A stretch of 64,000 nucleotides of DNA from Verrucomicrobium sp. (GTDB taxonomy: Bacteria; Verrucomicrobiota; Verrucomicrobiia; Methylacidiphilales; UBA1321): contig JAFIGT010000003.1 in assembly GCA_017849585.1 (NCBI GenBank), positions 1-64,000 of the forward strand. The letters are read 5' to 3'. A program made the translations under genes and the position numbers. The notes under the pieces were generated by a model. The model did not search any database. It was not told the DNA's origin and saw nothing but the letters and a program-made list of their open reading frames with translations. The stretch's first letter is position 1, and each line of letters opens with the position of its first letter. Below are positions 1-64,000 of the stretch, piece by piece.

Positions 1-587
1 CGCCCTCCGGCAGAGTCGATGGGGGTGATGTTGTCCGCAAGCGTTCCCGTATTCGCAATCGTGCCGGTGGTGGGATAATGTTTAGTCCAGCCGGGCCAGG
101 AACTATCGGCGGAACTGGCGATGCGGATGGCAAACTGGTTGCTGGTATTGAGCTCAAAGAGCTCGATCCGGATGAAGGCTCCCGTGACGCTATTGGAGAC
201 ACGTAACGCGCTGGAGTAAGCTCCGGCAGCCGTGCCGCCCGTGACTGCAGGCAAGGTAATGCTGGCCGTGGCTGACGCAAAGGAAGCGGAGGAGTGCGAC
301 AGGACGATCGAGGCGTCTGGGCCCCACCCGGCACGTGCGAGGGCCAGTTGATTACTGACGATATTGGCCGTGGGGGCCGTTCCGCCGCCGCCACTGGATA
401 CATTCCCCAAGGAGGTGACGGTCCAACCATTCCCCACGGGTCCGTCGGCTCGATTGAAGTCATCTGTAAAGACAACCTGAGCCTGCGCCAAGGATAGGAT
501 TGAGAGTCCAAGACCGAGGCAGGTGATCACGATTTTCCACCCGGAGCCGCGCGCTTTGTTGGCTTGTCTGGAAGGTATTGCGTTCAT
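1..587 (-). CDS. Secreted protein, N-terminal part (cut by left edge)
   Basis: An open frame on the minus strand runs from an ATG at 585-587 to the window edge with no stop, about 195 codons. The N-terminus has a basic stretch followed by a hydrophobic segment (GLGLSILSLAQAQ), which reads as a Sec signal peptide with cleavage near AQA. The mature start, VVFTDDFNRADGPVGNGW, resembles the opening of LamG/concanavalin-like extracellular proteins common in Verrucomicrobiota. The rest is Ser/Thr/Ala/Gly-rich and beta-prone. It is divergent from the LacI-type regulator, with about 58 bp between the two starts. A C-terminal PEP-CTERM sorting tail is likely by analogy with the neighbours but lies outside the window, so the exact family is unknown. 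Confidence 0.7.
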   Translation of the reverse strand, partial: MNAIPSRQANKARGSGWKIVITCLGLGLSILSLAQAQVVFTDDFNRADGPVGNGWTVTSLGNVSSGGGGTAPTANIVSNQLALARAGWGPDASIVLSHSSASFASATASITLPAVTGGTAAGAYSSALRVSNSVTGAFIRIELFELNTSNQFAIRIASSADSSWPGWTKHYPTTGTIANTGTLADNITPIDSAGG

Positions 588-631
588 GATCCAAGGCTAT
601 TTAAGGTTGCCAGAAGTAGCGATTGATACTA

Positions 632-648
632 CATGTAACCGTTACATG
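632..648. promoter_or_regulatory. 17-bp palindrome, candidate LacI-family operator
   Basis: CATGTAAC-C-GTTACATG is a perfect 8-1-8 inverted repeat. The AACCGTT core resembles operators of LacI/GalR-family regulators. It lies in the 58-bp space between two divergent genes and its right arm ends on the start codon of the LacI-type gene, so a bound repressor would block both promoters or translation initiation. Autoregulation is an inference. A partial match, GTAACCG, sits at 3977-3983 just upstream of the glycoside hydrolase start. Confidence 0.55.
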
Positions 649-1716
649 AGAGTGGATCTTCGATCGATCGCCAGGGTCGCCGGGGTGAGCGTGGCGACGG
701 TTTCCCGCGCTTTGCGCGGTTTTGGAAATGTGGAGCCCGCGACCCGCCAGCATGTGGAGCAGGTCGCGCGGGATCTGGGTTATGTGCGCGATCCTCTTCT
801 CTGTCGGGCGCAAGCTTTTGTCCGACAGCCGCACAAGCCTGCTTACCGTGAGACCTTTGCGTTTCTGGCTACGACACCACTTGCGCAGAAGGATGCCCGA
901 TCCTGGCTGGTGGGGATTTACGAAGGGGTTCGTCAGCGTGCGGCGGAACTGGGTTATCAGGTGGAAAGCTTCCGGTTACCGATGAGTCAGGAGGGGCAGC
1001 GAACGTTGATCAAGCAGCTAAAATCTCGGGGCATTCGAGCCGTGCTCTTCAGTCCTCTGGTGATGAGGCAGGCGGCCCTGTTTGAATTGGAGTCTGGCTG
1101 GTCCGCCTTTGCGGCGGTGGAAATCGAAGACAAGATAAAGTCTCCGACGTTATCGCGGGTGACCCGGTTGCCGGCTCAGGATATGGCCATGTTATTGGAG
1201 CAATTGCGCTCCCGGGGCTATCGTCGAATCGGCTTGGCGCTCTCGAAGATTGACGAGGCAAGTCGTCATTGGCAGGTCTTTTCGGCCTGCCTCCTCTTGG
1301 AGCGGCAGCATCCCGAGATCAAGATCTTCAGTCTTTTTGAGGATGGGGATGATTACACTCCCACGGGGCTATATCATTGGGTGAAGCGGCATCGGTTGGA
1401 TGTGATTATCGGCAATGGAAATTATCCTCTGGATTGGCTGAAGGAATATGAGATGGAGGCGCCGCGCGACATTGGTGTCTGCCGAATTGATTGCCTGCCA
1501 GAGAGACCCGAATCTGGGTTGCTGATTCATTATGAGGATCTGGGGCATCTGGCCGTGGACCTTCTTTCCAGTCAGCTTGAGCGCATTCAACTAGGCGGTC
1601 CCGACATCCATCGAATCGTCAGCATTCCCTGTCTCTGGAATGAAGGGGAGACTTTACGTGCCATGCGACCTGTGAGTGCGGGACGGAAGAGTCGCCGTCT
1701 TTCCGGATCGTCGTGA
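646..1716 (+). CDS. LacI-family transcriptional regulator
   Basis: A 356-aa DNA-binding regulator. The LacI helix-turn-helix is at residues 4-25 (SIARVAGVSVATVSRALRG), followed by the hinge region and a periplasmic-binding-protein-like effector domain to the C-terminus. The frame stays open upstream to 523, but the ATG at 646 puts the helix-turn-helix at the usual extreme N-terminus, so I chose it. No clear Shine-Dalgarno is visible. It ends 1 bp from the end of the convergent glycoside hydrolase gene, and it probably controls that gene and the neighbouring secreted proteins in response to a sugar. The inducer is unknown. Confidence 0.88.
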   Translation: MRVDLRSIARVAGVSVATVSRALRGFGNVEPATRQHVEQVARDLGYVRDPLLCRAQAFVRQPHKPAYRETFAFLATTPLAQKDARSWLVGIYEGVRQRAAELGYQVESFRLPMSQEGQRTLIKQLKSRGIRAVLFSPLVMRQAALFELESGWSAFAAVEIEDKIKSPTLSRVTRLPAQDMAMLLEQLRSRGYRRIGLALSKIDEASRHWQVFSACLLLERQHPEIKIFSLFEDGDDYTPTGLYHWVKRHRLDVIIGNGNYPLDWLKEYEMEAPRDIGVCRIDCLPERPESGLLIHYEDLGHLAVDLLSSQLERIQLGGPDIHRIVSIPCLWNEGETLRAMRPVSAGRKSRRLSGSS

Positions 1717-1717
1717 T

Positions 1718-3973
1718 TTATCGGGTCACTTGTTGGATTTCGAAATAGGGCGTTGGACCGTGCGCCAGCTTGCCTGTATCAATGATCGCGGTGATGCCAT
1801 CCTTGTCGACGCTCAGGGGAATTTCCTCTCGCCGTTCTCCACTGGCGGCGAGCGCCCAGAGCTTCAAGGACGCGGGCCGCTGATGCCGTAATTGAAACTG
1901 TACGCGAGCGACCTGCGAGAGCACAGGGGCGGTGCCGATGGCCGCGAGTTTGCGGCGGGACGCATCGGTGAAACTCATGCCACTATTCACCGCATCCGTG
2001 GCGATGAGGAGAACGAGCCGATCGCTTTCCGCGAGCGGTTGACGGGTCAACGAACCGATGAATAGCGTGGCGTGGTTGGTGCCGAGATTGCGAGCTGTGG
2101 CGGTGCCAATCTGAACGGTTTCTCCGGGCGGTAGCGTTCCGCCTGCGCTGAGTGGCGTGGTGACGAGAATGCGGCGCTGTTTCTCGTTGAGGAGAATCTG
2201 GTTCGTATCGCTCTCGTACAAACCCGCGTCCGGATTCGTGCGATTGTCGGCGCTGAGAATACCGAGTGATTTTAATTTTGTGATTACATCATTCAGATTT
2301 TGATTCGAAACGGATTCCGTGGTTGTGACCTCCTGCACGCCGTCGCGGGTGGTGACACTTTCCCCGCCTTCGGGGGCGAGACTCCAGTCTGCGCGATACA
2401 GCGCGCGTGGCGCGGCTCCCGGCCAGGGATTGACCCGGACGCCGAGACCGGTAATGAGCGCGAGCCGGGCAATTTGGGATGAGGGCGTGTCCTGCAGGAG
2501 CGTGTTCTTCGGGGTGGCGTGGGCTTCGAGTACGATTTCGACGCGATGCGGCGAAGGGCGTACATCACCCCGGCGATAGAGCAGGGCGGACATGACTTCG
2601 GCGGCTTTCAATGGCGGATCGTTGAAGATCCAGAAGGGTTTGATCGGCGCGTTGGAGTCGAAATGAATCGCGTCGGCATGCTGCGCCTGCATCTGCCAAT
2701 TTTGCAAGGCGGCGTAGACCGGAATCGTCAGGCCACTTTCGTGCCGCCACCGATTCCAGAAGACCTGCCCCCATTCCGAGCAGACGAAGGGACGTCCCCA
2801 TTGCCGCGCGCTCGCGATCCAGCGATAGAATCCCAGTGCGGTCGAAAAGGCGCTCTCGCCGGTGATGGCTGAACCGGGATTGATCCAGCCGTTGGGATGA
2901 TCGTGGTAGGCGTGTGTATCGGCCATGGGGGCAACATCGCGAGCCAGCGAGGTCTGGATCGACGCGCCGATATTGAAATCGAGCAGCGGCACTTTCACTC
3001 CCAGCTCGCGGATGGTTTTCGCCATCCACAGAAACGTCTCCCGTTCGATGTCGACGAAGAACCACTGCAGATCCTGCGTGGCGCGGCCTTTGCCGTTCAG
3101 CGGCGGTAATTCGACTGTCTCGAGGGTTTGACCGGCAGGAAGGGCGCCCCATGCGGCAGCGAGTTTTTCTGTCGTGCCGTAGCGTTTTGCGAGCCACTGA
3201 CGAAACGGGACGACGATTGCTGGATCACGTTCCTTCGAGAGATTCATCAGGAAGTTGAGTCCCGCTTCATTGCGGAGTTGCACGATGGCGACTTGAGGCT
3301 CGTCCTTGAGTGCGATGCCAGTGTAAGGATTCACATGGGTGAAGAGACGGCGAACGCCTTCCTTCCAGTGCGTGCGCGCGGACTCGTCGTAGTAGACGCG
3401 GCTTTTCAAGTGTTTGTCATGGGCTTCCTGGCTCCATGGATTTTCCACGGCGTAGAAGGACGCCCACGAGGTGGAGGCGTCGAGGTAGAGATAGACGCCG
3501 CGCTTCTTGAGCGCGGCACTCCAGCGATCCCAACGGTCGAGACGGTCCGGGTTGAATTCCAGATCTTTCGTGCTGCCCTGCATGAGGTACAGATCCAGAA
3601 AATGGGCGCGGGACATGTTGTAGCCGGAACGTTTCAGTTGCTCAGCCAATCGTTCGATTTCCTCAGGTGTCGCGGACGGAAAGATGGGAAGTCCACCCGA
3701 GCAGAGGAAGCGTAGCGGCTGGTCCGGTTTCTTCGTGAAGGCGAGTTCGCCTTTATCGTTGATCAAAACAAAGCCATCACGGCCCGCTTCAATCGTGGGG
3801 CCAAACAGGACACTCAGATCGAGTGCCGAACCCGCTTTGATTTCCAGATCGGCCTGATCGGCCGCCTTCCACTGGTCATTGGCGGCGAGGCTGTAAGGAG
3901 GTGTCTCACCACGCGCGAGCGGATTCAGTGCGAAAAGAACGCTGACAGCGGAAAGAAGCAGGGTGGAACGCAT
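1718..3973 (-). CDS. Secreted clan GH-A-like glycoside hydrolase
   Basis: A 751-aa protein with a signal peptide (MRSTLLLSAVSVLFALNPLARG). The central region reads as a (beta/alpha)8 barrel. Glu236 in the strand-4 context VQLRNEAGL fits the acid/base, and Glu400 in FVCSEWGQ fits the strand-7 nucleophile, which is the NE...E layout of clan GH-A (GH42, GH35, GH5 and relatives). The C-terminal about 250 residues are beta-rich. I cannot fix the family or substrate; a beta-galactosidase-like or plant-polysaccharide activity is plausible. I chose the ATG at 3971-3973 over an in-frame start 22 codons upstream because it begins the signal peptide. It lies downstream of two PEP-CTERM genes on the same strand (86-bp gap). 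Confidence 0.8.
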   Translation of the reverse strand: MRSTLLLSAVSVLFALNPLARGETPPYSLAANDQWKAADQADLEIKAGSALDLSVLFGPTIEAGRDGFVLINDKGELAFTKKPDQPLRFLCSGGLPIFPSATPEEIERLAEQLKRSGYNMSRAHFLDLYLMQGSTKDLEFNPDRLDRWDRWSAALKKRGVYLYLDASTSWASFYAVENPWSQEAHDKHLKSRVYYDESARTHWKEGVRRLFTHVNPYTGIALKDEPQVAIVQLRNEAGLNFLMNLSKERDPAIVVPFRQWLAKRYGTTEKLAAAWGALPAGQTLETVELPPLNGKGRATQDLQWFFVDIERETFLWMAKTIRELGVKVPLLDFNIGASIQTSLARDVAPMADTHAYHDHPNGWINPGSAITGESAFSTALGFYRWIASARQWGRPFVCSEWGQVFWNRWRHESGLTIPVYAALQNWQMQAQHADAIHFDSNAPIKPFWIFNDPPLKAAEVMSALLYRRGDVRPSPHRVEIVLEAHATPKNTLLQDTPSSQIARLALITGLGVRVNPWPGAAPRALYRADWSLAPEGGESVTTRDGVQEVTTTESVSNQNLNDVITKLKSLGILSADNRTNPDAGLYESDTNQILLNEKQRRILVTTPLSAGGTLPPGETVQIGTATARNLGTNHATLFIGSLTRQPLAESDRLVLLIATDAVNSGMSFTDASRRKLAAIGTAPVLSQVARVQFQLRHQRPASLKLWALAASGERREEIPLSVDKDGITAIIDTGKLAHGPTPYFEIQQVTR

Positions 3974-4059
3974 GAGGTAACCGGGCAACGGGGTGAACTT
4001 ACCACGGGAAGTGAAGTGCGTGGTCCACCCTTTTAGCACCCGATGTCATGCGGGAGAAC

Positions 4060-4977
4060 TTAAATCCTGTGGCGAAAGCGACTCCGGTGACGGCCAAGCA
4101 GGATCATGGTGCCAAACGCAGCCAGCGCGATCGTGGTCGGTTCGGGCACGTTGCTAATCGAAAGATTATCGATATCGAAGACGGACGCGCCACCACCGCC
4201 AGCGGCCAGGACGAAAGTGGAAGAGGGCGTGCCTTGAGTATTGTTGAGCCAGGGGATTTCCCCGCCACTGGCGCTGGCTAGGAGCGTCGTGGTTTTATCC
4301 ACAGAACCCGAGGAGGCTCCGGTCAAAGTCAGATTGGTGTACTTGTGTGTGGTGGGATCGATGGTGATATCAAAATCGATATATTGGCCATACGCGGAAT
4401 AGGTCGTATACGCGCCCAGATTGACGCCCGTAACGCTGGATCCGTTGGTGCTCGAAGCGACATAAAGATAGAGAACTCCGCCGGACGAGACATAGCCGCT
4501 TGTCCAGTAAGCCTTGGTTCCAGCGCTGGTGGAATTGTCACCCAGATAGAATTGGATCGGGGTACCGGCAGTCGCCGTGGGCGCAAGGCCCACGCTGGAA
4601 ACATTCAGGCTGAAGTGAAGGGTGAACGCACTCGAATAATTCACTGCTCCCGTGAGATTGTAGGAAACGCCGTAGGCACTCGTATCGGCATCCACCACAT
4701 GGAGGGCTTGAGTGCCACTTTTGACGTTGGCTGGCGTGTTGGTGACGGTAATGGCGCTGGTGGAGCCGAAGAGAGTACTCCACGAGGCGGTGCCGGGGAG
4801 CCCGGTGTCATGTACTCCCGAGACCGGTGAACCCGCCGTGTAGGAACCACTGGTGGTTTCGAATCCAGTCGAGAAGTCGGCATGTGCCACCACCGTAAGG
4901 CTCAGCATCAGAAACAGGGTGGTGGTCAGGTGGCGGACAGTGTGGGTGCGAGAACCAGTGAAGACGGCGGATTTCAT
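4060..4977 (-). CDS. PEP-CTERM sorting domain protein, paralog A
   Basis: A 305-aa secreted protein. It has an N-terminal signal peptide ending near AHA, a Ser/Thr/Gly-rich body that begins DFSTGFETTSGSYTAGSP, and a C-terminal VPEP motif followed by a hydrophobic helix and the basic tail GRHRSRFRHRI. That tripartite tail is the PEP-CTERM signal recognised by an exosortase, which processes and anchors such proteins at the surface or in exopolysaccharide. No exosortase lies in this window. The body resembles the product of the next gene upstream (FSTGFETT, YTAGSP, the IDNLSI/IDNFSI segment), so the two are duplicates. The body may be a concanavalin-like carbohydrate-binding fold (inference). 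Confidence 0.87.
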   Translation of the reverse strand: MKSAVFTGSRTHTVRHLTTTLFLMLSLTVVAHADFSTGFETTSGSYTAGSPVSGVHDTGLPGTASWSTLFGSTSAITVTNTPANVKSGTQALHVVDADTSAYGVSYNLTGAVNYSSAFTLHFSLNVSSVGLAPTATAGTPIQFYLGDNSTSAGTKAYWTSGYVSSGGVLYLYVASSTNGSSVTGVNLGAYTTYSAYGQYIDFDITIDPTTHKYTNLTLTGASSGSVDKTTTLLASASGGEIPWLNNTQGTPSSTFVLAAGGGGASVFDIDNLSISNVPEPTTIALAAFGTMILLGRHRSRFRHRI

Positions 4978-5042
4978 GAGAGCATTCCTTTGTAGTTCCT
5001 ATCACTAACGATGCTGCGAAGGAAACTGGCAGGCAATGGAGT
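4978..5042 (-). promoter_or_regulatory. Conserved leader of PEP-CTERM gene A
   Basis: The 65 nt upstream of the start align without gaps to the 65 nt upstream of paralog B; by hand I count 44 of 65 identical positions. Shared blocks include TCCATTG at the distal end, TTCGC(A/T)GCAT in the middle and a Shine-Dalgarno-like AAAGGA near the start. The spacing is identical in both, so this is either a duplicated 5' UTR or a shared regulatory region. Confidence 0.55.
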
Positions 5043-5084
5043 ATTGATTTAAGCTGTTAAACGTCCGATTTTCGGGTGCGGCAT

Positions 5085-5969
5085 TTAGAACGAAGGTGTC
5101 GCGCGGCGGCGCATAAAAGCGGCCCAGGCGAATCCACTTACCAAAACCAGTGTCAGGGAAGCCGGTTCCGGCACATTGGCGATGGAGAAGTTATCGATCA
5201 GGATATTGCTGCCGGTGGAACTGCTGCCCGAGACAAAAAACAGATAGGTGGCATTTGTCAAATTGCCGCTGATGTAGGGGATTTCCCCGTTTGAAACAGC
5301 GAGGAGGGAATTGAGAATGCTGGTGCCGTTGAGCGTGGCGTCCGTATAGGTATGGGTCGTGGGGTCGATGGTCAGGCTCAACGTATAGGACTGATCATTT
5401 GCCAAGGCCGCGTAGGTACCGACGGGGCTGCCATCATAGCTGATTTTAGTTCCGGCATTCACCGATGTGCCGTTGGTTGTGGAGTCTTGAAATAGGTACA
5501 AGCTCGAGCTGGTTCCCGCTCCAATATAACCCCGCAACCAGTTGGGCTGGGTATTTCCGTAGCTATTGCTCCCCAATTGGAAGAATAAAGGCGCGGCTCC
5601 GATGGCATCCAATGCGGTAAAGCTGAAGCTGACCGTAAATTTTTGAGTATAGTCGACGGCTCCAGCGAGGTTAACCGTTGCGCCGACAGAAGATCCGACA
5701 TTCGCAAGCGAGAGAGACTGAGCCCCGCTGATCGCTCCAACGTTGGTAATGGTGACGTTGGAGGAACTGCCGCCGCCAAAGAAAGACCATGCATTGGTGC
5801 CGGTCAATCCATTGTCATCAACCCCTGCGATGGGCGAACCTGCGGTGTAGGCTCCATTGGTCGTTTCGAACCCGGTCGAAAAATCGGCATGGGCTGTGAA
5901 CGCCAGACTGCAGGCGAGTGCAGCCACGAGGGACGATAAGGAGGTAAGGCGGGGTGCTGGTAGTTTCAT
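5085..5969 (-). CDS. PEP-CTERM sorting domain protein, paralog B
   Basis: A 294-aa secreted protein with a signal peptide (cleavage near FTAHA), the same opening as its neighbour (DFSTGFETTNGAYTAGSP), a Ser/Thr/Asn/Gly-rich beta-type body, and a C-terminal NVPEPASLTLVLVSGF helix followed by the basic MRRRATPSF. This is a textbook PEP-CTERM tail. It is the first gene of a probable transcription unit running B, A, glycoside hydrolase, all on the minus strand. It presumably attaches to the cell surface or matrix and may bind carbohydrate handled by the hydrolase (inference). Confidence 0.87.
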   Translation of the reverse strand: MKLPAPRLTSLSSLVAALACSLAFTAHADFSTGFETTNGAYTAGSPIAGVDDNGLTGTNAWSFFGGGSSSNVTITNVGAISGAQSLSLANVGSSVGATVNLAGAVDYTQKFTVSFSFTALDAIGAAPLFFQLGSNSYGNTQPNWLRGYIGAGTSSSLYLFQDSTTNGTSVNAGTKISYDGSPVGTYAALANDQSYTLSLTIDPTTHTYTDATLNGTSILNSLLAVSNGEIPYISGNLTNATYLFFVSGSSSTGSNILIDNFSIANVPEPASLTLVLVSGFAWAAFMRRRATPSF

Positions 5970-6034
5970 GTAGGGGCAATCCTTTCCTGTTTCTATTGCT
6001 GACTATGCAGCGAAAGAAACGTCCCCTCAATGGA
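5970..6034 (-). promoter_or_regulatory. Conserved leader of PEP-CTERM gene B
   Basis: This is the counterpart of the leader in front of paralog A: same length to the start codon, about two-thirds identity, and a shared AAAGGA ribosome-binding element. I saw no sigma-54 -24/-12 motif in it. Confidence 0.5.
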
Positions 6035-6137
6035 CTACCATTTGAATCTATTAAGCAGAATGACGAAAGAGGCAGGGTGATTGCCTTTACTGAGACTTAA
6101 ACCTGTACTATTTTTGGCGATTTGCGCAGCAAATCAG

Positions 6138-6164
6138 CTACTGGGTCCAGCGTCACGCTGGCTA
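6138..6164 (-). repeat. REP-like hairpin at the stop codon, copy 1
   Basis: Read on the minus strand this is TTAG, the stem CCAGCG, the loop TGA, the stem CGCTGG, then the tail ACCCAGTAGCTG. The TAG is the stop codon of the response-regulator gene. The element from stem to ACCCAGTA recurs identically after the stop codon at 47791-47793, and with a different but still paired stem at 37189. No T-run follows, so it is not a simple intrinsic terminator. Confidence 0.7.
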
Positions 6165-7601
6165 AATCGGCAGGCCGAACTTCCGCATTTTCGTGTAGAG
6201 CGTCGGTCGATGAATGCCGAGCAGCTGCGCGGCTTTTTTCTTGTTACCATTACACTGGGCAAGAGCGGCGATGAGGGCGGCCTTTTCGCGACCGGCGAGA
6301 TTGAGCGGTTGACTGGTTTCCAGCGGACTGCCACCGGGAGAGGTTGCCGCGGGTGGATAGCCTCCGGCAGGCGAGGGGGAATAGCTGGCGATCGGTTGCG
6401 GGTCGGTCATCTCGGGAGGGAGATTGGAAGGGGTGATCCGTCCATCGCGAGCAAGCACCACGGCGCGCTCGATCATGTTCTGGAGCTCTCGCACATTACC
6501 GGGCCAGGGATAGTTCAGCAGGATCTCGTAAGTCTCCGGCAGAATGGTGAGGGGTGGTTTGCCCATGCGTTCCTCAAAGCGGCGCAGGAACAGTTCTGCC
6601 AGTGCGGGAATATCATCCATGCGTTCGCGCAGCGGAGGAATGGTGAAGGTGAAGGTATTGAGGCGGTAAAACAGATCCTCGCGCAGTTTGCCTTCGCGGA
6701 TGGCGATGTCGGGGCGTCGGTTACTGGCCGCGATCAATCGAAAATCAGCCTTCAGCGTCTGTGTGCTCCCGAGAGGGCGGTATTCATGCTCCTGCAAAAC
6801 GCGCAGCAGGCGGGTTTGCAGTTCGATCGGCATCTCGGAAATTTCATCCAAAAAGAGCGTGCCGCCGGAGGAGGAGCTGAAGATGCCGGGAAAATCCTGA
6901 AGCGCTCCGGTGAATGCGCCCTTCTTGTAACCGAAGAGTTCGCCTTCGATCATGTGCTCCGGGAAAGCGGCACAGTTGAGCTTGATCAGTGGGCCGCTCG
7001 CACGGGCGCTACGTTCGTGCAGGCTGTTGGCAAAGACTTCCTTGCCGACACCGCTTTCGCCGACGATGAGAACGTTCGCATCCGTGGGAGCAACCTGTTC
7101 GACGAGTTCGGAAAGCGCGACCATGCGCTGGTTCTTGAAAACAGGGGCCATGCTGGCCTCCACACGCTGGATCTTTTTCTTCAACCGCGTTGTCTCTTCG
7201 CGCAGTTGCTCGGTTTCCGCACGCAGGGATTGCTGCTCAATGGCCTGCTTGACGAGGCTGAGGAGTTCCTCGGGAACATACGGTTTGCTGATGAAATGGA
7301 ATGCGCCCATCTTGATCGACTCGATGGCGTTGTTGAGGGAGTCGTGTGCGGTGACGACGATGATGGGCAGTTGCGGATTCTGCTGGCGGATCTGTTTGAG
7401 GAAATCGAGTCCTTCACCATCAGGCAGTCCGAGATCGAGCAGGACCACTTGCGGACGATGCTCCGCCACCATTTGCAACCCCTGCTGGCCGGTATAAGCG
7501 GCGAGGGCCTGATAGCCGCGACGCTCCAGAATGGAGGAAAGGGTGGTCTGAATGTTGCGTTCGTCGTCAATTACGCCGACGAGGTGCTTGCTGGGCGTCA
7601 T
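6162..7601 (-). CDS. NtrC-family sigma-54-dependent response regulator
   Basis: A 479-aa three-domain protein. The receiver (residues about 6-120) has the phospho-acceptor Asp56 in VVLLDLGLPDG and the acidic pair Asp12-Asp13. The AAA+ domain has Walker A GESGVGKE (181-188) and the sigma-54 contact loop GAFTGA (228-233). The C-terminal Fis-type helix-turn-helix contains KKKAAQLLGIHRPTLYTKM. It activates RpoN promoters. No histidine kinase is adjacent, so it is an orphan. The frame is open upstream to 7754, with an alternative ATG at 7709; 7601 places the receiver domain normally, but no clear Shine-Dalgarno decides it. NtrC-like regulators (PrsR) are known to control PEP-CTERM systems in other bacteria, which makes the neighbourhood suggestive only. 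Confidence 0.9.
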   Translation of the reverse strand: MTPSKHLVGVIDDERNIQTTLSSILERRGYQALAAYTGQQGLQMVAEHRPQVVLLDLGLPDGEGLDFLKQIRQQNPQLPIIVVTAHDSLNNAIESIKMGAFHFISKPYVPEELLSLVKQAIEQQSLRAETEQLREETTRLKKKIQRVEASMAPVFKNQRMVALSELVEQVAPTDANVLIVGESGVGKEVFANSLHERSARASGPLIKLNCAAFPEHMIEGELFGYKKGAFTGALQDFPGIFSSSSGGTLFLDEISEMPIELQTRLLRVLQEHEYRPLGSTQTLKADFRLIAASNRRPDIAIREGKLREDLFYRLNTFTFTIPPLRERMDDIPALAELFLRRFEERMGKPPLTILPETYEILLNYPWPGNVRELQNMIERAVVLARDGRITPSNLPPEMTDPQPIASYSPSPAGGYPPAATSPGGSPLETSQPLNLAGREKAALIAALAQCNGNKKKAAQLLGIHRPTLYTKMRKFGLPI

Positions 7602-7793
7602 GGGAGGGGAAGGTTCCGAATCCGAGATTAACTCTGGTCTTTTATCTGACAAATTGAAATTATCACCGCGGCGCAAATACTCCGTTCTACCGATGAATGT
7701 GTTGCTCATAACTGAATACCATGCCCGGAGGGCTTTTGCGAGAAGACATTGCAAATGCCGTGCCGCTTTCGATCGGCTTTCATGGAGCGCGGT

Positions 7794-8987
7794 ATGATTT
7801 TAGGACTTGGGGCTGATGGCTGGCATGGTCGCATCCGGCGCTTTGGCGCTTCTGTGGTGCTTGTTTTCCTCGTGCTCTTTGCCTGGTTGCGGCTCACGTC
7901 CACTCAGGGGATTGATCGTTTTGGCAATGGGCTGGCACCGGATTTCAGTCAATTTTACGTGGCGGGCCAATTGGCGGCAGCAGGGGAGATTGGGCGTATT
8001 TATGATGAAACGCTTTTTTCCTCGCGAGTGAATGCGCTCTTTGGTTTGCCAAAGGAAGCCGACAGTTATCCCTTTCTCTATCCCCCGTTCGTCCCGTGGA
8101 TTGCGATACCGCTCCCATGGATGCCCTACCCACTGGTTGCAAGTCTCTACTTGCTGGCGATGATGGCCTTGGGAGTTGGCCTGGCATGGTCGATCGCTCG
8201 CCATTGTCTGCTGGATCGTGACGAAGCGCTGGATGCTGTCTGGCTCTTTGTGGCGGCCATCCCCACGGTGCGCTGCCTCTTATACGGGCAGAATGGGATG
8301 ATTGCCTTGGCGGCGATCTGGTTGGGATTTCTCGCCTGGAAGGCGCGCCGCGAGGGGCTATGCGGTCTGCTCCTTGCCGCTGGGGCATTCAAACCCCAGC
8401 TTTTTGCAGGAGTCTGGCTTTGGTTGATACTCTTTGGCTCCCATCGCGCACGTGCCGGTTTGGCGTTGGGACTGCTTTTTTGGGCGGTGCTTGGCTGCGC
8501 CGGAGGAGCTGACTTGTGGAAGCAATGGCTGGACGTGATCGCCCACGTGCGGGATTCCACCAAGCTGCAAGGTCAGATGCATTCCTGGCTGAATGCGTTT
8601 GACTGGTGGCGACCTTGGCCGCGCAGCGTCGAGGTCGTTCGTGTAGTCTCCTGGTTACTGCTCATTGCTTGTTGGCTAGCGACGCTGGGCCGATTATGGA
8701 GGCAAGGCGGAATCGCTGCCGCAGAAACTGCTTTTTATCTGGCTTTGGGGGGATGGGTGTGGCTGACTCCGCGCTTTTGCCAGTACGATGCCGTGATTCT
8801 CTACCCGGCGCTGGTGTGGTGGTGGAATCGATCCCACGGCACTCATCTGGAACGCGTATGGATCATTTGCCTATTAACAGGTTTTTATTTCGGAGATTTT
8901 TTTGTCATGATCAAACTCCCTCTCTTAACTATTATTGGTGTCGTGATTTTAATAAGCCAATGTTTTCGAATAAGACATAAAACGTGA
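7794..8987 (+). CDS. GT87/DUF2029-type membrane glycosyltransferase
   Basis: A 397-aa polytopic membrane protein with about ten hydrophobic segments. The segment after the first helix, DFSQFYVAGQLAAAGEIGR, is typical of DUF2029/GT87, polyprenyl-phosphate-sugar-dependent GT-C enzymes such as mycobacterial alpha-mannosyltransferases; the Asp there is the likely catalytic acid. The ATG at 7794 is preceded by GGAG at 6-nt spacing; upstream in-frame starts at 7782 and 7749 are possible. It is divergent from the response regulator. The sugar and acceptor are unknown; a role in cell-surface polysaccharide or glycoprotein is inferred. Confidence 0.72.
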   Translation: MILGLGADGWHGRIRRFGASVVLVFLVLFAWLRLTSTQGIDRFGNGLAPDFSQFYVAGQLAAAGEIGRIYDETLFSSRVNALFGLPKEADSYPFLYPPFVPWIAIPLPWMPYPLVASLYLLAMMALGVGLAWSIARHCLLDRDEALDAVWLFVAAIPTVRCLLYGQNGMIALAAIWLGFLAWKARREGLCGLLLAAGAFKPQLFAGVWLWLILFGSHRARAGLALGLLFWAVLGCAGGADLWKQWLDVIAHVRDSTKLQGQMHSWLNAFDWWRPWPRSVEVVRVVSWLLLIACWLATLGRLWRQGGIAAAETAFYLALGGWVWLTPRFCQYDAVILYPALVWWWNRSHGTHLERVWIICLLTGFYFGDFFVMIKLPLLTIIGVVILISQCFRIRHKT

Positions 8988-9276
8988 GTCCTACGACGGT
9001 GAGTGTAAATGCTTAATGTATGTGATGCATTATGCATGAGAAGTTTACGTTACTTTCGACGAGGGCAGGATTAAGATTACGTTGTGGTTCCCATGGATTG
9101 GAATGTCATTTGCTTAAACGAAGCTGCTGATAACAGTCGGGGGTGTCAGTATTTGCAAGTTCTTGTGGCAACGTGAATCACGTGGAGAAAAGAGTTGACG
9201 CTCACGAGTCCTTTTTATACAAGAACGTGTGAAAATGAGCTGTACCCTGTAAAAATAAGCCTACTGCGACCTCTCA
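8988..9276. promoter_or_regulatory. Regulatory gap upstream of the tad operon
   Basis: This 289-bp non-coding stretch is AT-richer than its neighbours. It holds ATGCAT-T-ATGCAT at 9025-9037 and the perfect dyad ACGTGA-A-TCACGT at 9171-9183. Just downstream is a possible sigma-70-type promoter, TTGACG (9195-9200) and TATACA (9216-9221), with a short 15-bp spacer. The dyad sits directly upstream of the -35, a position compatible with an activator. I found no small Flp-pilin-like frame here. The promoter call is tentative. Confidence 0.4.
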
Positions 9277-10197
9277 ATGAAGAAAAAGCCATTTAATCCA
9301 CTCCTCCTTGGTGCGGTAGTTCTCGGCTTGATTGCATTTTATATCGTTTACCGCGAATTCCAAAATATGGAGGCGCAACGACGGGCTGACATGGCGGCTC
9401 AAGAGGCTCGCTTGCGCAAGGAGTTTGAGAGTTCCAAGCCAGGGCAGGTATTGGTTGTCGATAAGGAAAAGAAGCGCGCAGTGGTCTACGCCAAGGTGCA
9501 AATCAAATCTGGCGACAAAATTGAGGCCCCGATGTTGGAAACAAAGGATACGCCAGAGACACTCCTGCTGGCGGCCTATACGCGGCCCGAGGAAGTTGTT
9601 GGGCAATATGCGGTGACCAATATTGAGATCGGTGAACCGATGATGCCGAACAACGTCTCCAAGCTGGTTCAGCGCATGTCGGTGAAGCTTACGCCGGGAA
9701 TGCGCGCCGTCTCGCTGCCCATCGAAGGGGCACGCAATGTGACGGGTGGTTTCGTGACGGATGGTGACTTGGTGGATATTCTGTTGACCTATAAATTGAC
9801 GGCCAAGCAGGAAGGCAAGGAGCAGCTCTCTCGCACTGTCATCGTTCTACAGAATGTGAAGGTTTTGTATGCGCCTGGCCCGGATGATTATCGCACTGAC
9901 CAGACGCGTTCGCTCAAGGTTCGTCCAGGGGGCGAAATGGTGACTTTCGAAGTCACGCCAGATCAGGCGGAAATGCTCGTGCAGATGAGTGATATGGGCG
10001 TTTACCGGCTTATCCTGCGCAATCGCGACGATAAGGTGCAATGGCGTACGAAGGGCTTTAGTTCCATGGAATTTTTAGACGATGATGCTTCCGCTCAACG
10101 CCGGGCCAATCGCTCCATGCAAACAGCGGCGGAAATTGGCAATGAGATCAGGCAATCGTCCGAACAAGCCGGAGGGAGCAATTCCAATGCAAAATAA
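9277..10197 (+). CDS. cpaB: Flp pilus assembly protein CpaB/RcpC
   Basis: A 306-aa first gene of the tad operon. A single N-terminal membrane anchor (residues about 8-24) is followed by a charged linker, an SAF domain (about 60-125, with AKVQIKSGDKIEAPMLE) and the CpaB/RcpC domain (about 130-250, with KLTPGMRAVSLP and VTDGDLVDILLTY). CpaB sits in the periplasm and is thought to help the secretin assemble or gate the Flp pilus. The last 11 bp overlap the start of the secretin gene, so the two are translationally coupled. Confidence 0.88.
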   Translation: MKKKPFNPLLLGAVVLGLIAFYIVYREFQNMEAQRRADMAAQEARLRKEFESSKPGQVLVVDKEKKRAVVYAKVQIKSGDKIEAPMLETKDTPETLLLAAYTRPEEVVGQYAVTNIEIGEPMMPNNVSKLVQRMSVKLTPGMRAVSLPIEGARNVTGGFVTDGDLVDILLTYKLTAKQEGKEQLSRTVIVLQNVKVLYAPGPDDYRTDQTRSLKVRPGGEMVTFEVTPDQAEMLVQMSDMGVYRLILRNRDDKVQWRTKGFSSMEFLDDDASAQRRANRSMQTAAEIGNEIRQSSEQAGGSNSNAK

Positions 10198-12661
10198 GTT
10201 CATGAGAATCCTGTCGGCCATGATGCTGGCCTTTTCTCTTGCCGTAGTATCGGTGTTTGCTGCGCCGGTTTCATCCGAGGGAACGACGCAGAAGCTCGAT
10301 ATTTACGTATCTGAAAGCAAGATTATCTACCTCAACAAGGCTGTAGAGGATGTGACCTCTTCCAATCCGGATGTGGTGAGCGTGGATCGGGTGAGGGGAA
10401 TGGAAAATCAGATCTCGGTCTCCGGTGGTGCCGTCGGAGAGTCCTCCATTACCGTCCGTATGGGTAATGAGACGCGGATCTATCAGATCAAAGTCAGCCC
10501 GATGCCGCAGCGCATTTACATTAACATTCCTGAAAGCAAGTATCTCAGCTTTAAAAACCGCGTGGAGGATTTTAATCTTTCCGTCCCCGGCGTCGTGCGC
10601 GTCCTGCAGCCGACGGACAAGGAGTTATTGTTGGAGGCGCTGCCGATCTCATCGAATGGAACGCGGACAACATTGACGGTATTTAGCAAGGGCGAGATCT
10701 ATCGTTATTACATCTCCACATTTGAAAATCGTGGCGCCGATTTGATGGAGATTCAAAATGCATTTACCACGCGTGGCTACAAGCTCCTGACGATTAAATT
10801 CTCACGGGATGAGGCGACGCTGGGAGGTACGGTTTCCACGCAAGAGGAGCTGGACGACGCGGTGCGTATCGTCAAGCAATTCACTCCCTATGTTGTCATC
10901 AAAGCGGAAGTGGGCAATTACGTTGTCCAATCCGAGGAGAGCGAGGACGAACGGATCATTGCCAACAACATTCTGCGCATCTCGCAAGTGAAGGGGCTCA
11001 CGGTTCGCGTCAAATTTGCCCAACCGCAGGAACGAACCTCCAGCGTTTTTACCCGCGTGGTGGGCAAGCCTGCCTTGAGCACCTCGGTGACGGATAATCA
11101 GACCCGGCTCACGACCAATACCACGGATTTGCCAAAGGATGACGGGCCTGTTAGCAAGGCTCCGATTGAAGGTACCTTGGAAACGGTCAATACCAGCCAG
11201 GACAAGGCAGTTCCGGAGAAAATCTTCTTATTTGGTGAGCTCAAGGACGATTTGGAGGAGGCTAAGGCGATTCGCGTCGCCCGTACCTTTTGCCCTTTCG
11301 TCGTATCGATGATAACGGTCAAAGACCCCATTCAAGTGCGGCTGAAGACACGCGTCTTGACGGTTGACCTAAACAAGCTCAAGAACACAGGTATTAATTG
11401 GTTTTCCGGCACCAATACAGCCTCCTTTCCGGCGGTGGGCGGCGGGTTGACTTATCAGCTCTCCAATAAACCGTTCGCGATGCAGGACGTTCTGATGGCG
11501 TTGCAGACCGATGTGCAATTCGCCATTAATCTCGGTGAAAATAATGATTTTATCAAGCAGGTCCAATCGATTGACACGCTGCTTTCCAACGGACAGCCCG
11601 GCTCTCTTTTTCGCGGACAGCGGATTCCCTATCTGGCCGCGTTTAGCACGGACGATAATGGCAATGTAACGACGACGACTGGTTTTGTTGAAGTAGGTTT
11701 GAGGATTCTCGTCGTTCCCCTTAACTACGAGCGAGCCAGCCAGCAAGCGGGCGAGCGACTGAGTATTACCCGTTCGGATGGAAGATCTGAATTTCCCACC
11801 CTCTCCAAATATTTTCAACTCAACCGATCCATTGGTCAGCAGGGGCAGCCCGCCCTCATCGATGAATCGATGAAGTATGTGGATGAGAACGGGTTGATAG
11901 GGATGTGTGTATTTGTGAATGTTTCGGCACTTGTACAGATGAGAACGATCAGTTCATCGGTCACGGCGCCTGACACCACAGAAAAGGAAAGCATGGCTCG
12001 CGCCCAAATGCGAGATGGTCAAAGTCTCGTCATTGGCGGCATCATGGATGATCAGTTGCAGAAGACGATCAAATCGGTCCCCGGCTTCAATAAGATTCCG
12101 ATTTTTGGGTTTCTCTTTGATTCCACAAACAAAACCAGCTCAGCCAGTGAAATGGTGCTGACCTTTACGCCGGAAATTGTCCGTCTGAATGGTTCACCAG
12201 CCAAACTCATGCCCAAGCCGAACCTGCCCGAGGTTCAGGACTTGATGGAGCAGCAAAAGCTGATCCCGACAACCAAGCCGGTACGCTACGACGCGCGGCG
12301 CGTGGATTTGCGTTCTGATACGCTTTCCCAGCCCAAAATTTCGACGGACGCACCCAAGCCTGCACCGCAGCCCCCGGTGGTCATCCCGACAGAGACCGAA
12401 GTGGCTAAACCGGTACCAGTTCCTCTTTTCCAAACACCCGATCTGGCCCCTCCTCCTCCCGCAGAAGTGGCCAAAATTCCCGTGAAAGACACGGCGGATG
12501 TTCCCCAGCCCACGCCCCCCCCGGCTCCTGCGCCGGTGACACCTCCACCGTCCGCCCAGGCAGTGGCTCCGGCTCCGGCCGAACCGAAGATTGACACGGC
12601 CCCACCCAGGGTAAACAATGGGGGAACGAACCCAACTGAGATTCCACCTACCCTGCCGTGA
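10187..12661 (+). CDS. cpaC: Tad/Flp pilus secretin CpaC/RcpA
   Basis: An 824-aa outer-membrane secretin with a signal peptide ending near VFAAPVSS. The N-terminal pilus-secretin domains (from about residue 32: LDIYVSESKIIYLNKAVEDV) are repeat-like modules. The C-terminal secretin domain includes the signature DGQSLVIGGIMDDQLQK near residues 606-622 and ends at SEMVLTFTPEIVR. About 155 further residues follow, low in complexity and rich in Pro, Ala and Val; secretins normally stop near that point, so the tail is unusual. The ATG at 10187 is preceded by GGAGGGA and starts the signal peptide, so I prefer it to upstream in-frame ATGs. Confidence 0.92.
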   Translation: MQNKFMRILSAMMLAFSLAVVSVFAAPVSSEGTTQKLDIYVSESKIIYLNKAVEDVTSSNPDVVSVDRVRGMENQISVSGGAVGESSITVRMGNETRIYQIKVSPMPQRIYINIPESKYLSFKNRVEDFNLSVPGVVRVLQPTDKELLLEALPISSNGTRTTLTVFSKGEIYRYYISTFENRGADLMEIQNAFTTRGYKLLTIKFSRDEATLGGTVSTQEELDDAVRIVKQFTPYVVIKAEVGNYVVQSEESEDERIIANNILRISQVKGLTVRVKFAQPQERTSSVFTRVVGKPALSTSVTDNQTRLTTNTTDLPKDDGPVSKAPIEGTLETVNTSQDKAVPEKIFLFGELKDDLEEAKAIRVARTFCPFVVSMITVKDPIQVRLKTRVLTVDLNKLKNTGINWFSGTNTASFPAVGGGLTYQLSNKPFAMQDVLMALQTDVQFAINLGENNDFIKQVQSIDTLLSNGQPGSLFRGQRIPYLAAFSTDDNGNVTTTTGFVEVGLRILVVPLNYERASQQAGERLSITRSDGRSEFPTLSKYFQLNRSIGQQGQPALIDESMKYVDENGLIGMCVFVNVSALVQMRTISSSVTAPDTTEKESMARAQMRDGQSLVIGGIMDDQLQKTIKSVPGFNKIPIFGFLFDSTNKTSSASEMVLTFTPEIVRLNGSPAKLMPKPNLPEVQDLMEQQKLIPTTKPVRYDARRVDLRSDTLSQPKISTDAPKPAPQPPVVIPTETEVAKPVPVPLFQTPDLAPPPPAEVAKIPVKDTADVPQPTPPPAPAPVTPPPSAQAVAPAPAEPKIDTAPPRVNNGGTNPTEIPPTLP

Positions 12662-12664
12662 CCA

Positions 12665-13921
12665 ATGATAGACGTTTTCCTAGTGCATGATGATGTTGAT
12701 CGTGCATCGGTTATCCGCGCGGCAATTGCCGCAAATCCTGAACTGAATCTTGTCAGCGAAACGCAGACAGGACGCGAAGGCGCGTTTGCGGTGGCCACTA
12801 TCCTGCAGGGGCATCCCCGGCTTTTGATCGTCCGGCTGAACTTGGGCGACATCAACGGATTTGATTTCATCAATCAGATTAAAGCCAAGTCCCCAGACGT
12901 TTACATCGTACCCGCTTTGGAGGGAAACGAAGGCGGCCAGGTCTGGCAGAATTTACTCCAGCTCGAATTGCGTGATGTGATCATGGGGCAAGTGCCCCAG
13001 CAAGAGGTGGCGAAAGTCATCAAATCCGCAGCGGGCCGAGCCCAAGTTCTTTTTGACGCGAACAAAGCCGCGTCGAGCGCGATGGTGGGCGAAGCTTTTG
13101 TGGTCAGCGTGGTTTCGGCTCGCGGAGGTGTTGGTAAATCCGTCATCGCGACCAATCTCGCGGCCGGCATTGCCAAACACAGTGATAGCGTTTCCCTGCT
13201 CGATTTCAGTCTGAATCCAGGCGACTTTGCCGTGATGCTCGACGACGTGCCGCGGAACAATATCATGGATGCCGTCGCAGCGGGTGGTAATCTGGATGCC
13301 GAGTTGCTGCAAAATCTGCTAGCGCCCCATCCCCGGCTCGGATTCCGCTACCTGGCCTGCCCTAATCAGGATTTCGACCCCTCCGCTTTCGATTACAACG
13401 TGGCACTGGCAATGATGAATGCCATGCGTTCGCTCAGCCAGTACATTGTGGTGGATACCGGCCTTTCCGCGTCCGGACCAACGATTGCGGCAGTCGACAG
13501 CAGTGATATCATTTTCTTCCTGACCTCGCGCGATGTGGCACGACTCCTCGGCGCTCAACGCTTCATCAAGTACCTCAAGAACGATCGCGGTATTCCCAAT
13601 CAAAAGATCAAGGTGCTCGTCAACGAAGCAGAAGTGGGGGCAGAGATTTCCGAAAGCGAAATTGAATCGCTGCTCGAACATCCTGTGACAGCTTATCTGC
13701 CCTGCAACGCCGCTCCCGTCACCTACTCAATCAACAGTGGCTCGCCCATTGTGGTCTCCGAATCCCATCATCCGGTTGCCGTGGTGCTGGCCAAGCTGGC
13801 AGAGCTTTCCTACAACCGCTGGCAGGAACGCGCTCCCGACCCGGATAGCGCCAAAGTCCAGCGTGCGACCAAGGGGCTGGGAGCCAAACTTTCGCAGAAG
13901 CTAAACATTGGGCATCGATAA
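12665..13921 (+). CDS. cpaE: Tad pilus localisation ATPase CpaE/TadZ
   Basis: A 418-aa protein. Residues 1-125 form a receiver-like fold, but the phospho-acceptor position is Arg57 (LLIVRLNLGDINGF) instead of Asp, so it should not be phosphorylated in the usual way. The ParA/MinD-type ATPase follows, with deviant Walker A SARGGVGKS (151-159); the signature Lys before GG is Arg. CpaE/TadZ proteins set the polar site of Tad machine assembly. It begins 3 bp after the secretin stop. The family assignment is firm; localisation is inferred from known homologues. Confidence 0.88.
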   Translation: MIDVFLVHDDVDRASVIRAAIAANPELNLVSETQTGREGAFAVATILQGHPRLLIVRLNLGDINGFDFINQIKAKSPDVYIVPALEGNEGGQVWQNLLQLELRDVIMGQVPQQEVAKVIKSAAGRAQVLFDANKAASSAMVGEAFVVSVVSARGGVGKSVIATNLAAGIAKHSDSVSLLDFSLNPGDFAVMLDDVPRNNIMDAVAAGGNLDAELLQNLLAPHPRLGFRYLACPNQDFDPSAFDYNVALAMMNAMRSLSQYIVVDTGLSASGPTIAAVDSSDIIFFLTSRDVARLLGAQRFIKYLKNDRGIPNQKIKVLVNEAEVGAEISESEIESLLEHPVTAYLPCNAAPVTYSINSGSPIVVSESHHPVAVVLAKLAELSYNRWQERAPDPDSAKVQRATKGLGAKLSQKLNIGHR

Positions 13922-14052
13922 GACGCATTTCCCGCGAGCGGGATGACGTTTCCAGATGGCCATCGGTAGTGATGATGGTGGTGTTTTTCCCTCAGGCGGC
14001 GCTTGAGTGATAGATGATTTTGCGGTACAAAAAATGCAGGTGAATTGAACGC

Positions 14053-15603
14053 ATGTCCAACATTCCCAACTTCAACCGACCACCCGGCCCGCCCGGAATG
14101 ATTCCCCGGCCCGGAGGCATTCCCCCACGGCCACTTGGCGCAGGCATTCCACCGCGTCCTCCCGGCGCGGGCATACCGCCAATGCGGCCACCATCGGGTG
14201 CGGGTACAGTCCCGACCGCGCCAGCTCCGGCACCTGCAAATCCGGCCGTCCCCACGGCACCAGCGCCCCACGTGGCAGCTGCCGGTACGCAAAAGGCGCA
14301 GCCCGATGCCGCGCAGGAATTCATCATGCAGTTCAAGAAGCAACTGCTGCCCTATCTAGTACAAGCCATCGACCCCAAGTTGCTGGAGCGCGGAAATGAG
14401 AATGCGCTCAAGGCACGCATCGAGCAATTGGTGGATGAGCGTTTGACCGCCGACAAGGTTCCGATCGGGCGCCAACTGCGCGTCAAATTGCTGGGCGACA
14501 TCATTGATGAAATGGTTGGGTTCGGCCCGCTGGAAAATCTGCTCAAGGATGACACCGTGACTGAAATCATGGTGAACGGTCACCACACGATTTACATCGA
14601 ACAAAAAGGACGCTTGATTCTTTCCCCGGTCAAGTTTGTGGACGTGGAAAGTTGCCGCCGCGTTATCGATAAGATTCTCTCCCCCTTGGGCCGCCGCGTG
14701 GATGAATCAAGTCCCCTGTGCGACGCCCGGCTTCCCGATGGCTCTCGCGTGAATGTCATTATTCCTCCCCTCGCACTCAACGGGCCGACCATTACCATCC
14801 GTAAGTTCAGCAAATCGCCGTTGACAATGGAGAAGCTCATTGAGTTCAAGGCACTCTCACAGAGCATGGCCATGTTCCTCAAGGCCTGCGTCCACTGTAC
14901 GTTGAACATCGTCATTTCAGGTGGCACCGGTTCCGGCAAAACCACCATGCTCAACGCGCTCTCCTCCTTTATTCCCGACGGCGAACGTATCGTCACCATC
15001 GAGGACGCGGCGGAACTGAATCTGCAGCAGGACCACGTTGTACGTCTGGAGAGCAAGCCGAAGAACATCGAAGGCAAGGGTGAGGTCACCATTCGAGACT
15101 TGGTGAAAAACAGTCTGCGTATGCGGCCTGACCGTATCGTCATTGGTGAGTGTCGTGGAGGTGAAGCGCTCGACATGATCCAGGCGATGAACACCGGCCA
15201 CGACGGTTCTCTTACCACGACGCATGCGAACTCCCCGCGCGATGCCATTTCCCGGCTGGAAACTCTCGTCATGATGTCCGGTATGGATCTGCCACAGCAG
15301 GCGATCCGCCAGCAAATTGCAGCCGCCGTACACCTCATTGCACAGATCAGTCGACTCTCCGATGGCAGCCGTAAATGCGTCTACATTACCGAAATTCAGG
15401 GCATGGAAGGCAATGTGGTGACATTGCAGGATATCTTCAAATACGAGCAAACAGGGGTGAACTCCGAAGGCAAGCTGATCGGCGTGACCAAAGGACTTGG
15501 TATTGTACCCAAGTGCCACAAGCGGTTTGAGTCAAACGATCTCAATATTCCGATCGAAATTTACCAGAGTGTTCTCCACCACAATAACCCCGACTACGCC
15601 TGA
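14053..15603 (+). CDS. cpaF: Tad pilus ATPase CpaF/TadA
   Basis: A 516-aa secretion-superfamily hexameric ATPase that powers pilin assembly. The first about 75 residues are Pro/Gly/Ala-rich and contain near-repeats of GAGIPPRPP. The N-terminal CpaF domain follows, then Walker A GGTGSGKTT (about 291-299), the Asp box region VTIEDAAEL, Walker B region RMRPDRIVIGECRGGEA and the His box TGHDGSLTTTHANSPRDA. It is separated from cpaE by 131 bp with no gene. Confidence 0.95.
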   Translation: MSNIPNFNRPPGPPGMIPRPGGIPPRPLGAGIPPRPPGAGIPPMRPPSGAGTVPTAPAPAPANPAVPTAPAPHVAAAGTQKAQPDAAQEFIMQFKKQLLPYLVQAIDPKLLERGNENALKARIEQLVDERLTADKVPIGRQLRVKLLGDIIDEMVGFGPLENLLKDDTVTEIMVNGHHTIYIEQKGRLILSPVKFVDVESCRRVIDKILSPLGRRVDESSPLCDARLPDGSRVNVIIPPLALNGPTITIRKFSKSPLTMEKLIEFKALSQSMAMFLKACVHCTLNIVISGGTGSGKTTMLNALSSFIPDGERIVTIEDAAELNLQQDHVVRLESKPKNIEGKGEVTIRDLVKNSLRMRPDRIVIGECRGGEALDMIQAMNTGHDGSLTTTHANSPRDAISRLETLVMMSGMDLPQQAIRQQIAAAVHLIAQISRLSDGSRKCVYITEIQGMEGNVVTLQDIFKYEQTGVNSEGKLIGVTKGLGIVPKCHKRFESNDLNIPIEIYQSVLHHNNPDYA

Positions 15604-15608
15604 TACTT

Positions 15609-16604
15609 ATGTCCCTGTTAACAACCGTATTACTGGCTTTCTGTTTCGTTGGCGCCGGGGTGATGGCTGCGCTGGCGCATATCCAGAAGCAATCGGCGCC
15701 CGCCTTGGATCTCAAGGAAAAGCTGAAGAACCTGACCCAGGAAGCGCAGCAGGGGCTGATGGGAGAACTTGGAGAAATTGACAAGCCGCGGGCAAAACCT
15801 TCGTTCGACTACCGCAAGTTTTTCGGCACCATCACAGGGCAGGTTTACATTGAAAAGCTCGACCGCACACTGGCGCAATCCGATGTGCCGATGAAGGTGG
15901 GCGAGTTCCTCATGTTGCGAGTCCTCCTAGTGGTGGTCGCATTTGGCATCGTTCAGTTTTTGACGGCCAACTTTGCCATGGCCCTGGGCGTTGCCGCCGT
16001 GGTCTCGATTTTGCACATTCCTTTCCTCGCGCTCAAACGCAGCATGCGCATCAATAAGTTTGTCCTCCAACTCTCCGAATTTCTCGTCCTGATCACCAAT
16101 TCCTTGCGAGCAGGCCAGACCTTCTTGCAGGGCGTCGACATCGCCTCGCGCGAGTCACCAAATCCGATTGGGATGGAATTTCGCCAGTTGCTGAAAGAAA
16201 CCAATCTGGGGGTGCCCGTGGAGCAGGCCTTCGATAACATGCTCCAACGCATTCCGAGTGAGGATTTGAAAATCGTCATGAGTGCTTTTTCCATTCAGCG
16301 TCAAGTTGGCGGCAATCTTGCTGATATCATGGAACAGGTCGCCGCCATGATCCGGCAACGCATCCAAATTCAAGGACAGATCAAAGTCTTGACCACACAG
16401 GGAAAGCTTTCCGGAGCCATTGTGGGCTTGCTTCCAGTAGGTCTCGGCACAGTCATTACAATGATGAATTACAAGTACATGGCTCGCCTTTGGACGATTA
16501 CTCCCGAAACCGGCATGGCGGGCCCCCTGATGCTTGGCATTGGCATCTTTATGGAATTGCTCGGATGCTTTGTCATCTACAAGATTTGTGATATCGAAGT
16601 GTAA
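15609..16604 (+). CDS. tadB: Tad inner-membrane platform protein TadB
   Basis: A 331-aa protein with an N-terminal transmembrane helix, a pair of helices near residues 100-145, a T2SSF/GspF-type domain (about 155-280, with LRAGQTFLQGVDIASRE and FSIQRQVGGNLADIMEQ) and a C-terminal helix pair. It forms the cytoplasmic-membrane platform on which the CpaF ATPase acts. It starts 5 bp after the cpaF stop and is followed by its partner TadC. Confidence 0.92.
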   Translation: MSLLTTVLLAFCFVGAGVMAALAHIQKQSAPALDLKEKLKNLTQEAQQGLMGELGEIDKPRAKPSFDYRKFFGTITGQVYIEKLDRTLAQSDVPMKVGEFLMLRVLLVVVAFGIVQFLTANFAMALGVAAVVSILHIPFLALKRSMRINKFVLQLSEFLVLITNSLRAGQTFLQGVDIASRESPNPIGMEFRQLLKETNLGVPVEQAFDNMLQRIPSEDLKIVMSAFSIQRQVGGNLADIMEQVAAMIRQRIQIQGQIKVLTTQGKLSGAIVGLLPVGLGTVITMMNYKYMARLWTITPETGMAGPLMLGIGIFMELLGCFVIYKICDIEV

Positions 16605-16647
16605 GAAAATGAACATATTTGTCATGAACCACGACAAGGATTAAGCC

Positions 16648-17592
16648 ATGCCATTGATGATTCTAGCAGGATGCCTGCTTTTTTTCGTGGCTTTGATCAT
16701 GCTTGCCAACGGGTTAAAACCTGTTGAAGCACCCTCCATCGGCAAGCGTCTCGAAGGTTTGCAGGCGGCCGGTAGTGACAAGCAATCCCTGCGCGACGCG
16801 GATGAGATGAATAAAAGCTTCATCGTCCGCGTGGTTCTGCCGTTGGCGGACAAACTTTCGAAGGTATTTTCCGGCATAACACCAGCCACCGCCTTGGAAT
16901 CCTGCCGAAAGGACATTGCTTCGGCCGGCATGACCGGCAAGGTTTCCCCGGTTCAGATCACGACGCTGTCCTACATGCTGCTGATCACCCTGCCATCCTT
17001 CTTTTACTTTCTGACGGCCGTCAAAGTGGAACGGACTTCACAGGATTACATGATCATCCTCATCGCCGCGGTGCTGGGTTATCGCATGCCGATGGGCTTC
17101 ATTCAGGGAAAAGCCAAGAAGCGCAAGCATGAGATTCAAAAAGCACTGCCCTTTACGCTGGATCTCATTTCGATCAGCGTCGAAGCAGGAATGGCGCTGG
17201 ACGGTGCCATGGCCATTGTCGCCGAGAAAACACGCGGACCTCTGACAGACGAATTGAATTTGACGTTGCGGGAAATACGTTTGGGCAAAGGTCGCAATGA
17301 GGCTCTGCTCGATCTAGGACAGCGCGTTGATGTCGACGATCTGAAGTCATTCCTGACGGCGGTCACCTACATTTCCCGTTTGGGCGGCAGTCTCGTGGAA
17401 GTGATTCGGATTCAAGCCAATGCCATGCGTATCAAGCGGCGGCAGCGCGCGGAGGAGAAAGCGATGAAAACTCCTGTAAAAATCATGATTCCGCTCGTTA
17501 TCTTTATATTCCCTTCCATGTTCATCGTGATTCTGGGACCGGCGGGCATGCAGTTGGTGGAAAATCTACAAAACGCTCCTGTGGGCGGCTGA
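16648..17592 (+). CDS. tadC: Tad inner-membrane platform protein TadC
   Basis: A 314-aa protein with an N-terminal helix, two central helices, a T2SSF domain (about 160-285, with LDLISISVEAGMALDGAM and TYISRLGGSLVEVIRIQ) and a C-terminal helix ending near VIFIFPSMFIVILGP. It is the second GspF-like platform subunit and the usual heterodimer partner of TadB. Confidence 0.92.
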   Translation: MPLMILAGCLLFFVALIMLANGLKPVEAPSIGKRLEGLQAAGSDKQSLRDADEMNKSFIVRVVLPLADKLSKVFSGITPATALESCRKDIASAGMTGKVSPVQITTLSYMLLITLPSFFYFLTAVKVERTSQDYMIILIAAVLGYRMPMGFIQGKAKKRKHEIQKALPFTLDLISISVEAGMALDGAMAIVAEKTRGPLTDELNLTLREIRLGKGRNEALLDLGQRVDVDDLKSFLTAVTYISRLGGSLVEVIRIQANAMRIKRRQRAEEKAMKTPVKIMIPLVIFIFPSMFIVILGPAGMQLVENLQNAPVGG

Positions 17593-17602
17593 GGTAATTT
17601 CT

Positions 17603-18208
17603 ATGAGGCGTGTGTTCCTGAAAAGGTGGGGTGGGCAGCGGAGTGGACGCGCGCAAAGTACGGTGGAATTCGCCCTCATCGCCTGGCCCTTTTTTATGCT
17701 CCTGCTGGCCACGGTGGATTATGCCCAGTTCTATTTTTACGAACACTCACTGCGCTATGCCTTGAACACGGCCGGTCGTTTTGCGACGCCTGGAATGGTG
17801 CTCAGCACTCCCTCGGTCCCCACCACGCCGGGGCAAGAGTCGACTGATTGCCCGATAAACAGCACCTACGCGGTGGGCCAATGGATTTCCCGATACGAAA
17901 GCATACGCAATACCTTCAGTAATAACTGCTCCCTGCAGTTTACCCGGCAACAATTGAAGGATTACGTCAAGGTCTACAGCTGGCCCGGCACCAACTCCGC
18001 GACCGAAAGCAGTCCCAATGCTGGGCCCGGCATGGCCGGGGATTTCGTCAAGGTTGTTGTCACTAAAGAGATCACCTTGATTACCCCAGTGGCGAGTCTG
18101 CTCAAAACAAATGGAATCTACACCCTGGTGCTCTCTGGCATCTTCCTCAATGAGCCGTCCAACGCCTTCGTGACCTATACCAATTATTATGCTTCGGAGC
18201 TGCCATGA
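17603..18208 (+). CDS. tadE: TadE-like minor pilin (pseudopilin)
   Basis: A 201-aa protein. A basic N-terminus precedes a TadE-type helix (QSTVEFALIAWPFFMLLLAT), with the conserved Glu early in the hydrophobic segment as in prepilin-like proteins. The C-terminal domain is periplasmic. TadE and TadF are processed by the TadV/CpaA prepilin peptidase, which is not present in this window. Its stop overlaps the start of the next gene by 4 bp. Confidence 0.85.
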   Translation: MRRVFLKRWGGQRSGRAQSTVEFALIAWPFFMLLLATVDYAQFYFYEHSLRYALNTAGRFATPGMVLSTPSVPTTPGQESTDCPINSTYAVGQWISRYESIRNTFSNNCSLQFTRQQLKDYVKVYSWPGTNSATESSPNAGPGMAGDFVKVVVTKEITLITPVASLLKTNGIYTLVLSGIFLNEPSNAFVTYTNYYASELP

Positions 18209-18825
18209 AATTAAATTTCTTTGACCACGTGCGTCGGGGGCGCGCCAAATCGCGCAGTCAGGCCTTTGTCGAGTTCGCATTTGTTCTGCCCATTTTCCTG
18301 ACACTGATGTGTGGCGTGTTTGATTACGGGTTCATGATTGGCAATTCGATGGTTCTCGCGATGGCCGCACGTGAAGGCGCTAACTCCGGCGCACGTCAAT
18401 TGATCCAGCCCCTGCAAAGAGGATTGCAGGCGGCAGTGAACGTCGCCAAACCAAGGATTAATCTCACCAATAATCTTTCAGGCGCCATTATCACCCAAGT
18501 GATGACTCATGTGACGGGAGGGAATACCAATTTCATCTTGGTCAACCCCTCAGATCTGGACAATAGCTGTCTATCGACCGGATTGATTTATGGAGGAGGG
18601 GATGCTCTGAAAAACAAAAGCCGCATTCTCGATGGCTCGGTTGCAACGAATATGCCCTGGCAATTGCCAGGACGGAATCTTCCGATTGATGTAACGACTC
18701 TGGATCCTGACAACCAAGTCATGACAGTCATGGAGGTTTTCTGTACGAATCGTTTTGTGACACCGATTGGCGCACTTGTCGGGGTGGTTACGCCCCCCAT
18801 TCTCTACGATATCGCCCTCTTTTAA
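18205..18825 (+). CDS. Second TadE/TadF-like minor pilin
   Basis: A 206-aa protein with the same design: a basic N-terminus, then a helix with the conserved Glu (SQAFVEFAFVLPIFLTLMCG) and a periplasmic domain. AAREGANSGARQL after the helix is typical of TadE-like proteins. It overlaps the preceding gene by 4 bp, indicating translational coupling. It fills the usual TadF position. Confidence 0.82.
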   Translation: MKLNFFDHVRRGRAKSRSQAFVEFAFVLPIFLTLMCGVFDYGFMIGNSMVLAMAAREGANSGARQLIQPLQRGLQAAVNVAKPRINLTNNLSGAIITQVMTHVTGGNTNFILVNPSDLDNSCLSTGLIYGGGDALKNKSRILDGSVATNMPWQLPGRNLPIDVTTLDPDNQVMTVMEVFCTNRFVTPIGALVGVVTPPILYDIALF

Positions 18826-18884
18826 CTGTGAGCTTCATGATTTCTGTAAAATTTTGGCAAGCGAAATGCACTGAAAGGGTTGCT

Positions 18885-21014
18885 ATGCGTTTAAAACCGC
18901 CCCAATCAAAGGCACAAACCTTTGTATTCTTCCTGGTGAGTTTTTCCACGGTTTTTTTACTCTGTGGAATGGGCTTGGACATGGGACTGTGGTTTCTAGA
19001 CCGTACGAGACTAAGCCGCGCCTGTGACGCTGCGGCCATTACCGGGGCGGCTAATTTCGGAAAGACGACGGGAACCAATGCCGAAGCGGGACGTCTTACG
19101 GTGGCCAAAAAAATGCGCAACGTCGCGGTAGCGAATTATTATGGATTGAGAGACATCTCCGAGACTCCGATTCTGGGGACCAGTACCAACAGCTCGGGGG
19201 GGCTCAGTTACCATTATTATTTCACCAAAACGGGCGCTACCAACGAGGCCGGGTATCACGTCACCATCGCCACCGGTCTTGCGGGCCAGGTCACGCGAGC
19301 ACAATCGGAGGCGTGGTCGAAGACGCGGACAGTCTTCATGGGTTTTACGGGCGCTTCACAGCTCATGAACTTAAATACCAAAGGGACCGCTGAAGCCAAA
19401 CGCCGCCCGCGACTGATCGTCCTTGTGCTGGATCGGTCGGGATCAATGGTTAATAACGGAGGATCGACGAATTTGCCTCCAGCCGTGACGAACTTTCTCG
19501 GCTTGATGAAGGACGATGCCGAAAATAACGAAGTGGGTATTGTTTCCTTCTCCTCCTTCGGACGGGTGGAGATGGAGTGTACGACCAATTTCTGGGCACT
19601 CGGAACGAACAAGATGTATCGGACGGACAGTTCTTCCGTCAATCTCACTGGAATGAAATTTGGAGGTAACACCGGCGCGGATGAAGGGGTTCGTCTGGCG
19701 ATCGAGTTAATGCGCGTACGGAAAGGGTGGGACGATCCACAGACTTATAAATTCATCGTCTTTATGACTGATGGTGAATTCAATATTACCCGCACGCTGT
19801 TGACGGCGCCGACGTGGACCAACTCTGTGTATCTGTGGAGTAATGCGGCATCGGTGGGATTCAATGCAAAAACAAATTACTACCTGCCATTTGAAGGCAA
19901 TGGCTTTACCACCGGGCTGACCAATGCCATGGGTAAGGGGAGTGCCAATCCGGGAACCAATCGACACTATGCCCAGTCGAATACCGCCAGCGGTTCACCG
20001 GCACGATTTGGCACCAACATCATCTTGAATATGAAGCCGGGTTGGGTTGCATATCATAATATCACTTCCAATAATGTCCGGTTGCGGACGATTTGGAGCC
20101 GGCACACGAATTCGACGGAACGCGTCGAGCTCGAGCCCGGGGAAGAAATCCAACTAGTGGCTCCGGGCTATGTGGTAGATGGAAATTTTGCTCCCAATAC
20201 CACGGGTCTTTCCGGTATTACGACCCCGAATTATATCAGCCGGAGTGGTTATAATATTTTCAAGGCGAGTGATGGCGGGGAACCTGTTGGTGGCGTTTAT
20301 CCCGACGGCATTTATTATAGCTCATTCAATTCAGGAAGTACCTATACCAATATTGCCATGACCGCGATCGGACCTGCGGGAGAGCTTTTTTATCGCGCCT
20401 CGGGCGGATCGACTCAAGAGATCAAAAATTTGTCCGACTGGCACCAAAACATGCCGATTTTTGTCACGAATTTCTACACGAACGCCATGACCAACTGGAC
20501 GTCGACCAATGGCTCCGTGCGCTATTACGCCGCGTCTTATACTGGCTTTGCCAAACCGGCCAACTGGGTTGAGGATCCTGATAGTCTTAACGTGATGCCC
20601 AGTAATAACACTCCGGGCGGCATTCTCTATTCGAATAGCCCCAGTAGTATGCGGACAAACATTAATGTCATGACAATTAACGGGGCTCCGACGCATTACT
20701 ACGATTTCCGTATCGGTGGCTGGTCGAATTTTACGACTTGGAGTACGGGGGCTGGTACGATGGCGACACCGATGTGCAATTGGAAAGTGCTCACCTATTG
20801 CACCATGGCGCGGCGCTCGGATGTGACGATTTATACGGTTGGTTTCGATGGGGCCGATGCCAACATTCTGCGGGCAATGGCGAATGATCGTTCGGCGACC
20901 AACTACACCTCGACGTTGCCGACCGGAAAGTTTTACGACTGCAATACCCCTCAGGACATCGTCACGAACTTTACGCAGATTGCGCAGCAGATCCTGGCCT
21001 TCCTTTCGAAGTAA
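18885..21014 (+). CDS. TadG-like protein with von Willebrand A domain
   Basis: A 709-aa protein. The N-terminal TadG/Tad_N helix is at about 10-35 and is followed by DRTRLSRACDAAAITGA, typical of the family. The VWA domain starts near residue 176 with the MIDAS motif DRSGS and continues to FIVFMTDGEFN near 290. The next recognisable VWA strand (SDVTIYTVGFDG) only appears near 645. The intervening roughly 300 residues are rich in Asn, Thr, Ser, Gly and Tyr and look like an extracellular insertion. I chose the ATG at 18885 because of AAAGGG just upstream; a GTG at 18828 is the alternative. It is the last gene of the tad operon. Confidence 0.85.
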   Translation: MRLKPPQSKAQTFVFFLVSFSTVFLLCGMGLDMGLWFLDRTRLSRACDAAAITGAANFGKTTGTNAEAGRLTVAKKMRNVAVANYYGLRDISETPILGTSTNSSGGLSYHYYFTKTGATNEAGYHVTIATGLAGQVTRAQSEAWSKTRTVFMGFTGASQLMNLNTKGTAEAKRRPRLIVLVLDRSGSMVNNGGSTNLPPAVTNFLGLMKDDAENNEVGIVSFSSFGRVEMECTTNFWALGTNKMYRTDSSSVNLTGMKFGGNTGADEGVRLAIELMRVRKGWDDPQTYKFIVFMTDGEFNITRTLLTAPTWTNSVYLWSNAASVGFNAKTNYYLPFEGNGFTTGLTNAMGKGSANPGTNRHYAQSNTASGSPARFGTNIILNMKPGWVAYHNITSNNVRLRTIWSRHTNSTERVELEPGEEIQLVAPGYVVDGNFAPNTTGLSGITTPNYISRSGYNIFKASDGGEPVGGVYPDGIYYSSFNSGSTYTNIAMTAIGPAGELFYRASGGSTQEIKNLSDWHQNMPIFVTNFYTNAMTNWTSTNGSVRYYAASYTGFAKPANWVEDPDSLNVMPSNNTPGGILYSNSPSSMRTNINVMTINGAPTHYYDFRIGGWSNFTTWSTGAGTMATPMCNWKVLTYCTMARRSDVTIYTVGFDGADANILRAMANDRSATNYTSTLPTGKFYDCNTPQDIVTNFTQIAQQILAFLSK

Positions 21015-21139
21015 CCTGATTTACCATCGGTCTTGGGCTACGCATTCGCTGTCGGGTAAATGGGCGAGGCGCTGCAGCCGTTTGCCGGGCGCCCTACAGA
21101 GAATCATCAGGGCGCTGCACGCCTGCGGATTTCATGGCC

Positions 21140-22423
21140 CTACTTCAGCTTCAGTGAGAGCTGATTGCCATCGTCGGGTTTCAATTCCCATTCTTGGGCC
21201 GCGTAAGCGGCGGCGGCCAACCCAAAGGTGAGCAAGGTGAAGCTGATGATCGGCAGGTCGAGGTTCGCCGCGCGGAAAAGGGTGAAAGAGGCTTCCCACC
21301 AGACCCAGGTAATGAGACTTCCAAAGATAGCTCCGGAAATCCATCCGTAGCGCAGGTAAAAAGCGGCGCTCATGCCGCTGAAAAGCAGGAACGTGGCGAC
21401 GAGAACCCAGGCGGGAGGACGATGAATGAAGTCGCCATTGAGAATGTTGCAGGTTCCGAGCATTTGCAATTCAATGGAGGAAAGGTGGGGCAGGGTTTGG
21501 CCAATGGCGGGGAGATCCTTGCGGTCCGTGCGCCCCACCCAGACTTGACGACCTCGCAGTTCGGCGAGATTCAATTCCGGCGTTTCGCCGCGCTCCCGCT
21601 GTTGATCGTACAGGGGGACATTGCCGAAGCTGGCAGTCCAGAAGGAGGTCGCGCCGGGGCGGAATCGTAGGCGTAGCCGTCCTTGATCATCAATGGGAAT
21701 AGTGCGCAGGAGCTGCCCGCTTTCCGAGCGTAACCGGATGGAATCACCGAGAACCGCCTCGGATTTTTTCCAGTCGGCATTCAGGTTGTGGGCAACGGCT
21801 TGCAAGGTGAGGGAGGGAACGACGCGATTCTGGTAGAGGAAAAGAAGAGGGAGGCGACGAACCTGGCCGTTGGTCTCGGGCATGAGATTGGAGATGCCCA
21901 CCGCCGCGCTGCCTGCGAATGTATCCAGCGGCCAGAGGGCGGAACCGAAGCGGGGCATGTTGCCGAGCGAACCGCTGGCTGGAATGACAGTGAGATTGGC
22001 GGGAAGCGGGGCTTTGCTGTCGGGCATTAAAGCCGCGGCGGCAAAGACGAGGTGGTCGAGGCGATTGACGAGGCCACCGAAGGTGGAATCGAACGCGCTA
22101 TAGCGGGTATCTCGGTCGTGGAGAAGCGTTTCGAAGACGATGCTTTTAGGTGCGTAGGGCAGAAGGCTGCGCAGGAGGATGACGTAGTCCAGCCGGGGCC
22201 ACGGCCAAGGGCGGTCTGCGGGGATGTAATCGATGGCGATGAGGGCCAATTGATTCTGGCTATCCTGATCGGGTCGCAGGGAGGGCAGGCTTTGGCGCCA
22301 ATCGAGCAGCGGCTCTTCGAGTCCATCGAAGACGCCGCCGAACTGGGCGATCAGAATGAAGGCCGCCCAGAGCGATCCCAAGCCTGCGGCCAGCCAGTAG
22401 CGCTTGATGCTGCTCGTATCCAT
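21140..22423 (-). CDS. CHASE2-domain membrane protein without output domain
   Basis: A 427-aa protein with an N-terminal helix (about 10-28), an extracytoplasmic CHASE2 domain (about 35-330, with LLDWRQSLPS, IAIDYIPAD and RPWPWPRLDYVILL) and three closely spaced C-terminal helices. It ends shortly after the last helix with a short hydrophilic tail. CHASE2 normally senses an extracellular signal for an attached cyclase, kinase or phosphatase; here no such domain follows. It lies 51 bp downstream of the LolA-like gene on the same strand, so the two may be co-transcribed. The ligand is unknown. Confidence 0.8.
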   Translation of the reverse strand: MDTSSIKRYWLAAGLGSLWAAFILIAQFGGVFDGLEEPLLDWRQSLPSLRPDQDSQNQLALIAIDYIPADRPWPWPRLDYVILLRSLLPYAPKSIVFETLLHDRDTRYSAFDSTFGGLVNRLDHLVFAAAALMPDSKAPLPANLTVIPASGSLGNMPRFGSALWPLDTFAGSAAVGISNLMPETNGQVRRLPLLFLYQNRVVPSLTLQAVAHNLNADWKKSEAVLGDSIRLRSESGQLLRTIPIDDQGRLRLRFRPGATSFWTASFGNVPLYDQQRERGETPELNLAELRGRQVWVGRTDRKDLPAIGQTLPHLSSIELQMLGTCNILNGDFIHRPPAWVLVATFLLFSGMSAAFYLRYGWISGAIFGSLITWVWWEASFTLFRAANLDLPIISFTLLTFGLAAAAYAAQEWELKPDDGNQLSLKLK

Positions 22424-22474
22424 GCTTGTGTCTAGGAATGAGACACCTGATTAGTATGCCCTCTTGGCAGGCAA

Positions 22475-23245
22475 TTACAACCCGGAGACGCCTTCCTTGC
22501 CGGTGCGGATTTCCACCCAGGTCTGGGTTTTGGAAATGTCGCGGCCGGGGATCAGGTTGGAGATCATCATTTCCTTAATGCAATAAGCCTTGCCGATTTG
22601 CTGGACGCTGTTGACCTCGACGCGCTTGACCACCTGATTCTGCTTGTTGTAGGCGTCGACACGCATGAAGGCAAAGTACTCCGAACTGATCCAGTAGCGG
22701 GCCTTGGTGTAACGGCTGGCTCCGTCCGGGGTGGCTTCAAAGGCCCACGTGGGTAGGGTCTTGATATTGTCCGTGCCCAGGGGCGTCACATGAGCCCAGC
22801 GGATGAAATCGAGACACAGATCTTCGTAGGTGATGTCGGAATCGAGGATGGTCTTCAGCTTGTCGGTTTCGCTCAGGGTCACCCAGGCGTCGGAGGCCTT
22901 GGCGCGCTTTTGGACCATGGAAGAATCGGGATCGATGACGACGCGGATCTGGAGGGGTTGATCCTGAAATTCGTAGATCATTTCATATCCGGCCGTGCGC
23001 AGGACGATGGGATACTTTTTCTTGGAGGTGCGCACAATACCCTCGAGACGGAAATCGGCCAGCTTCATGTTCTTCCACATGCGGGCCTGGACGAACTCCA
23101 CGGGGGGAACCTTGCCTTCGCGGTTGATATCCGCAGAGGCCTGCTGCAGGGGCAACAGGCTGGCGGCGAGGGGAAGAGCCAGTCCCAGGACGAGGGTGCG
23201 GCCGGTGAGGGTGGAAAGCATGCTGCATTTCACTTGTTCTGTCAT
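22475..23245 (-). CDS. LolA-like outer-membrane lipoprotein-sorting family protein
   Basis: A 256-aa exported protein with a hydrophobic signal segment (TLVLGLALPLAASLLPL). The mature part resembles the LolA/LolB-like half-barrel family (COG2834-type), with strands such as KYPIVLRTAGYEMIYEF, LQIRVVIDP, KARYWISSEYFAFMRVDAY and a final NLIPGRDISKTQTWVEI. Such proteins bind lipid or lipidated partners in the periplasm. I chose the ATG at 23243-23245 because AAAGGG lies about 7 nt upstream. The exact function is not determined. Confidence 0.68.
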   Translation of the reverse strand: MTEQVKCSMLSTLTGRTLVLGLALPLAASLLPLQQASADINREGKVPPVEFVQARMWKNMKLADFRLEGIVRTSKKKYPIVLRTAGYEMIYEFQDQPLQIRVVIDPDSSMVQKRAKASDAWVTLSETDKLKTILDSDITYEDLCLDFIRWAHVTPLGTDNIKTLPTWAFEATPDGASRYTKARYWISSEYFAFMRVDAYNKQNQVVKRVEVNSVQQIGKAYCIKEMMISNLIPGRDISKTQTWVEIRTGKEGVSGL

Positions 23246-23371
23246 AACGTTACCCTTTAGCCTTGTTAAGAGGCCGCGCCAAGCCTTATCGCTCGAAAAA
23301 ACCTTCAGCGGAAAACCTTGCTTTGTTTCAAAATGGAAACAATGCTGACTAAGTTCTAAGGACAATCTGGA

Positions 23372-24895
23372 ATGAAGACCATAGGTTATCGCAAGCGTAC
23401 AACGCTGATTCTCTTTTTTCTTCTGCTTTTCCGCTTCTGGGTGGGCCAGACCTTCGAATTGAGCGGACGCGAATCCTACCTGTGGTTGCTGGGCCATGGA
23501 CCGAATCTCGATTGGGGTTATTTAAACACCGGCGTGCTCGTGCCGTGGCTCATTCGCTTGGGAACTGTCTTTTTTGGCAATACGGAACTCGGTGTCCGCT
23601 GGCTGGCTGCGGTGATTTATTCCTGCTCCGGGTTTGTCATCTTCTGGTGCGCGCGGCGTTGGTTCAATCCAGCCTCGGCATTCTGGACGATGATCATTTT
23701 TGTCTGCACGCCGCTTTTCACGTGGCAGTTGCTGCTCATGAATGAGGCTACGGCCAGCTTTGGTCTCATGGCGCTGGCATTACTGGCCTATCGGGAAGCG
23801 GTCAATAGCGACAAGTGGCTCTGGTACATCGCCGCAGGGGCGATCTCGGGTTTGGCGATTCACGTGCTTTGGTTCAACATGATCTGGCCGCTGGGCCTAT
23901 TGCTCTACTACTTCATCGAGCCTCGCCGTCGCCAACTTTTGAAACATTGGCAGCACTGGGTCATGCCAGCGACCGTACTGATCGTCTCAATCCCGATTTT
24001 CCTCTGGTACCAACGTCCGGAAATGGAAGGCTTGAAGAAGCTGCACCCGCTGCCCATCAGCGGCATCTCCCACGGCTTTTCCCTGCTGGCGGGATTAGAG
24101 TTCACGCTCACGCAGATCTGGCTGTTGAGCCCGGCATTTTTCCTCGGCATGCTGCTGGCCTTCTACTACGCGGGCTCGATCACTTTCCGCCACCATCGCT
24201 ACGCCCTCTTACTGTGCATTTGCCTGCCAGGACTGTTGATTCAATACGTCTGTTCCTTCTTTCATGCTGCCAATGCCGACGCGATGCCGGCTCTCTATTT
24301 ACCGGCATTATTCCTGGCAGGTAATCTCTGGGCCAGCTTTGCGCAACGCGAGACCCGTTGGAAATGGATCGGAGTGGGGCTGCTCACCTTGGCGGGGCTG
24401 CAATCACTTGGTGGGTTGATCCCGGCCACAAATCCTTATGTGGGATTTGGCAGTGGACTTTATCCGTCCTATTCCTACCGCGATCTTGCCGATGAAATGA
24501 CGCGCCGCATGCAGGAAAAAGGCGCCACAGTGGCGGTGGCGGAAGATGCGGAGACGGCGAGTGCGCTCACCTTCTATCTGCCACGCCATCAACTGGCCTA
24601 TGTGGTCGCCCGGCATGGTGTACGCAGTCAGTTTGACTTCTGGCCCAACTACGACGACTTCAACGGATACAATTTTATTCTCGTCACGAGTGGAAATCGT
24701 CCCGCTCCGTCGATTTTCACCAAGGGATTTTTCAAGGTGGACCCGATTGGCGATGCGCAGATTCCCGGCTCGGAAAGCATGGGTTGGCAGCTCTTTTTTT
24801 GTGAGAATTTCCAAGGTGGCGTGGGCGGCACGCTCAAGGAAATTCCCGCCGAAGCCGTGCGTGATCTGGAGAGCTCCACGCCATTGCCGAAATGA
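23372..24895 (+). CDS. GT39/ArnT-like membrane glycosyltransferase
   Basis: A 507-aa polytopic protein with about eleven hydrophobic segments followed by a C-terminal periplasmic domain of about 130 residues. The first loop after helix 1 (FELSGRESYLWLLGHGPNL) has the acidic residues expected of GT-C enzymes, and the helix topology matches the dolichyl-phosphate-mannose-protein mannosyltransferase/ArnT group (PMT_2). It probably transfers a sugar from a polyprenyl carrier on the outer face of the inner membrane. It is divergent from the LolA-like gene across a 126-bp gap. The acceptor is unknown. Confidence 0.75.
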   Translation: MKTIGYRKRTTLILFFLLLFRFWVGQTFELSGRESYLWLLGHGPNLDWGYLNTGVLVPWLIRLGTVFFGNTELGVRWLAAVIYSCSGFVIFWCARRWFNPASAFWTMIIFVCTPLFTWQLLLMNEATASFGLMALALLAYREAVNSDKWLWYIAAGAISGLAIHVLWFNMIWPLGLLLYYFIEPRRRQLLKHWQHWVMPATVLIVSIPIFLWYQRPEMEGLKKLHPLPISGISHGFSLLAGLEFTLTQIWLLSPAFFLGMLLAFYYAGSITFRHHRYALLLCICLPGLLIQYVCSFFHAANADAMPALYLPALFLAGNLWASFAQRETRWKWIGVGLLTLAGLQSLGGLIPATNPYVGFGSGLYPSYSYRDLADEMTRRMQEKGATVAVAEDAETASALTFYLPRHQLAYVVARHGVRSQFDFWPNYDDFNGYNFILVTSGNRPAPSIFTKGFFKVDPIGDAQIPGSESMGWQLFFCENFQGGVGGTLKEIPAEAVRDLESSTPLPK

Positions 24896-24924
24896 GCCAT
24901 TTCCGGACGAATATTCCATTCGGC

Positions 24925-24960
24925 ATTTTGATTTTTGACCTTTGAAATTTGACTTTTTTC
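24925..24960 (+). repeat. TTTGAC-rich intergenic repeat, copy 1
   Basis: The units TTTTGATT, TTTGACC, TTTGAAA and TTTGACTT follow one another directly in front of the M20 peptidase gene. Closely related strings occur at 30135-30188 (two inverted copies) and 47980-48009. The spacing is about 8 bp per unit. No function is known to me. Confidence 0.6.
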
Positions 24961-24963
24961 TCT

Positions 24964-26304
24964 ATGCCTACGACACCTCATTCCATCGATGAATTTCTTC
25001 AGTTCCTGCGCTTCGCCAGCATTTCGGCCGACTCCAAATTCGCGCCGCAAATGACCGATTGCGCCGCATGGTTGCAGAGAAAGCTGAGCTCCATCGGCCT
25101 GCATGCCGAGGTGTCACCCACGCAGGGACAACCGGTGGTTCTCGCGCGCAATGAAACCAAGCCGGGACGCCCGACAGTATTGATCTACGGCCACTACGAC
25201 GTGCAACCGGTCGACCCACTCAACCTCTGGCAGAATGATCCGTTCGATCCCACCATTCGCGACGGCGTCGTCAATGCGCGCGGTTCGTCCGACAACAAGG
25301 GGCAGATCTTCGCGCATATTCTTGGCGTGGAAGCGGCCCTGAAGCAGGGCGAATTGCCGGTGAATCTGATTTTTCTCATCGAGGGCGAAGAAGAAATCGG
25401 CAGCCCGAGTCTCGCCCCCTTTCTCGAAGCGCACAAACAGGAGCTCGCCTGTGATGTCGTGGTCATCTCGGATTCGCCGATGATCGCCCCCGGCACGCCC
25501 ACGCTCTGCTACGGCTTACGCGGTATCCAGGCGATCGAAATCACCTTGCGCGGACCGGACAAGGATCTGCACTCCGGCATGTTTGGCGGAGCGGTGCTGA
25601 ATCCGTTGACTGCGCTGGCCCGTCTGCTGACCACGTTGCATAATCCCGATTACACCGTGGCCATCGAAGGGTTTTACGATCAGGTGCGCCCGTTGCAGCC
25701 GTGGGAAAGCGATGCGTGGAAAAAACTGCCGTATCAGGAAAAGGAAATTCTCGCCATCACCGGCGTGCCGGAACTCGATGGCGAATGGGCGCATACGCCG
25801 CTGGAACGGCTCTGGGCGCGACCCACGGCAGAGATCAATGGCATGTGGGGTGGTTACCAAGGCGAGGGGAGTAAGACCGTGATTCCGAGTCTCGCCCACG
25901 CAAAGCTGACGTTCCGCCTCGTGCCGGACCAGCAGCCGGAGGAAATTTTGGCTCTGGTCGAGAAACATCTGCGCGCCCATTTACCGGACTCGGTGAAGAT
26001 GGAGATTGAAGTCGGGCACGGTGGAGCCGCCTATCTGGCTGACCCGCACGATAAATGGGGCCTCGCCGCGCAGGCGGCCTTGAAGGTGGCATTCGCGGGG
26101 CGCGAACCAGCCCTTATTCGCGAAGGCGGAAGTATCCCCATCGTTGCCGATTTCAAACGCATCCTCGGTGTCGACACGCTGCTGCTCGGCCTATGCCTGT
26201 CCAACTGCAATGCCCACAGCCCGAACGAAACCTTTCCACTTTCCCATCTCGATGTCGGAAGCGCTCTGAATCAGGAACTTCTACGCGAACTGGCGAAGGC
26301 TTAG
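24964..26304 (+). CDS. M20-family metallopeptidase (dipeptidase)
   Basis: A 446-aa cytoplasmic dinuclear-zinc peptidase. The metal-ligand motifs are VLIYGHYDVQPVD (His and catalytic Asp), GSSDNKGQ (bridging Asp), FLIEGEEEIGS (catalytic and ligand Glu), VISDSP (Asp) and a C-terminal NAHSPNE (His). A lid/dimerisation domain interrupts the catalytic domain at about 190-310. The length and motifs match the carnosinase-like/ArgE-DapE-CPG2 dipeptidase group. The ATG at 24964 follows the intergenic repeat; a TTG five codons upstream is less likely. Confidence 0.9.
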   Translation: MPTTPHSIDEFLQFLRFASISADSKFAPQMTDCAAWLQRKLSSIGLHAEVSPTQGQPVVLARNETKPGRPTVLIYGHYDVQPVDPLNLWQNDPFDPTIRDGVVNARGSSDNKGQIFAHILGVEAALKQGELPVNLIFLIEGEEEIGSPSLAPFLEAHKQELACDVVVISDSPMIAPGTPTLCYGLRGIQAIEITLRGPDKDLHSGMFGGAVLNPLTALARLLTTLHNPDYTVAIEGFYDQVRPLQPWESDAWKKLPYQEKEILAITGVPELDGEWAHTPLERLWARPTAEINGMWGGYQGEGSKTVIPSLAHAKLTFRLVPDQQPEEILALVEKHLRAHLPDSVKMEIEVGHGGAAYLADPHDKWGLAAQAALKVAFAGREPALIREGGSIPIVADFKRILGVDTLLLGLCLSNCNAHSPNETFPLSHLDVGSALNQELLRELAKA

Positions 26305-26367
26305 GCTCTGTCCACGATCTTTGGGGGGAGCGTCGACCGGTATTTTGCCATCACAACCCCAAAAATA

Positions 26368-26404
26368 TCGCACATGCAGCTCACATAGCTCACCTAACGC
26401 AAAC
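26368..26404 (+). repeat. TCGCAC plus 9-bp periodic array, copy a
   Basis: TCGCAC at 26368-26373 is followed by ATGC and then 9-bp units AGCTCACAT, AGCTCACCT and AACGCAAAC. Units 1 and 2 agree at 8 of 9 positions; unit 3 is diverged. Two other stretches in the window (26543 and 51254) have the same head and the same 9-bp period. Confidence 0.45.
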
Positions 26405-26542
26405 GTCCCGCGCGATTCCATGCTATAACTTGTGGCATGCCGAATCTTCCCTTATCTGAAATCTCAAATTTCCCGGCTACATCCCCCGCGACACCCAACA
26501 GAGTGGGTTGATCCTTGTAGCGCATTGTCGACACTGTTTTTT

Positions 26543-26584
26543 TCGCACGCTCTCACATTTCGTAAATTCCGTTAATTTCGTCAA
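26543..26584 (+). repeat. TCGCAC plus 9-bp periodic array, copy b
   Basis: A T-run and TCGCAC lead into three exact-period units, TTTCGTAAA, TTCCGTTAA and TTTCGTCAA (26558-26584), consensus TTTCGTNAA. The array ends 18 bp before a TATAGT -10 hexamer, where an activator or repressor could bind. The lead-in ACTGTTTTTT plus TCGCAC is shared with the copy at 51254. Confidence 0.5.
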
Positions 26585-26602
26585 AAAAGTTCCCGTTTCT
26601 GC

Positions 26603-26608
26603 TATAGT
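26603..26608 (+). promoter_or_regulatory. Candidate -10 element of the ClpX-like gene
   Basis: TATAGT lies 8 bp before the ATG at 26616. A transcript starting 6-8 nt downstream would have almost no leader, and there is no good Shine-Dalgarno, so the mRNA may be leaderless. There is no clear -35; the 9-bp array occupies that zone. Confidence 0.4.
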
Positions 26609-26615
26609 AAAGATT

Positions 26616-28190
26616 ATGAGTGCGAACTCCCAGCCCAACACCCCCACTCCGGAAGAACTGCACGCCCGTATGCAGGAGATTCTCAAACACGGGTTCCAGT
26701 CTGGCGGCGGTTTTGTGCCGCAAGCAGAAGCCAGCGCGACCGATGACGGACCAGAGCCGCGTCCGCCGGGAGAAAAATTTGAGTTCAAGCTGACACCACG
26801 CGAAATCAAAACCTATCTCGATCGCTTCGTCATCAAGCAGGACGAAGCCAAGAAGGTGCTCGCCACCGCCGTGTGCGATCACTACCACCACGCCCGGCAG
26901 GAGACGCAGGAAAAGAGTCTCTCCACGCTCACCTATCACAAGCAGAACGTGATTCTACTCGGTCCGACCGGCGTGGGAAAAACCTATCTCGTGCGCTGTC
27001 TGGCGCAACTCATCGGCGTGCCGATGGTGCAGGGTGACGCCACGAAGTTCACGGAGACCGGCTACGTCGGAGGAGATGTGGAAGATCTCGTGCGCGATCT
27101 CGTGCACAAGGCTGATGGCGACGCCGAGCTCGCGCAGTATGGCATCATTTACATCGACGAAATTGACAAGCTTGCCTCCGCTTCCAACCTCTCCGGTCGC
27201 GATGTCAGTGGTCGCGGTGTGCAGACCAATTTACTCAAGTTGCTGGAAGAAACCGAAGTGCCGCTGCGCAGCCAGACCGATCTACAATCGCAACTGCAGG
27301 CCGCGATGGATTTCCAGAAGCGCGGCAAGTACAAGAAAGAGACCATCAGCACGCGCCATATTTTGTTCATCGTCAGCGGAGCCTTCGACAAGCTGCCGGA
27401 CATCGTGAACCGCCGGCTGGCCCGCGCGGAAATTGGTTTTCAGGGAAGGCCACACGCCCCACGCGACACGGAAGAAGTTTTGCACGAGGCCACGACGCGC
27501 GACTTCATCGACTACGGCATGGAACCGGAATTCATCGGACGTCTTCCCGTGCGCGTGGCCTGTGCACCGCTCGATGTGGACGATCTCTTCCGCATCCTGC
27601 GTCAATCGGAAGGCTCGCTGATCCGTCAATACGAGACAGCGTTCAAGGCGTACGGCATCGAGGCGATGTTCACCGAGGACGGTCTGCGTGCCATCGCTGC
27701 AGCGGCGGTGAATGAAGAGACTGGCGCTCGTGGCTTGGTCACGGTGTGCGAACGGGCCTTGCGTTCCTATAAATTTGAGATGCCTGGCTCGGGCGTGCGC
27801 CAACTCGTCGTGAATCGCGCCGTCATCGAAAACCCCGCGCGCGAGTTACAGCGGATTCTCGAAGACGGTCAGTATGAGGAACGGCTCGCCATGGCGGAAC
27901 TCGTGCGCGAGTTTGCACGACGGTTCGAATCGCAGCATCAACTGCGACTCGTATTGACGGAGGAAGCTATTGCCCAGTTGGCCAACGATGCCATTGCGGA
28001 GAAGCGGCCCATACTCGAACATTGTGCCGTGGTCTTTAAGGACTTCGAATTCGGTTTAAAATTGGTGAATCGCAATTCCGGTCAGACCGAATTTTCAGTT
28101 GATGCTGAGACTGTGAAAAATCCCCAGCCTGTACTGAGCGATTGGGTCGTGAAGTCCTACGGCAAAGAGGGGGAAACTACCAAGCCGTGA
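26616..28190 (+). CDS. ClpX-like AAA+ unfoldase lacking the zinc-binding domain
   Basis: A 524-aa protein. Walker A is GPTGVGKT (about 116-123), the pore loop is TGYVGGDVEDLVRDL, Walker B is IIYIDEIDKLA, sensor 1 is HILFIVSGAFDKLP, and the ClpP-docking tripeptide IGF is kept in ARAEIGFQGRP. Sensor 2 is EETGARGL. The N-terminal four-cysteine zinc domain of classical ClpX is absent; instead there is a short Pro-rich arm. About 100 extra residues follow the normal ClpX end. It therefore looks able to feed ClpP but with different adaptor or substrate recognition. No clpP is adjacent. Confidence 0.85.
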   Translation: MSANSQPNTPTPEELHARMQEILKHGFQSGGGFVPQAEASATDDGPEPRPPGEKFEFKLTPREIKTYLDRFVIKQDEAKKVLATAVCDHYHHARQETQEKSLSTLTYHKQNVILLGPTGVGKTYLVRCLAQLIGVPMVQGDATKFTETGYVGGDVEDLVRDLVHKADGDAELAQYGIIYIDEIDKLASASNLSGRDVSGRGVQTNLLKLLEETEVPLRSQTDLQSQLQAAMDFQKRGKYKKETISTRHILFIVSGAFDKLPDIVNRRLARAEIGFQGRPHAPRDTEEVLHEATTRDFIDYGMEPEFIGRLPVRVACAPLDVDDLFRILRQSEGSLIRQYETAFKAYGIEAMFTEDGLRAIAAAAVNEETGARGLVTVCERALRSYKFEMPGSGVRQLVVNRAVIENPARELQRILEDGQYEERLAMAELVREFARRFESQHQLRLVLTEEAIAQLANDAIAEKRPILEHCAVVFKDFEFGLKLVNRNSGQTEFSVDAETVKNPQPVLSDWVVKSYGKEGETTKP

Positions 28191-28303
28191 TGCAATCTCC
28201 TCTTCTCGAGTAGCTTGCGGGTATCTTTTTTCTGATTTTTCTCCTCAAGAAGTTCGTGCTCAGCGACGATTATGAATCTTATTGATGTCAAACACTGGTA
28301 ATG

Positions 28304-28318
28304 ATAAGATAATCTTAT
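28304..28318. promoter_or_regulatory. 15-bp palindrome over a start codon
   Basis: ATAAGAT-A-ATCTTAT is a perfect 7-1-7 inverted repeat whose right arm runs into the ATG (28317-28319) of the small cysteine-protein gene. It could be an autoregulatory operator or an RNA hairpin that hides the start. Confidence 0.45.
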
Positions 28319-28568
28319 GAATAAGAAGCGCAGACATTGTATTCTGGGCGAAGTCTTAACGGAAGAAGAGCACGAGAGGCTGCGGAGTTTGTTTGAACAG
28401 CAGGGCATCCGTCTCAATGACAAGGGGCTCGTCGCCAAGGTCAACGTTCCGAGTGACTATTCTTACTGTCCCTATCGTTTTCGCATTGGTGCGGAAACCG
28501 ATTACTGCACCAGCAAGTGTCAGATCACCCGGGCTGCAGAACGCGAAGAAACGCTCGGCGTCGCCTGA
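28317..28568 (+). CDS. Small cysteine-containing protein, unknown function
   Basis: An 83-aa protein I do not recognise. It has a basic N-terminus (MNKKRRHC), a central charged helix and a C-terminal half with three cysteines (SYCPYRF and DYCTSKCQ), four in total, which might bind a metal. Codon use matches the neighbours and it has a palindrome over the start. It ends 16 bp before the convergent M14 gene. The reading frame is plausible but short. Confidence 0.55.
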   Translation: MNKKRRHCILGEVLTEEEHERLRSLFEQQGIRLNDKGLVAKVNVPSDYSYCPYRFRIGAETDYCTSKCQITRAAEREETLGVA

Positions 28569-28584
28569 TTTAGATTTTGGTCTT

Positions 28585-29376
28585 CTACTGAGACAGCGAA
28601 GGCATCGTGCCGCGCGGCGGGACGAGTCGTTGTCTGCGTGCAAAATCGGCCGCTGCGCGCACTCCTGCCACATGCGCCGCCACACGACTTTCCAACGGCG
28701 CAGCCTTGGACGGCGTCTCGAAGGTGTAACCGAGTTGCGTGTGATAATGACTCAGATAGAACGCCTCCGGCCATTGCGGTCGTGGCAGGCGGAGTAATTC
28801 CGCGTTGCGGGCAATGATCCCATTCTTCGCTTCGAAATCATCGATGATGGCCCGCGTTTCGATCGGCAAATGTTCGGCCATGGCGCGTTGAATCTCCAGT
28901 CCGCAAGCCGGTTCACCACTCACATTCAACTCGTAGAAATAGAACCCGGTCATCTCCCAATCTTCATGCAGGCAGAGAGTCATTGTATACTGACCCAGCG
29001 TTTGCAGCGTGGCGAGGTGACTGCGGATTTCCTCTGACTTCGGATCGCGGTAGTCGCGGTTCAGATCGATTCCGGCGGCATTCTCGCGCGTATTGGCCGC
29101 GAGCCCGGCGGGATTCAGCATTGGGAAGAGTGTGACGTCGAGACCGTGGAAGATCTCCGGATGCCGGAGCAATTCCAGAGCGGCGTAGGAACCCGCCGGT
29201 TCGTCGCCGTGAATCCCGGCGGAAATGTAGAGCGCGGGCGCATCGGTTTTTTCCGTGCGACGCTGGAACCAGGGGCGTTCCCATTCGCCGATCTTGCAGA
29301 GTCGGTAACTTTCCCAACCTTGTTGGGAGCCCGCACTGAGCGCGGATTGAGCGAATTGGGCGGGATCGAAAGACAT
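28585..29376 (-). CDS. M14-family zinc carboxypeptidase/amidase (MpaA-like)
   Basis: A 263-aa zinc hydrolase. SAGIHGDEPAGS carries the HxxE ligands, LNRDYRDP the conserved Asn-Arg, and LHED the third ligand; the C-terminal GYTFETPS holds the catalytic Glu. There is no signal peptide. The size and motifs fit the succinylglutamate-desuccinylase/MpaA branch; a murein-tripeptide amidase acting on recycled peptidoglycan is one possibility, not proven. Confidence 0.78.
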   Translation of the reverse strand: MSFDPAQFAQSALSAGSQQGWESYRLCKIGEWERPWFQRRTEKTDAPALYISAGIHGDEPAGSYAALELLRHPEIFHGLDVTLFPMLNPAGLAANTRENAAGIDLNRDYRDPKSEEIRSHLATLQTLGQYTMTLCLHEDWEMTGFYFYELNVSGEPACGLEIQRAMAEHLPIETRAIIDDFEAKNGIIARNAELLRLPRPQWPEAFYLSHYHTQLGYTFETPSKAAPLESRVAAHVAGVRAAADFARRQRLVPPRGTMPSLSQ

Positions 29377-29435
29377 AGGTAGTGGGATACCTTACATCAA
29401 CTTGTCGGGCATTTCATGTGGAAACGCCCGCATGA

Positions 29436-30125
29436 TTACCGTTGCGCGAAACGTTCCTGCGGACATTGGGGAAATTCGTGCGGCTGCGGATTCAATTCCG
29501 AGACGACCTCCGCGTAGAGCTTGCGAATCGCCGCGACAAGCCGGTCGCGCGCGGCTTCGCGAGTTTCATCTTCTGCCGGCGCGGCAAGGATCGGCCCGTA
29601 GCGAACCACGAGGAGGGGACGGCGGAATAAATTGCGCCATTGATAAAATTGATCCGAGCCGAGAATGACAGCCGGGACGAGCGGCACCTTGGCCATTTGC
29701 CACAGCGCGGCGGAACCGACGGCGAGTTCCGCGCCGCCGAGAATCGATTTCTCGCCATAGCGCAACCCGCGTTCGGGAAAGATCCCCACGACACGCCCGG
29801 CATTCAGCCGTTCGAGAGCGATGCGGATCGAGGCCCGGTCGATGAGCTTGGTGCGATCAATGGGAAAAGCATTCCACGATTTCAGGATCGGACCGACGAC
29901 TGGAATTTTCAGTAGCGGCAGATCGGCCATGTAATCGATGCAACGACCGCGCAACGGCGTGCTCATGCCGAGTACGTTCGGGTCGAAGTGGCTGATATGA
30001 TTAGCCATGATCAGGCAGCCGCCCTCGCGGGGGATGTGCTCAAGGCCGCTGACATGTTTGCGCGCGAAAACCGTGGTGAAGACGCGGGTGCAGAACGCGC
30101 CGAAACGATAGGACAGATCAGACAT
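29436..30125 (-). CDS. plsC: 1-acyl-sn-glycerol-3-phosphate acyltransferase
   Basis: A 229-aa membrane-associated acyltransferase of phospholipid synthesis. The HX4D catalytic motif is NHISHFDP, followed by IDRTKLIDR and the substrate motif FPERGLRYG. It converts lysophosphatidic acid to phosphatidic acid. It lies downstream of accA on the same strand (65-bp gap holding a palindromic repeat), linking it to fatty-acid supply. Confidence 0.85.
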   Translation of the reverse strand: MSDLSYRFGAFCTRVFTTVFARKHVSGLEHIPREGGCLIMANHISHFDPNVLGMSTPLRGRCIDYMADLPLLKIPVVGPILKSWNAFPIDRTKLIDRASIRIALERLNAGRVVGIFPERGLRYGEKSILGGAELAVGSAALWQMAKVPLVPAVILGSDQFYQWRNLFRRPLLVVRYGPILAAPAEDETREAARDRLVAAIRKLYAEVVSELNPQPHEFPQCPQERFAQR

Positions 30126-30134
30126 GATGGGACT

Positions 30135-30188
30135 AAGTCAAATTTCAAAAATCAAAGGTCAAAAGTTTTGACCTTTGCACTTTGACTT
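30135..30188. repeat. Head-to-head TTTGAC repeats forming a long palindrome
   Basis: The inner arms CAAAGGTCAAAA (30153-30164) and TTTTGACCTTTG (30166-30177) are perfectly complementary around one G. The outer arms AAGTCAAA (30135-30142) and TTTGACTT (30181-30188) also pair, giving a nested hairpin. Each half is one copy of the repeat seen at 24925 and 47980. It fills the accA-plsC gap and could form a processing or attenuation hairpin; no T-run terminator is evident. Confidence 0.7.
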
Positions 30189-30190
30189 CT

Positions 30191-31171
30191 TTACACGGCT
30201 GCTTCTTCTTCCTCGAAGACGCCAAACGCGCGGAACTTGTCGTAACGCTGGTCGAGCAATTTTTCGATGTCGGTCTTCTGGAGTTTTTCCAGATGGCGAA
30301 CGATGGCCGATTTGAGGGACTCGGCGGCTTGTTCCCAATCGTGATGAGCGCCTCCCGGCGGTTCGGGAATGACGTCGTCCACGAGGCCGAGTTCCTTCAA
30401 GTCGGGCGAAGTCATCTTCAACGCCGCCGCGGCTTGCGGGGCCATCTTGGCATCCTTCCACAGGATCGCGGCGCAACCTTCGGGCGAGATCACGGAATAG
30501 TACGCATTCTCCAGAATCAGTACCTTGTCGGCGATGCCGATGCCGAGCGCGCCACCACTGCCGCCTTCGCCGAGGACCACGGCGATGATGGGAACCTGAA
30601 GCTGGAACATCTCGCGGATGTTCACCGCGATGGCTTCGGCGACGTGACGTTGCTCGGACGCGACGCCGGGATAGGCACCGGGAGTATCGATCAGGCAAAT
30701 GATGGGGAGTTTGAATTTGTCGGCGAGCCGCATCAGGCGCAGAGCCTTGCGGTAGCCTTCCGGGTGGGCACAGCCGAAATTACGCATGAGATTTTCCTTC
30801 GTGTCGCGGCCCTTTTGCTGGCCGAGGACGAGACATTTGATGTCGTTGATCGTGGCAAAACCGCCGATGAGCGCGCGGTCATTGCCAAAGAGACGGTCCC
30901 CGCTCAGCTCGGTGAAATCGGTGGCGATGAGCTTGAGGTAGTCGAGTGCAAAGGGGCGGCGCGGATGGCGCACGATCTGCACGCGCTGCCAAGGGGTCAG
31001 GTTGGAATAGATTTCCTGCTTGGTTTCCCGAATGCGCTGATGCAACTGGGCCACTTCATCAGTGATGTCGACGGCATGCTCCTTGGAGTGAGCTTCCAAC
31101 TCATCGAGCATCTTTTCCAGTTCGACGATGGGCTTTTCGAATTCCAACGGTTGTACTTTGATCTTTTCCAT
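30191..31171 (-). CDS. accA: Acetyl-CoA carboxylase carboxyltransferase subunit alpha
   Basis: A 326-aa AccA, the alpha half of the carboxyltransferase that makes malonyl-CoA with AccD. Family features are LEKMLDELEAHSKEHAVDI at the N-terminus, the biotin/CoA-binding region LIDTPGAYPGVASEQRHVAEA and GEGGSGGALGI. The ATG at 31169-31171 begins MEKIKVQPLEFEKP and fits the usual length; an upstream in-frame start at 31246 is unlikely. accD lies 1.7 kb away on the opposite strand. Confidence 0.95.
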   Translation of the reverse strand: MEKIKVQPLEFEKPIVELEKMLDELEAHSKEHAVDITDEVAQLHQRIRETKQEIYSNLTPWQRVQIVRHPRRPFALDYLKLIATDFTELSGDRLFGNDRALIGGFATINDIKCLVLGQQKGRDTKENLMRNFGCAHPEGYRKALRLMRLADKFKLPIICLIDTPGAYPGVASEQRHVAEAIAVNIREMFQLQVPIIAVVLGEGGSGGALGIGIADKVLILENAYYSVISPEGCAAILWKDAKMAPQAAAALKMTSPDLKELGLVDDVIPEPPGGAHHDWEQAAESLKSAIVRHLEKLQKTDIEKLLDQRYDKFRAFGVFEEEEAAV

Positions 31172-31176
31172 TTTTG

Positions 31177-32118
31177 ATGACTTTCCGCTGTGGCCCGCTA
31201 TGTCAGAACACTGTGGGTCACGACGTTCAACTTCCATCCGATTCAAGCGGGCATCCTACTCGATCCCGCTTTTATTATCCAGCACCACTTTTGTATCTGG
31301 CGTTGGTGCTGGTCCTGGCCGGGTTGCTGGCTCCGGTCTTCTACTGGGTGGCTGACCACTGGATGCAGGCGCCTTTTTCGCGATACGTCAATCGGGCGTT
31401 GATGGTGTCCGCACTGTTGGCGCTGCTGCCCTATTTTATCAAGAACTGGCGACTGCTCGGCATGGGGTGGCACCGGACCAGTCGCCGCGATTTACTACTC
31501 GGCGTGGGAATCAGTCTGGCCTCCGTAGGGATTGTCTTGCTGATGCATCAACTCAGCGGCTCCCGGCAATGGACGGGGCAGTTGACCCTGAAGACCGCGC
31601 TCGGCGCGGCGGTCACGGCGCTGTTGGTGTCGCCTCTGGAAGAACTTCTTTTTCGCGGCGCGATTCAACGCTCACTTATCGTTCGATTGGGTGCGTTCGC
31701 GGGTTGGTTGGTCACGGGACTCTTTTTTGCGAGCGTTCATTTCATCAAGGTGCCCCGCAGTTTTCAGCCGGACCCGGTCACATGGCTCTCCGGGTTTCAT
31801 TCCCTCGGGTTGGCTCTCGCGCCGTTGGGGCGTCTCGAGACCTACGGCAGCGCCTTCTTTTGCCTGCTCGTGGTGGGGTTGATTTTGGGCTGGATGGCCG
31901 TGCGCACGCGGCATCTCTGGTTGTCGATCGGTTTGCATGCCGGCTGGATTGTCGGATTAAAATGCGGCTCCAGCTTGAGCGAGCCGACCAAGCGCGCGTC
32001 CGATTTGATTGGCGGCAGCGACCTCCTCAGCGGCGGCTTGACGCTCATCATGCTCGCCCTGCTAGGATTGGCTCTGTGGCGCTTCTATCCCTCCCAACCC
32101 TCCGCGATTGGGGACTGA
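31177..32118 (+). CDS. CPBP-family intramembrane glutamic endopeptidase
   Basis: A membrane protein of about 313 aa with seven to eight hydrophobic segments. The CPBP (Abi/Rce1-like) motifs are SPLEELLFRGAIQRS (EExxxR), FASVHF (FxxxH) and SIGLHAGW. Such proteases process prenylated or bacteriocin-like peptides or act in regulation. The start is uncertain: ATG 31177 lies 5 bp from the divergent accA start, and a GTG at 31213 is also possible. The C-terminus overlaps the start of comF. Confidence 0.8.
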   Translation: MTFRCGPLCQNTVGHDVQLPSDSSGHPTRSRFYYPAPLLYLALVLVLAGLLAPVFYWVADHWMQAPFSRYVNRALMVSALLALLPYFIKNWRLLGMGWHRTSRRDLLLGVGISLASVGIVLLMHQLSGSRQWTGQLTLKTALGAAVTALLVSPLEELLFRGAIQRSLIVRLGAFAGWLVTGLFFASVHFIKVPRSFQPDPVTWLSGFHSLGLALAPLGRLETYGSAFFCLLVVGLILGWMAVRTRHLWLSIGLHAGWIVGLKCGSSLSEPTKRASDLIGGSDLLSGGLTLIMLALLGLALWRFYPSQPSAIGD

Positions 32119-32771
32119 CCTTTCTCGATCTCGTTTTTCCCGAGCCGCCGTTTGAAGGAAAGATTCCCGACCCCATCGAAGCGCCGTTTTGCGAGCAGTG
32201 CGGGCAACCGTTTCAGGGCGAGATCACGACCACTTTTTCGTGCACCAACTGCGCGGATCGCACGTGGCATTTTCAATCCGCCCGTGCCTATTATCCCTTC
32301 AAGGGAGGTGTGCGCGAAGCGATCCTCGGCTTCAAATACCACGAGCAATTTTATCAGCGGAAACATCTCGTTCGCTGGTTGATCGCCGGGTACGACCGCC
32401 GTTACGCCGAGGGAGAAATCCAATGGGACGGCCTCGTACCGGTGCCGCTGCATCGCCTGCGCCGTCGCGAACGTGGCTTCAATCAGGCTCTCGAACTGGC
32501 CAACGGATTGTCCCGACAGCGTCACATACCTGTCACAGACTGTCTGATGCGAACGCGTGAAACGGGAAAACAGACCCAGTTGAATCGTGCGGAGAGGTGG
32601 CGTAACTTGCGAAATGCCTTTGACTTGCGTAGCGGATTTGACGTGAAGGGGCGAAATTTGCTAGTAATAGATGATGTGTTCACCACAGGTGCTACCGGCG
32701 AAGGCTGTGCTCAAGTCTTGCAAAAAGCTGGAGCTGGCGCGGTAGGGGTGCTAACCGTTGCGCGAGGTTAA
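32076..32771 (+). CDS. comF: ComF-family phosphoribosyltransferase-like protein
   Basis: A protein of about 231 aa starting at a GTG within the end of the preceding gene (43-bp overlap). The N-terminus has a zinc ribbon (CEQCGQPF and CTNC), then the ComF signature [37 protein letters not shown], and the PRPP-binding loop [11 protein letters not shown]. ComF is required for DNA uptake in competent bacteria; dprA is also in this window. The frame extends much further upstream without homology, so I chose the start that gives the normal family length. Confidence 0.85.
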
Positions 32772-32827
32772 GCAATCCTTCCGCGAACGAAAAACTTTCT
32801 AATCTCATTTATCAACCACACTTTCCT

Positions 32828-33691
32828 ATGGCCGTCTTCACCAAACCCGATTTCAAGAGTTCCACCGTCAAAAGCAAAAAGAAGGAAATTCCGGAAGGAC
32901 TCTGGACCAAGTGCGAATCGTGCGGTGAAGTGCTTTTCAACAAAGAGCTTCAGGACAACCAGATGGTCTGCAAAGTGTGCGGCCACCATTTCAATATCGG
33001 CGGTCACGACCGCCTCCGCTTCCTGCTCGACCCGGAGAGCTTCGAGGAACACGACACCAATCTCATTCCCGTCGACGTGCTGAAATTCACCGGCGCGACC
33101 AGCTATGTCGACCGCCTCAAGACCTACCAGAAAAAGACCGGCCTCAATGACGCCGTCGTCAGCGGTCTCGGGAAGATCGAAGGTCAGGCCGTTTCCGTTG
33201 CGGTCATGGATTTCAATTTCCTCGCGGCCACGATGGGCTCGGTTGTCGGGGAGAAAATCGCCCGTGCCATTGAGCGCGGCACCAAGAAAAAAATCCCCGT
33301 CATCGTCATCTGCGCCTCCGGCGGTGCCCGCATGCACGAAGGTATGTTCAGCCTCATGCAAATGGCCAAGACCAGCGGAGCGCTCGCACGCCACGCGAAA
33401 AAAGGATTGCCCTACATTGCCGTGCTCACCAATCCCACCATGGCAGGCGTCATGGCCAGCTTCGCCACCCTCGGCGACCTCATTATTGCTGAACCCAAGG
33501 CCATGATCGGCTTTGCCGGCGCGCGCGTCATCAAGGGCACCACCCAAGCCGACCTGCCGAAGGGTTTCCAGACCGCCGAATTTCTCCTCGATCACGGTCT
33601 CATTGACATGATTGTTCCCCGCCAGCAGATGCGCTCCACGCTCGCCAAGACGCTGGGGTACCTCGGCGGTCGCCATACCCATAAGTCGTAA
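32828..33691 (+). CDS. accD: Acetyl-CoA carboxylase carboxyltransferase subunit beta
   Basis: A 287-aa AccD. An N-terminal zinc ribbon (CESCGEVLF and CKVCGHHF) is followed by the crotonase-like carboxyltransferase fold with [29 protein letters not shown] and GFAGARVIK. It partners AccA in malonyl-CoA synthesis. Confidence 0.95.
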
Positions 33692-33788
33692 CAACTTGGG
33701 CCTGCTGCGACAATTTCGTGACAACGCGCTTTGGACTGGCAAGCCGCCATTTGCGCGTCTAAGTTAGGGATGGAAAGGGATTTTTCGC

Positions 33789-34508
33789 ATGCTGCTCAAT
33801 ATCGACCTACATAGTCACTCGCGTTTTTCTGCCGACGGCGTGGCGGAGCCCGAAGACATGGTCGCCGAGGCGAAACGCAAGGGCCTCCACGGCTTTGCGA
33901 TCACCGATCACAATACCTGCGCCTGCGTCGACTACTTTGAACAACACGGGTATCTCAATGCCGCTGGAACGCCGGTCGATGGCATTCTGATCATTCCCGG
34001 ACAGGAAATCACCACTTCGGAAGGCCACCTCCTTGCGCTTGGCGTGCGCATTCCCGATCTGAAGGGCATTGCGCCGCAGGACGCCATCACGATCATTCAC
34101 GACCTCGGTGGTCTGGCCATCCCGCCGCATCCGTACGACTTTTTCCGCGCCGGCATCCGTGAACCAGTTCTCGAGAAGCTCGATATTGATGCTCTCGAAG
34201 TTTTCAATGCTGCCACGACCTTCAAGCGCTACAACAAGCATGCGTTCGAATATGCGCAACGTCGCGGTTTGCCGATGACCGCCGCCAGCGATGCGCACGA
34301 TCATCCCGCTCTGGGCACGGCCTATACGATTGTCGACACGACCGATTTCACGGTCAAAGGTGTTCTCAACGCGATTAAGAAAGGGCCGCAGCTCAAGCAG
34401 AGTTACCTGACCCCGAAGGATGCGTTCAAGAAGACGTGGAATAATGTTTTTCGTCTTCGTCGCAAATCCAAATCGCGCTTCAAGTCCGATCACAGTCTCG
34501 TGCGCTGA
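33789..34508 (+). CDS. PHP-domain metal-dependent phosphoesterase
   Basis: A 239-aa single-domain PHP protein. The metal ligands are in IDLHSHSRFSADG, FAITDHN, PGQEITT, PPHPYDFF and AASDAHDHPALG, all characteristic of the trinuclear PHP active site. The C-terminus is basic (FRLRRKSKSRFK). Homologues include nucleoside 3',5'-bisphosphate phosphatases; the substrate here is unknown. Confidence 0.82.
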   Translation: MLLNIDLHSHSRFSADGVAEPEDMVAEAKRKGLHGFAITDHNTCACVDYFEQHGYLNAAGTPVDGILIIPGQEITTSEGHLLALGVRIPDLKGIAPQDAITIIHDLGGLAIPPHPYDFFRAGIREPVLEKLDIDALEVFNAATTFKRYNKHAFEYAQRRGLPMTAASDAHDHPALGTAYTIVDTTDFTVKGVLNAIKKGPQLKQSYLTPKDAFKKTWNNVFRLRRKSKSRFKSDHSLVR

Positions 34509-34627
34509 CTGCAACGTTTACTGCACGCTTGATCCCGTCCAATTAATCCGGATACTGCCTCGCAAGGAGTTTCGGTCTCACCACCCCCGCAGCGGCTGCA
34601 GGAGCGTGGAGCGACCTCCCACTCGAC

Positions 34628-35326
34628 ATGAGATGGATGAAGTTTTTTCTCGGCCTCGTGCTGATCCCTCTGGTGGTGGCCCAGGGGCTCGCGTTGGTCG
34701 ATCTGATTTCCGCGTGGCTACCTGCTGCTCCATGGCGGGCGTCGTGGTTCTGGGCCACCGTGGGCGGTGCGACGCTCTGGCTGGCGGTTTTCTTCGCCTT
34801 GCCACGACCGGTCTGGCTCTACGTGCTCGGGCATGAAATGACCCATGCGCTCGCCGTCTGGCTGGCGGGCGGCAAGGTCTACTCCATGCATGTCGCCAAC
34901 GAAGGCGGCCACGTTTCCACCGACAAGGTCAACTGGTGGATTTCCCTCTCGCCCTATTTTGTCCCGCTCTACACTTTTGTCTGGCTCGGACTGTGGATCA
35001 GCGTCGATTTCTATTATCCGCTCAAGGGCTGGCAACCGCTGCTCTTCTTCGGTATCGGGCTCACCTACGCCTTTCACGTCACGTTTACCCTCACCATGCT
35101 CCATCCCGACCAGACCGATCTCAGCGGGGAGGGGTATCTTTTTTCCGGCGTGGTCATCGCCGGACTCAACCTCCTCGTCATCTTCCTCATGCTCCTCGTC
35201 GTGGCGGATCATGTGACGTGGCAGTTCGCCCTGCTCGCTGTCCTCGAACGCATCGTCTCTTGCTACACCGCGGTTTGGGAAGCTGTCGTGAAGCTTGTGG
35301 CGATTGCGCGCGGACTCGGTCGTTGA
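34628..35326 (+). CDS. Membrane zinc metalloprotease-like protein (HExxH)
   Basis: A 232-aa protein with about five transmembrane segments. The motif VLGHEMTHALAVWLAGG places HExxH within or next to a membrane helix, as in site-2-protease-like M50 enzymes. The expected third ligand (an Asp/His later in the protein) could be in MLHPDQTD, though I am not sure. It could cleave membrane proteins. An alternative is a structural homologue without activity. Confidence 0.6.
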   Translation: MRWMKFFLGLVLIPLVVAQGLALVDLISAWLPAAPWRASWFWATVGGATLWLAVFFALPRPVWLYVLGHEMTHALAVWLAGGKVYSMHVANEGGHVSTDKVNWWISLSPYFVPLYTFVWLGLWISVDFYYPLKGWQPLLFFGIGLTYAFHVTFTLTMLHPDQTDLSGEGYLFSGVVIAGLNLLVIFLMLLVVADHVTWQFALLAVLERIVSCYTAVWEAVVKLVAIARGLGR

Positions 35327-35401
35327 GAGGGAGCCTTCTTCGCCTTCTCACAAAACAGGCTTCCCACTTCCAGTCGCATCCACTAGCATCGACCCTTTCC
35401 C

Positions 35402-37192
35402 ATGAAAACACCCCGTCAGGAAGTTGAAGCCATCGTTGCCGCCACGGCGCAAACCTTGTACGGAGCCGACGTCAGTGCCGGTCCCTACGTGCGTCCCTGT
35501 CCCGACACGCGTCATGGCGATTTCCAGACCAACCTCGCCATGGTGCAGGCCAAGAAGGCCGGGAAAAATCCACGCGAACTTGCGCAGCAAATTGTCGACG
35601 CCCTCGCGGAACATTCCGTATTTGAAAAGCCCGAGATCGCCGGACCCGGCTTCGTCAATTTCCGCCTCAAGGCTGGCTATTGCGCCGCGCAGACCCACGC
35701 CCGCTCGCAGGATCAACGCCTCGGCATCGAGCCCGCCGCGCAACCGCTCAAGGTCGTCATCGACTACAGCGGTCCGAATATCGCGAAGGAACTGCATGTT
35801 GGTCATCTCCGCAGCACGATTCTCGGCGACTCCCTCGCGCGCCTGTTCCGCTTCCTCGGGCACAACGTCATTTCCGATAATCATCTCGGTGACTGGGGCA
35901 CGCAATTTGGCATCGTCATCCTCGGCTACAAGCGCGACACGAACAAGGAGCGCTTCGAGCAAGACCCGATCGGCTACCTCGAGGAAGTCTACGTCCGCAC
36001 CCAGAACGCCTCCAAGACCGACGACACCATTCGCGAGGCGGCCCGCGCGGAACTCGTCAAGCTGCAGGCGGGCGATCCCGAGAACGTCGCGCTCTGGAAG
36101 AGCTTCATTGATCATTCCCTGCAAAGCCTCGACCGCACCTACTCGCGGCTCGATGTGAAATTCGATTACACCCTCGGCGAAAGCTTTTACAACGACCGTC
36201 TTCCCGGTGTGGTGAAAACCCTGCTCGATGCCGGTATCGCGCGTGAGACCGAGGGGGCCATCGCCGTTTTCTCCGACGGCACCTTGCCGCAAAAAGATGA
36301 TCCGTTTATCGTCACGGAAAAAGGCGGCGCGTTCCGCGATAATCCGTTCCTCATTCGCAAATCAGACGGCGGTTTCAACTACGCCACGACCGATCTTGCA
36401 ACGCTCCAGTATCGCAAGGAACATTTCCATGCGGACCGTGTGATCTACGTCACCGACAGCCGCCAGCAGATGCATTTCGCGCAGCTTTTTGCCACGGAAA
36501 AACGGTGGAATCTTGGACTGAACCTGCAACACGTCTGGTTCGGCGCGATTCTCGGCGCGGATAAAAAACCGCTCAAAACCCGCGATGGCGGCACGGTCAA
36601 ACTCCGCGCCCTCCTCGACGAAGCGCAGGAACGCGCGGAAAAGATCATCACGGAAAAAGAAGCCGAACGGGCGGCGCGCGAAGGCGAGAATTTTGTCCCG
36701 AAGGGTGACGATCAGCGTCGCGATCTCGCGCAGGTCGTCGGCATTGGCGCGCTCAAATACGCCGATCTCGCGCAGAATCGCAATCTCGATTACGTCTTCA
36801 ACTGGGATAAATTGCTGGCGTTCGACGGCAACACCGCGCCCTACTTGATCAACGCCTACGTCCGCATCCGCGCCATTTTCCGCAAGCTCGGTTCCGAAGC
36901 GCCGCCGGTGGAGCGTCTCGTGCTCGCGGAGGAAGCGGAAATCGCGCTCGCCAAAAAGCTGCTCGATTTCGGTGACTCTCTGGCGCTTGCGGCGGATGAA
37001 TATCGTCCGCACTATCTTTGCGTCTACCTGTTCGAACTCGCGGGACTCTTCCACAAGTTCTACGAACATTGTCCGGTGCTGATTTCCGAAGGCGAAACGA
37101 AAACGAGCCGTCTCGTGCTCTGCTCACTCACTGCGCAGACCTTGAAGACGGGGCTCGCCTTGCTCGGCATCAAGACCGTCGAGCAAATGTAG
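35402..37192 (+). CDS. argS: Arginyl-tRNA synthetase
   Basis: A 596-aa class I synthetase. The N-terminal Add1 domain ends near residue 100, the HIGH-type motif is ELHVGHLRSTILGD, the catalytic fold includes FNYATTDLATLQYR and KKPLKTRDGGTVKL (the KMSKS region), and the DALR anticodon-binding domain forms the C-terminus. Its TAG stop codon is the start of a REP-like hairpin. Confidence 0.96.
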   Translation: MKTPRQEVEAIVAATAQTLYGADVSAGPYVRPCPDTRHGDFQTNLAMVQAKKAGKNPRELAQQIVDALAEHSVFEKPEIAGPGFVNFRLKAGYCAAQTHARSQDQRLGIEPAAQPLKVVIDYSGPNIAKELHVGHLRSTILGDSLARLFRFLGHNVISDNHLGDWGTQFGIVILGYKRDTNKERFEQDPIGYLEEVYVRTQNASKTDDTIREAARAELVKLQAGDPENVALWKSFIDHSLQSLDRTYSRLDVKFDYTLGESFYNDRLPGVVKTLLDAGIARETEGAIAVFSDGTLPQKDDPFIVTEKGGAFRDNPFLIRKSDGGFNYATTDLATLQYRKEHFHADRVIYVTDSRQQMHFAQLFATEKRWNLGLNLQHVWFGAILGADKKPLKTRDGGTVKLRALLDEAQERAEKIITEKEAERAAREGENFVPKGDDQRRDLAQVVGIGALKYADLAQNRNLDYVFNWDKLLAFDGNTAPYLINAYVRIRAIFRKLGSEAPPVERLVLAEEAEIALAKKLLDFGDSLALAADEYRPHYLCVYLFELAGLFHKFYEHCPVLISEGETKTSRLVLCSLTAQTLKTGLALLGIKTVEQM

Positions 37193-37222
37193 CAGGGCTG
37201 AGCCCTGCACCCAATAGCTGGT
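37189..37222 (+). repeat. REP-like hairpin at the stop codon, copy 2
   Basis: GTAG (its TAG is the argS stop), the stem GCAGGGC, loop TGA, stem GCCCTGC, then ACCCAATAGCTGG. Compared with copies 1 and 3 the stem bases changed on both sides while pairing, loop and tail stayed the same, which is covariation of a conserved structure. Confidence 0.7.
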
Positions 37223-37257
37223 GGCACAGTGCGCCGCCGCTTGCGGTGAGGTAGTGT

Positions 37258-39000
37258 TTACTTCACCTCGTACGGCAGATGTTCGCCGTTGAGCACCGTA
37301 TACGGCGGCATGGGGGGCTGGGCGTTCGGATCGGCGGAGAAACCCCAGGTGATCGTCACCCCTGGCGCGAGAACAACTCGGCTTCCGCGCGCGTAATAAG
37401 CGATCCATCCGGTGCGAAAGGGATCGGCATCGGTCACATAGTAAGTCTTCTCCGGATGTTGTCGCACCTCGTCATAAATGGCGCGCATCGTGGACGTATT
37501 CTGGGGAAGGGAATCGTTGCTCGAGATCATGTTTTTCCATGCCAACGCGCTCGACAGGAGCGAAATCAGTACCAGACCAATCAATGCCATGCGCAGCGGC
37601 AACTGCCACCTCGCATGCAGGGAATGATCCAGTTGGGTCCACGCGTAAGCCAGCAACACGAAGAACAGCGGCAGAAAGGTCGTGACGATTTTAAAGAAGA
37701 TATAGTGCTTGAACGTGGGCAGGGCGAGCAGCAGCAGCGGCCAGAACGCAATCAGAATGGCCATGACGGTGAGGTAGCGGCTCTTCATGCGGCGGTGAGT
37801 CCACAAGGCCCAAGGGATAAGCACCAAAAATGAGAGGGCGAGGGTCAGGGTCAATGCGTTGATACAAGGGAAGTTGCGGCTGTCGATGGTGGCGAAAAAA
37901 AGCTGTCGCCAGCCGCGCCAGGTGCCACTCTGGTTCGACATGATTTCCTGCCATGAGGGCATGACTTTAAAGGTGTAGCGGTAGACTTCGCTCACGGCAA
38001 AAAACATGCGGGGAAGGAAAAGGCTGACCATCAGGAGGGAGGCCAGCGCATTGACTCCGAGCATTCGCCAAAGTCGGATATCGCGCCCATTGGCCAGTGT
38101 CAGCCATAGGACCAAAAAAACCATCGCGATCCACGGGAAAAGTTCCGTGTAGGTCATGAACACGTAACTCAACAGTAAAGCGGGCGCCAGTCGCAGTTTG
38201 GATAAATCATGTCGATGATTCCACAATAGAAGAGTGAGGGTCGGGAGAACAAAAAGAACGGCGGAGTTGGCCAGAAATGAGGTGGTGGAAGAGTAAGTGA
38301 TGCCGTTGGACACTCCCAGCCAGATGGCGAATATCCACGCCATCGGACGGGAGAGATTCAACAGCCTGAGGCAGGCGAAGACCGAGAGGGAGAGAAGGGC
38401 AATAAAAAAGACAGATACCACGCCAAAGACGCGAGCCGTGTCCACGTGCAGAAGTGTGGCGAGGTAGCCGATGGGCATTTCCGGTCCGAGCCGTTCGCGG
38501 AGGAAGGCATACGGCGCTTGCAGCCATGGGGCATTGCGCCCGGCGGAGGGGGAAAGTCCAATGGGGTTTTCCACAAGGAATTGACTGATGTTGATGTACA
38601 AAAAATGGTCGATATGACCCGAGGCAAAGTAATGGCCCGGACCTGCGAAAAAAAGAGGCATTCCCTGTAGCGAAAAAATGAGGGCGAAAACAGACAACCC
38701 CAGACTTTCTTCAGTAGTCCATCTCCGATATCGGCTCTTCAGGATCAGTCCCAGCCCCGTGATCGCCACGGTGAGAGCGGCCCACGCGGAATACTTCAAT
38801 GGAATATGCAGATAGAGAAGGATGAGTAGAAAGATCGTAAATCCACACAAGCCAAGAAGGGTGCGGACGAGATGGTGAAATCGACGGCCTTTCTCCGGAA
38901 GAGCCTGCAGAGCTGCCAGCACTTCACCCCAGCCCCGAAAGGTCAGCAGCAGGAGCAGTGCTTGAAATCCGACTTCTACAATCGAGAGTGCGAAGGTCAT
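37258..39000 (-). CDS. Polytopic membrane protein, tandem paralog 2
   Basis: A 580-aa protein with about twelve to thirteen hydrophobic segments and a C-terminal extracytoplasmic domain of about 85 residues ending QPPMPPYTVLNGEHLPYEVK. I do not recognise a named family. The topology and a loop with acidic/His residues (FASGHIDHFLYINISQFLV) recall GT-C glycosyltransferases. It starts 3 bp after the stop of its upstream paralog; the two share PGxYxxxGxIDxxxY and the PPYTxLxGE end. It is the last gene of the nadD-rsfS operon. Confidence 0.65.
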   Translation of the reverse strand: MTFALSIVEVGFQALLLLLTFRGWGEVLAALQALPEKGRRFHHLVRTLLGLCGFTIFLLILLYLHIPLKYSAWAALTVAITGLGLILKSRYRRWTTEESLGLSVFALIFSLQGMPLFFAGPGHYFASGHIDHFLYINISQFLVENPIGLSPSAGRNAPWLQAPYAFLRERLGPEMPIGYLATLLHVDTARVFGVVSVFFIALLSLSVFACLRLLNLSRPMAWIFAIWLGVSNGITYSSTTSFLANSAVLFVLPTLTLLLWNHRHDLSKLRLAPALLLSYVFMTYTELFPWIAMVFLVLWLTLANGRDIRLWRMLGVNALASLLMVSLFLPRMFFAVSEVYRYTFKVMPSWQEIMSNQSGTWRGWRQLFFATIDSRNFPCINALTLTLALSFLVLIPWALWTHRRMKSRYLTVMAILIAFWPLLLLALPTFKHYIFFKIVTTFLPLFFVLLAYAWTQLDHSLHARWQLPLRMALIGLVLISLLSSALAWKNMISSNDSLPQNTSTMRAIYDEVRQHPEKTYYVTDADPFRTGWIAYYARGSRVVLAPGVTITWGFSADPNAQPPMPPYTVLNGEHLPYEVK

Positions 39001-39003
39001 TTT

Positions 39004-40764
39004 TTATAAAGGCGGAATGGGGCGCGGCGGTTGTTCTCCATCGAGGATCGTGTAGGGCGGCGGCGGTGGCGGCTGCAGATTTTCCTCGGAGGTGAGCCAG
39101 TTGGGGAAGATCACTTCCTGCCGCGTGTAGACTTTCGAATGGCGCGCATGATACGCGATCCAGCAGGCGAGGTAGCGGTCAGGAGTAGTGAGATAGTAAG
39201 TTTCCTCCGGATGCTCGCGGACGTAATTGTAGGTGGCCAGGGCGGCAGGCGCATTGCACGGCAGTTGACCCGCCATACCAATCACGGTGCGCCAGACGAT
39301 GAGGCTGGAGAGCAGGGAGCTGCCAATCATCAGGGCGAGGTAAGCGACGACTCCCATGCGCAGCACAGGACTGCGCCGTGCTGAAAAGCGCCCGAGTTGC
39401 TGGAATCCCACCACAATTAGTATCAGAAAAACCGGCAGGAACGTGAGGCAGAGCTTGAAGAAGATGTAAGCGCGAAACGGTACCGTCACGAGCAACAGGA
39501 GCGGCCAGCAACTCGTTCCTACGGCGAGAAGAATCAGATAGCGGTTCCGGAATTTAGTGGAAGAGAAGAGACCGAACAGAGTCACCGGAATGAGCCCAAT
39601 CGCGAGCCACATCATCAGTTCATTGATCCATGGGAAACGCGCACTTTGGATGTCCGCAACGAAAAGCTCGCTCCATCCCTGCCAGTGGCCCCATTTCGGA
39701 TTCATGGAGGCCGGAATTTTGAATGCATTGCCGAGTTGTCGATGGAGGAAATCCAGCAGGCGTGGAAGATAGGGCAGGCTCAGTACGGTCGTAATTACCA
39801 GTGTGATGGCCGTTAGTTTCCCGAACCGCAGTTTACGTCCTTTCGCCAGCAGGAGAAATTGCAGCAGAACCACCAGCGCGATGAAGGGGAATAATTCCGA
39901 ATACGAGCAAAGTGTGTACGCCAGCAACAAGGCGGGCAGCAGGCGCAAGGCCTCCGGGTTTTGCCGGTTGTGCCAGAGGAGACCCACCAGCAGAGGAGCT
40001 ACGAACAGGACTGATTGACTTGAAAGATAGGCGGTGGGGGAATTTAAAGTGATCGCATGGGTGAGTCCCAGCCAGAACGCTCCGGCCCACGCCAACAGCG
40101 TGGAAACGCTGAAACGGCGCAGCGTAATAAAAGCGCTCGCGGATAACAGGGCGAGAAAGAAAGTCGCCACCGTGCCAAAGAGCCGGTGTGTATCGCAGTG
40201 CAGCAAGACGGCGGGATAACCAAGCGACATGAACACGCCCAATCGTTCCTGTCGCGTCGGTACCGTGAGTTGCTGCCATGGTTCGGTTTGGGACGGGACG
40301 GCAGGGTGATCGATCGAGTTTTCAATCAGGAACTGGCACAGTACCGTATAATTGAGTTGATCGATCTTGCCGATGCCGTAGTAGGTTCCCGGTCCGAGCT
40401 TGAGAATAGGCACGCTCTGCAACAGGAATACGATCAGAAAAAGAGCCGCCGCCAGGGAGTCATCCCGGAACCAGCGTGGCGCGCGGCAACGGCTCGGCAT
40501 TTTCCAGCGAAGCCCCCAACCCATCAGGCCCACCAGCAGCGCCAGCCACGCGGAATACCGCAGTGGCACCTGGGCGTAGAGCAGTGCGAGTAGAAAGAGG
40601 GTAAAAGCGCTCAGCCCGGCGGTGAGGTGAACTATCCAGACGAATCGACCCCGCGGCGCGGGGATCAGTCGTCCGGCGGCCAATGCATAGCCCCAGCCTT
40701 GAAAAGTCAGCAGGAGAAGAAAAATCTGCAACGCCACTTCCCCGAGGGCGATTGCGATGGCCAT
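39004..40764 (-). CDS. Polytopic membrane protein, tandem paralog 1
   Basis: A 586-aa protein with the same layout as the next gene: twelve to thirteen hydrophobic segments, a first large loop with PGTYYGIGKIDQLNYTVLC, and a C-terminal domain ending PPPPPPYTILDGEQ. It starts 16 bp downstream of rsfS on the same strand. The pair arose by duplication. A GT-C glycosyltransferase or O-antigen-ligase-like role is possible by topology only; no catalytic motif is certain. Confidence 0.65.
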   Translation of the reverse strand: MAIAIALGEVALQIFLLLLTFQGWGYALAAGRLIPAPRGRFVWIVHLTAGLSAFTLFLLALLYAQVPLRYSAWLALLVGLMGWGLRWKMPSRCRAPRWFRDDSLAAALFLIVFLLQSVPILKLGPGTYYGIGKIDQLNYTVLCQFLIENSIDHPAVPSQTEPWQQLTVPTRQERLGVFMSLGYPAVLLHCDTHRLFGTVATFFLALLSASAFITLRRFSVSTLLAWAGAFWLGLTHAITLNSPTAYLSSQSVLFVAPLLVGLLWHNRQNPEALRLLPALLLAYTLCSYSELFPFIALVVLLQFLLLAKGRKLRFGKLTAITLVITTVLSLPYLPRLLDFLHRQLGNAFKIPASMNPKWGHWQGWSELFVADIQSARFPWINELMMWLAIGLIPVTLFGLFSSTKFRNRYLILLAVGTSCWPLLLLVTVPFRAYIFFKLCLTFLPVFLILIVVGFQQLGRFSARRSPVLRMGVVAYLALMIGSSLLSSLIVWRTVIGMAGQLPCNAPAALATYNYVREHPEETYYLTTPDRYLACWIAYHARHSKVYTRQEVIFPNWLTSEENLQPPPPPPYTILDGEQPPRPIPPL

Positions 40765-40779
40765 GGGCGGGCGTGAAGT

Positions 40780-41127
40780 TTAGGAAACTACGGGCGCGTC
40801 ACCCCAAAGTTCTTCGAGGGCGTACAGCTTGCGCTTGGTTTCATGGAAGATGTGGACGAGTACATCGCCGTAATCGACCACGATCCACTGGCTGGCGGGA
40901 AAACCGTCCGTTGCCATCGGACGCACGCCATAGTCATCCTTCAACGTCTTTTCGAGCGCATTGGCGATGGCCTTGAGCTGCGGTTCGGATTGGGCGGAGA
41001 GAATGACGAAGTAATCGGTCATGCTCGCGATGTCACGCAAGTCGATGATGACAGGGTTAAGGGCCTTTTTCTCGAGGGAGATTTCGCGGCAGAGTTTGGC
41101 GAGGGCGAGTCCGGAAGGTTTTTTCAC
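40780..41127 (-). CDS. rsfS: Ribosomal silencing factor RsfS
   Basis: A 115-aa protein of the RsfS/YbeB/Iojap family, which binds ribosomal protein uL14 and blocks subunit joining under starvation. Core signatures are VIDLRDIASMTDYFVILS, and ASQWIVVDYGDVLVHIFH. I chose a GTG at 41125-41127, just after the nadD stop; an ATG at 41169 would overlap nadD by 38 bp and make an unusual N-terminal extension. The nadD-rsfS order is common in bacteria. Confidence 0.88.
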   Translation of the reverse strand: MKKPSGLALAKLCREISLEKKALNPVIIDLRDIASMTDYFVILSAQSEPQLKAIANALEKTLKDDYGVRPMATDGFPASQWIVVDYGDVLVHIFHETKRKLYALEELWGDAPVVS

Positions 41128-41131
41128 AAGT

Positions 41132-41734
41132 TCAATAGTAGAGATTCTGTCGTTGAATATAAGCGGCAACCGGGGCGGGTACGAGAGGAATCAGTGGTAA
41201 TTTTCGTTTCGCCCGGGCGCGCACTTCGGATGCGGATATATCGACCCGGCGCGGTTCCGGCAAGCGGATAACGCCGGACGGGAGGCGTTTCTCCCCGTCG
41301 CCGCGCTCCAGCACGGCAAAGGTCACGAGCTGCCGCAACTCCCGGTAACGCTCCCAGGTGGTCAGTTTTGGCAACTGATCCGCGCCGATCAGCCAGAACA
41401 ATTCCGCGCGGGGGAAAGCCTCCCGAATCTCGGTGGCCGTATCGATGGCGTAGGACGGGGCGGGACGGTCGATTTCGCAGCGGGACACCCAAAAGTGAGG
41501 CAACCCCCGCACCGCCGCGCGCAGCATGGCCAGCCGGTCCCGGGAACTCGCCGTCTGGCGTCCGACTTTGTGCGGGGATTGGGCACACGGGACAAACAGC
41601 ACCGCATCCAGTTGCAATTGCTCCCGGGCGTCACTGGCGAGGATCAGGTGGCCGAGATGCACCGGATCAAAGGTGCCGCCATAGATGCCCAGTCGTAAGG
41701 AGCGTGAATCAGCGTGTGGCAACTGTTTAGTCAT
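41132..41734 (-). CDS. nadD: Nicotinate-nucleotide adenylyltransferase
   Basis: A 200-aa NAD biosynthesis enzyme. The nucleotidyltransferase motif GGTFDPVHLGHL is at about residues 19-30; SPHKVGRQTASSRDRLAML binds substrate and VDISASEVRARAK contains the ISSTxIR-like motif. It heads a four-gene minus-strand operon with rsfS and two membrane-protein genes. Confidence 0.93.
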   Translation of the reverse strand: MTKQLPHADSRSLRLGIYGGTFDPVHLGHLILASDAREQLQLDAVLFVPCAQSPHKVGRQTASSRDRLAMLRAAVRGLPHFWVSRCEIDRPAPSYAIDTATEIREAFPRAELFWLIGADQLPKLTTWERYRELRQLVTFAVLERGDGEKRLPSGVIRLPEPRRVDISASEVRARAKRKLPLIPLVPAPVAAYIQRQNLYY

Positions 41735-41801
41735 CTTATGATTTAAAAATCACCTTTGCGTTTTCGCCCAGTTTTTGCAAGCCTCAAGGTGACACATTTA
41801 T

Positions 41802-43142
41802 ATGCCGTCCGTTTATAACGATTACGTTCTGTCGACTTCGCTGGCCCAAGGGTGGATCAGTGCGGAACAACAATCGGCTGCTGCACATGCCTTGTCCCAG
41901 TTGCCCGGTGTCTCCGCGCTTGATTTTCTCCATGAGCAACAACTCCTTACTTCCGCCCAATACGATTTGCTGCGTGAAGCCATTGCCGACGCCCAGGCTT
42001 CCCACGCGGGCGAGACGGCCTCTTCCGCCACGTCGCAGGTGACGGTGGGACATACCGCCGTGGAGCCATTTGCCGAGGGATTTTCCCACGTTGATGACTT
42101 CCTGCGTTACGCACAGCAGCTCGGGGCTTCCGATGTGCACCTCGGCGTCAGTGCGCCACCGCTTGCGCGTCTGCACGGACGACTCCAGCCGATGTGGAAT
42201 GGCGCGCCGAACATGGATGCGCGTCACACGGAATCGCTGGTCCGCGGTTTCCTCACCGAGCCGCAATGGAAGCTGCTGCACGAACAGCGCTACCTCGAAT
42301 TTTCCTATTCCGTCGAAGGCATGGGCCGTTTCCGTACCAGCGTCGTTCACCAGCGCAAAGGACTCGATGCGGTTTTCCGTATCGTCAACAGCACCGTCAA
42401 GAGCATGGATGAACTCGGTCTGCCGAACGTGCTCAAGACGTTGACCAAGTATCACAACGGACTGGTCCTCATCACCGGCCCGGTGGGCAGTGGTAAATCG
42501 ACCACCATGGCTGCGATGATCGACGAAGTGAATCGCGAACGCCGCGATCACATCATCACGCTGGAAGACCCCATCGAATACCTCTTTGATTCCAAAGGCT
42601 GTCAGGTCACGCAGCGCGAAGTGCACACGCACACCGAGTCATTTGCCGCCGCCTTGCGCGGTGCCTTGCGCGAAGATCCGGATGTGATCATGGTCGGGGA
42701 AATGCGCGATTTGGAAACCATCCAGCTTGCCATCACCGCCTCCGAAACCGGTCACTTGGTGCTCGGCACGCTGCACACCAGCAGCGCCGCCCGCACGCTC
42801 GACCGCGTGCTCGACGCCTTCCCGATCGAGCAGCAATCGCAGATCCGCGTCATGGTGGCCGAATCGCTTCGTGGCATCGTCAGCCAGCAGCTCGTCCCGA
42901 AAGCCGACGGCAGCGGACGCGCTCTGGCCATGGAGATTTTGATCAACGTCCCGGCCGTGGCTTCGCTCATCCGCGACGCTAAGACCTTCATGCTGCCCGG
43001 CGTCATGCAGACCGGCAAACGCCACGGCATGCGACTGATGGACGATGCCCTGCTCGACTTGCTCCACCAAGGCATCATCTCGCCCGATGAAGCCTTCGAT
43101 CGCGGCGACCAGAAGCGCCTGTTCGAACCCTACCTCAAATAA
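41802..43142 (+). CDS. PilT-type ATPase with N-terminal extension
   Basis: A 446-aa ATPase of the type IV pilus retraction family. About 85 N-terminal residues (LAQGWISAEQQSAAAHAL and similar) resemble the helical N-terminal module of GspE/MshE proteins. The core has LGASDVHLGVS, Walker A GPVGSGKST, the Asp box TLEDPIEYLF, Walker B EDPDVIMVGEMRDLETIQ and His box LGTLHTSSA. It is followed 15 bp later by a second PilT-type gene. No other type IV pilus gene is adjacent. Confidence 0.88.
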   Translation: MPSVYNDYVLSTSLAQGWISAEQQSAAAHALSQLPGVSALDFLHEQQLLTSAQYDLLREAIADAQASHAGETASSATSQVTVGHTAVEPFAEGFSHVDDFLRYAQQLGASDVHLGVSAPPLARLHGRLQPMWNGAPNMDARHTESLVRGFLTEPQWKLLHEQRYLEFSYSVEGMGRFRTSVVHQRKGLDAVFRIVNSTVKSMDELGLPNVLKTLTKYHNGLVLITGPVGSGKSTTMAAMIDEVNRERRDHIITLEDPIEYLFDSKGCQVTQREVHTHTESFAAALRGALREDPDVIMVGEMRDLETIQLAITASETGHLVLGTLHTSSAARTLDRVLDAFPIEQQSQIRVMVAESLRGIVSQQLVPKADGSGRALAMEILINVPAVASLIRDAKTFMLPGVMQTGKRHGMRLMDDALLDLLHQGIISPDEAFDRGDQKRLFEPYLK

Positions 43143-43157
43143 ATTCCAGACACTGCC

Positions 43158-44225
43158 ATGGCCGAAATCGATAAATTTTTTCACGTGCTGGTGGAGCACA
43201 AGGCCTCCGATTTGCACCTTGCTGAAGGACAGCCGCCCAAGATCCGCCTGCATGGCGACATCCAGCCCATTCGCGAGGAAGTGCTCACCCATTCGGAAAT
43301 GGAGCGACTCCTCAGCGAAATCGCCGGTCACGACCGCTGGCAAATGTATCGCAAAAAAGGGGATCTCGACTTTGCCTACGAAATGAGCCACGAGGCGCGT
43401 TTCCGTTGCAATTACCTCAAGCAGGTCCACGGTTACGGCGCGGTCTTTCGTTTGATCCCGACCAAGATCGCCACGATTGAAGACCTCGGCATTCCGCCGG
43501 TCATCAAACGTTTCGGCCATCTCACCGGCGGTCTGGTCCTCGTCACCGGCCCGACCGGTTCCGGTAAGTCGACCACGCTCGCCGCGCTCATCGACTACAT
43601 CAACGTCAACTTCCACAAACACATCGTCACCATCGAGGAGCCGATCGAATTTGTGCACGAGAACAAGCTCAGCGTCATCACCCAGCGCGAAGTGCCCGAG
43701 AATGCCACCTCGTTCGCCTCGGGATTGCGTGCCGCCCTGCGCGAAGATGCCGACGTCGTGCTCGTCGGTGAAATGCGCGACTTGGAAACCATCTCCCTCG
43801 CGCTCACCGCGGCGGAAACGGGCCTTCTCGTCTTCGGCACCCTGCACACGAACAATTCCCGCAAAACCGTCGATCGTATGATCGACGTGTTTCCCGCCAG
43901 CCAGCAGCCGCAGGTCCGCACCATGCTCTCCGCCTCCCTGCGCGGCATCGTCGCCCAGTTGCTGCTCAAACGGTGCGACGGCGGTGGCCGTGTCGCGGTG
44001 AATGAAATTCTGATCGCGAACAACGCCGTCTCCGCCATTATCCGCGAAGGTGCGCCGGAAAAACTCACCGACGTCCTCATCAGCGGTCGCGGCATGGGCA
44101 TGCAATTCATGGACGACGCCATCATGGACGTCCTCAAGCAAGGCATCGTCAGCCCGACGGAAGCCTACATGAAGGCCATCGACAAACAACGCTTCGAGCC
44201 CTACCTCGAAGGCGCTCCTCACTAG
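43158..44225 (+). CDS. PilT-type twitching motility ATPase
   Basis: A 355-aa protein of normal PilT length. HKASDLHLAEGQPPKIRLHG starts the PAS-like domain; Walker A is GPTGSGKST, the Asp box is TIEEPIEFVH, Walker B is EDADVVLVGEMRDLETIS and the His box is FGTLHTNNS. It probably powers pilus disassembly, perhaps as a PilT/PilU-type pair with the preceding gene. Confidence 0.9.
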   Translation: MAEIDKFFHVLVEHKASDLHLAEGQPPKIRLHGDIQPIREEVLTHSEMERLLSEIAGHDRWQMYRKKGDLDFAYEMSHEARFRCNYLKQVHGYGAVFRLIPTKIATIEDLGIPPVIKRFGHLTGGLVLVTGPTGSGKSTTLAALIDYINVNFHKHIVTIEEPIEFVHENKLSVITQREVPENATSFASGLRAALREDADVVLVGEMRDLETISLALTAAETGLLVFGTLHTNNSRKTVDRMIDVFPASQQPQVRTMLSASLRGIVAQLLLKRCDGGGRVAVNEILIANNAVSAIIREGAPEKLTDVLISGRGMGMQFMDDAIMDVLKQGIVSPTEAYMKAIDKQRFEPYLEGAPH

Positions 44226-44230
44226 AGGTT

Positions 44231-45268
44231 ATGAAAGCATTGGCCGAGGGCGTGGTGTTATGCCGGGGAGCGATCGAATTGCCTCCGGCGTTGATCGCTT
44301 CTCTGGTCGCCGAATTACTCGATCCGCAGGTCTCCCACGACAGCAAGGCGGAATTTCTCCGCGCCTTCACCGACAAGGGCGAGACCGCGCCGGAACTCGC
44401 CGCCTTTGCGCAGGAACTGCTCCCGCTGGCCCGGCCCCTGGATTTCTCTGGTGACTGGAATGGTGTCGCGCTGCTCGATTGCTGTGGCACCGGCGGCGGT
44501 GGACTCCCTCTCTTCAACGTCTCCACCGGCATGGTTTTCATCCTCGCCGCGCTCGGCGTTCCCGTGGTCAAACACGGCAACCGCGGCGTCACGAAAAAAT
44601 CCGGCAGCGCCGACGTCCTCGAAGCACTCGGCATTCGCGTCGACGTCACCCCCGATCAAGCCCGCCGCTGTCTCGAAGAAGTCGGTGCCGTCTTCTTTTA
44701 CGCCCCGCTCTATCATCCCGCCTTCGCTACCATCGCTCCCGTGCGCAAGCAGCTCGGCGCGGAAGGCCGCCGCACGGTCTTCAATCTCCTCGGTCCCGTC
44801 CTCAATCCCGCACGGCCCGCCGCGCAAATCTCCGGCGTCTTTCGCCCCGAACAACTCGAGCTCTATGACGAGACCTTGCGCTTTCTCGGCCGCAAACGGC
44901 ACGCTGTCGTCCTCGGTCGCGACGCCGCCACCGGTCGCTCCATTGGCGAAGTCAGCGTCACCGGCACGAACGAATTCCGCGGCAATGTCGACATGGCTAG
45001 CTGGACGCTGCCCGTCCTACGCGGCGATCTCACGCAACTCGAAGTCGCCAGTGCCGAAGAAAGCGCTGCCCGCATCGTGGACATTCTGGAAGGGCGCGAC
45101 ACCGGTCTCGGTCGCGAACTCCTCGGTGCCAACGCCGGCATCGCGCTTTGCGTCCAAGGCCATGCGCAAACGCTGGACGAAGCCATGTCGAAGGTCCGCT
45201 ACGCGTTGAACTCCGGTCGCGCTGCGGAGAAGGTCAAACTGTGGCGGGAATTTTCCGCCAAGCTTTGA
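44231..45268 (+). CDS. trpD: Anthranilate phosphoribosyltransferase
   Basis: A 345-aa TrpD of tryptophan synthesis. LLDCCGTGGGGLPLFNVST holds the PRPP/GTGGD-like motif, KHGNRGVTKKSGSADVLEAL the anthranilate and Mg-binding region, and FFYAPLYHPAF and FNLLGPVLNPA are family signatures. It is an isolated trp gene placed 5 bp after a PilT-type gene, not in a trp operon. Confidence 0.9.
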   Translation: MKALAEGVVLCRGAIELPPALIASLVAELLDPQVSHDSKAEFLRAFTDKGETAPELAAFAQELLPLARPLDFSGDWNGVALLDCCGTGGGGLPLFNVSTGMVFILAALGVPVVKHGNRGVTKKSGSADVLEALGIRVDVTPDQARRCLEEVGAVFFYAPLYHPAFATIAPVRKQLGAEGRRTVFNLLGPVLNPARPAAQISGVFRPEQLELYDETLRFLGRKRHAVVLGRDAATGRSIGEVSVTGTNEFRGNVDMASWTLPVLRGDLTQLEVASAEESAARIVDILEGRDTGLGRELLGANAGIALCVQGHAQTLDEAMSKVRYALNSGRAAEKVKLWREFSAKL

Positions 45269-45275
45269 GCGCTCC

Positions 45276-45908
45276 TCACACCGTCGTTTTCAACGAAGGC
45301 AGGGGATAGCGCGTGGTCTGCTTCTGCGGAATCAGGGGACCTACGCTCGGTTCGGACGCGAAATCGACGAAGCCCAACAAGCGCAGTTTGCCCATGTGGG
45401 AAGCCACCACGCGCGTTTCCGTTCCCAGCAGGTCGGCGATTTCGGCCAGCGTCGACTGGTTTTGAATCATCTCTTTCGCGTAGTGATAAAATTGGCGCAA
45501 GTCGTGTTCAAGCCAGATCTGCGGTTCCTGCAACAGCACGAAGCGGGATTTGGGGTTCATCAACCGTTGCGATTCATCGTTCATCTTGTCCACGTTGAAG
45601 GCCAACTCCATCGCCAGCGATTGCAGCGGAATGGTCAACCCCACTCGGATGTGGACCTCGTCCATGAGGATGAATTCGAACATCCCGCGACCGGCTTGGA
45701 GTACAATACTGAGTTTCTCGATCACCTCGTCCACGCTTTTCAGCTCCTGGCCACCGGAATGCAGGGCGTAGAGTAATCCCGCATGCATATCGAGCTCCAG
45801 CAGATCCGCGCCCGGAATATCCAGCAGCTTCATCCGGCCCGTCCGCGACCCGATGAAATGCAAGACCTCGGGAAGCGGGAATTCAGCGAGGTTTCCTAAA
45901 ACAGGCAT
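45276..45908 (-). CDS. DUF4388-domain protein
   Basis: A 210-aa cytoplasmic protein. The N-terminal about 110 residues match the DUF4388 pattern (LAEFPLPEVLHFIGSRTGRM and LLYALHSGG). The C-terminal region (about 130-190) has a short winged-helix-like segment, STLAEIADLLGTETRVVASH. DUF4388 proteins often accompany motility and gliding systems; here the neighbours are PilT ATPases. Function unknown. Confidence 0.7.
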   Translation of the reverse strand: MPVLGNLAEFPLPEVLHFIGSRTGRMKLLDIPGADLLELDMHAGLLYALHSGGQELKSVDEVIEKLSIVLQAGRGMFEFILMDEVHIRVGLTIPLQSLAMELAFNVDKMNDESQRLMNPKSRFVLLQEPQIWLEHDLRQFYHYAKEMIQNQSTLAEIADLLGTETRVVASHMGKLRLLGFVDFASEPSVGPLIPQKQTTRYPLPSLKTTV

Positions 45909-46067
45909 GGGTTTTGAGTTGGTTTAGAGGTCTGAAGCAAGCGCGGTGCCAAATACTCCAGAAATACGGTACGAATTGTCCTCGATTTGTTACAAAGCGG
46001 GGCTTAACAATAGATTCTAGCCATTGGCGGTAAACTTGCTACGCTACCCGATGGAGTTTTACGTCTT

Positions 46068-47411
46068 ATGGATTTACTGACAATCGGGTGGCAGTTGGGG
46101 GTGATTATCTTGTTGGTTTTGGCCAACGGATTCTTCGTCGCTTCGGAGTTCGCCATCGTCAAGGTGCGCACCACCCAGCTCAAGCCGCTGCTGAAGACGA
46201 AGGATTGGCGCGTGCCCCTTTCGTTAAACGTTGTCAATCATCTGGATGCCTATCTCTCCGCCACCCAGTTGGGCATCACGCTTTCCAGTCTCGGTCTTGG
46301 CTGGTTGGGCGAACCCTACCTTGCACATTGGGTCGAACCGCTTCTGCACCAATGGGGATTGGGCGAGGTTCTCGGAGCCAAAACCGCCACCACGGTGGCT
46401 TTTGCCTTTAGCTTTGGCGTGATCACGTTTCTCCATATCGTTCTCGGAGAACTCGCTCCCAAATCGCTCGCCATCCAGCGTCCACGCCCCGTCACACTTT
46501 GGTGCGCGCCCTTTCTGCTCATTTTCTACTACCTTTTCTTTCCCGGCATCTGGCTGCTCAACGGCGCGGCCAACCTGATGCTCCGCTCCCTCGGCATTCC
46601 TCCCGCCGGGGAAGGGGAGCACGCCTTCAGCAACGAAGAGTTGCAGCAAGTGCTCATCGGCGCGCACTACACCCACGCTCACGACGAATTGATCAACAAG
46701 ATCATGCTCAAGGCATTACGCTTGCGCGAAACCACTGCCGAACAGGTCATGTTGCCCAAGGATAAAGTGGCCGTACTCTGGCGCGATCAGCCTTTGGAAG
46801 CCAATCTCATCATCGCCCAGCGCACCGGCTACAGCCGTCTGCCCTATTGCGGTGCCACCATCGACGAAGTCCTCGGTATGATCCACGTCAAGGAACTCCT
46901 CTGGCAATACCACGTCCTTGGTGCCCAAACCACGCTCCAGCCGCTTGTCCGGCCCGTGCTCACCTTCCTGCCCAAGACGAAGCTCCCCGCCATGCTCGAT
47001 CTCTTCCGCAACTCGCGCAATCACCTCGCCGTTGTGCTCGATCTGGAGGACAAGATGCTCGGTATCGTCAGCTTCGAGGATGTCCTCGAGGAACTCGTCG
47101 GCGACATCCGCGATGAATTTGACATCGAGAAGGGACCCTATTTCGAGCGCAAGCCGGATTCCATCCTCGTCGACGGCAACTCCCCCCTGCGCGATCTCGC
47201 GGTCGAAACGGGTTGGGCACTGCCGACCACCTCGAACCAAACCGTCGAAGCCTGGGCACTCTCGCACTGGGGGCGAGTCCCGCTCAAGGGCGAGCAATTG
47301 ACGATCCCCGACAACCTCCGGCTCACGGCTGAGCAGGTCACGCCCCGCCGTCTTCACCGGGTACGCGTGGAAAAGCTGGAAGCTCTCGGCGGAGTTCTGG
47401 AAAATTCGTAA
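46068..47411 (+). CDS. CNNM/CorC-family transporter-like protein (hemolysin family)
   Basis: A 447-aa protein. The N-terminal DUF21/CNNM membrane domain (about 1-200, with LVLANGFFVASEFAIVKVR) is followed by a CBS-pair region (about 210-335, with ETTAEQVMLPKD and AVVLDLEDKMLGIVSFEDV) and a C-terminal CorC_HlyC domain. This group is linked to Mg/Co efflux. The name hemolysin is historical. Confidence 0.9.
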   Translation: MDLLTIGWQLGVIILLVLANGFFVASEFAIVKVRTTQLKPLLKTKDWRVPLSLNVVNHLDAYLSATQLGITLSSLGLGWLGEPYLAHWVEPLLHQWGLGEVLGAKTATTVAFAFSFGVITFLHIVLGELAPKSLAIQRPRPVTLWCAPFLLIFYYLFFPGIWLLNGAANLMLRSLGIPPAGEGEHAFSNEELQQVLIGAHYTHAHDELINKIMLKALRLRETTAEQVMLPKDKVAVLWRDQPLEANLIIAQRTGYSRLPYCGATIDEVLGMIHVKELLWQYHVLGAQTTLQPLVRPVLTFLPKTKLPAMLDLFRNSRNHLAVVLDLEDKMLGIVSFEDVLEELVGDIRDEFDIEKGPYFERKPDSILVDGNSPLRDLAVETGWALPTTSNQTVEAWALSHWGRVPLKGEQLTIPDNLRLTAEQVTPRRLHRVRVEKLEALGGVLENS

Positions 47412-47472
47412 CATTTAAGGTATTGCCGCCACCCCATCGGATTTGCTTGGATGGAAGGCGACGGTTCTTCCT

Positions 47473-47793
47473 ATGACCAAAGTTCGCTCCTCAGCCGCAC
47501 AAAGCTCCCTCACGAGTGTTGTCCGTCAGCAGCTTCTGGTTGTTGACGGCTTGCTCGACGAGGTTTCCCGCAATTATGTGCTGCGCCTGCACCGCGAGAT
47601 CGGTCAACTCGTTCGCATCCTGCAAAAGACCGAGCGCGCCGGCAAACTCACCCGCGACGCCAAGCGCGACCTTAAGAAGCTCATCGACAAGGTGGGCCGT
47701 CTCCAGATTTCCCCCGAAAAAGGCCGCCGCAAAGACCTTAAGCGAATCGACGAACTCATCGGCGAAGTCCAAAGCGTCCTCGAACGCTGGTAG
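47473..47793 (+). CDS. Small basic helical protein, unknown function
   Basis: A 106-aa protein of unknown function, predicted all-helical and Lys/Arg-rich (TRDAKRDLKKLIDKVGRL). The start is the ATG at 47473, preceded by a TTG in frame at 47443. Its TAG stop codon is shared with a REP-like hairpin, so the end of the gene may have been set by that element. Confidence 0.55.
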   Translation: MTKVRSSAAQSSLTSVVRQQLLVVDGLLDEVSRNYVLRLHREIGQLVRILQKTERAGKLTRDAKRDLKKLIDKVGRLQISPEKGRRKDLKRIDELIGEVQSVLERW

Positions 47794-47820
47794 GCCAGCG
47801 TGACGCTGGACCCAGTAACG
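47790..47820 (+). repeat. REP-like hairpin at the stop codon, copy 3
   Basis: GTAG (its TAG is the stop), one G, the stem CCAGCG, loop TGA, stem CGCTGG, then ACCCAGTAACG. The span from stem to ACCCAGTA is identical to copy 1 at 6138-6164. A further GTAG and CAGTAACC occur at 47916-47929 in the same gap. Confidence 0.7.
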
Positions 47821-47855
47821 CCTCGCCACGGGTGGACTTCTCTTTGAAGGCCGGT

Positions 47856-47878
47856 GTAGCCGAAGCCGGTGGCTTCGG
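47856..47878 (+). repeat. REP-like hairpin, variant copy
   Basis: GTAG is followed by the perfect 8-bp stem CCGAAGCC, loop GGT and stem GGCTTCGG. The architecture is that of the other copies but the stem differs, and the ACCCARTA tail is missing. It lies 62 bp after copy 3. Confidence 0.55.
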
Positions 47879-47979
47879 CAGGCGCAAGCTCACGGATGGG
47901 GACTTTCGGCAACGAGTAGCGCCAGTAACCGAAATTCCCTCTATCAAAGCCTAGCCTTCACTGACTTTTGCCTGGTCGC

Positions 47980-48009
47980 TTTGATTTTTGACTTTTGAGC
48001 TTTGACTTC
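47980..48009 (+). repeat. TTTGAC-rich intergenic repeat, copy 4
   Basis: The units TTTGATT, TTTGACT, TTTGAGC and TTTGACTT are in tandem, in the same orientation relative to the downstream gene as the copy at 24925. It lies 40 bp before the Ppx/GppA gene. Confidence 0.55.
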
Positions 48010-48048
48010 AGTCATCCTGCCCTAGATTGAAGGACAAAATAAGACACC

Positions 48049-49068
48049 ATGCGTTACGCGGTTTTTGACATCGGTAGCAACTCCCTCAAGTTCATCGTCT
48101 CCGAACGGCGTGGCAAGCACCTGCACACGATTACCGAGACCAGCCGCTTCACCCGTCTGGCCGAGGATCTCATCCACACTGGCTCCCTCAAGCCCGAAGC
48201 CATGCAGCGCACCCTTACCGCCATGGCCGAACTTCGCGCCGAAGCCGATCTCCTCGGCGTTCAGCACTTCCGTGCAGTCGCCACCAGCGCCGTCCGCGAC
48301 AGCAAGAACCGCAAGCAATTTCTCAAGGACGCTCGCGAAGTGCTCGGATTCCCCGTCCGCCTGATCACTGGCGAAGTCGAAGCTGCCACCATTTTCGAAG
48401 GCGTCTCCTCCGATCCCCACTGGCGCAAGAGCTCCCTCTTCATTATCGACATCGGCGGCGGCAGCGCCGAATGGATTCAAGGCAGCAACCACAAGATCAC
48501 CGAGCGCATGAGCCTCCCACTCGGTTGCGTTCGCCTGCGCGAGCGATTCATCCACCAGCACCCGGTCGGCGCGGCTGGGGTCGACCGCCTCCGCCGGATT
48601 CTCCATGAGCAACTCCAGCCCGCCCTCGCCAACTACCAGCTCGATGGCCGCACTCTCGTCGGCACCGGTGGCACGTCGAGCTGTCTTGCCGCGATGGATC
48701 TCAAGCTCAAGGAATTCGATCCCCACAAGATCGACCACTACGTCGTCACCCGCCGCAAGATCCGCGACCGCCTCGAACACCTGCAAACGCTCAACCTTGA
48801 GCAACTCGCCAAGGTTGTCGGCCTCCCCCGCAAGCGCATCGATTTGATCATTCCCGGTGCGGCCTTGCTCTACGTCTGCATGGAAATTCTCGGTGCCGAA
48901 AAAATCACCATGAGCATGCGTGGCCTTCGCTACGGCGTGCTCCACCAGTTGGCCAATGAAACCGCCGCGATGGCCGAAGCCGCCCAAACCGCAGTCACAC
49001 CGAAGAAAAAAGCGACCGCGAAAAAGACTCCCGCCCTCACAGTCGTACGCCGCCAAAAAGTAGCCTGA
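48049..49068 (+). CDS. Ppx/GppA-family phosphatase (catalytic part)
   Basis: A 339-aa ASKHA-fold phosphatase acting on polyphosphate or pppGpp. The motifs are FDIGSNSLKFIVSE (phosphate 1), FIIDIGGGSAEWI (phosphate 2) and GTGGTSSCLAAMDL. It ends with a Lys-rich tail and lacks the C-terminal HD-like domain of the long E. coli type; a separate HD-domain gene follows 84 bp downstream. Confidence 0.87.
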   Translation: MRYAVFDIGSNSLKFIVSERRGKHLHTITETSRFTRLAEDLIHTGSLKPEAMQRTLTAMAELRAEADLLGVQHFRAVATSAVRDSKNRKQFLKDAREVLGFPVRLITGEVEAATIFEGVSSDPHWRKSSLFIIDIGGGSAEWIQGSNHKITERMSLPLGCVRLRERFIHQHPVGAAGVDRLRRILHEQLQPALANYQLDGRTLVGTGGTSSCLAAMDLKLKEFDPHKIDHYVVTRRKIRDRLEHLQTLNLEQLAKVVGLPRKRIDLIIPGAALLYVCMEILGAEKITMSMRGLRYGVLHQLANETAAMAEAAQTAVTPKKKATAKKTPALTVVRRQKVA

Positions 49069-49085
49069 TCGATGTTTTTTGCCTC

Positions 49086-49119
49086 GTAGGGCGGTTCTGG
49101 AACCGCCGTCAGTAGCCCG
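49086..49119 (+). repeat. REP-like hairpin, copy between ppx and HD gene
   Basis: GTAG, the stem GGCGGTT, loop CTGG, stem AACCGCC and a tail GTCAGTAGCCCG that resembles the CAGTAGCTG tail of copy 1. It fills most of the 84-bp gap. Confidence 0.6.
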
Positions 49120-49152
49120 TAATATTCACATCATTCTGAAGGGACGAGCCCC

Positions 49153-49734
49153 ATGACCAAAGGCCTCACCGACGCCGAAGCCCTCCTCAAGCGCTACGAA
49201 CAGGAGCCCATCCACGTTCGTCACGTCGCGAAACTCGCCGGACAGCTTTTCGCCAGCCTCCACTCCTGGCATCAGCGCGACGACACTGCGGCGAATCACC
49301 TGCATCTGGCCGCGCTGCTCCACGACATCGGCTGGTCCCAATCGCCCGACGGCTCCGGCCACCACAAACAATCCGCGCGGATCATCCTTGCCCACACCTG
49401 GCAGGAACTGCCTCCCGCCGACGTTTCCCTCATCGCCCAGATCGCCCGCTACCACCGCAAATCGCTCCCGTGCGAAAAGCACAAGGCCTATCACGCCCTT
49501 GACGCCGGGCCGCAACAGCTTGTCTGCGAACTCGGCGGCATTCTCCGCGTCGCCGATGCCCTCGACCGCACGCACACCCAGCGCGTCCAAACCGTCACCG
49601 CCACGGTGAAACCCAACGTCATCGAACTCTCCATCCGCAGCCTCGGCCCCTGGATCGAAGAACGCCGCATGGTCCTGAAGAAGTGCGACCTCCTCGAAAT
49701 CGCCAGCCAGCGCAAAGTCCGGTTTGTGGATTAA
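49153..49734 (+). CDS. HD-domain protein, split Ppx/GppA C-terminal module
   Basis: A 193-aa protein. HLAALLHDIGWSQ carries the HD pair, HHKQSARIIL a downstream His, and IARYHRKSLP and RVADALDRTH are signatures of the HD domain that forms the C-terminus of long Ppx/GppA proteins. It follows the Ppx/GppA catalytic gene directly, so the two may act as subunits of one enzyme (inference). The stop is 4 bp from the convergent transporter stop. Confidence 0.8.
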   Translation: MTKGLTDAEALLKRYEQEPIHVRHVAKLAGQLFASLHSWHQRDDTAANHLHLAALLHDIGWSQSPDGSGHHKQSARIILAHTWQELPPADVSLIAQIARYHRKSLPCEKHKAYHALDAGPQQLVCELGGILRVADALDRTHTQRVQTVTATVKPNVIELSIRSLGPWIEERRMVLKKCDLLEIASQRKVRFVD

Positions 49735-49737
49735 GTG

Positions 49738-51078
49738 CTAATGCGCCTTGAGGTTGGGCGAGATTACCGAACTCAGCCCGGCCCGGCTCAGCTTGGGCCA
49801 GACGAAGGAATAGAACGCCACATACGCGAAGCAGAAGAAAGGGACGATAAACCCGCGCGACATGTTGTAGTGATCGCCCACCCAGCCCATCAGCTTCGGC
49901 ATCACGGCACCGCCCATGATGGCCATCACGATGAATGAGGACGCCTTTTTCGATTGCTCGCCCAGTCCGAAAATCCCGAGCGCGAAAATCGTCGGGAACA
50001 TGATCGACATGAAATAAAAGCTCAGGAATAAAGCTGCCACCGAGAGCCATCCGATCTTGGCAAAAATCACCAGCATCAAGCCGGTGTTGATCAATCCATA
50101 CAGTCCTAGCAGCGTATGAGCCGGCACTTTCCGCAGCAGGAGCGACCCACTGAAGCGTCCCAATAAAAAGAGCGTGAACCCGATATAGCCCAGCAACACG
50201 GTGGCACCTTTCTCATCCACAAAATACGCGCCATCGCGCAGGACTGTGCCTCCCTTCAAGAGCCAGCCCGACGCCAGCGCTTCCGAGATCGGCGGAATTT
50301 CCGCCACGATATAGTTGATGAAAAAGCTGAAGATGCCCGCCTGTGCCGCCACGTAGCAAAACTGCGCGATGACTGCGCCGACAAAGTGAGGGTGAGCCCA
50401 GATCGATTGGGGTTTGCCTTCCACCGGGGTTGCGGCGGCGTAGGCATCCTCCGCCTGAATTTCCGGGATCGTGGCGAAAAAGAAAACGACGGCCATCACC
50501 AGCACAATGAGCGCCACCGCCAGATAGGGAATATAGAGCGTCTTGCTCGCCGCCTCCGCGCCTTCCGAGGAGTAGAAGAACATTCCCCCCACCACCGGGC
50601 CGAGAATCCAGCCGATGCCGTTGCACGATTGCGCCAGGTTGATGCGCGCGGCGGCGTAATGCGGATCGCCCAACACGGTCGTGTACGGATTGGCGATGGT
50701 TTCCAGAAAGGTCAACCCCATCGCCAGAATAAAGACGCCCAGCAGAAACGCCCAGAGCGAGGCAATTTGCGTCGCGGGGATGAACCAGAACCCGCCCAGC
50801 GCCACGATGAGCAGGCCGGAAATCAATCCGCCCTTGTAGCCCAGCCGTCGCGCCAGCCAGCCCGCAGGCAGCGACATGAAACAATACCCCATGTAATGGG
50901 CCACCTGCACCCACGCCGATTGCGACTTCGTCAGGTGCAATTGATCCTGGAAATGCTTGTCCATCACATCGATCATTCCATTGCAAAACCCCCACAGCAA
51001 AAACAGGGAGCTGATCAGAATGAAGGTGACCGTGTAGTTCTTGCCATCCTCGGCGGTGAAAATGCTGCGCTTGATCAT
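49738..51078 (-). CDS. FucP-type MFS sugar:H+ symporter
   Basis: A 446-aa major-facilitator protein with twelve helices. FLLWGFCNGMIDVMDKHFQ, QVAHYMGYCFMSLPAGWLA and LTFLETIANPYTTVLG are diagnostic of the FucP/GlcP fucose-glucose-galactose symporter family. I chose the ATG at 51076-51078 over an in-frame TTG at 51105. The upstream gap has candidate operators. The sugar is not determined. Confidence 0.88.
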   Translation of the reverse strand: MIKRSIFTAEDGKNYTVTFILISSLFLLWGFCNGMIDVMDKHFQDQLHLTKSQSAWVQVAHYMGYCFMSLPAGWLARRLGYKGGLISGLLIVALGGFWFIPATQIASLWAFLLGVFILAMGLTFLETIANPYTTVLGDPHYAAARINLAQSCNGIGWILGPVVGGMFFYSSEGAEAASKTLYIPYLAVALIVLVMAVVFFFATIPEIQAEDAYAAATPVEGKPQSIWAHPHFVGAVIAQFCYVAAQAGIFSFFINYIVAEIPPISEALASGWLLKGGTVLRDGAYFVDEKGATVLLGYIGFTLFLLGRFSGSLLLRKVPAHTLLGLYGLINTGLMLVIFAKIGWLSVAALFLSFYFMSIMFPTIFALGIFGLGEQSKKASSFIVMAIMGGAVMPKLMGWVGDHYNMSRGFIVPFFCFAYVAFYSFVWPKLSRAGLSSVISPNLKAH

Positions 51079-51140
51079 GGGGATTTCTGTCTCATCCTGA
51101 GGCAAAAAAGGCGAGCCATTTCTTGCGTGGTGAATATATC

Positions 51141-51170
51141 GAGTTGATTCCCATTAAATGGAATCAACTC
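51141..51170. promoter_or_regulatory. 11-bp inverted repeat upstream of the sugar transporter
   Basis: GAGTTGATTCC and GGAATCAACTC are perfectly complementary arms around an 8-bp AT-rich centre (CATTAAAT). The element lies 63 bp upstream of the transporter start, so a transcription-factor site is more likely than a terminator, and no T-run follows. Confidence 0.5.
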
Positions 51171-51213
51171 TAAATTTCCACATTCATTTTCTGGCTTTCT
51201 GATCGACAGCCCA

Positions 51214-51244
51214 TACTTAGAACGTGGAATTTCGTACTTAGAAC
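51214..51244. repeat. Direct repeat TACTTAGAAC, two copies 21 bp apart
   Basis: TACTTAGAAC occurs at 51214-51223 and 51235-51244. The 21-bp period is two helical turns, which puts both copies on one face of the DNA. Confidence 0.45.
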
Positions 51245-51253
51245 TGTTTTTTC

Positions 51254-51291
51254 TCGCACACCTAACCAACGTAGCCAACCTAAGCCTAACG
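51254..51291 (+). repeat. TCGCAC plus 9-bp periodic array, copy c
   Basis: A T-run and TCGCAC are followed by the 9-bp units ACCTAACCA, ACGTAGCCA and ACCTAAGCC, then TAACG. Units 1 and 2, and 1 and 3, agree at 7 of 9 positions. The head matches copies a and b at 26368 and 26543. Confidence 0.45.
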
Positions 51292-51460
51292 TCTTTCCTG
51301 AAAACCGCGGTAGACTCCTCGCGTGAATGAGGAATGCCCTTCGTTCGGTAACAGGGTCTGCGTGGCTGGCGGAGCCTCGGGAGCGAAGAGAGGTTGTAGA
51401 CGTTGGGAGCGGTTCGGAGTCGCGTTTCAAAAAATCGCGCGCGACCCGAGCGAAGTCACC

Positions 51461-54109
51461 TTATTCCGTCTTTTTCTTGGCCGACGACTTCTTCTTCGGC
51501 GCGGCTTTGGCCTTGGCTTTCGGCTTGGCGGCACCATTGGTCTCTGTCTTGGCCATCGTCTTCGCCACACCAGCGGCGGTGAGGTCGGGCTTGCCGAAGC
51601 GACGGAATCCGCCGCGCGCCTTGCCGTTGGCCGCGCCTTCCTTGCCTTCACCGCGATCGGGGAATTCGAACGTGGTCTTGCCTTCCTCGCCGAGGACGAG
51701 GTAGGCGGAGAATTTGCGACGGGTGCGCTGCGAGACAAAACCGGTCAGCAGATCACTCTTCTTGTTCGCCACGATCTTGGCGACTTGCTCGCGCGGAATA
51801 TCCTGGCTGAGGATTTTCTTCCCCACCTTGAACTTGCAGGTGGGCGTCTCGGTGAACGAATTTTCGCACGCGTACGCGCCGAGCGTCTCGAACACGCGGC
51901 CGCCGCACACGGGGCAGGTGGCGATCACTTCCTGCGTGGAGAGATCGAGTTTGTCCCCGTTCGCGTCGACGGGGCTGTTGTCGAAAACGAAATCGACCTT
52001 GCCGGTGTCGTCGGCCAGCTTGAGCGCGGCGGAATAGGCGAAGCCCATCTTGCTGCGGAAACCGTTCAGCGGTCCGATGAAGCGTTTCTGGATGAGCTGC
52101 TTCAACTCTTCCTTCTCGATGAGGCGGCCACCGATCACCTTGCGCAGTTGAAATTGTTTATCGACCGATTCGTAATTGCGCAGCGTCTCGACCATGTCCG
52201 AGCCCGTGGGCGACTTGAAATCAAGCGGCTTGGCGTTCGCGCCGGATTCTTCGAAAGTCTTGGCATGCTCGACGATCTTGCGCGTGAGATCGACAATCTC
52301 GTGCATGAACGCGTCTCGGGTGATGTTCCCGTGCTCCATCTGCTTGAGCTTGTATTCCCATTCGCCGGTCATTTCCGGGGAGGCCAGGCCGGGGATGTTC
52401 ACGGCCTTGAGGAGGTCAAACAGGGCGAACGCCTTCGGGGCGGCGCTCAGCTCGCGGCCATCGCGGCGCATGTACTCTTCCAAAATGAGACCTTCGATAA
52501 TCGCCGCGCGCGTGGCGGGAGTGCCGAGGCCTTTCTCCGCCATCGCTTCGCGCAATTCCTCGTCCTCGACGAGTTTGCCCGCGCCTTCCATCGCGGAGAG
52601 CAGGGTGGCTTCCGTGAACCGGGCGGGTGGGCGTGTTTGCAGGCCGCGCGCTTCAATCGCATCGGTGCTGACTTTCTCCTCGGGCTGAACCGCGACGAGG
52701 GTGTTTTCGTCTCCCTGGTTTTGCTCCTCGCGGCCGTAGATTTCCATCCAGCCGGGTTCGCGCAGGATCTTGCCCTCGGTCTTGAACGGTTCGTTCTCGA
52801 CGCGGGTGATGCGGGTGGTCACTTCGAATTGCGCGGCGGGATAGAAGACAGCGAGGAAGCGCTTGGCGATCAACTCGTACACCTTCAGCTCCATGTCATC
52901 GAGCTTCTCGGGCGATTCGAGCGTGGGGATGATGGCAAAGTGATCCGAGATCTTCGCGTTGTTGAAAATGCGTTTATTGGGACGCACCCAGCCATTACTG
53001 GCCACCTTCTTGGCAAAGGGTGCGAGCTTGGTATCGCCGAGCGTGCGCAGGACGCTCTTCACCGTGTCGATGTAGTCTTCCGGCAGGCAGCGGGAATCGG
53101 TACGCGGGTAGGTGATGACCTTGTGCTTTTCGTACAAGGCCTGGGCAATTTGCAGCGTGCGCTTGGCGGAGAGGCCGAAGCGACCGTTGCCTTCGCGTTG
53201 CAACGAGGTGAGATCGTAAAGGAGGGGGGAGAGCTGCGAGGTCGGTTTCTTGTCCTCGGTGACGATGCCCGGCTTGCCCGCGCATTTTGCGGCAATCGCC
53301 TCGGCTTTTTCCTTGGTCCAGAGGCGCTCGGCTTTCAGGTCGGAAAGTTCTTCCTTTTCCTTGTCCTCCTTGGTGACTTTTTTGAAGGTTTCATCAAACC
53401 AGCGGCCTTCATACGTGCCCGCCTTCGCGCCGAAGGTGGCATGCACTTCCCAGTAGTCCTTGGACTTGAAATTCTTGATCGCCAGATCGCGCTCCACCAC
53501 GATGGCCAGCGTCGGGGTCTGCACCCGGCCCACCGGGGTGAGCTGGAAGCCGCCGTTCTTGGAATTAAAGGCGGTCAATGCGCGCGTGCCGTTGATGCCG
53601 ACCAGCCAGTCGCTTTCGGACCGGCACACGGCCGCTTCGGCAAGCGATTCCAATTCCGTGCCGGGACGCAGGTGGGCAAAGCCGTCGCGGATGGAGGCCG
53701 GGGTCATCGATTGCAGCCAGAGCCGCTTGATCGGCTTTTTCACGCCGCACAACTTCACGATGTAACGGAAAATCAGTTCGCCTTCGCGCCCGGCGTCACA
53801 CGCATTAATCAGGGTGGTGACATCCTCGCGCTTCATGAGCTTCTTGAGCAGCTTCAGGCGCGACTCGGTCTTTTCTATCGGTTTAAGTGCAAATTCTTGC
53901 GGAATGACCGGCAAATTCTCGAACTTCCATTTGCCCTTCTGTTTGTCCAATTCGCTTGGCAAACACAGCTCCACCAAGTGACCGATGGCCGAAGAAAGCA
54001 CGTATTGATCGCTCTCATAGAAGTCGTCGCCTTTGGTGAAACCGCCCAAAACTTTGGCGATGTCACTGGCGACACTGGGCTTCTCGGCGATGATAAGTGC
54101 TTTGGACAT
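51461..54109 (-). CDS. topB: DNA topoisomerase III (type IA) with basic tail
   Basis: An 882-aa type IA topoisomerase of the TopB type. Toprim motifs are LIIAEKPSVASDIAKVL and NACDAGREGELIFRYI; PVGRVQTPTLAIV is the family block and VITYPRTDSRCLPEDY carries the catalytic Tyr. A zinc-ribbon region with CPVCGG follows. The C-terminus is Lys/Ala-rich, with KPKAKAKAAPKKKSSAKKK near the end, a histone-H1-like DNA-binding tail. The ATG at 54107-54109 has AAGGAA upstream. It lies downstream of dprA on the same strand. Confidence 0.93.
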   Translation of the reverse strand: MSKALIIAEKPSVASDIAKVLGGFTKGDDFYESDQYVLSSAIGHLVELCLPSELDKQKGKWKFENLPVIPQEFALKPIEKTESRLKLLKKLMKREDVTTLINACDAGREGELIFRYIVKLCGVKKPIKRLWLQSMTPASIRDGFAHLRPGTELESLAEAAVCRSESDWLVGINGTRALTAFNSKNGGFQLTPVGRVQTPTLAIVVERDLAIKNFKSKDYWEVHATFGAKAGTYEGRWFDETFKKVTKEDKEKEELSDLKAERLWTKEKAEAIAAKCAGKPGIVTEDKKPTSQLSPLLYDLTSLQREGNGRFGLSAKRTLQIAQALYEKHKVITYPRTDSRCLPEDYIDTVKSVLRTLGDTKLAPFAKKVASNGWVRPNKRIFNNAKISDHFAIIPTLESPEKLDDMELKVYELIAKRFLAVFYPAAQFEVTTRITRVENEPFKTEGKILREPGWMEIYGREEQNQGDENTLVAVQPEEKVSTDAIEARGLQTRPPARFTEATLLSAMEGAGKLVEDEELREAMAEKGLGTPATRAAIIEGLILEEYMRRDGRELSAAPKAFALFDLLKAVNIPGLASPEMTGEWEYKLKQMEHGNITRDAFMHEIVDLTRKIVEHAKTFEESGANAKPLDFKSPTGSDMVETLRNYESVDKQFQLRKVIGGRLIEKEELKQLIQKRFIGPLNGFRSKMGFAYSAALKLADDTGKVDFVFDNSPVDANGDKLDLSTQEVIATCPVCGGRVFETLGAYACENSFTETPTCKFKVGKKILSQDIPREQVAKIVANKKSDLLTGFVSQRTRRKFSAYLVLGEEGKTTFEFPDRGEGKEGAANGKARGGFRRFGKPDLTAAGVAKTMAKTETNGAAKPKAKAKAAPKKKSSAKKKTE

Positions 54110-54137
54110 AGTTCCTTGCGTCGATTCCTGAATCCGG

Positions 54138-55232
54138 TCAGGCCGTCCGGACAAACATCTTGCCCGGCAATTGCTTCACCAGCTTCTTCATTTCTAGGCG
54201 CAGCAACGTAGAAGAGACTGCGCCCGATGGCAACCCGGTTTTTTGGGTTATCAGGTCTATCGGCGTTTCATCGAGCTCAATCGCATCAAAAACTTTGGCC
54301 TCTTCCGGGGTCAAATTGGCCGGGGTAGGGCGGGGCACTGTGACGTCTCTGATGGGGAGAAGAAACTCTAATGCCGACAAAATGTCTTCTACGCCTTCGA
54401 CCAGGCTGGCGCCCTCTTTGATGAGCTGGTGACACCCCTTGGACTGCGGATTATCGATCCGGCCGGGGACGGCGAAAACCTGCCGGCCCTGTTCCAAAGC
54501 TTGCCGGGCGGTGATGAGCGCGCCGCTTTCCTTACCGGCTTCGACCACCAATACGCCAAAGGAGAGACCGCTGACGATTCGGTTCCGCATCGGGAAGGTT
54601 CGCTTGTCCGGCGGGGTGCCGAGTGCGTATTCGCTGATGACGCAGCCCTTTTGTTCCGCGATCAGGTCCGCGAGCGGTTGGTTCTCCGGCGGATACATCT
54701 TGTCGAGGCCGCAACCGATCACCGCCCAGGTTGTTCCCTTGGCGGCCAGCGCGCCCTGATGCGCGGCGGTATCGATACCGCGGGCGAGGCCGGAGATGAC
54801 GGGGACTCCCGCGTAGGCGATCTGGTAGCTGAGCTTCTTGGTCATCTCGAGACCGTAGTTGCTCGTGATGCGGGAACCGACCACCGCGACGCCCTTCGGC
54901 CACGGATTCGGGAGCGTGCCCTTGGTATAAAGAACCAGCGGCGGATCATAGATCTCCCGCAGCGAGGCAGGGTACTCGTCGTCCGCAAAAGTGAGGATCT
55001 TCATCCCGAGCGACTCGGCCAGATCGCGTTCGCGGTTCGGTTCCGCCTTGCGGATGCCGTCATGAATCTTGTCCGCGAGATCGCGACCTATGCCTTCGGC
55101 TTCCATCAGCTTGCTCGTGGGCGCGGTCAAAATCGCCGCCGCCGAGCCGAGCCGTTCGATCAAGCGCCGCACCCGCACCGGGCCAATCCCGGAGACGAGG
55201 TTGATCGTGAAGTAGGCTTCGGACTCGGTCAT
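54138..55232 (-). CDS. dprA: DNA processing protein DprA
   Basis: A 364-aa protein that loads RecA on incoming single-stranded DNA during transformation. An N-terminal helix-hairpin-helix region (VSGIGPVRVRRLIERLG) precedes the Rossmann-like DprA core with VAVVGSR, SGLARGIDTAAHQGAL and VIGCGLDKMYPPEN, and a C-terminal winged helix. Its ATG overlaps the aroB TGA by 4 bp. dprA before topA/topB is a common gene order. Confidence 0.93.
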   Translation of the reverse strand: MTESEAYFTINLVSGIGPVRVRRLIERLGSAAAILTAPTSKLMEAEGIGRDLADKIHDGIRKAEPNRERDLAESLGMKILTFADDEYPASLREIYDPPLVLYTKGTLPNPWPKGVAVVGSRITSNYGLEMTKKLSYQIAYAGVPVISGLARGIDTAAHQGALAAKGTTWAVIGCGLDKMYPPENQPLADLIAEQKGCVISEYALGTPPDKRTFPMRNRIVSGLSFGVLVVEAGKESGALITARQALEQGRQVFAVPGRIDNPQSKGCHQLIKEGASLVEGVEDILSALEFLLPIRDVTVPRPTPANLTPEEAKVFDAIELDETPIDLITQKTGLPSGAVSSTLLRLEMKKLVKQLPGKMFVRTA

Positions 55233-56314
55233 TGGGTGGGAGCTGTCCGAATGATTTCCAGCACCTTCGTCACAGCTTCCGCCGGAACGTCCTTGGTCAC
55301 CTTGGCTTCGCCGATCTTGGGGAGGAGCACCCAATTGATGCTGCCCGCTTTGACCTTCTTATCGCGGCTCATGACCTCGATGAGTTGCTCGTGCGAACCG
55401 CCGTCGAAATGAAGTGGGAGTTGGCTGGCCGCGATGGCAGCTTCGATGCGGCGCACGTCGCTCAGCGGCAGGCCAAGTACGAGATGCGAAAGATGCGCGG
55501 CTGCGCGCATGCCCACCGCGACGGCTTCACCGTGAAGGAGTTTGCCATAACCGGCGACCGCTTCGATGGCATGACCGATGGTGTGGCCGAAGTTGAGAAT
55601 GGCGCGTAGTCCGGTCGTCTCGCGTTCGTCGGCATTCACGACGGACGCCTTGATCTCGACGTTGCGTTTCACGACCGATTCCCATTCCGTTGTCGGCGTT
55701 CCCTTCTCGATGAGGGCGAGTAACGACTCGTCGCGAATCAAACCGTGTTTGATCACTTCCGCCATGCCTGCGGCGAGTTCGCGCGGGGGCAGGGTGGACA
55801 GCGAACCAATATCGGCCAGTACGAGACGCGGTTGATAGAACGCTCCCACGAGATTCTTGCCCTCGGGAAGATTCACGCCCGTCTTGCCGCCAACGGAACT
55901 ATCGACCATCGCCAGAAGCGAGGTGGGGACCTGGATGAAATTCACGCCGCGCAGGTAGGACGCCGCGACAAAACCGGTGAGGTCGCCGACTACGCCGCCA
56001 CCGAGCGCGAGGACGGTCGACTGCCGATCCAGCCGTTGCTGCGCGAGATAGGAAAGCACATCACCGAAGATCGCGATGTCCTTGCTGCCTTCCCCGGCGG
56101 GCACTTCACACAGCGACGTTGTAAAGCCCGCCTCGCGCAACGATTCCAGCAGCACGGGACTGTAGAGCGGGGTCACATTTTCGTCTGAGATGATCGTGAT
56201 CTTATTCCCGAGCTTGAGCGGCGCGAGCATCGCCCCGGCGTTCTTGATCAGGTTGTTCCCGATGCGGACTTCGTAGTCACCTCCGGGGGTGTTGACGGGG
56301 ACAATGGTGGACAT
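55229..56314 (-). CDS. aroB: 3-dehydroquinate synthase
   Basis: A 361-aa AroB, the second step of the shikimate pathway. NAD-binding ALGGGVVGDLTGFVA, QVPTSLLAMVDSSVGGKTG and the zinc-ligand region LNFGHTIGHAIE are all present. It is translationally coupled to dprA. Confidence 0.95.
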   Translation of the reverse strand: MSTIVPVNTPGGDYEVRIGNNLIKNAGAMLAPLKLGNKITIISDENVTPLYSPVLLESLREAGFTTSLCEVPAGEGSKDIAIFGDVLSYLAQQRLDRQSTVLALGGGVVGDLTGFVAASYLRGVNFIQVPTSLLAMVDSSVGGKTGVNLPEGKNLVGAFYQPRLVLADIGSLSTLPPRELAAGMAEVIKHGLIRDESLLALIEKGTPTTEWESVVKRNVEIKASVVNADERETTGLRAILNFGHTIGHAIEAVAGYGKLLHGEAVAVGMRAAAHLSHLVLGLPLSDVRRIEAAIAASQLPLHFDGGSHEQLIEVMSRDKKVKAGSINWVLLPKIGEAKVTKDVPAEAVTKVLEIIRTAPTQ

Positions 56315-56319
56315 GGATG

Positions 56320-56739
56320 TTATTTGTGACAGGCTTTAACCGCGTCGCGAAATGTTGGGTTTTGTTCGAGTGCAAGAGTGAGCTCATTGACCGTCTTTGC
56401 AAGAGTTGCTTCCAGTTCTTGCAAGGATTCTACATTCTTATCGCACAGGGTAACGTATGCTTCTGAATGACTGATATTCAATGAACTTTCGACTGTCCAT
56501 CCCTTTTCGTGAGGTTGTAGCTCTAACCACCATCCGGCCCAGAAACCTTTGGTTCGATCGAGTTCCGCTTCGACCCATTTTTCCAAACACCACCCGGAAT
56601 GATAGCCTCGAATGTCCGATCCAGTTCGGATTTCTGAAAATCTTGCAGATGCTCTCAATGATCGGGCGTAATCATTCAATTGTTCACAAGCCGAAGCAAA
56701 AAGACCAACAGCTGTGGTATTTTCAGGTTCGGCTTTCAT
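56320..56739 (-). CDS. Orphan 139-aa protein, unknown function
   Basis: A 139-aa protein from ATG 56737-56739. I do not recognise a family. It is acidic, with tryptophan-rich stretches (YHSGWCLEKWVEAE and FWAGWWLELQP) and an amphipathic C-terminal helix. The DNA is visibly AT-richer than the flanking metG and aroB genes, which suggests a recent arrival. The same frame is open further back into metG but that part is a shadow. Confidence 0.6.
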   Translation of the reverse strand: MKAEPENTTAVGLFASACEQLNDYARSLRASARFSEIRTGSDIRGYHSGWCLEKWVEAELDRTKGFWAGWWLELQPHEKGWTVESSLNISHSEAYVTLCDKNVESLQELEATLAKTVNELTLALEQNPTFRDAVKACHK

Positions 56740-56777
56740 TGTTGCAACGGTGCTGATCGGAAGCAGCCCAATGCTAC

Positions 56778-58307
56778 CTATTTTTTCGGTTCCTCGAAGC
56801 GCGGGAAGAGCGGTTCGGGTTTGTTCACCGTGTGACCGGTCAGGCTCGTGCCGAATGCGGCCTCGCTGAGTTGTACTTGCGGCGTGGTCAATCCGAGTTG
56901 CGCCTGAATCTTCTCCGCCGTCACGGGCATGATCGCGCCGATCAGCACGCTCAAGCGGCGTACGCTCTCCGCGAGGTGGGCAAGGACCAAATCCAAGCGT
57001 CCGCTCTGCGCGGGATCTTTCGCCAGCTTCCACGGCGCGGTTTCTTCGACGTACTGGTTCGCGCGCGTCACGAGCTTCCAAATGGCCTGCAACGCGAGAT
57101 GCGTCTGCACGCCATCCATCGCAGTGCGGTATTCGGTGATCACCGCGTCGCTGCGGAGATCGGCTTCCTGCTCGGTCGCCTTGGCGGCGTCATACGCGGG
57201 CACCACGCCATTGCGGTAGCGACCGATCATGGCGAGCGAACGATTCACGAGATTGCCCAGATCGTTGCCCAGATCGCTCTGGTAACGCTGTTGCACCTTT
57301 TCGTCCCAGAAATCGGCGTCCTGTCCGACGACCATTTCGCGCAGGAGAAAATAGCGCAAGGCATCGCAGCCGAACTTCTCAATGTAGGGAACGGGGTCGA
57401 CGATGTTGCCTACCGACTTGCTCATCTTCGCGCCGCGATTCATCCAGAATCCATGCACGATGAGTTGCTTCGGCAGTTCTTCGCCGATGGCATGCAGCAT
57501 GATCGGCCAGTAGACCGCGTGCGGCGGGACCATGATGTCCTTGCCGATCACGTGCGCCGTGGCGGGCCAGTACGATTTGCCGCTGGCGTCCTTTGCGAAG
57601 GAATAGTAATTCACGAGGGCGTCATACCAGACGTAGGTTACGTACTCTTCATTGAAGGGCAGGGGAATGCCCCACGCGAGGCGGCTCTTCGGACGCGAGA
57701 TGCAAAGATCGTTCAGCGGCTTTTCGAGTGCCTGCAGCACTTCCTTGCGGCGGAACGTGGGGAGGATGAAATCTTCGTGCGCGGTCACGTAGTCGCGGAG
57801 CCAATCCTGATATTTGGACAGCTTGAAGAAGTAATTCTCCTCCTTGAGCGGAACCACCTCACCATAGATCTCGGGCCATTCGCCGTTGACCATGTCCTTC
57901 TCGGTCACGAATTGCTCGGCGCGCGTGCTGTAAAAACCCTCGTAGGTTTTGAAATAGATATCGCCCTGATCGAACGTGCGCTGCAGGAAATCCCGCACCA
58001 CATTCTTGTGCGCCGATTCTGTCGTGCGGCCAAATTGGTCATAGCTGATGTGCAAGCTGTCCGCGAGCGCGCGGAAATGGCTGCTCATCGTGTCGCAGAA
58101 TTCCTGCGGCGGGATGTTTTGCTTTTGCGCGGACTGCTGGACCTTCTGCCCATGCTCGTCGACACCGGTGAGAAAGCGGACATCGTCTCCAATGCTGCGG
58201 TGGTAACGGCACACGGCATCGGACAAAATCTTTTCATAGGCATGCCCGAGGTGCGGGTTGCCATTGACGTAATCAATTGCGGTGGTCAGGAAAAAACGAT
58301 CGGCCAT
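56778..58307 (-). CDS. metG: Methionyl-tRNA synthetase
   Basis: A 509-aa class I synthetase. YVNGNPHLGHAYEKILSD carries the HIGH-type motif, FLTGVDEHGQKVQQSA the methionine pocket, and KMSKSVGNIVDP the KMSKS loop. It is the short form with no C-terminal tRNA-binding domain, and the connective peptide lacks an obvious zinc knuckle. It is divergent from dnaB across a 195-bp gap. Confidence 0.95.
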   Translation of the reverse strand: MADRFFLTTAIDYVNGNPHLGHAYEKILSDAVCRYHRSIGDDVRFLTGVDEHGQKVQQSAQKQNIPPQEFCDTMSSHFRALADSLHISYDQFGRTTESAHKNVVRDFLQRTFDQGDIYFKTYEGFYSTRAEQFVTEKDMVNGEWPEIYGEVVPLKEENYFFKLSKYQDWLRDYVTAHEDFILPTFRRKEVLQALEKPLNDLCISRPKSRLAWGIPLPFNEEYVTYVWYDALVNYYSFAKDASGKSYWPATAHVIGKDIMVPPHAVYWPIMLHAIGEELPKQLIVHGFWMNRGAKMSKSVGNIVDPVPYIEKFGCDALRYFLLREMVVGQDADFWDEKVQQRYQSDLGNDLGNLVNRSLAMIGRYRNGVVPAYDAAKATEQEADLRSDAVITEYRTAMDGVQTHLALQAIWKLVTRANQYVEETAPWKLAKDPAQSGRLDLVLAHLAESVRRLSVLIGAIMPVTAEKIQAQLGLTTPQVQLSEAAFGTSLTGHTVNKPEPLFPRFEEPKK

Positions 58308-58372
58308 TTGAAATTAATAGCAGGTCACCCCGGAGATAATCCACCTCTATTTGAACACAGGTTGTTCCCAAG

Positions 58373-58381
58373 TTATTCACA
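58373..58381 (+). promoter_or_regulatory. DnaA-box-like site
   Basis: TTATTCACA matches the consensus TTATNCACA. It is single, in the metG-dnaB divergent gap. One box does not make an origin; DnaA control of dnaB or metG is a speculative possibility. Confidence 0.3.
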
Positions 58382-58465
58382 GGCTCTGAAAACATGTAAT
58401 TTTGACCGGCAGAGATCATTGCGTGTAACACGCGGCGGATCATGTAGGTCGGTTCGCTACTTTTT

Positions 58466-58493
58466 TTGACCGAGGAGTTGCGCCCTCTTATTT
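58466..58493 (+). promoter_or_regulatory. Candidate dnaB promoter
   Basis: TTGACC (58466-58471) and TTATTT (58488-58493) are separated by 16 bp. The -10 ends 9 bp before the dnaB ATG, so the transcript would be leaderless or nearly so, in keeping with the missing Shine-Dalgarno. Confidence 0.35.
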
Positions 58494-58502
58494 TCGCCCT
58501 AA

Positions 58503-59963
58503 ATGATTAGAGCAATGATTGCCCCCGCCGCTGCCCGCAAACGTCGCCCTGCCAATGCCACGCCCGCCGATCCCGAAGCGTTGCAAGCTCCCATGTACAG
58601 CGCGGAGGCGGAGAAAGCCGTGCTCGGCTCTATGCTCGCGCGACCCGACGTCGTCGTTGATGAGGTGACTGAAGTGCTCAAGCGCGACGACTTCTTCGTG
58701 CCCGCGCATCAGGAAGTGTTCGAGGCGATTCAGGCGCTGCACAACAACGGCAAGGCGATTGACATCACCACGCTGCACCAGTACCTCGCCGATCGCAAGC
58801 TGGCCGAGGTCGTCGGTAGCCCCGGCATTCTTGCGGAACTCGCCGCCGGTCTTGCCACTCACCTAAACGTCGGTAGCTATATTGCCATCGTCAAGGACAA
58901 GAGCCTCCTCCGTCATCTGCAGCACGCGTGCGCGAACATCAGTCAACTCGTGGTGGATAATCAGGATTCCGTCACCAGCGTGCTGGACAACGCCGAGCGC
59001 GAAATTTTCCAAGTTACGAACCGCGGTCTCACCAATTCCACGGTCACGGCCAAAACGGAAATCGAGAAGGCGATTCAGCTCATCGAAAACTATCAGCGCA
59101 ACAAGGGCCATCTCTTCGGTATCCCGACCGGTTTCCATCGTCTGAACGAACTCACCACCGGCTGGCATGGCGGTGAAATGATCGTACTCGCCGCTCGTCC
59201 CGGTATCGGCAAAACCGCGCTGGCGCTCACCTTTGCGCGTCACGCCATGGACGCCCGCTACGACGAGAAGCTCGATAACTGGGTGAAGCCCGGTCACGCT
59301 GTCGGCCTCTTCAGCTTGGAAATGACCAACCAGCAGCTCATGCTGCGTATGCTTGCCTCCTACGCCAGCGAGAGCCTGCAGCGCATCCGTCAGGGTGATC
59401 TTGATGATCAGGCGATGCAGAAATTGCGCATGATCGGTGAGGACATGAAGCAGTTCCCGCTCGTGCTCGACGACACCAGCTTTCTGAGCATCAACCAGCT
59501 TCGCGGTAAGGCCCGCCGCATGAAGCAGCAGCACAAGATCGATATGTTGATTATCGATTACCTCCAGCTCCTCCGCTCCGAATCCGAGCAGGCCAAGGAT
59601 AACCGTCAAAATGAAGTCGCCGAAATCTCCCGTGGCATCAAAGGTCTCGCGAAGGAACTCGATATCCCGATCATTGTCCTGGCCCAGCTCAATCGTAAAA
59701 GCGAGGAAGGCAAAACCGAACCGGCGCTCCACAACTTGCGCGAATCCGGTGCCATCGAGCAGGACGCCGACATGGTGCTCCTCCTCCATCGCGAAGACGG
59801 CGCCGATTCTGAAGAGGGCGGCGGCGGTGAGACGCTTCCGATGGGGGTGAAGAAGTACAAGATCATCATCGCCAAACAGCGTAACGGTCCGACGGACAGC
59901 CTGGAAGTCCACTTCCACTCGCAGTACACCCGCTTTGAAGATCCTGTCCGACACGAAGCGTAA
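58503..59963 (+). CDS. dnaB: Replicative DNA helicase DnaB
   Basis: A 486-aa hexameric helicase. The N-terminal DnaB domain (about 30-135, with SAEAEKAVLGSMLARPDVV) is followed by the RecA-like motor with Walker A AARPGIGKTALAL, Walker B LIIDYLQLLRS, LAQLNRKSEEG and the arginine-finger region SGAIEQDADMVLLLHR. The ATG at 58515 is an alternative start. Confidence 0.95.
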   Translation: MIRAMIAPAAARKRRPANATPADPEALQAPMYSAEAEKAVLGSMLARPDVVVDEVTEVLKRDDFFVPAHQEVFEAIQALHNNGKAIDITTLHQYLADRKLAEVVGSPGILAELAAGLATHLNVGSYIAIVKDKSLLRHLQHACANISQLVVDNQDSVTSVLDNAEREIFQVTNRGLTNSTVTAKTEIEKAIQLIENYQRNKGHLFGIPTGFHRLNELTTGWHGGEMIVLAARPGIGKTALALTFARHAMDARYDEKLDNWVKPGHAVGLFSLEMTNQQLMLRMLASYASESLQRIRQGDLDDQAMQKLRMIGEDMKQFPLVLDDTSFLSINQLRGKARRMKQQHKIDMLIIDYLQLLRSESEQAKDNRQNEVAEISRGIKGLAKELDIPIIVLAQLNRKSEEGKTEPALHNLRESGAIEQDADMVLLLHREDGADSEEGGGGETLPMGVKKYKIIIAKQRNGPTDSLEVHFHSQYTRFEDPVRHEA

Positions 59964-60069
59964 AGAGCGGAGTGCGGCCCTCTTCGGCATGTTTGATCTC
60001 ATGTGGAAAATGAGCGCAGGGCATTTCTTTTGCTTGGAGTGGGTACGGTTCTAGCTCTAAAGTCGTAAG

Positions 60070-60918
60070 ATGATGAAAGAGTTGGAGTTGGTATTGGTTT
60101 GTGAGAACGCTGCTTCCGAGGCGGGAATTCTGGGCGAAGTCGGGCTCTCGTGGCTGATCCGCTTTCAAAATAAATCACTGTTGTTCGATACCGGCCAAGG
60201 GATGACCTTGGAACATAACTGCGAGAAGCTCGGCATCGATCTCTCCACCGTGGATGCTGTTGTGCTGAGCCATGGTCATTACGATCACGTGGGAGGGTTG
60301 GATGATTTCATGAAGCAGAATCGGCGTTGCCCGATTTGCGCACATCCGGCCTCCCTCTCTCCCAAGTACGGACTACTCCCTTCCGGCAATGGAAAGCTCC
60401 TGAGTGTACCGCTGTTGTGCCAAAAGAAGGAGCGCACGAATTGGGAAAAGCGTCTGAAACTGGTCGAAGAGCCCACGGAAGTGATCCCCGGCATTTTTGT
60501 GACAGGTACCATTCCGCGTGTCACCCCCTTTGAAGATTGGGACAATACTCTGTTTACCGACAAGAAATTGCTGAAGCCGGACCCGTTCCACGATGACATG
60601 GCGCTCTACTTTGAAATCGATAAAGGGATCTGTGTCATCCTCGGTTGTGCCCACGCTGGTGTGATCAATACGCTGCATTATATTGAGACGTTGACCTCCA
60701 AACCAATCGTACGTGTTTATGGTGGTATGCATCTGGTGAATGCCCGCCCCGAACGTGTCACCAAGACCATTCGTGAGTTGCGTCGCATGGGATCTCCGGT
60801 GCTCTACCCGAACCATTGTACGGGGATGGCCTCCACCCATCATTTATACCAAGCCTTCCCGGGCAATGTGCACGCCGCCTCGGCGGGCATGCGCTGGACC
60901 TTCCGCCGCAAGATCTAG
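60070..60918 (+). CDS. Metallo-beta-lactamase-fold hydrolase
   Basis: A 282-aa protein. The HxHxDH motif is LSHGHYDHVGGLDDF, further ligands are in LGCAHAGVINTL and the C-terminal YPNHCTGMAS. The arrangement matches the archaeal/bacterial dihydropterin-aminobenzene-phosphate-synthase-like MBL subgroup (DPxRAp synthase-like), whose substrates are mostly unknown. It is probably monocistronic, with a hairpin downstream. Confidence 0.8.
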   Translation: MMKELELVLVCENAASEAGILGEVGLSWLIRFQNKSLLFDTGQGMTLEHNCEKLGIDLSTVDAVVLSHGHYDHVGGLDDFMKQNRRCPICAHPASLSPKYGLLPSGNGKLLSVPLLCQKKERTNWEKRLKLVEEPTEVIPGIFVTGTIPRVTPFEDWDNTLFTDKKLLKPDPFHDDMALYFEIDKGICVILGCAHAGVINTLHYIETLTSKPIVRVYGGMHLVNARPERVTKTIRELRRMGSPVLYPNHCTGMASTHHLYQAFPGNVHAASAGMRWTFRRKI

Positions 60919-60945
60919 GCGACACATCTCCAGTTTTCCTACTTC

Positions 60946-60967
60946 GAAGACCACTTCTCTGGTCTTC
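60946..60967 (+). terminator. Hairpin after the MBL-fold gene
   Basis: GAAGACCA and TGGTCTTC form a perfect 8-bp stem around the loop CTTCTC, 27 bp after the stop. A TTTT run appears only about 8 nt further on, so it is a moderate terminator candidate. Confidence 0.5.
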
Positions 60968-61092
60968 CGGGCATTTTGCCTTTTATTAGGGGGAATTTTC
61001 TTTTTTACCGGGATAAATCGCGATGATAATTGATTAGGGGGTTAAAGAATTTGGCTATTATTCTTATCTATAAGAAAAACCTATTAAAAAAG

Positions 61093-61122
61093 TTGACCCA
61101 AATTATGTACTGCTGTTATCTA
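61093..61122 (+). promoter_or_regulatory. Candidate promoter of the GntR-type gene
   Basis: TTGACC (61093-61098), 18-bp spacer, TATCTA (61117-61122), in a markedly AT-rich stretch. The -10 ends 19 bp before the GTG start. Confidence 0.45.
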
Positions 61123-61141
61123 TTGATAGCTCTTTCATCTT

Positions 61142-62182
61142 GTGAAAATATCCGCACCTGCTTCCAAAACAACAGCTCGGCAAAATCTTGTTACCGTTCT
61201 CGCACAGGAAATTCTTTCCGGCACGTACGATCCTAAGTTTCCCATTCCAAGCGAACATCAACTTTGTCGCCGCTTTGGAGTCAGCCGTGTTACGGTTCGT
61301 TTGGCTTTAAGTGATCTTCAAAATCGCGGTCTGATCTATCGCCATCACGGCAAGGGAACGTTCATTCACGGTACGACTAAATTGGGTGGAAAGCCCCTTG
61401 CTATCTTGATGCGTACTCCCGAGCAGGGAGCCTGCCCATCCCTCTCGCTTTTCCTGCGTGGGCTTCAGACATATCTCGGCGAAGCGGAAACTTATTCGGT
61501 CAGTATCGGCCTTTCTCCTGCTCTCTGGTCGCCGAGCATGGCGAGTTCCTTGGGCGGGGTTCTGGTGATTCCCGATGGCGTGACGGCCACAGATCTGGAC
61601 AATCTTCGCAAGCGGAATTTGCCGTATCTCATTTATGGTGGCGCGGATCTCCCGGGACCGAGCCTTCGCATAGGTGCGGAGGCGGCGGTTTACGAAGCCG
61701 TTTTGACTTTGGCTAGCCGCGGACGTCAGCGGTTTGGTTTTATTCGGAGCAAAGCCTCTCACCACGAGAGCCTCAAGGAGCAAGGTATTGTCAAGGCTCT
61801 GACCCAGGCTGGATTGGGCACGACTGCCTTTTCGGAAATCGTTTGCGCGCCGACCTGCCTGGAAATCAGCCGTGCGGCGGAACGGATGCTGGATCAAACG
61901 CCGCCGCCAGATGTGGTTTTGACTTCAGAACCAGTCCATACGTTGGCGATCCTCAATGCGGCCCGGGAACGGAAATTAGTGATCGGCAAGGATATTCACG
62001 TGATTCACTTTGGCGATCAGGCCCCAGACCAAACGATGCATCCCGAAGTGACGATTATTCAGTTGAGCCTCATTGAGGGCGGAAAAAAGGCCGCGGAAGC
62101 CTTGTGCCGCACCAGTTTGCTGGCGCAGCCTTTGGAGTCCATCAGCCTGCCTTACCAGATTCATTGGGCGACTGGAGCCTAA
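61142..62182 (+). CDS. GntR-type regulator with LacI-like sensor domain
   Basis: A 346-aa transcription factor starting at GTG. The N-terminal GntR winged helix (about 15-75) includes IPSEHQLCRRFGVSRVTVRL and LIYRHHGKGTF. The C-terminal about 250 residues form a periplasmic-binding-protein-like sensor as in AraR/LacI-type regulators (LASRGRQRFGFIRSK and PPPDVVLTSEP). AraR-type proteins control sugar genes; no such gene is adjacent, so the target is unknown. Confidence 0.87.
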   Translation: MKISAPASKTTARQNLVTVLAQEILSGTYDPKFPIPSEHQLCRRFGVSRVTVRLALSDLQNRGLIYRHHGKGTFIHGTTKLGGKPLAILMRTPEQGACPSLSLFLRGLQTYLGEAETYSVSIGLSPALWSPSMASSLGGVLVIPDGVTATDLDNLRKRNLPYLIYGGADLPGPSLRIGAEAAVYEAVLTLASRGRQRFGFIRSKASHHESLKEQGIVKALTQAGLGTTAFSEIVCAPTCLEISRAAERMLDQTPPPDVVLTSEPVHTLAILNAARERKLVIGKDIHVIHFGDQAPDQTMHPEVTIIQLSLIEGGKKAAEALCRTSLLAQPLESISLPYQIHWATGA

Positions 62183-62185
62183 GCA

Positions 62186-62235
62186 GGCTCTAAGCGCCCG
62201 GTTGGGCTTCGGCAGAGCCAGCGGCAGGCTGGCTA
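62186..62235. repeat. Overlapping hairpins between convergent genes, REP-like variant
   Basis: AGCCAGC (62216-62222) and GCTGGCT (62228-62234) pair around GGCAG; on the minus strand this reads TAG (the speA stop) followed by a CCAGC...GCTGG hairpin, like the REP-like copies. A second stem, GGCTCT (62186-62191) with AGAGCC (62214-62219), competes with it. It may serve as a bidirectional terminator. GCTTCGGCAG is shared with the variant copy at 47856. Confidence 0.5.
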
Positions 62236-64000
62236 GAACTGCAGGTAAGTCGACGCCTTGAGGCCCTGTTCGTACGATTCCAGCAGACGCATGCCTTCGT
62301 TGGGCTTGAGCACGTCGGCCTTGATGGCGGCATCAATTTGGCTCTTCAGCGCACGCTCGATGGTAGCGGTGTCATACTGCACATCGGCGAGCACCTGTCC
62401 GATCGTATTGCCCGGAATTGTTTCCTCGATGTAAAAGCCGCTTTCTTCATCCGGGTCGAGGAAGATATGGGCTTCGTTCACGCGGCCGAAGAGATTGTGC
62501 AGGTCACCCATGATGTCCTGGTACGCCCCCATCAGGAAAATGCCAAGGTAGTACGGCTTGCCGTTGAGGGTATGGAGCGGAAGCGTTTCCGACATGACGC
62601 CTTCATTGTCGATGAACTTCGAAATCTTGCCGTCGGAGTCGCACGTGATGTCCACCAGAGTCGCGTGATGTTGCGGTCGTTCGTTGAGGCGATGGATGGG
62701 GGCGATGGGGAAAAGTTGGCCGAGCGCCCAGTGATCGAGCATGGACTGGAAGACACTGAAGTTGCAAAGGAACTGATCGCCGAGGGAAGGCAGCAGGTTG
62801 CGGACTTCCACAGGCATCGACTTGGGGTTCGGGTAGGAGTGGATGACTTCCTCGACAATTTCCCAGAAGAGCACTTCGACCTGGGCCTTGGTGGTCAAGT
62901 CGAGCAAGCCGAGATCGAACCGAGACTGGGTGTCTTCCTTGATCTGGACGGCGTCGTGGAATTGCTCGCGGCGATTCTTCTTGTTCAGGTTCTGTTTGAT
63001 CTCGAGGAGGTCGGCGACGAGCTTGTGTGTGGGGGTGATATCGCTGCTCTCCTTGGCCACTTTCGTTTTCTCGATCACGCCGAGCACGTCGACGATGAGC
63101 ACGGAATGATGCGCCACGATGGCGCGACCGCTTTCGCTGACGATATTCGGATGCGGCACTTTTTCGTCATTGAGAATTTCCAGAATGTTGTAGACCACAT
63201 CGCGGGTGTATTCCGTGAGGGTGTAATTCATGCTGCTGTCAAGCGAGGTACGGCTGCCGTCGTAGTCGACGCCCAAACCGCCGCCGACGTCGATATAGCC
63301 GAGCGGAAAACCGAGCTGCCAGATTTTGGCATAGAAACGGGCGGCTTCGCGCACGGCGCGCTTCACGGTTTGAATGTCGGGAATTTGCGAGCCGATGTGG
63401 AAATGGAGCAGCTTGAAACGATCCGTGAGATTATGCTGCTTGAGTAGTTCCGTCGCTTGAAGCAGATCACTGGTGGAGAGACCGAATTTGGCGTTCTCGC
63501 CGCCGGAGGTGGCCCACTTGCCCGCGCCCTTGCTTTGCAGGCGGACGCGAATGCCGATGTACGGCTTGATGCCGACGGATTCAGAGACTTCGATAATAGC
63601 GCGGAGTTCCTCGAGTTTTTCCACCACCATCACGACCGTCTTGCCGATTTTGCAACCGAGCAATGCCATCTGGATGAAGAGGGGATCTTTGTATCCGTTG
63701 CAGATGACGAGGCTCTCGTTGTCCTGATGCATGGCCAGCGCGGCGAAGAGCTCGGGCTTGCTGCCGACTTCGATGCCGTAATGATACGGAGCACCCGCAT
63801 CGACGATTTCCTCGACCACTTCGCGCAGTTGGTTCACCTTGATCGGGAACACGCCGCGGTATTGCCCCTGATAGCCGGATTCCTTGATCGCGGCGCGAAA
63901 CTCTTCATTGAGGGTTTGCACGCGGTGGCGCAGCAAATCCTGAAAGCGGAGCAATAGCGGGAAACTGAGACCGCGCTCGCGGGCTTCCTGCACAACTTTG
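62233..64000 (-). CDS. speA: Biosynthetic arginine decarboxylase (N-terminus outside window)
   Basis: A PLP-dependent decarboxylase of the alanine-racemase fold making agmatine for polyamine synthesis. LLLRFQDLLRHRVQTLNE, the PLP-Lys motif GVFPIKVNQLREVVEE, LHFHIGSQIPDIQTVKRA, YIDVGGGLGVDYDGSRT and VSESGRAIVAHHS are all typical of SpeA. The frame remains open at the right edge; about 589 codons are seen against about 630-660 for the family, so only the extreme N-terminus is missing. Confidence 0.93.
   Translation of the reverse strand, partial: KVVQEARERGLSFPLLLRFQDLLRHRVQTLNEEFRAAIKESGYQGQYRGVFPIKVNQLREVVEEIVDAGAPYHYGIEVGSKPELFAALAMHQDNESLVICNGYKDPLFIQMALLGCKIGKTVVMVVEKLEELRAIIEVSESVGIKPYIGIRVRLQSKGAGKWATSGGENAKFGLSTSDLLQATELLKQHNLTDRFKLLHFHIGSQIPDIQTVKRAVREAARFYAKIWQLGFPLGYIDVGGGLGVDYDGSRTSLDSSMNYTLTEYTRDVVYNILEILNDEKVPHPNIVSESGRAIVAHHSVLIVDVLGVIEKTKVAKESSDITPTHKLVADLLEIKQNLNKKNRREQFHDAVQIKEDTQSRFDLGLLDLTTKAQVEVLFWEIVEEVIHSYPNPKSMPVEVRNLLPSLGDQFLCNFSVFQSMLDHWALGQLFPIAPIHRLNERPQHHATLVDITCDSDGKISKFIDNEGVMSETLPLHTLNGKPYYLGIFLMGAYQDIMGDLHNLFGRVNEAHIFLDPDEESGFYIEETIPGNTIGQVLADVQYDTATIERALKSQIDAAIKADVLKPNEGMRLLESYEQGLKASTYLQF

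Follow-up and report, generated by a model that had tools for sequence, protein, structure and literature searches.

Two genes for polytopic membrane proteins stand in tandem behind the housekeeping gene rsfS in a 64,000-nucleotide stretch of Verrucomicrobium sp. DNA (GCA_017849585.1, contig JAFIGT010000003.1; hereafter the window). This raises the question of what they encode, and of whether their position says anything about their role.

Two intact paralogues downstream of rsfS

The locus lies on the minus strand and has as its apparent operon start a nadD-type (cytidylyltransferase-like) gene at 41132..41734 (Pfam PF01467, 1e-27), followed by rsfS, the ribosomal silencing factor gene, at 40780..41169 (PF02410, 3.4e-28). 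The paralogue nearer rsfS, P0002 (39004..40764, 586 aa), starts 15 bp after the rsfS stop, and P0001 (37258..39000, 580 aa) follows after a further 3 bp, both ORFs being intact. The two proteins share 41-42% identity over their full length (E 4.3e-129, far above chance) and carry PPYT[VI]L[ND]GE near the C-terminus; a loop motif reads DQLNY in P0002, near the family consensus DQxNY, and DHFLY in P0001. An earlier sequence-only reading of tandem paralogues in a nadD-rsfS setting, with a common C-terminal part containing PPYTxLxGE, was thus borne out, as was its spacing of 3 bp between the copies; its 16 bp after rsfS has to be corrected to 15 bp.

A foreign base composition of the pair found no support, as GC3 (0.676 and 0.684, against 0.669-0.777 in nine neighbours) gave no clear signal. 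The same applied to a promoter or terminator of its own, with 0 promoter-like sites and 6 terminator-like sites, where shuffled sequences averaged 5.9.

Patchy distribution of the family

Members of the P0001/P0002 family occurred in 2 of the 62 genomes of the order, namely the window's own genome and the genus-mate G002, and in 4 of the 384 sampled genomes of the class. Another genus-mate, G001, has other ORFs after rsfS and no relative anywhere in its 79%-complete genome, and tblastn of the stretches after rsfS in G001 and five other genomes of the family and order found relatives absent there. No match was obtained by tblastn from plasmids with P0001 or from phages with P0002, and query A1 gave 66 pattern stretches in viral contigs, no relative among them. 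An exact-pattern scan of genome contigs with P0001, the one scan to reach beyond the phylum, returned the G002 locus alone and missed even known homologues at about the 30% level. Stop codons interrupt the short hits obtained in G013 and G195, which were discarded as noise.

Because the family is found in so few genomes of the order and class, the two genes are accessory, not conserved members of the nadD-rsfS operon. The earlier argument that retention in a housekeeping operon suggests that both copies matter is weakened accordingly, the family being patchy, G001 being without a relative and G002 having one gene. Likewise weakened is the idea that both copies are kept as essential, against which weigh the single G002 gene, the absence after rsfS elsewhere and the count within the order.

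Family assignment by sequence

P0001, P0002 and six homologues (eight members) matched no Pfam or NCBIfam family: no match fell below E 0.0085 and those seen were unrelated. Weak matches to PetG, DUF3290, DUF4131 and DUF2079 were set aside, all being under their Pfam cut-offs. No solved structure was found for the members by sequence search of the PDB, and a PDB profile search returned a light-harvesting peptide (0.014) and noise, nothing relevant. PMT_2 (PF13231) was matched by 0 of 8 members even at E up to 1; hhalign against four PMT_2-type proteins reached 19% probability over 108 columns, with an E of 0.0012 that applies to that one pair, and against two neighbours of the G400 homologue it gave 3.3% and 0.4%. 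Literature searches found nothing relevant joining rsfS, nadD and Verrucomicrobia. The earlier statement that a family cannot be assigned therefore holds at the sequence level, with no Pfam, NCBIfam or PDB family in hand. Judged only from literature searches and the Pfam and NCBIfam libraries, the family appears to be undescribed, and since none of the eight members matches a known GT-C family in those libraries, we call it putatively GT-C-like and do not file it in any named family.

Conserved residues on the predicted outer face

Hydropathy gave 11 peaks above the chosen threshold, and a 14-helix topology was set by hand from these peaks and from low-confidence models; the polytopic nature claimed earlier stands, while the claimed 12 to 13 helices correspond to neither count. 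The 14-helix topology fits the positive-inside rule, with K+R per residue at 0.19-0.26 in inside loops and 0.07-0.10 in outside loops in all eight members. Its longest inter-helix loop, and first long extracytoplasmic one, comprises residues 119-187 of the 580 in P0001 (38440..38646, minus strand), lies in the first half of the protein and holds the invariant D131, R170 and D187. The extracytoplasmic C-terminal part, residues 492-580 (37261..37527, minus strand), holds the invariant H515, W532, Y535 and R538 together with the PPYTxLxGE stretch.

Seven charged or His residues (D131, R170, D187, E286, K437, H515 and R538) were invariant in 8/8 members: six in outside loops, none inside, and K437 near the outer end of helix 13, as its fourth residue counted from that end. 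The outside versus inside difference alone had p = 0.075, and D187 and E286 sit at hand-set helix bounds. D131, the proposed catalytic Asp (codon 38608..38610, minus strand), immediately precedes predicted helix 132-144, the first helix of the loop, and its P0002 equivalent D135 (codon 40360..40362, minus strand) comes second in predicted helix 134-148, with a pLDDT of about 30 at both sites. The test suggested earlier, for a conserved acidic residue in the first loop, gave a fitting result, D131 being invariant throughout the members. When each copy was left out of the alignment in turn, P0002 deviated at 7 columns that are invariant in the rest and P0001 (G002 being omitted as well) at 15, none of them charged. 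Since no charged invariant position is altered in either, both copies may be active here.

In the GT-C families defined by PMC10920833, as far as its excerpted text describes them, the outer face carries every conserved residue, and by the excerpted text of PMC12041299 all GT-CA enzymes depend on an Asp in the first extracytoplasmic loop, located where juxtamembrane helix 1 has its tip. In the comparison with GT-C enzymes that had been suggested earlier, the invariant D131 fits, and a sequence match to a GT-C family is found in none of the eight.

Homologue loci and predicted structures

Glycan or GT-C clusters were found at 4 of the 6 homologue loci outside the genus. The G733 homologue overlaps by 4 bp a PMT_2 gene (PF13231, 2.1e-7, over the cut-off), and the G400 homologue has a GT2 gene two genes away (PF00535, 4.7e-27); G400 and G733 belong to the same genus, so these two loci are not independent. 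The G659 homologue is grouped with GT2 and PF00534 glycosyltransferases, methyltransferases and a Wzt-type ABC ATPase (PF14524, 4.7e-12), and that of G710 has an adjoining GT2 gene (2.2e-27) plus PF00534 glycosyltransferases, an epimerase and a UDP-sugar dehydrogenase. The neighbours of the G116 homologue resemble nuo genes by eye, and no glycan cluster is evident around the broken G663 copy. The window's own genome has 9 PMT_2 matches, 7 of them over the cut-off.

AlphaFold models of P0001 and P0002 were both of low confidence (pLDDT 42 and 47), and their fold matches are given but not relied on. The top Foldseek match of P0001 was PglB, with an E no better than 0.062 and a TM of 0.14; for P0002, ArnT came third at E 1.3, after two GPCRs. 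In the VIA comparison of the P0001 model, 9 of 50 rows had titles containing GT-C proteins (OST, GPI transamidase, AftD, ArnT), counts read from structure titles with the subunit identity of each chain inferred. Eight of these nine start at model residues 94-98, which correspond to helix 4; GPCR and designed-filament rows also start at residues 94-96, so the register is not specific. For the P0002 model 1 of 50 rows carried a GT-C title, and most of the others were GPCRs, designed proteins or membrane proteins of other kinds; this near-absence of GT-C proteins excludes nothing.

A proposed extracytoplasmic glycosyltransferase and its alternatives

We favour, as fairly probable, the reading that P0001 and P0002 are extracytoplasmic GT-C-like glycosyltransferases of an uncatalogued family that use polyprenyl-phosphate sugars; enzymatic activity, donor, acceptor and fold are all what we infer. 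A cytoplasmic GT2 enzyme would load a sugar onto undecaprenyl phosphate, and the lipid-sugar would then be flipped across the membrane. P0001 and P0002 would bind its phosphate through invariant basic residues (candidates R170, K437 and R538), and the Asp at the first loop helix (D131/D135) would deprotonate the sugar of a surface glycan that accepts the transfer. An N-terminal extension would be formed by helices 1-3, with a GT-CA-type core beginning at helix 4. As context for such a donor, GT2 genes lie near or beside two homologues, and the window's own genome encodes a 61% identical relative of the G710 GT2. We counted for an enzyme the outer-face invariant residues, D131, the homologue contexts, the P0001 rows of VIA and a dN of 0.125 against a dS of 0.71 between P0001 and G002; counted against it were the 0/8 GT-C sequence matches, the low pLDDT and the position of the pair among housekeeping genes.

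Like the GT-CA enzymes (GT39, GT57, GT66, GT83, AftB), the two proteins are polytopic, have their conserved residues outside the cytoplasm, among them an Asp at the predicted first loop helix, and end in an extracytoplasmic part; GT2 or GT-C genes neighbour several homologues. They differ in lacking detectable sequence membership, in the three predicted helices that precede the supposed first core helix and in a fold of low confidence. GT-CA enzymes have an N-terminal core of seven helices, with two loop helices placed between helices 1 and 2, and it is with this core that the low-pLDDT models and their fold matches were compared. GT136 (ORF12 of Citrobacter youngae) and the three-component systems of the Gtr type, as far as the excerpted text of PMC11127046 goes, combine a GT-C enzyme with an extra C-terminal extracytoplasmic domain, act on O antigens and need a lipid-sugar synthase, for which the GT2 beside the G710 homologue could be a candidate; no flippase gene was identified beside the P0001/P0002 family, and the GT136 likeness is one of description only. 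PMT_2 proteins, one of which is encoded in the window at 23372-24895 and another overlaps the G733 homologue, are likewise polytopic and by family extracytoplasmic lipid-sugar enzymes, but PF13231 was matched by none of the members and hhalign stayed at the probability given above.

It is unlikely, in our estimate, that the pair instead acts on lipid-PP-oligosaccharides, as a ligase or as a polymerase of Wzy type that would belong to clan GT-C3, and not as single-sugar transferases. WaaL/Wzy proteins (GT-CB, clans GT-C1 to GT-C3) are also polytopic, with conserved Arg, His and Asp on the outer face, and stand in surface-glycan clusters, as several of our homologues do; one such homologue cluster (G659), however, carries a Wzt-type ABC exporter. 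The Wzt-type ABC export route is not known to need a Wzy. The invariant R170, R538, D131 and H515 and the long first-half loop do match clan GT-C3, which by the excerpted text of PMC10920833 has its long loop towards the N-terminus and conserves an Asp, a His and two Arg, a likeness set by published description and not by GT122-124 sequences; our family has in addition the invariant D187, E286 and K437 and the extracytoplasmic C-terminal part. O-antigen ligases were rejected as a better match, since in these, by the same text, the long conserved periplasmic loop, which bears two Arg and one His, comes towards the C-terminus, whereas the long loop of P0001 lies in the first half, as described there for GT-C3 only. 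Slightly less probable still is a polytopic transporter, flippase or structural membrane protein without glycosyltransferase activity: no enzyme was matched by sequence or confident fold and the likeness of the models to generic helix bundles is about as good as that to GT-C proteins, but the invariant outer-side D, R, E, K and H, the long first loop and the C-terminal domain were judged catalytic-looking and not channel-like, and PMT_2 and GT2 genes are adjacent in several homologue loci.

A single, apparently chimeric gene in the sister species

The genus-mate G002 (Tous-C9LFEB) carries one intact gene with a P0002-type start and a P0001-type body. Its upstream flank and first ~60 nt match P0002 and the remainder matches P0001 (0/10,000 permutations); the first 60 nt of P0002 (40705..40764, minus strand) are 55/60 identical to the beginning of the G002 gene, the only part of it that agrees with P0002 to the extent set by the background divergence. 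As in the window, 15 bp separate the gene from rsfS; the reading frame continues across the junction, and a second copy was looked for and not found in this 89%-complete genome. Synonymous divergence of P0001 from G002 lies well above that of the flanking genes over codons 21-400 (37801..38940, minus strand), fourfold-site divergence being ~3x that of nine flanking genes over codons 21-280 and at background in other stretches. A low-divergence tract at codons 496-545 (37366..37515, minus strand; 98% nucleotide identity, dS 0.06) is not significantly under the flanks (p = 0.3). In the midpoint-rooted tree, P0001 and G002 group together and P0002 branches outside them, the branch lengths being 0.73 and 0.64 versus 0.09 and 0.17.

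The locus resembles an accessory insertion that undergoes recombination, of an ordinary kind, with a chimera in G002. The pair would have inserted behind rsfS, the paralogue split would be older than the separation of this species' and the sister species' alleles, and recombination around codon 20 would later have reduced the sister locus to a single chimeric gene; we infer the direction of this collapse, from two genes to one. A locus serving as a surface-glycan switching cassette behind a housekeeping gene, where strains exchange alleles and recombine two GT-C-like paralogues into a hybrid, is a speculative extension that we hold improbable; if true, the hybrid enzyme would have altered specificity, resembling a serotype conversion in which neither a phage nor a glycan cluster takes part.

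We regard it as doubtful that the chimera is an assembly artefact and that both species truly carry two genes. G002 is a metagenome-assembled genome and mixed strains could yield mosaic divergence, but exact matches between the two window genes do not exceed 9 nt in the first 110 nt or 13 nt anywhere, too short for the usual k-mer join (the lost G002 copy itself being unseen), and the intact gene, in-frame junction, conserved spacer and missing second copy also speak against it. Equally doubtful is an ancestral single G002 gene with gain of a divergent copy by insertion in the window species; G001, having no relative, offers no outgroup to order gain and loss, but P0002 branches outside the other two, and a single ancestral gene would not produce the switch after ~60 nt of P0002 match.

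Implications for the family

The pair probably codes for enzymes that transfer sugars onto molecules of the cell surface. With it, the GT-C-like proteins that are likely to decorate the surfaces of bacteria gain a family that is uncatalogued and patchy in its distribution, and a short list of invariant residues for mutation is now in hand. A position beside housekeeping genes does not make a gene housekeeping, and the hybrid gene of the sister species is a natural experiment on which part of the protein matters.

Tandem genes behind rsfS

Behind nadD and rsfS, whose identities were confirmed upstream, the sequence-only reading had placed tandem membrane-protein paralogues, and this observation held. 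The upstream gene P0002 (40764..39004, minus strand, 586 aa), directly after rsfS, and the downstream gene P0001 (39000..37258, minus strand, 580 aa) are intact ORFs separated by 3 bp, with 15 bp between rsfS and P0002. Their products are 41-42% identical over their length and have PPYTxLxGE near the C-terminus in common.

The listed TTG start of rsfS would give a 38 bp overlap with nadD (41132-41169); since 26 of 29 rsfS matches among relatives start between residues 10 and 22, and at residue 1 only in the three of this genus, the true start may lie downstream of the TTG. On the opposite strand, argS reads towards the pair and is 95.6% identical to its counterpart in the genus-mate G002 (MAG Tous-C9LFEB, locus L005). 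The two argS genes (35402-37192, plus strand; L005:7849-9606) differ by 11 codons in frame, the rest being 93% identical. Divergent from nadD are two adjoining ATPase genes (41802-44225, plus strand), about 45% alike by cross-comparison with G002, where the second gene has a counterpart that matches T2SSE (PF00437). The window also encodes a membrane protein of the Rce1-like CAAX protease type (31174-32118, plus strand; PF02517, 2e-15) and, about 12 kb from the pair, a 507-aa PMT_2 protein (23372-24895, plus strand; PF13231, 7.2e-18); the whole genome has nine PMT_2 (PF13231) matches, seven of them above the cut-off.

Family and distribution

Neither protein had a sequence match in Pfam, NCBIfam or solved structures. 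An alignment of eight members gave only weak matches to unrelated families in the family libraries (best E 0.0085), and a PDB search with its profile brought up nothing relevant. One genus-mate, G002, has a homologue, as do six of 150 sampled genomes of another family of the class (f12). Five f12 genes are intact, with lengths of 712-751 aa as judged from their ORFs, and f12 members have a longer C-terminal part in place of the PPYTxLxGE stretch; the sixth, in G663 (L061:3548-5852, minus strand), is fragmented across several frames, so the gene seems to have been lost there. With the own genome included, the family was tallied in 4/384 sampled genomes of the class, in 2 of the 62 genomes given for the order and, using P0002 alone as the query, in 4/387 for the phylum, one of these four being noise with stop codons.

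Topology, models and genomic context

We lean towards reading both proteins as GT-C-like, that is, as extracytoplasmic glycosyltransferases using polyprenyl-phosphate sugars. With helices placed by hand from hydropathy and AlphaFold models, a 14-helix topology with both termini outside satisfied the positive-inside rule in all eight members (K+R per residue 0.19-0.26 in inside loops versus 0.07-0.10 in outside loops, in each of the eight), which checks the hand-set topology for consistency but does not predict it independently. Among charged and histidine residues, seven (P0001 numbering) are invariant in the eight: D131, R170, D187, E286, H515 and R538 in outside loops, with D187 and E286 at hand-chosen borders, and K437, which stands fourth in helix 13 counted from its outer end. 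Of 29 such residues in the inside loops of P0001, not one is invariant (Fisher test, outside versus inside, p = 0.075). In the models, D131 directly precedes the helix that comes first in the long loop, and its P0002 equivalent, D135, is the second residue of the equivalent helix; the loop motif is DQxNY or DQxNS in P0002 and f12 members and DHxLY in P0001 and the G002 protein. In enzymes of the GT-CA subtype, juxtamembrane helix 1 is described as bearing an essential Asp at its tip (PMC12041299), and in the GT-C families covered by PMC10920833 the conserved residues are all at the outer face.

AlphaFold was run twice, on three sequences each time, with resulting pLDDT values of 42.4 and 46.7. 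Foldseek ranked PglB first for the P0001 model (E 0.062, TM 0.14) and ArnT third for the P0002 model (E 1.3). In VIA, 9/50 rows for P0001 bore titles of GT-C-containing structures, eight of these starting at model helix 4, but several GPCR and designed-protein rows also begin there; one of 50 rows had such a title for P0002. This model-based resemblance is no more than a hint; profile comparison with PMT_2-type proteins gave 19% probability.

PMC11127046 outlines a route with three components, namely a synthase of the polyprenyl-phosphate sugar, a flippase and a GT-C enzyme. Outside the genus, the context of the homologue agrees with the GT-C-like reading at four of six loci. The G733 homologue and a PMT_2 gene share a 4 bp overlap, and the homologue of G400, a genome from the genus of G733, has a GT2 two genes away. 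Those of G659 and G710 lie inside glycan clusters that also contain genes for GT2, PF00534, epimerase and methyltransferase proteins, including a Wzt-type ATPase in G659 and a GT2 next door in G710; a relative of the latter GT2, 61% identical, is present in the own genome. The context does not agree in G663 and in G116, where the homologue adjoins genes that by eye look like nuo.

A probable chimeric gene and the history of the locus

In G002 a single family gene lies 15 bp from rsfS. Over the initial 60 nt it agrees with P0002 at 55/60 positions and with P0001 at 40/60, and the four following blocks are closer to P0001 (37 versus 34, followed by 47 versus 27 and 47 versus 32 for the final two of the 240 nt displayed). 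P0002-like states occupy every one of the first 18 informative sites but 105 of the remaining 706, a switch reached in 0/10,000 permutations. The single gene could in principle be an assembly error in the MAG, which we regard as unlikely. Divergence from the window forms a mosaic along the gene. Nine flanking genes have dS of 0.16-0.37, and the first 20 codons, against P0002, 0.30. Against P0001, overall dS is 0.71, with 0.92-2.11 in windows of codons 21-280, 0.59-0.61 in codons 281-400, 0.28 in 401-460, 1.47 in 461-495, 0.06 in 496-545 and 0.64 in 546-580. Fourfold sites differ at 61/124 in codons 21-280 versus 254/1486 in the flanks (p = 7e-15), and showed no difference from the flanks in codons 401-460 (4/26, p = 1) or 496-545 (2/27, p = 0.3).

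In a midpoint-rooted tree with every branch fully or well supported, and with the letter composition of P0001 flagged, these three proteins are separate from those of f12, and P0002 branches outside P0001 and the G002 protein; therefore the paralogues arose before the alleles of the two species diverged. The other genus-mate, G001, has other ORFs behind rsfS, which makes any ordering of gain and loss an inference. The earlier suggestion that both copies matter is weakened, and the plain reading of the locus is an accessory insertion with recombination between the copies in G002 and between strains.
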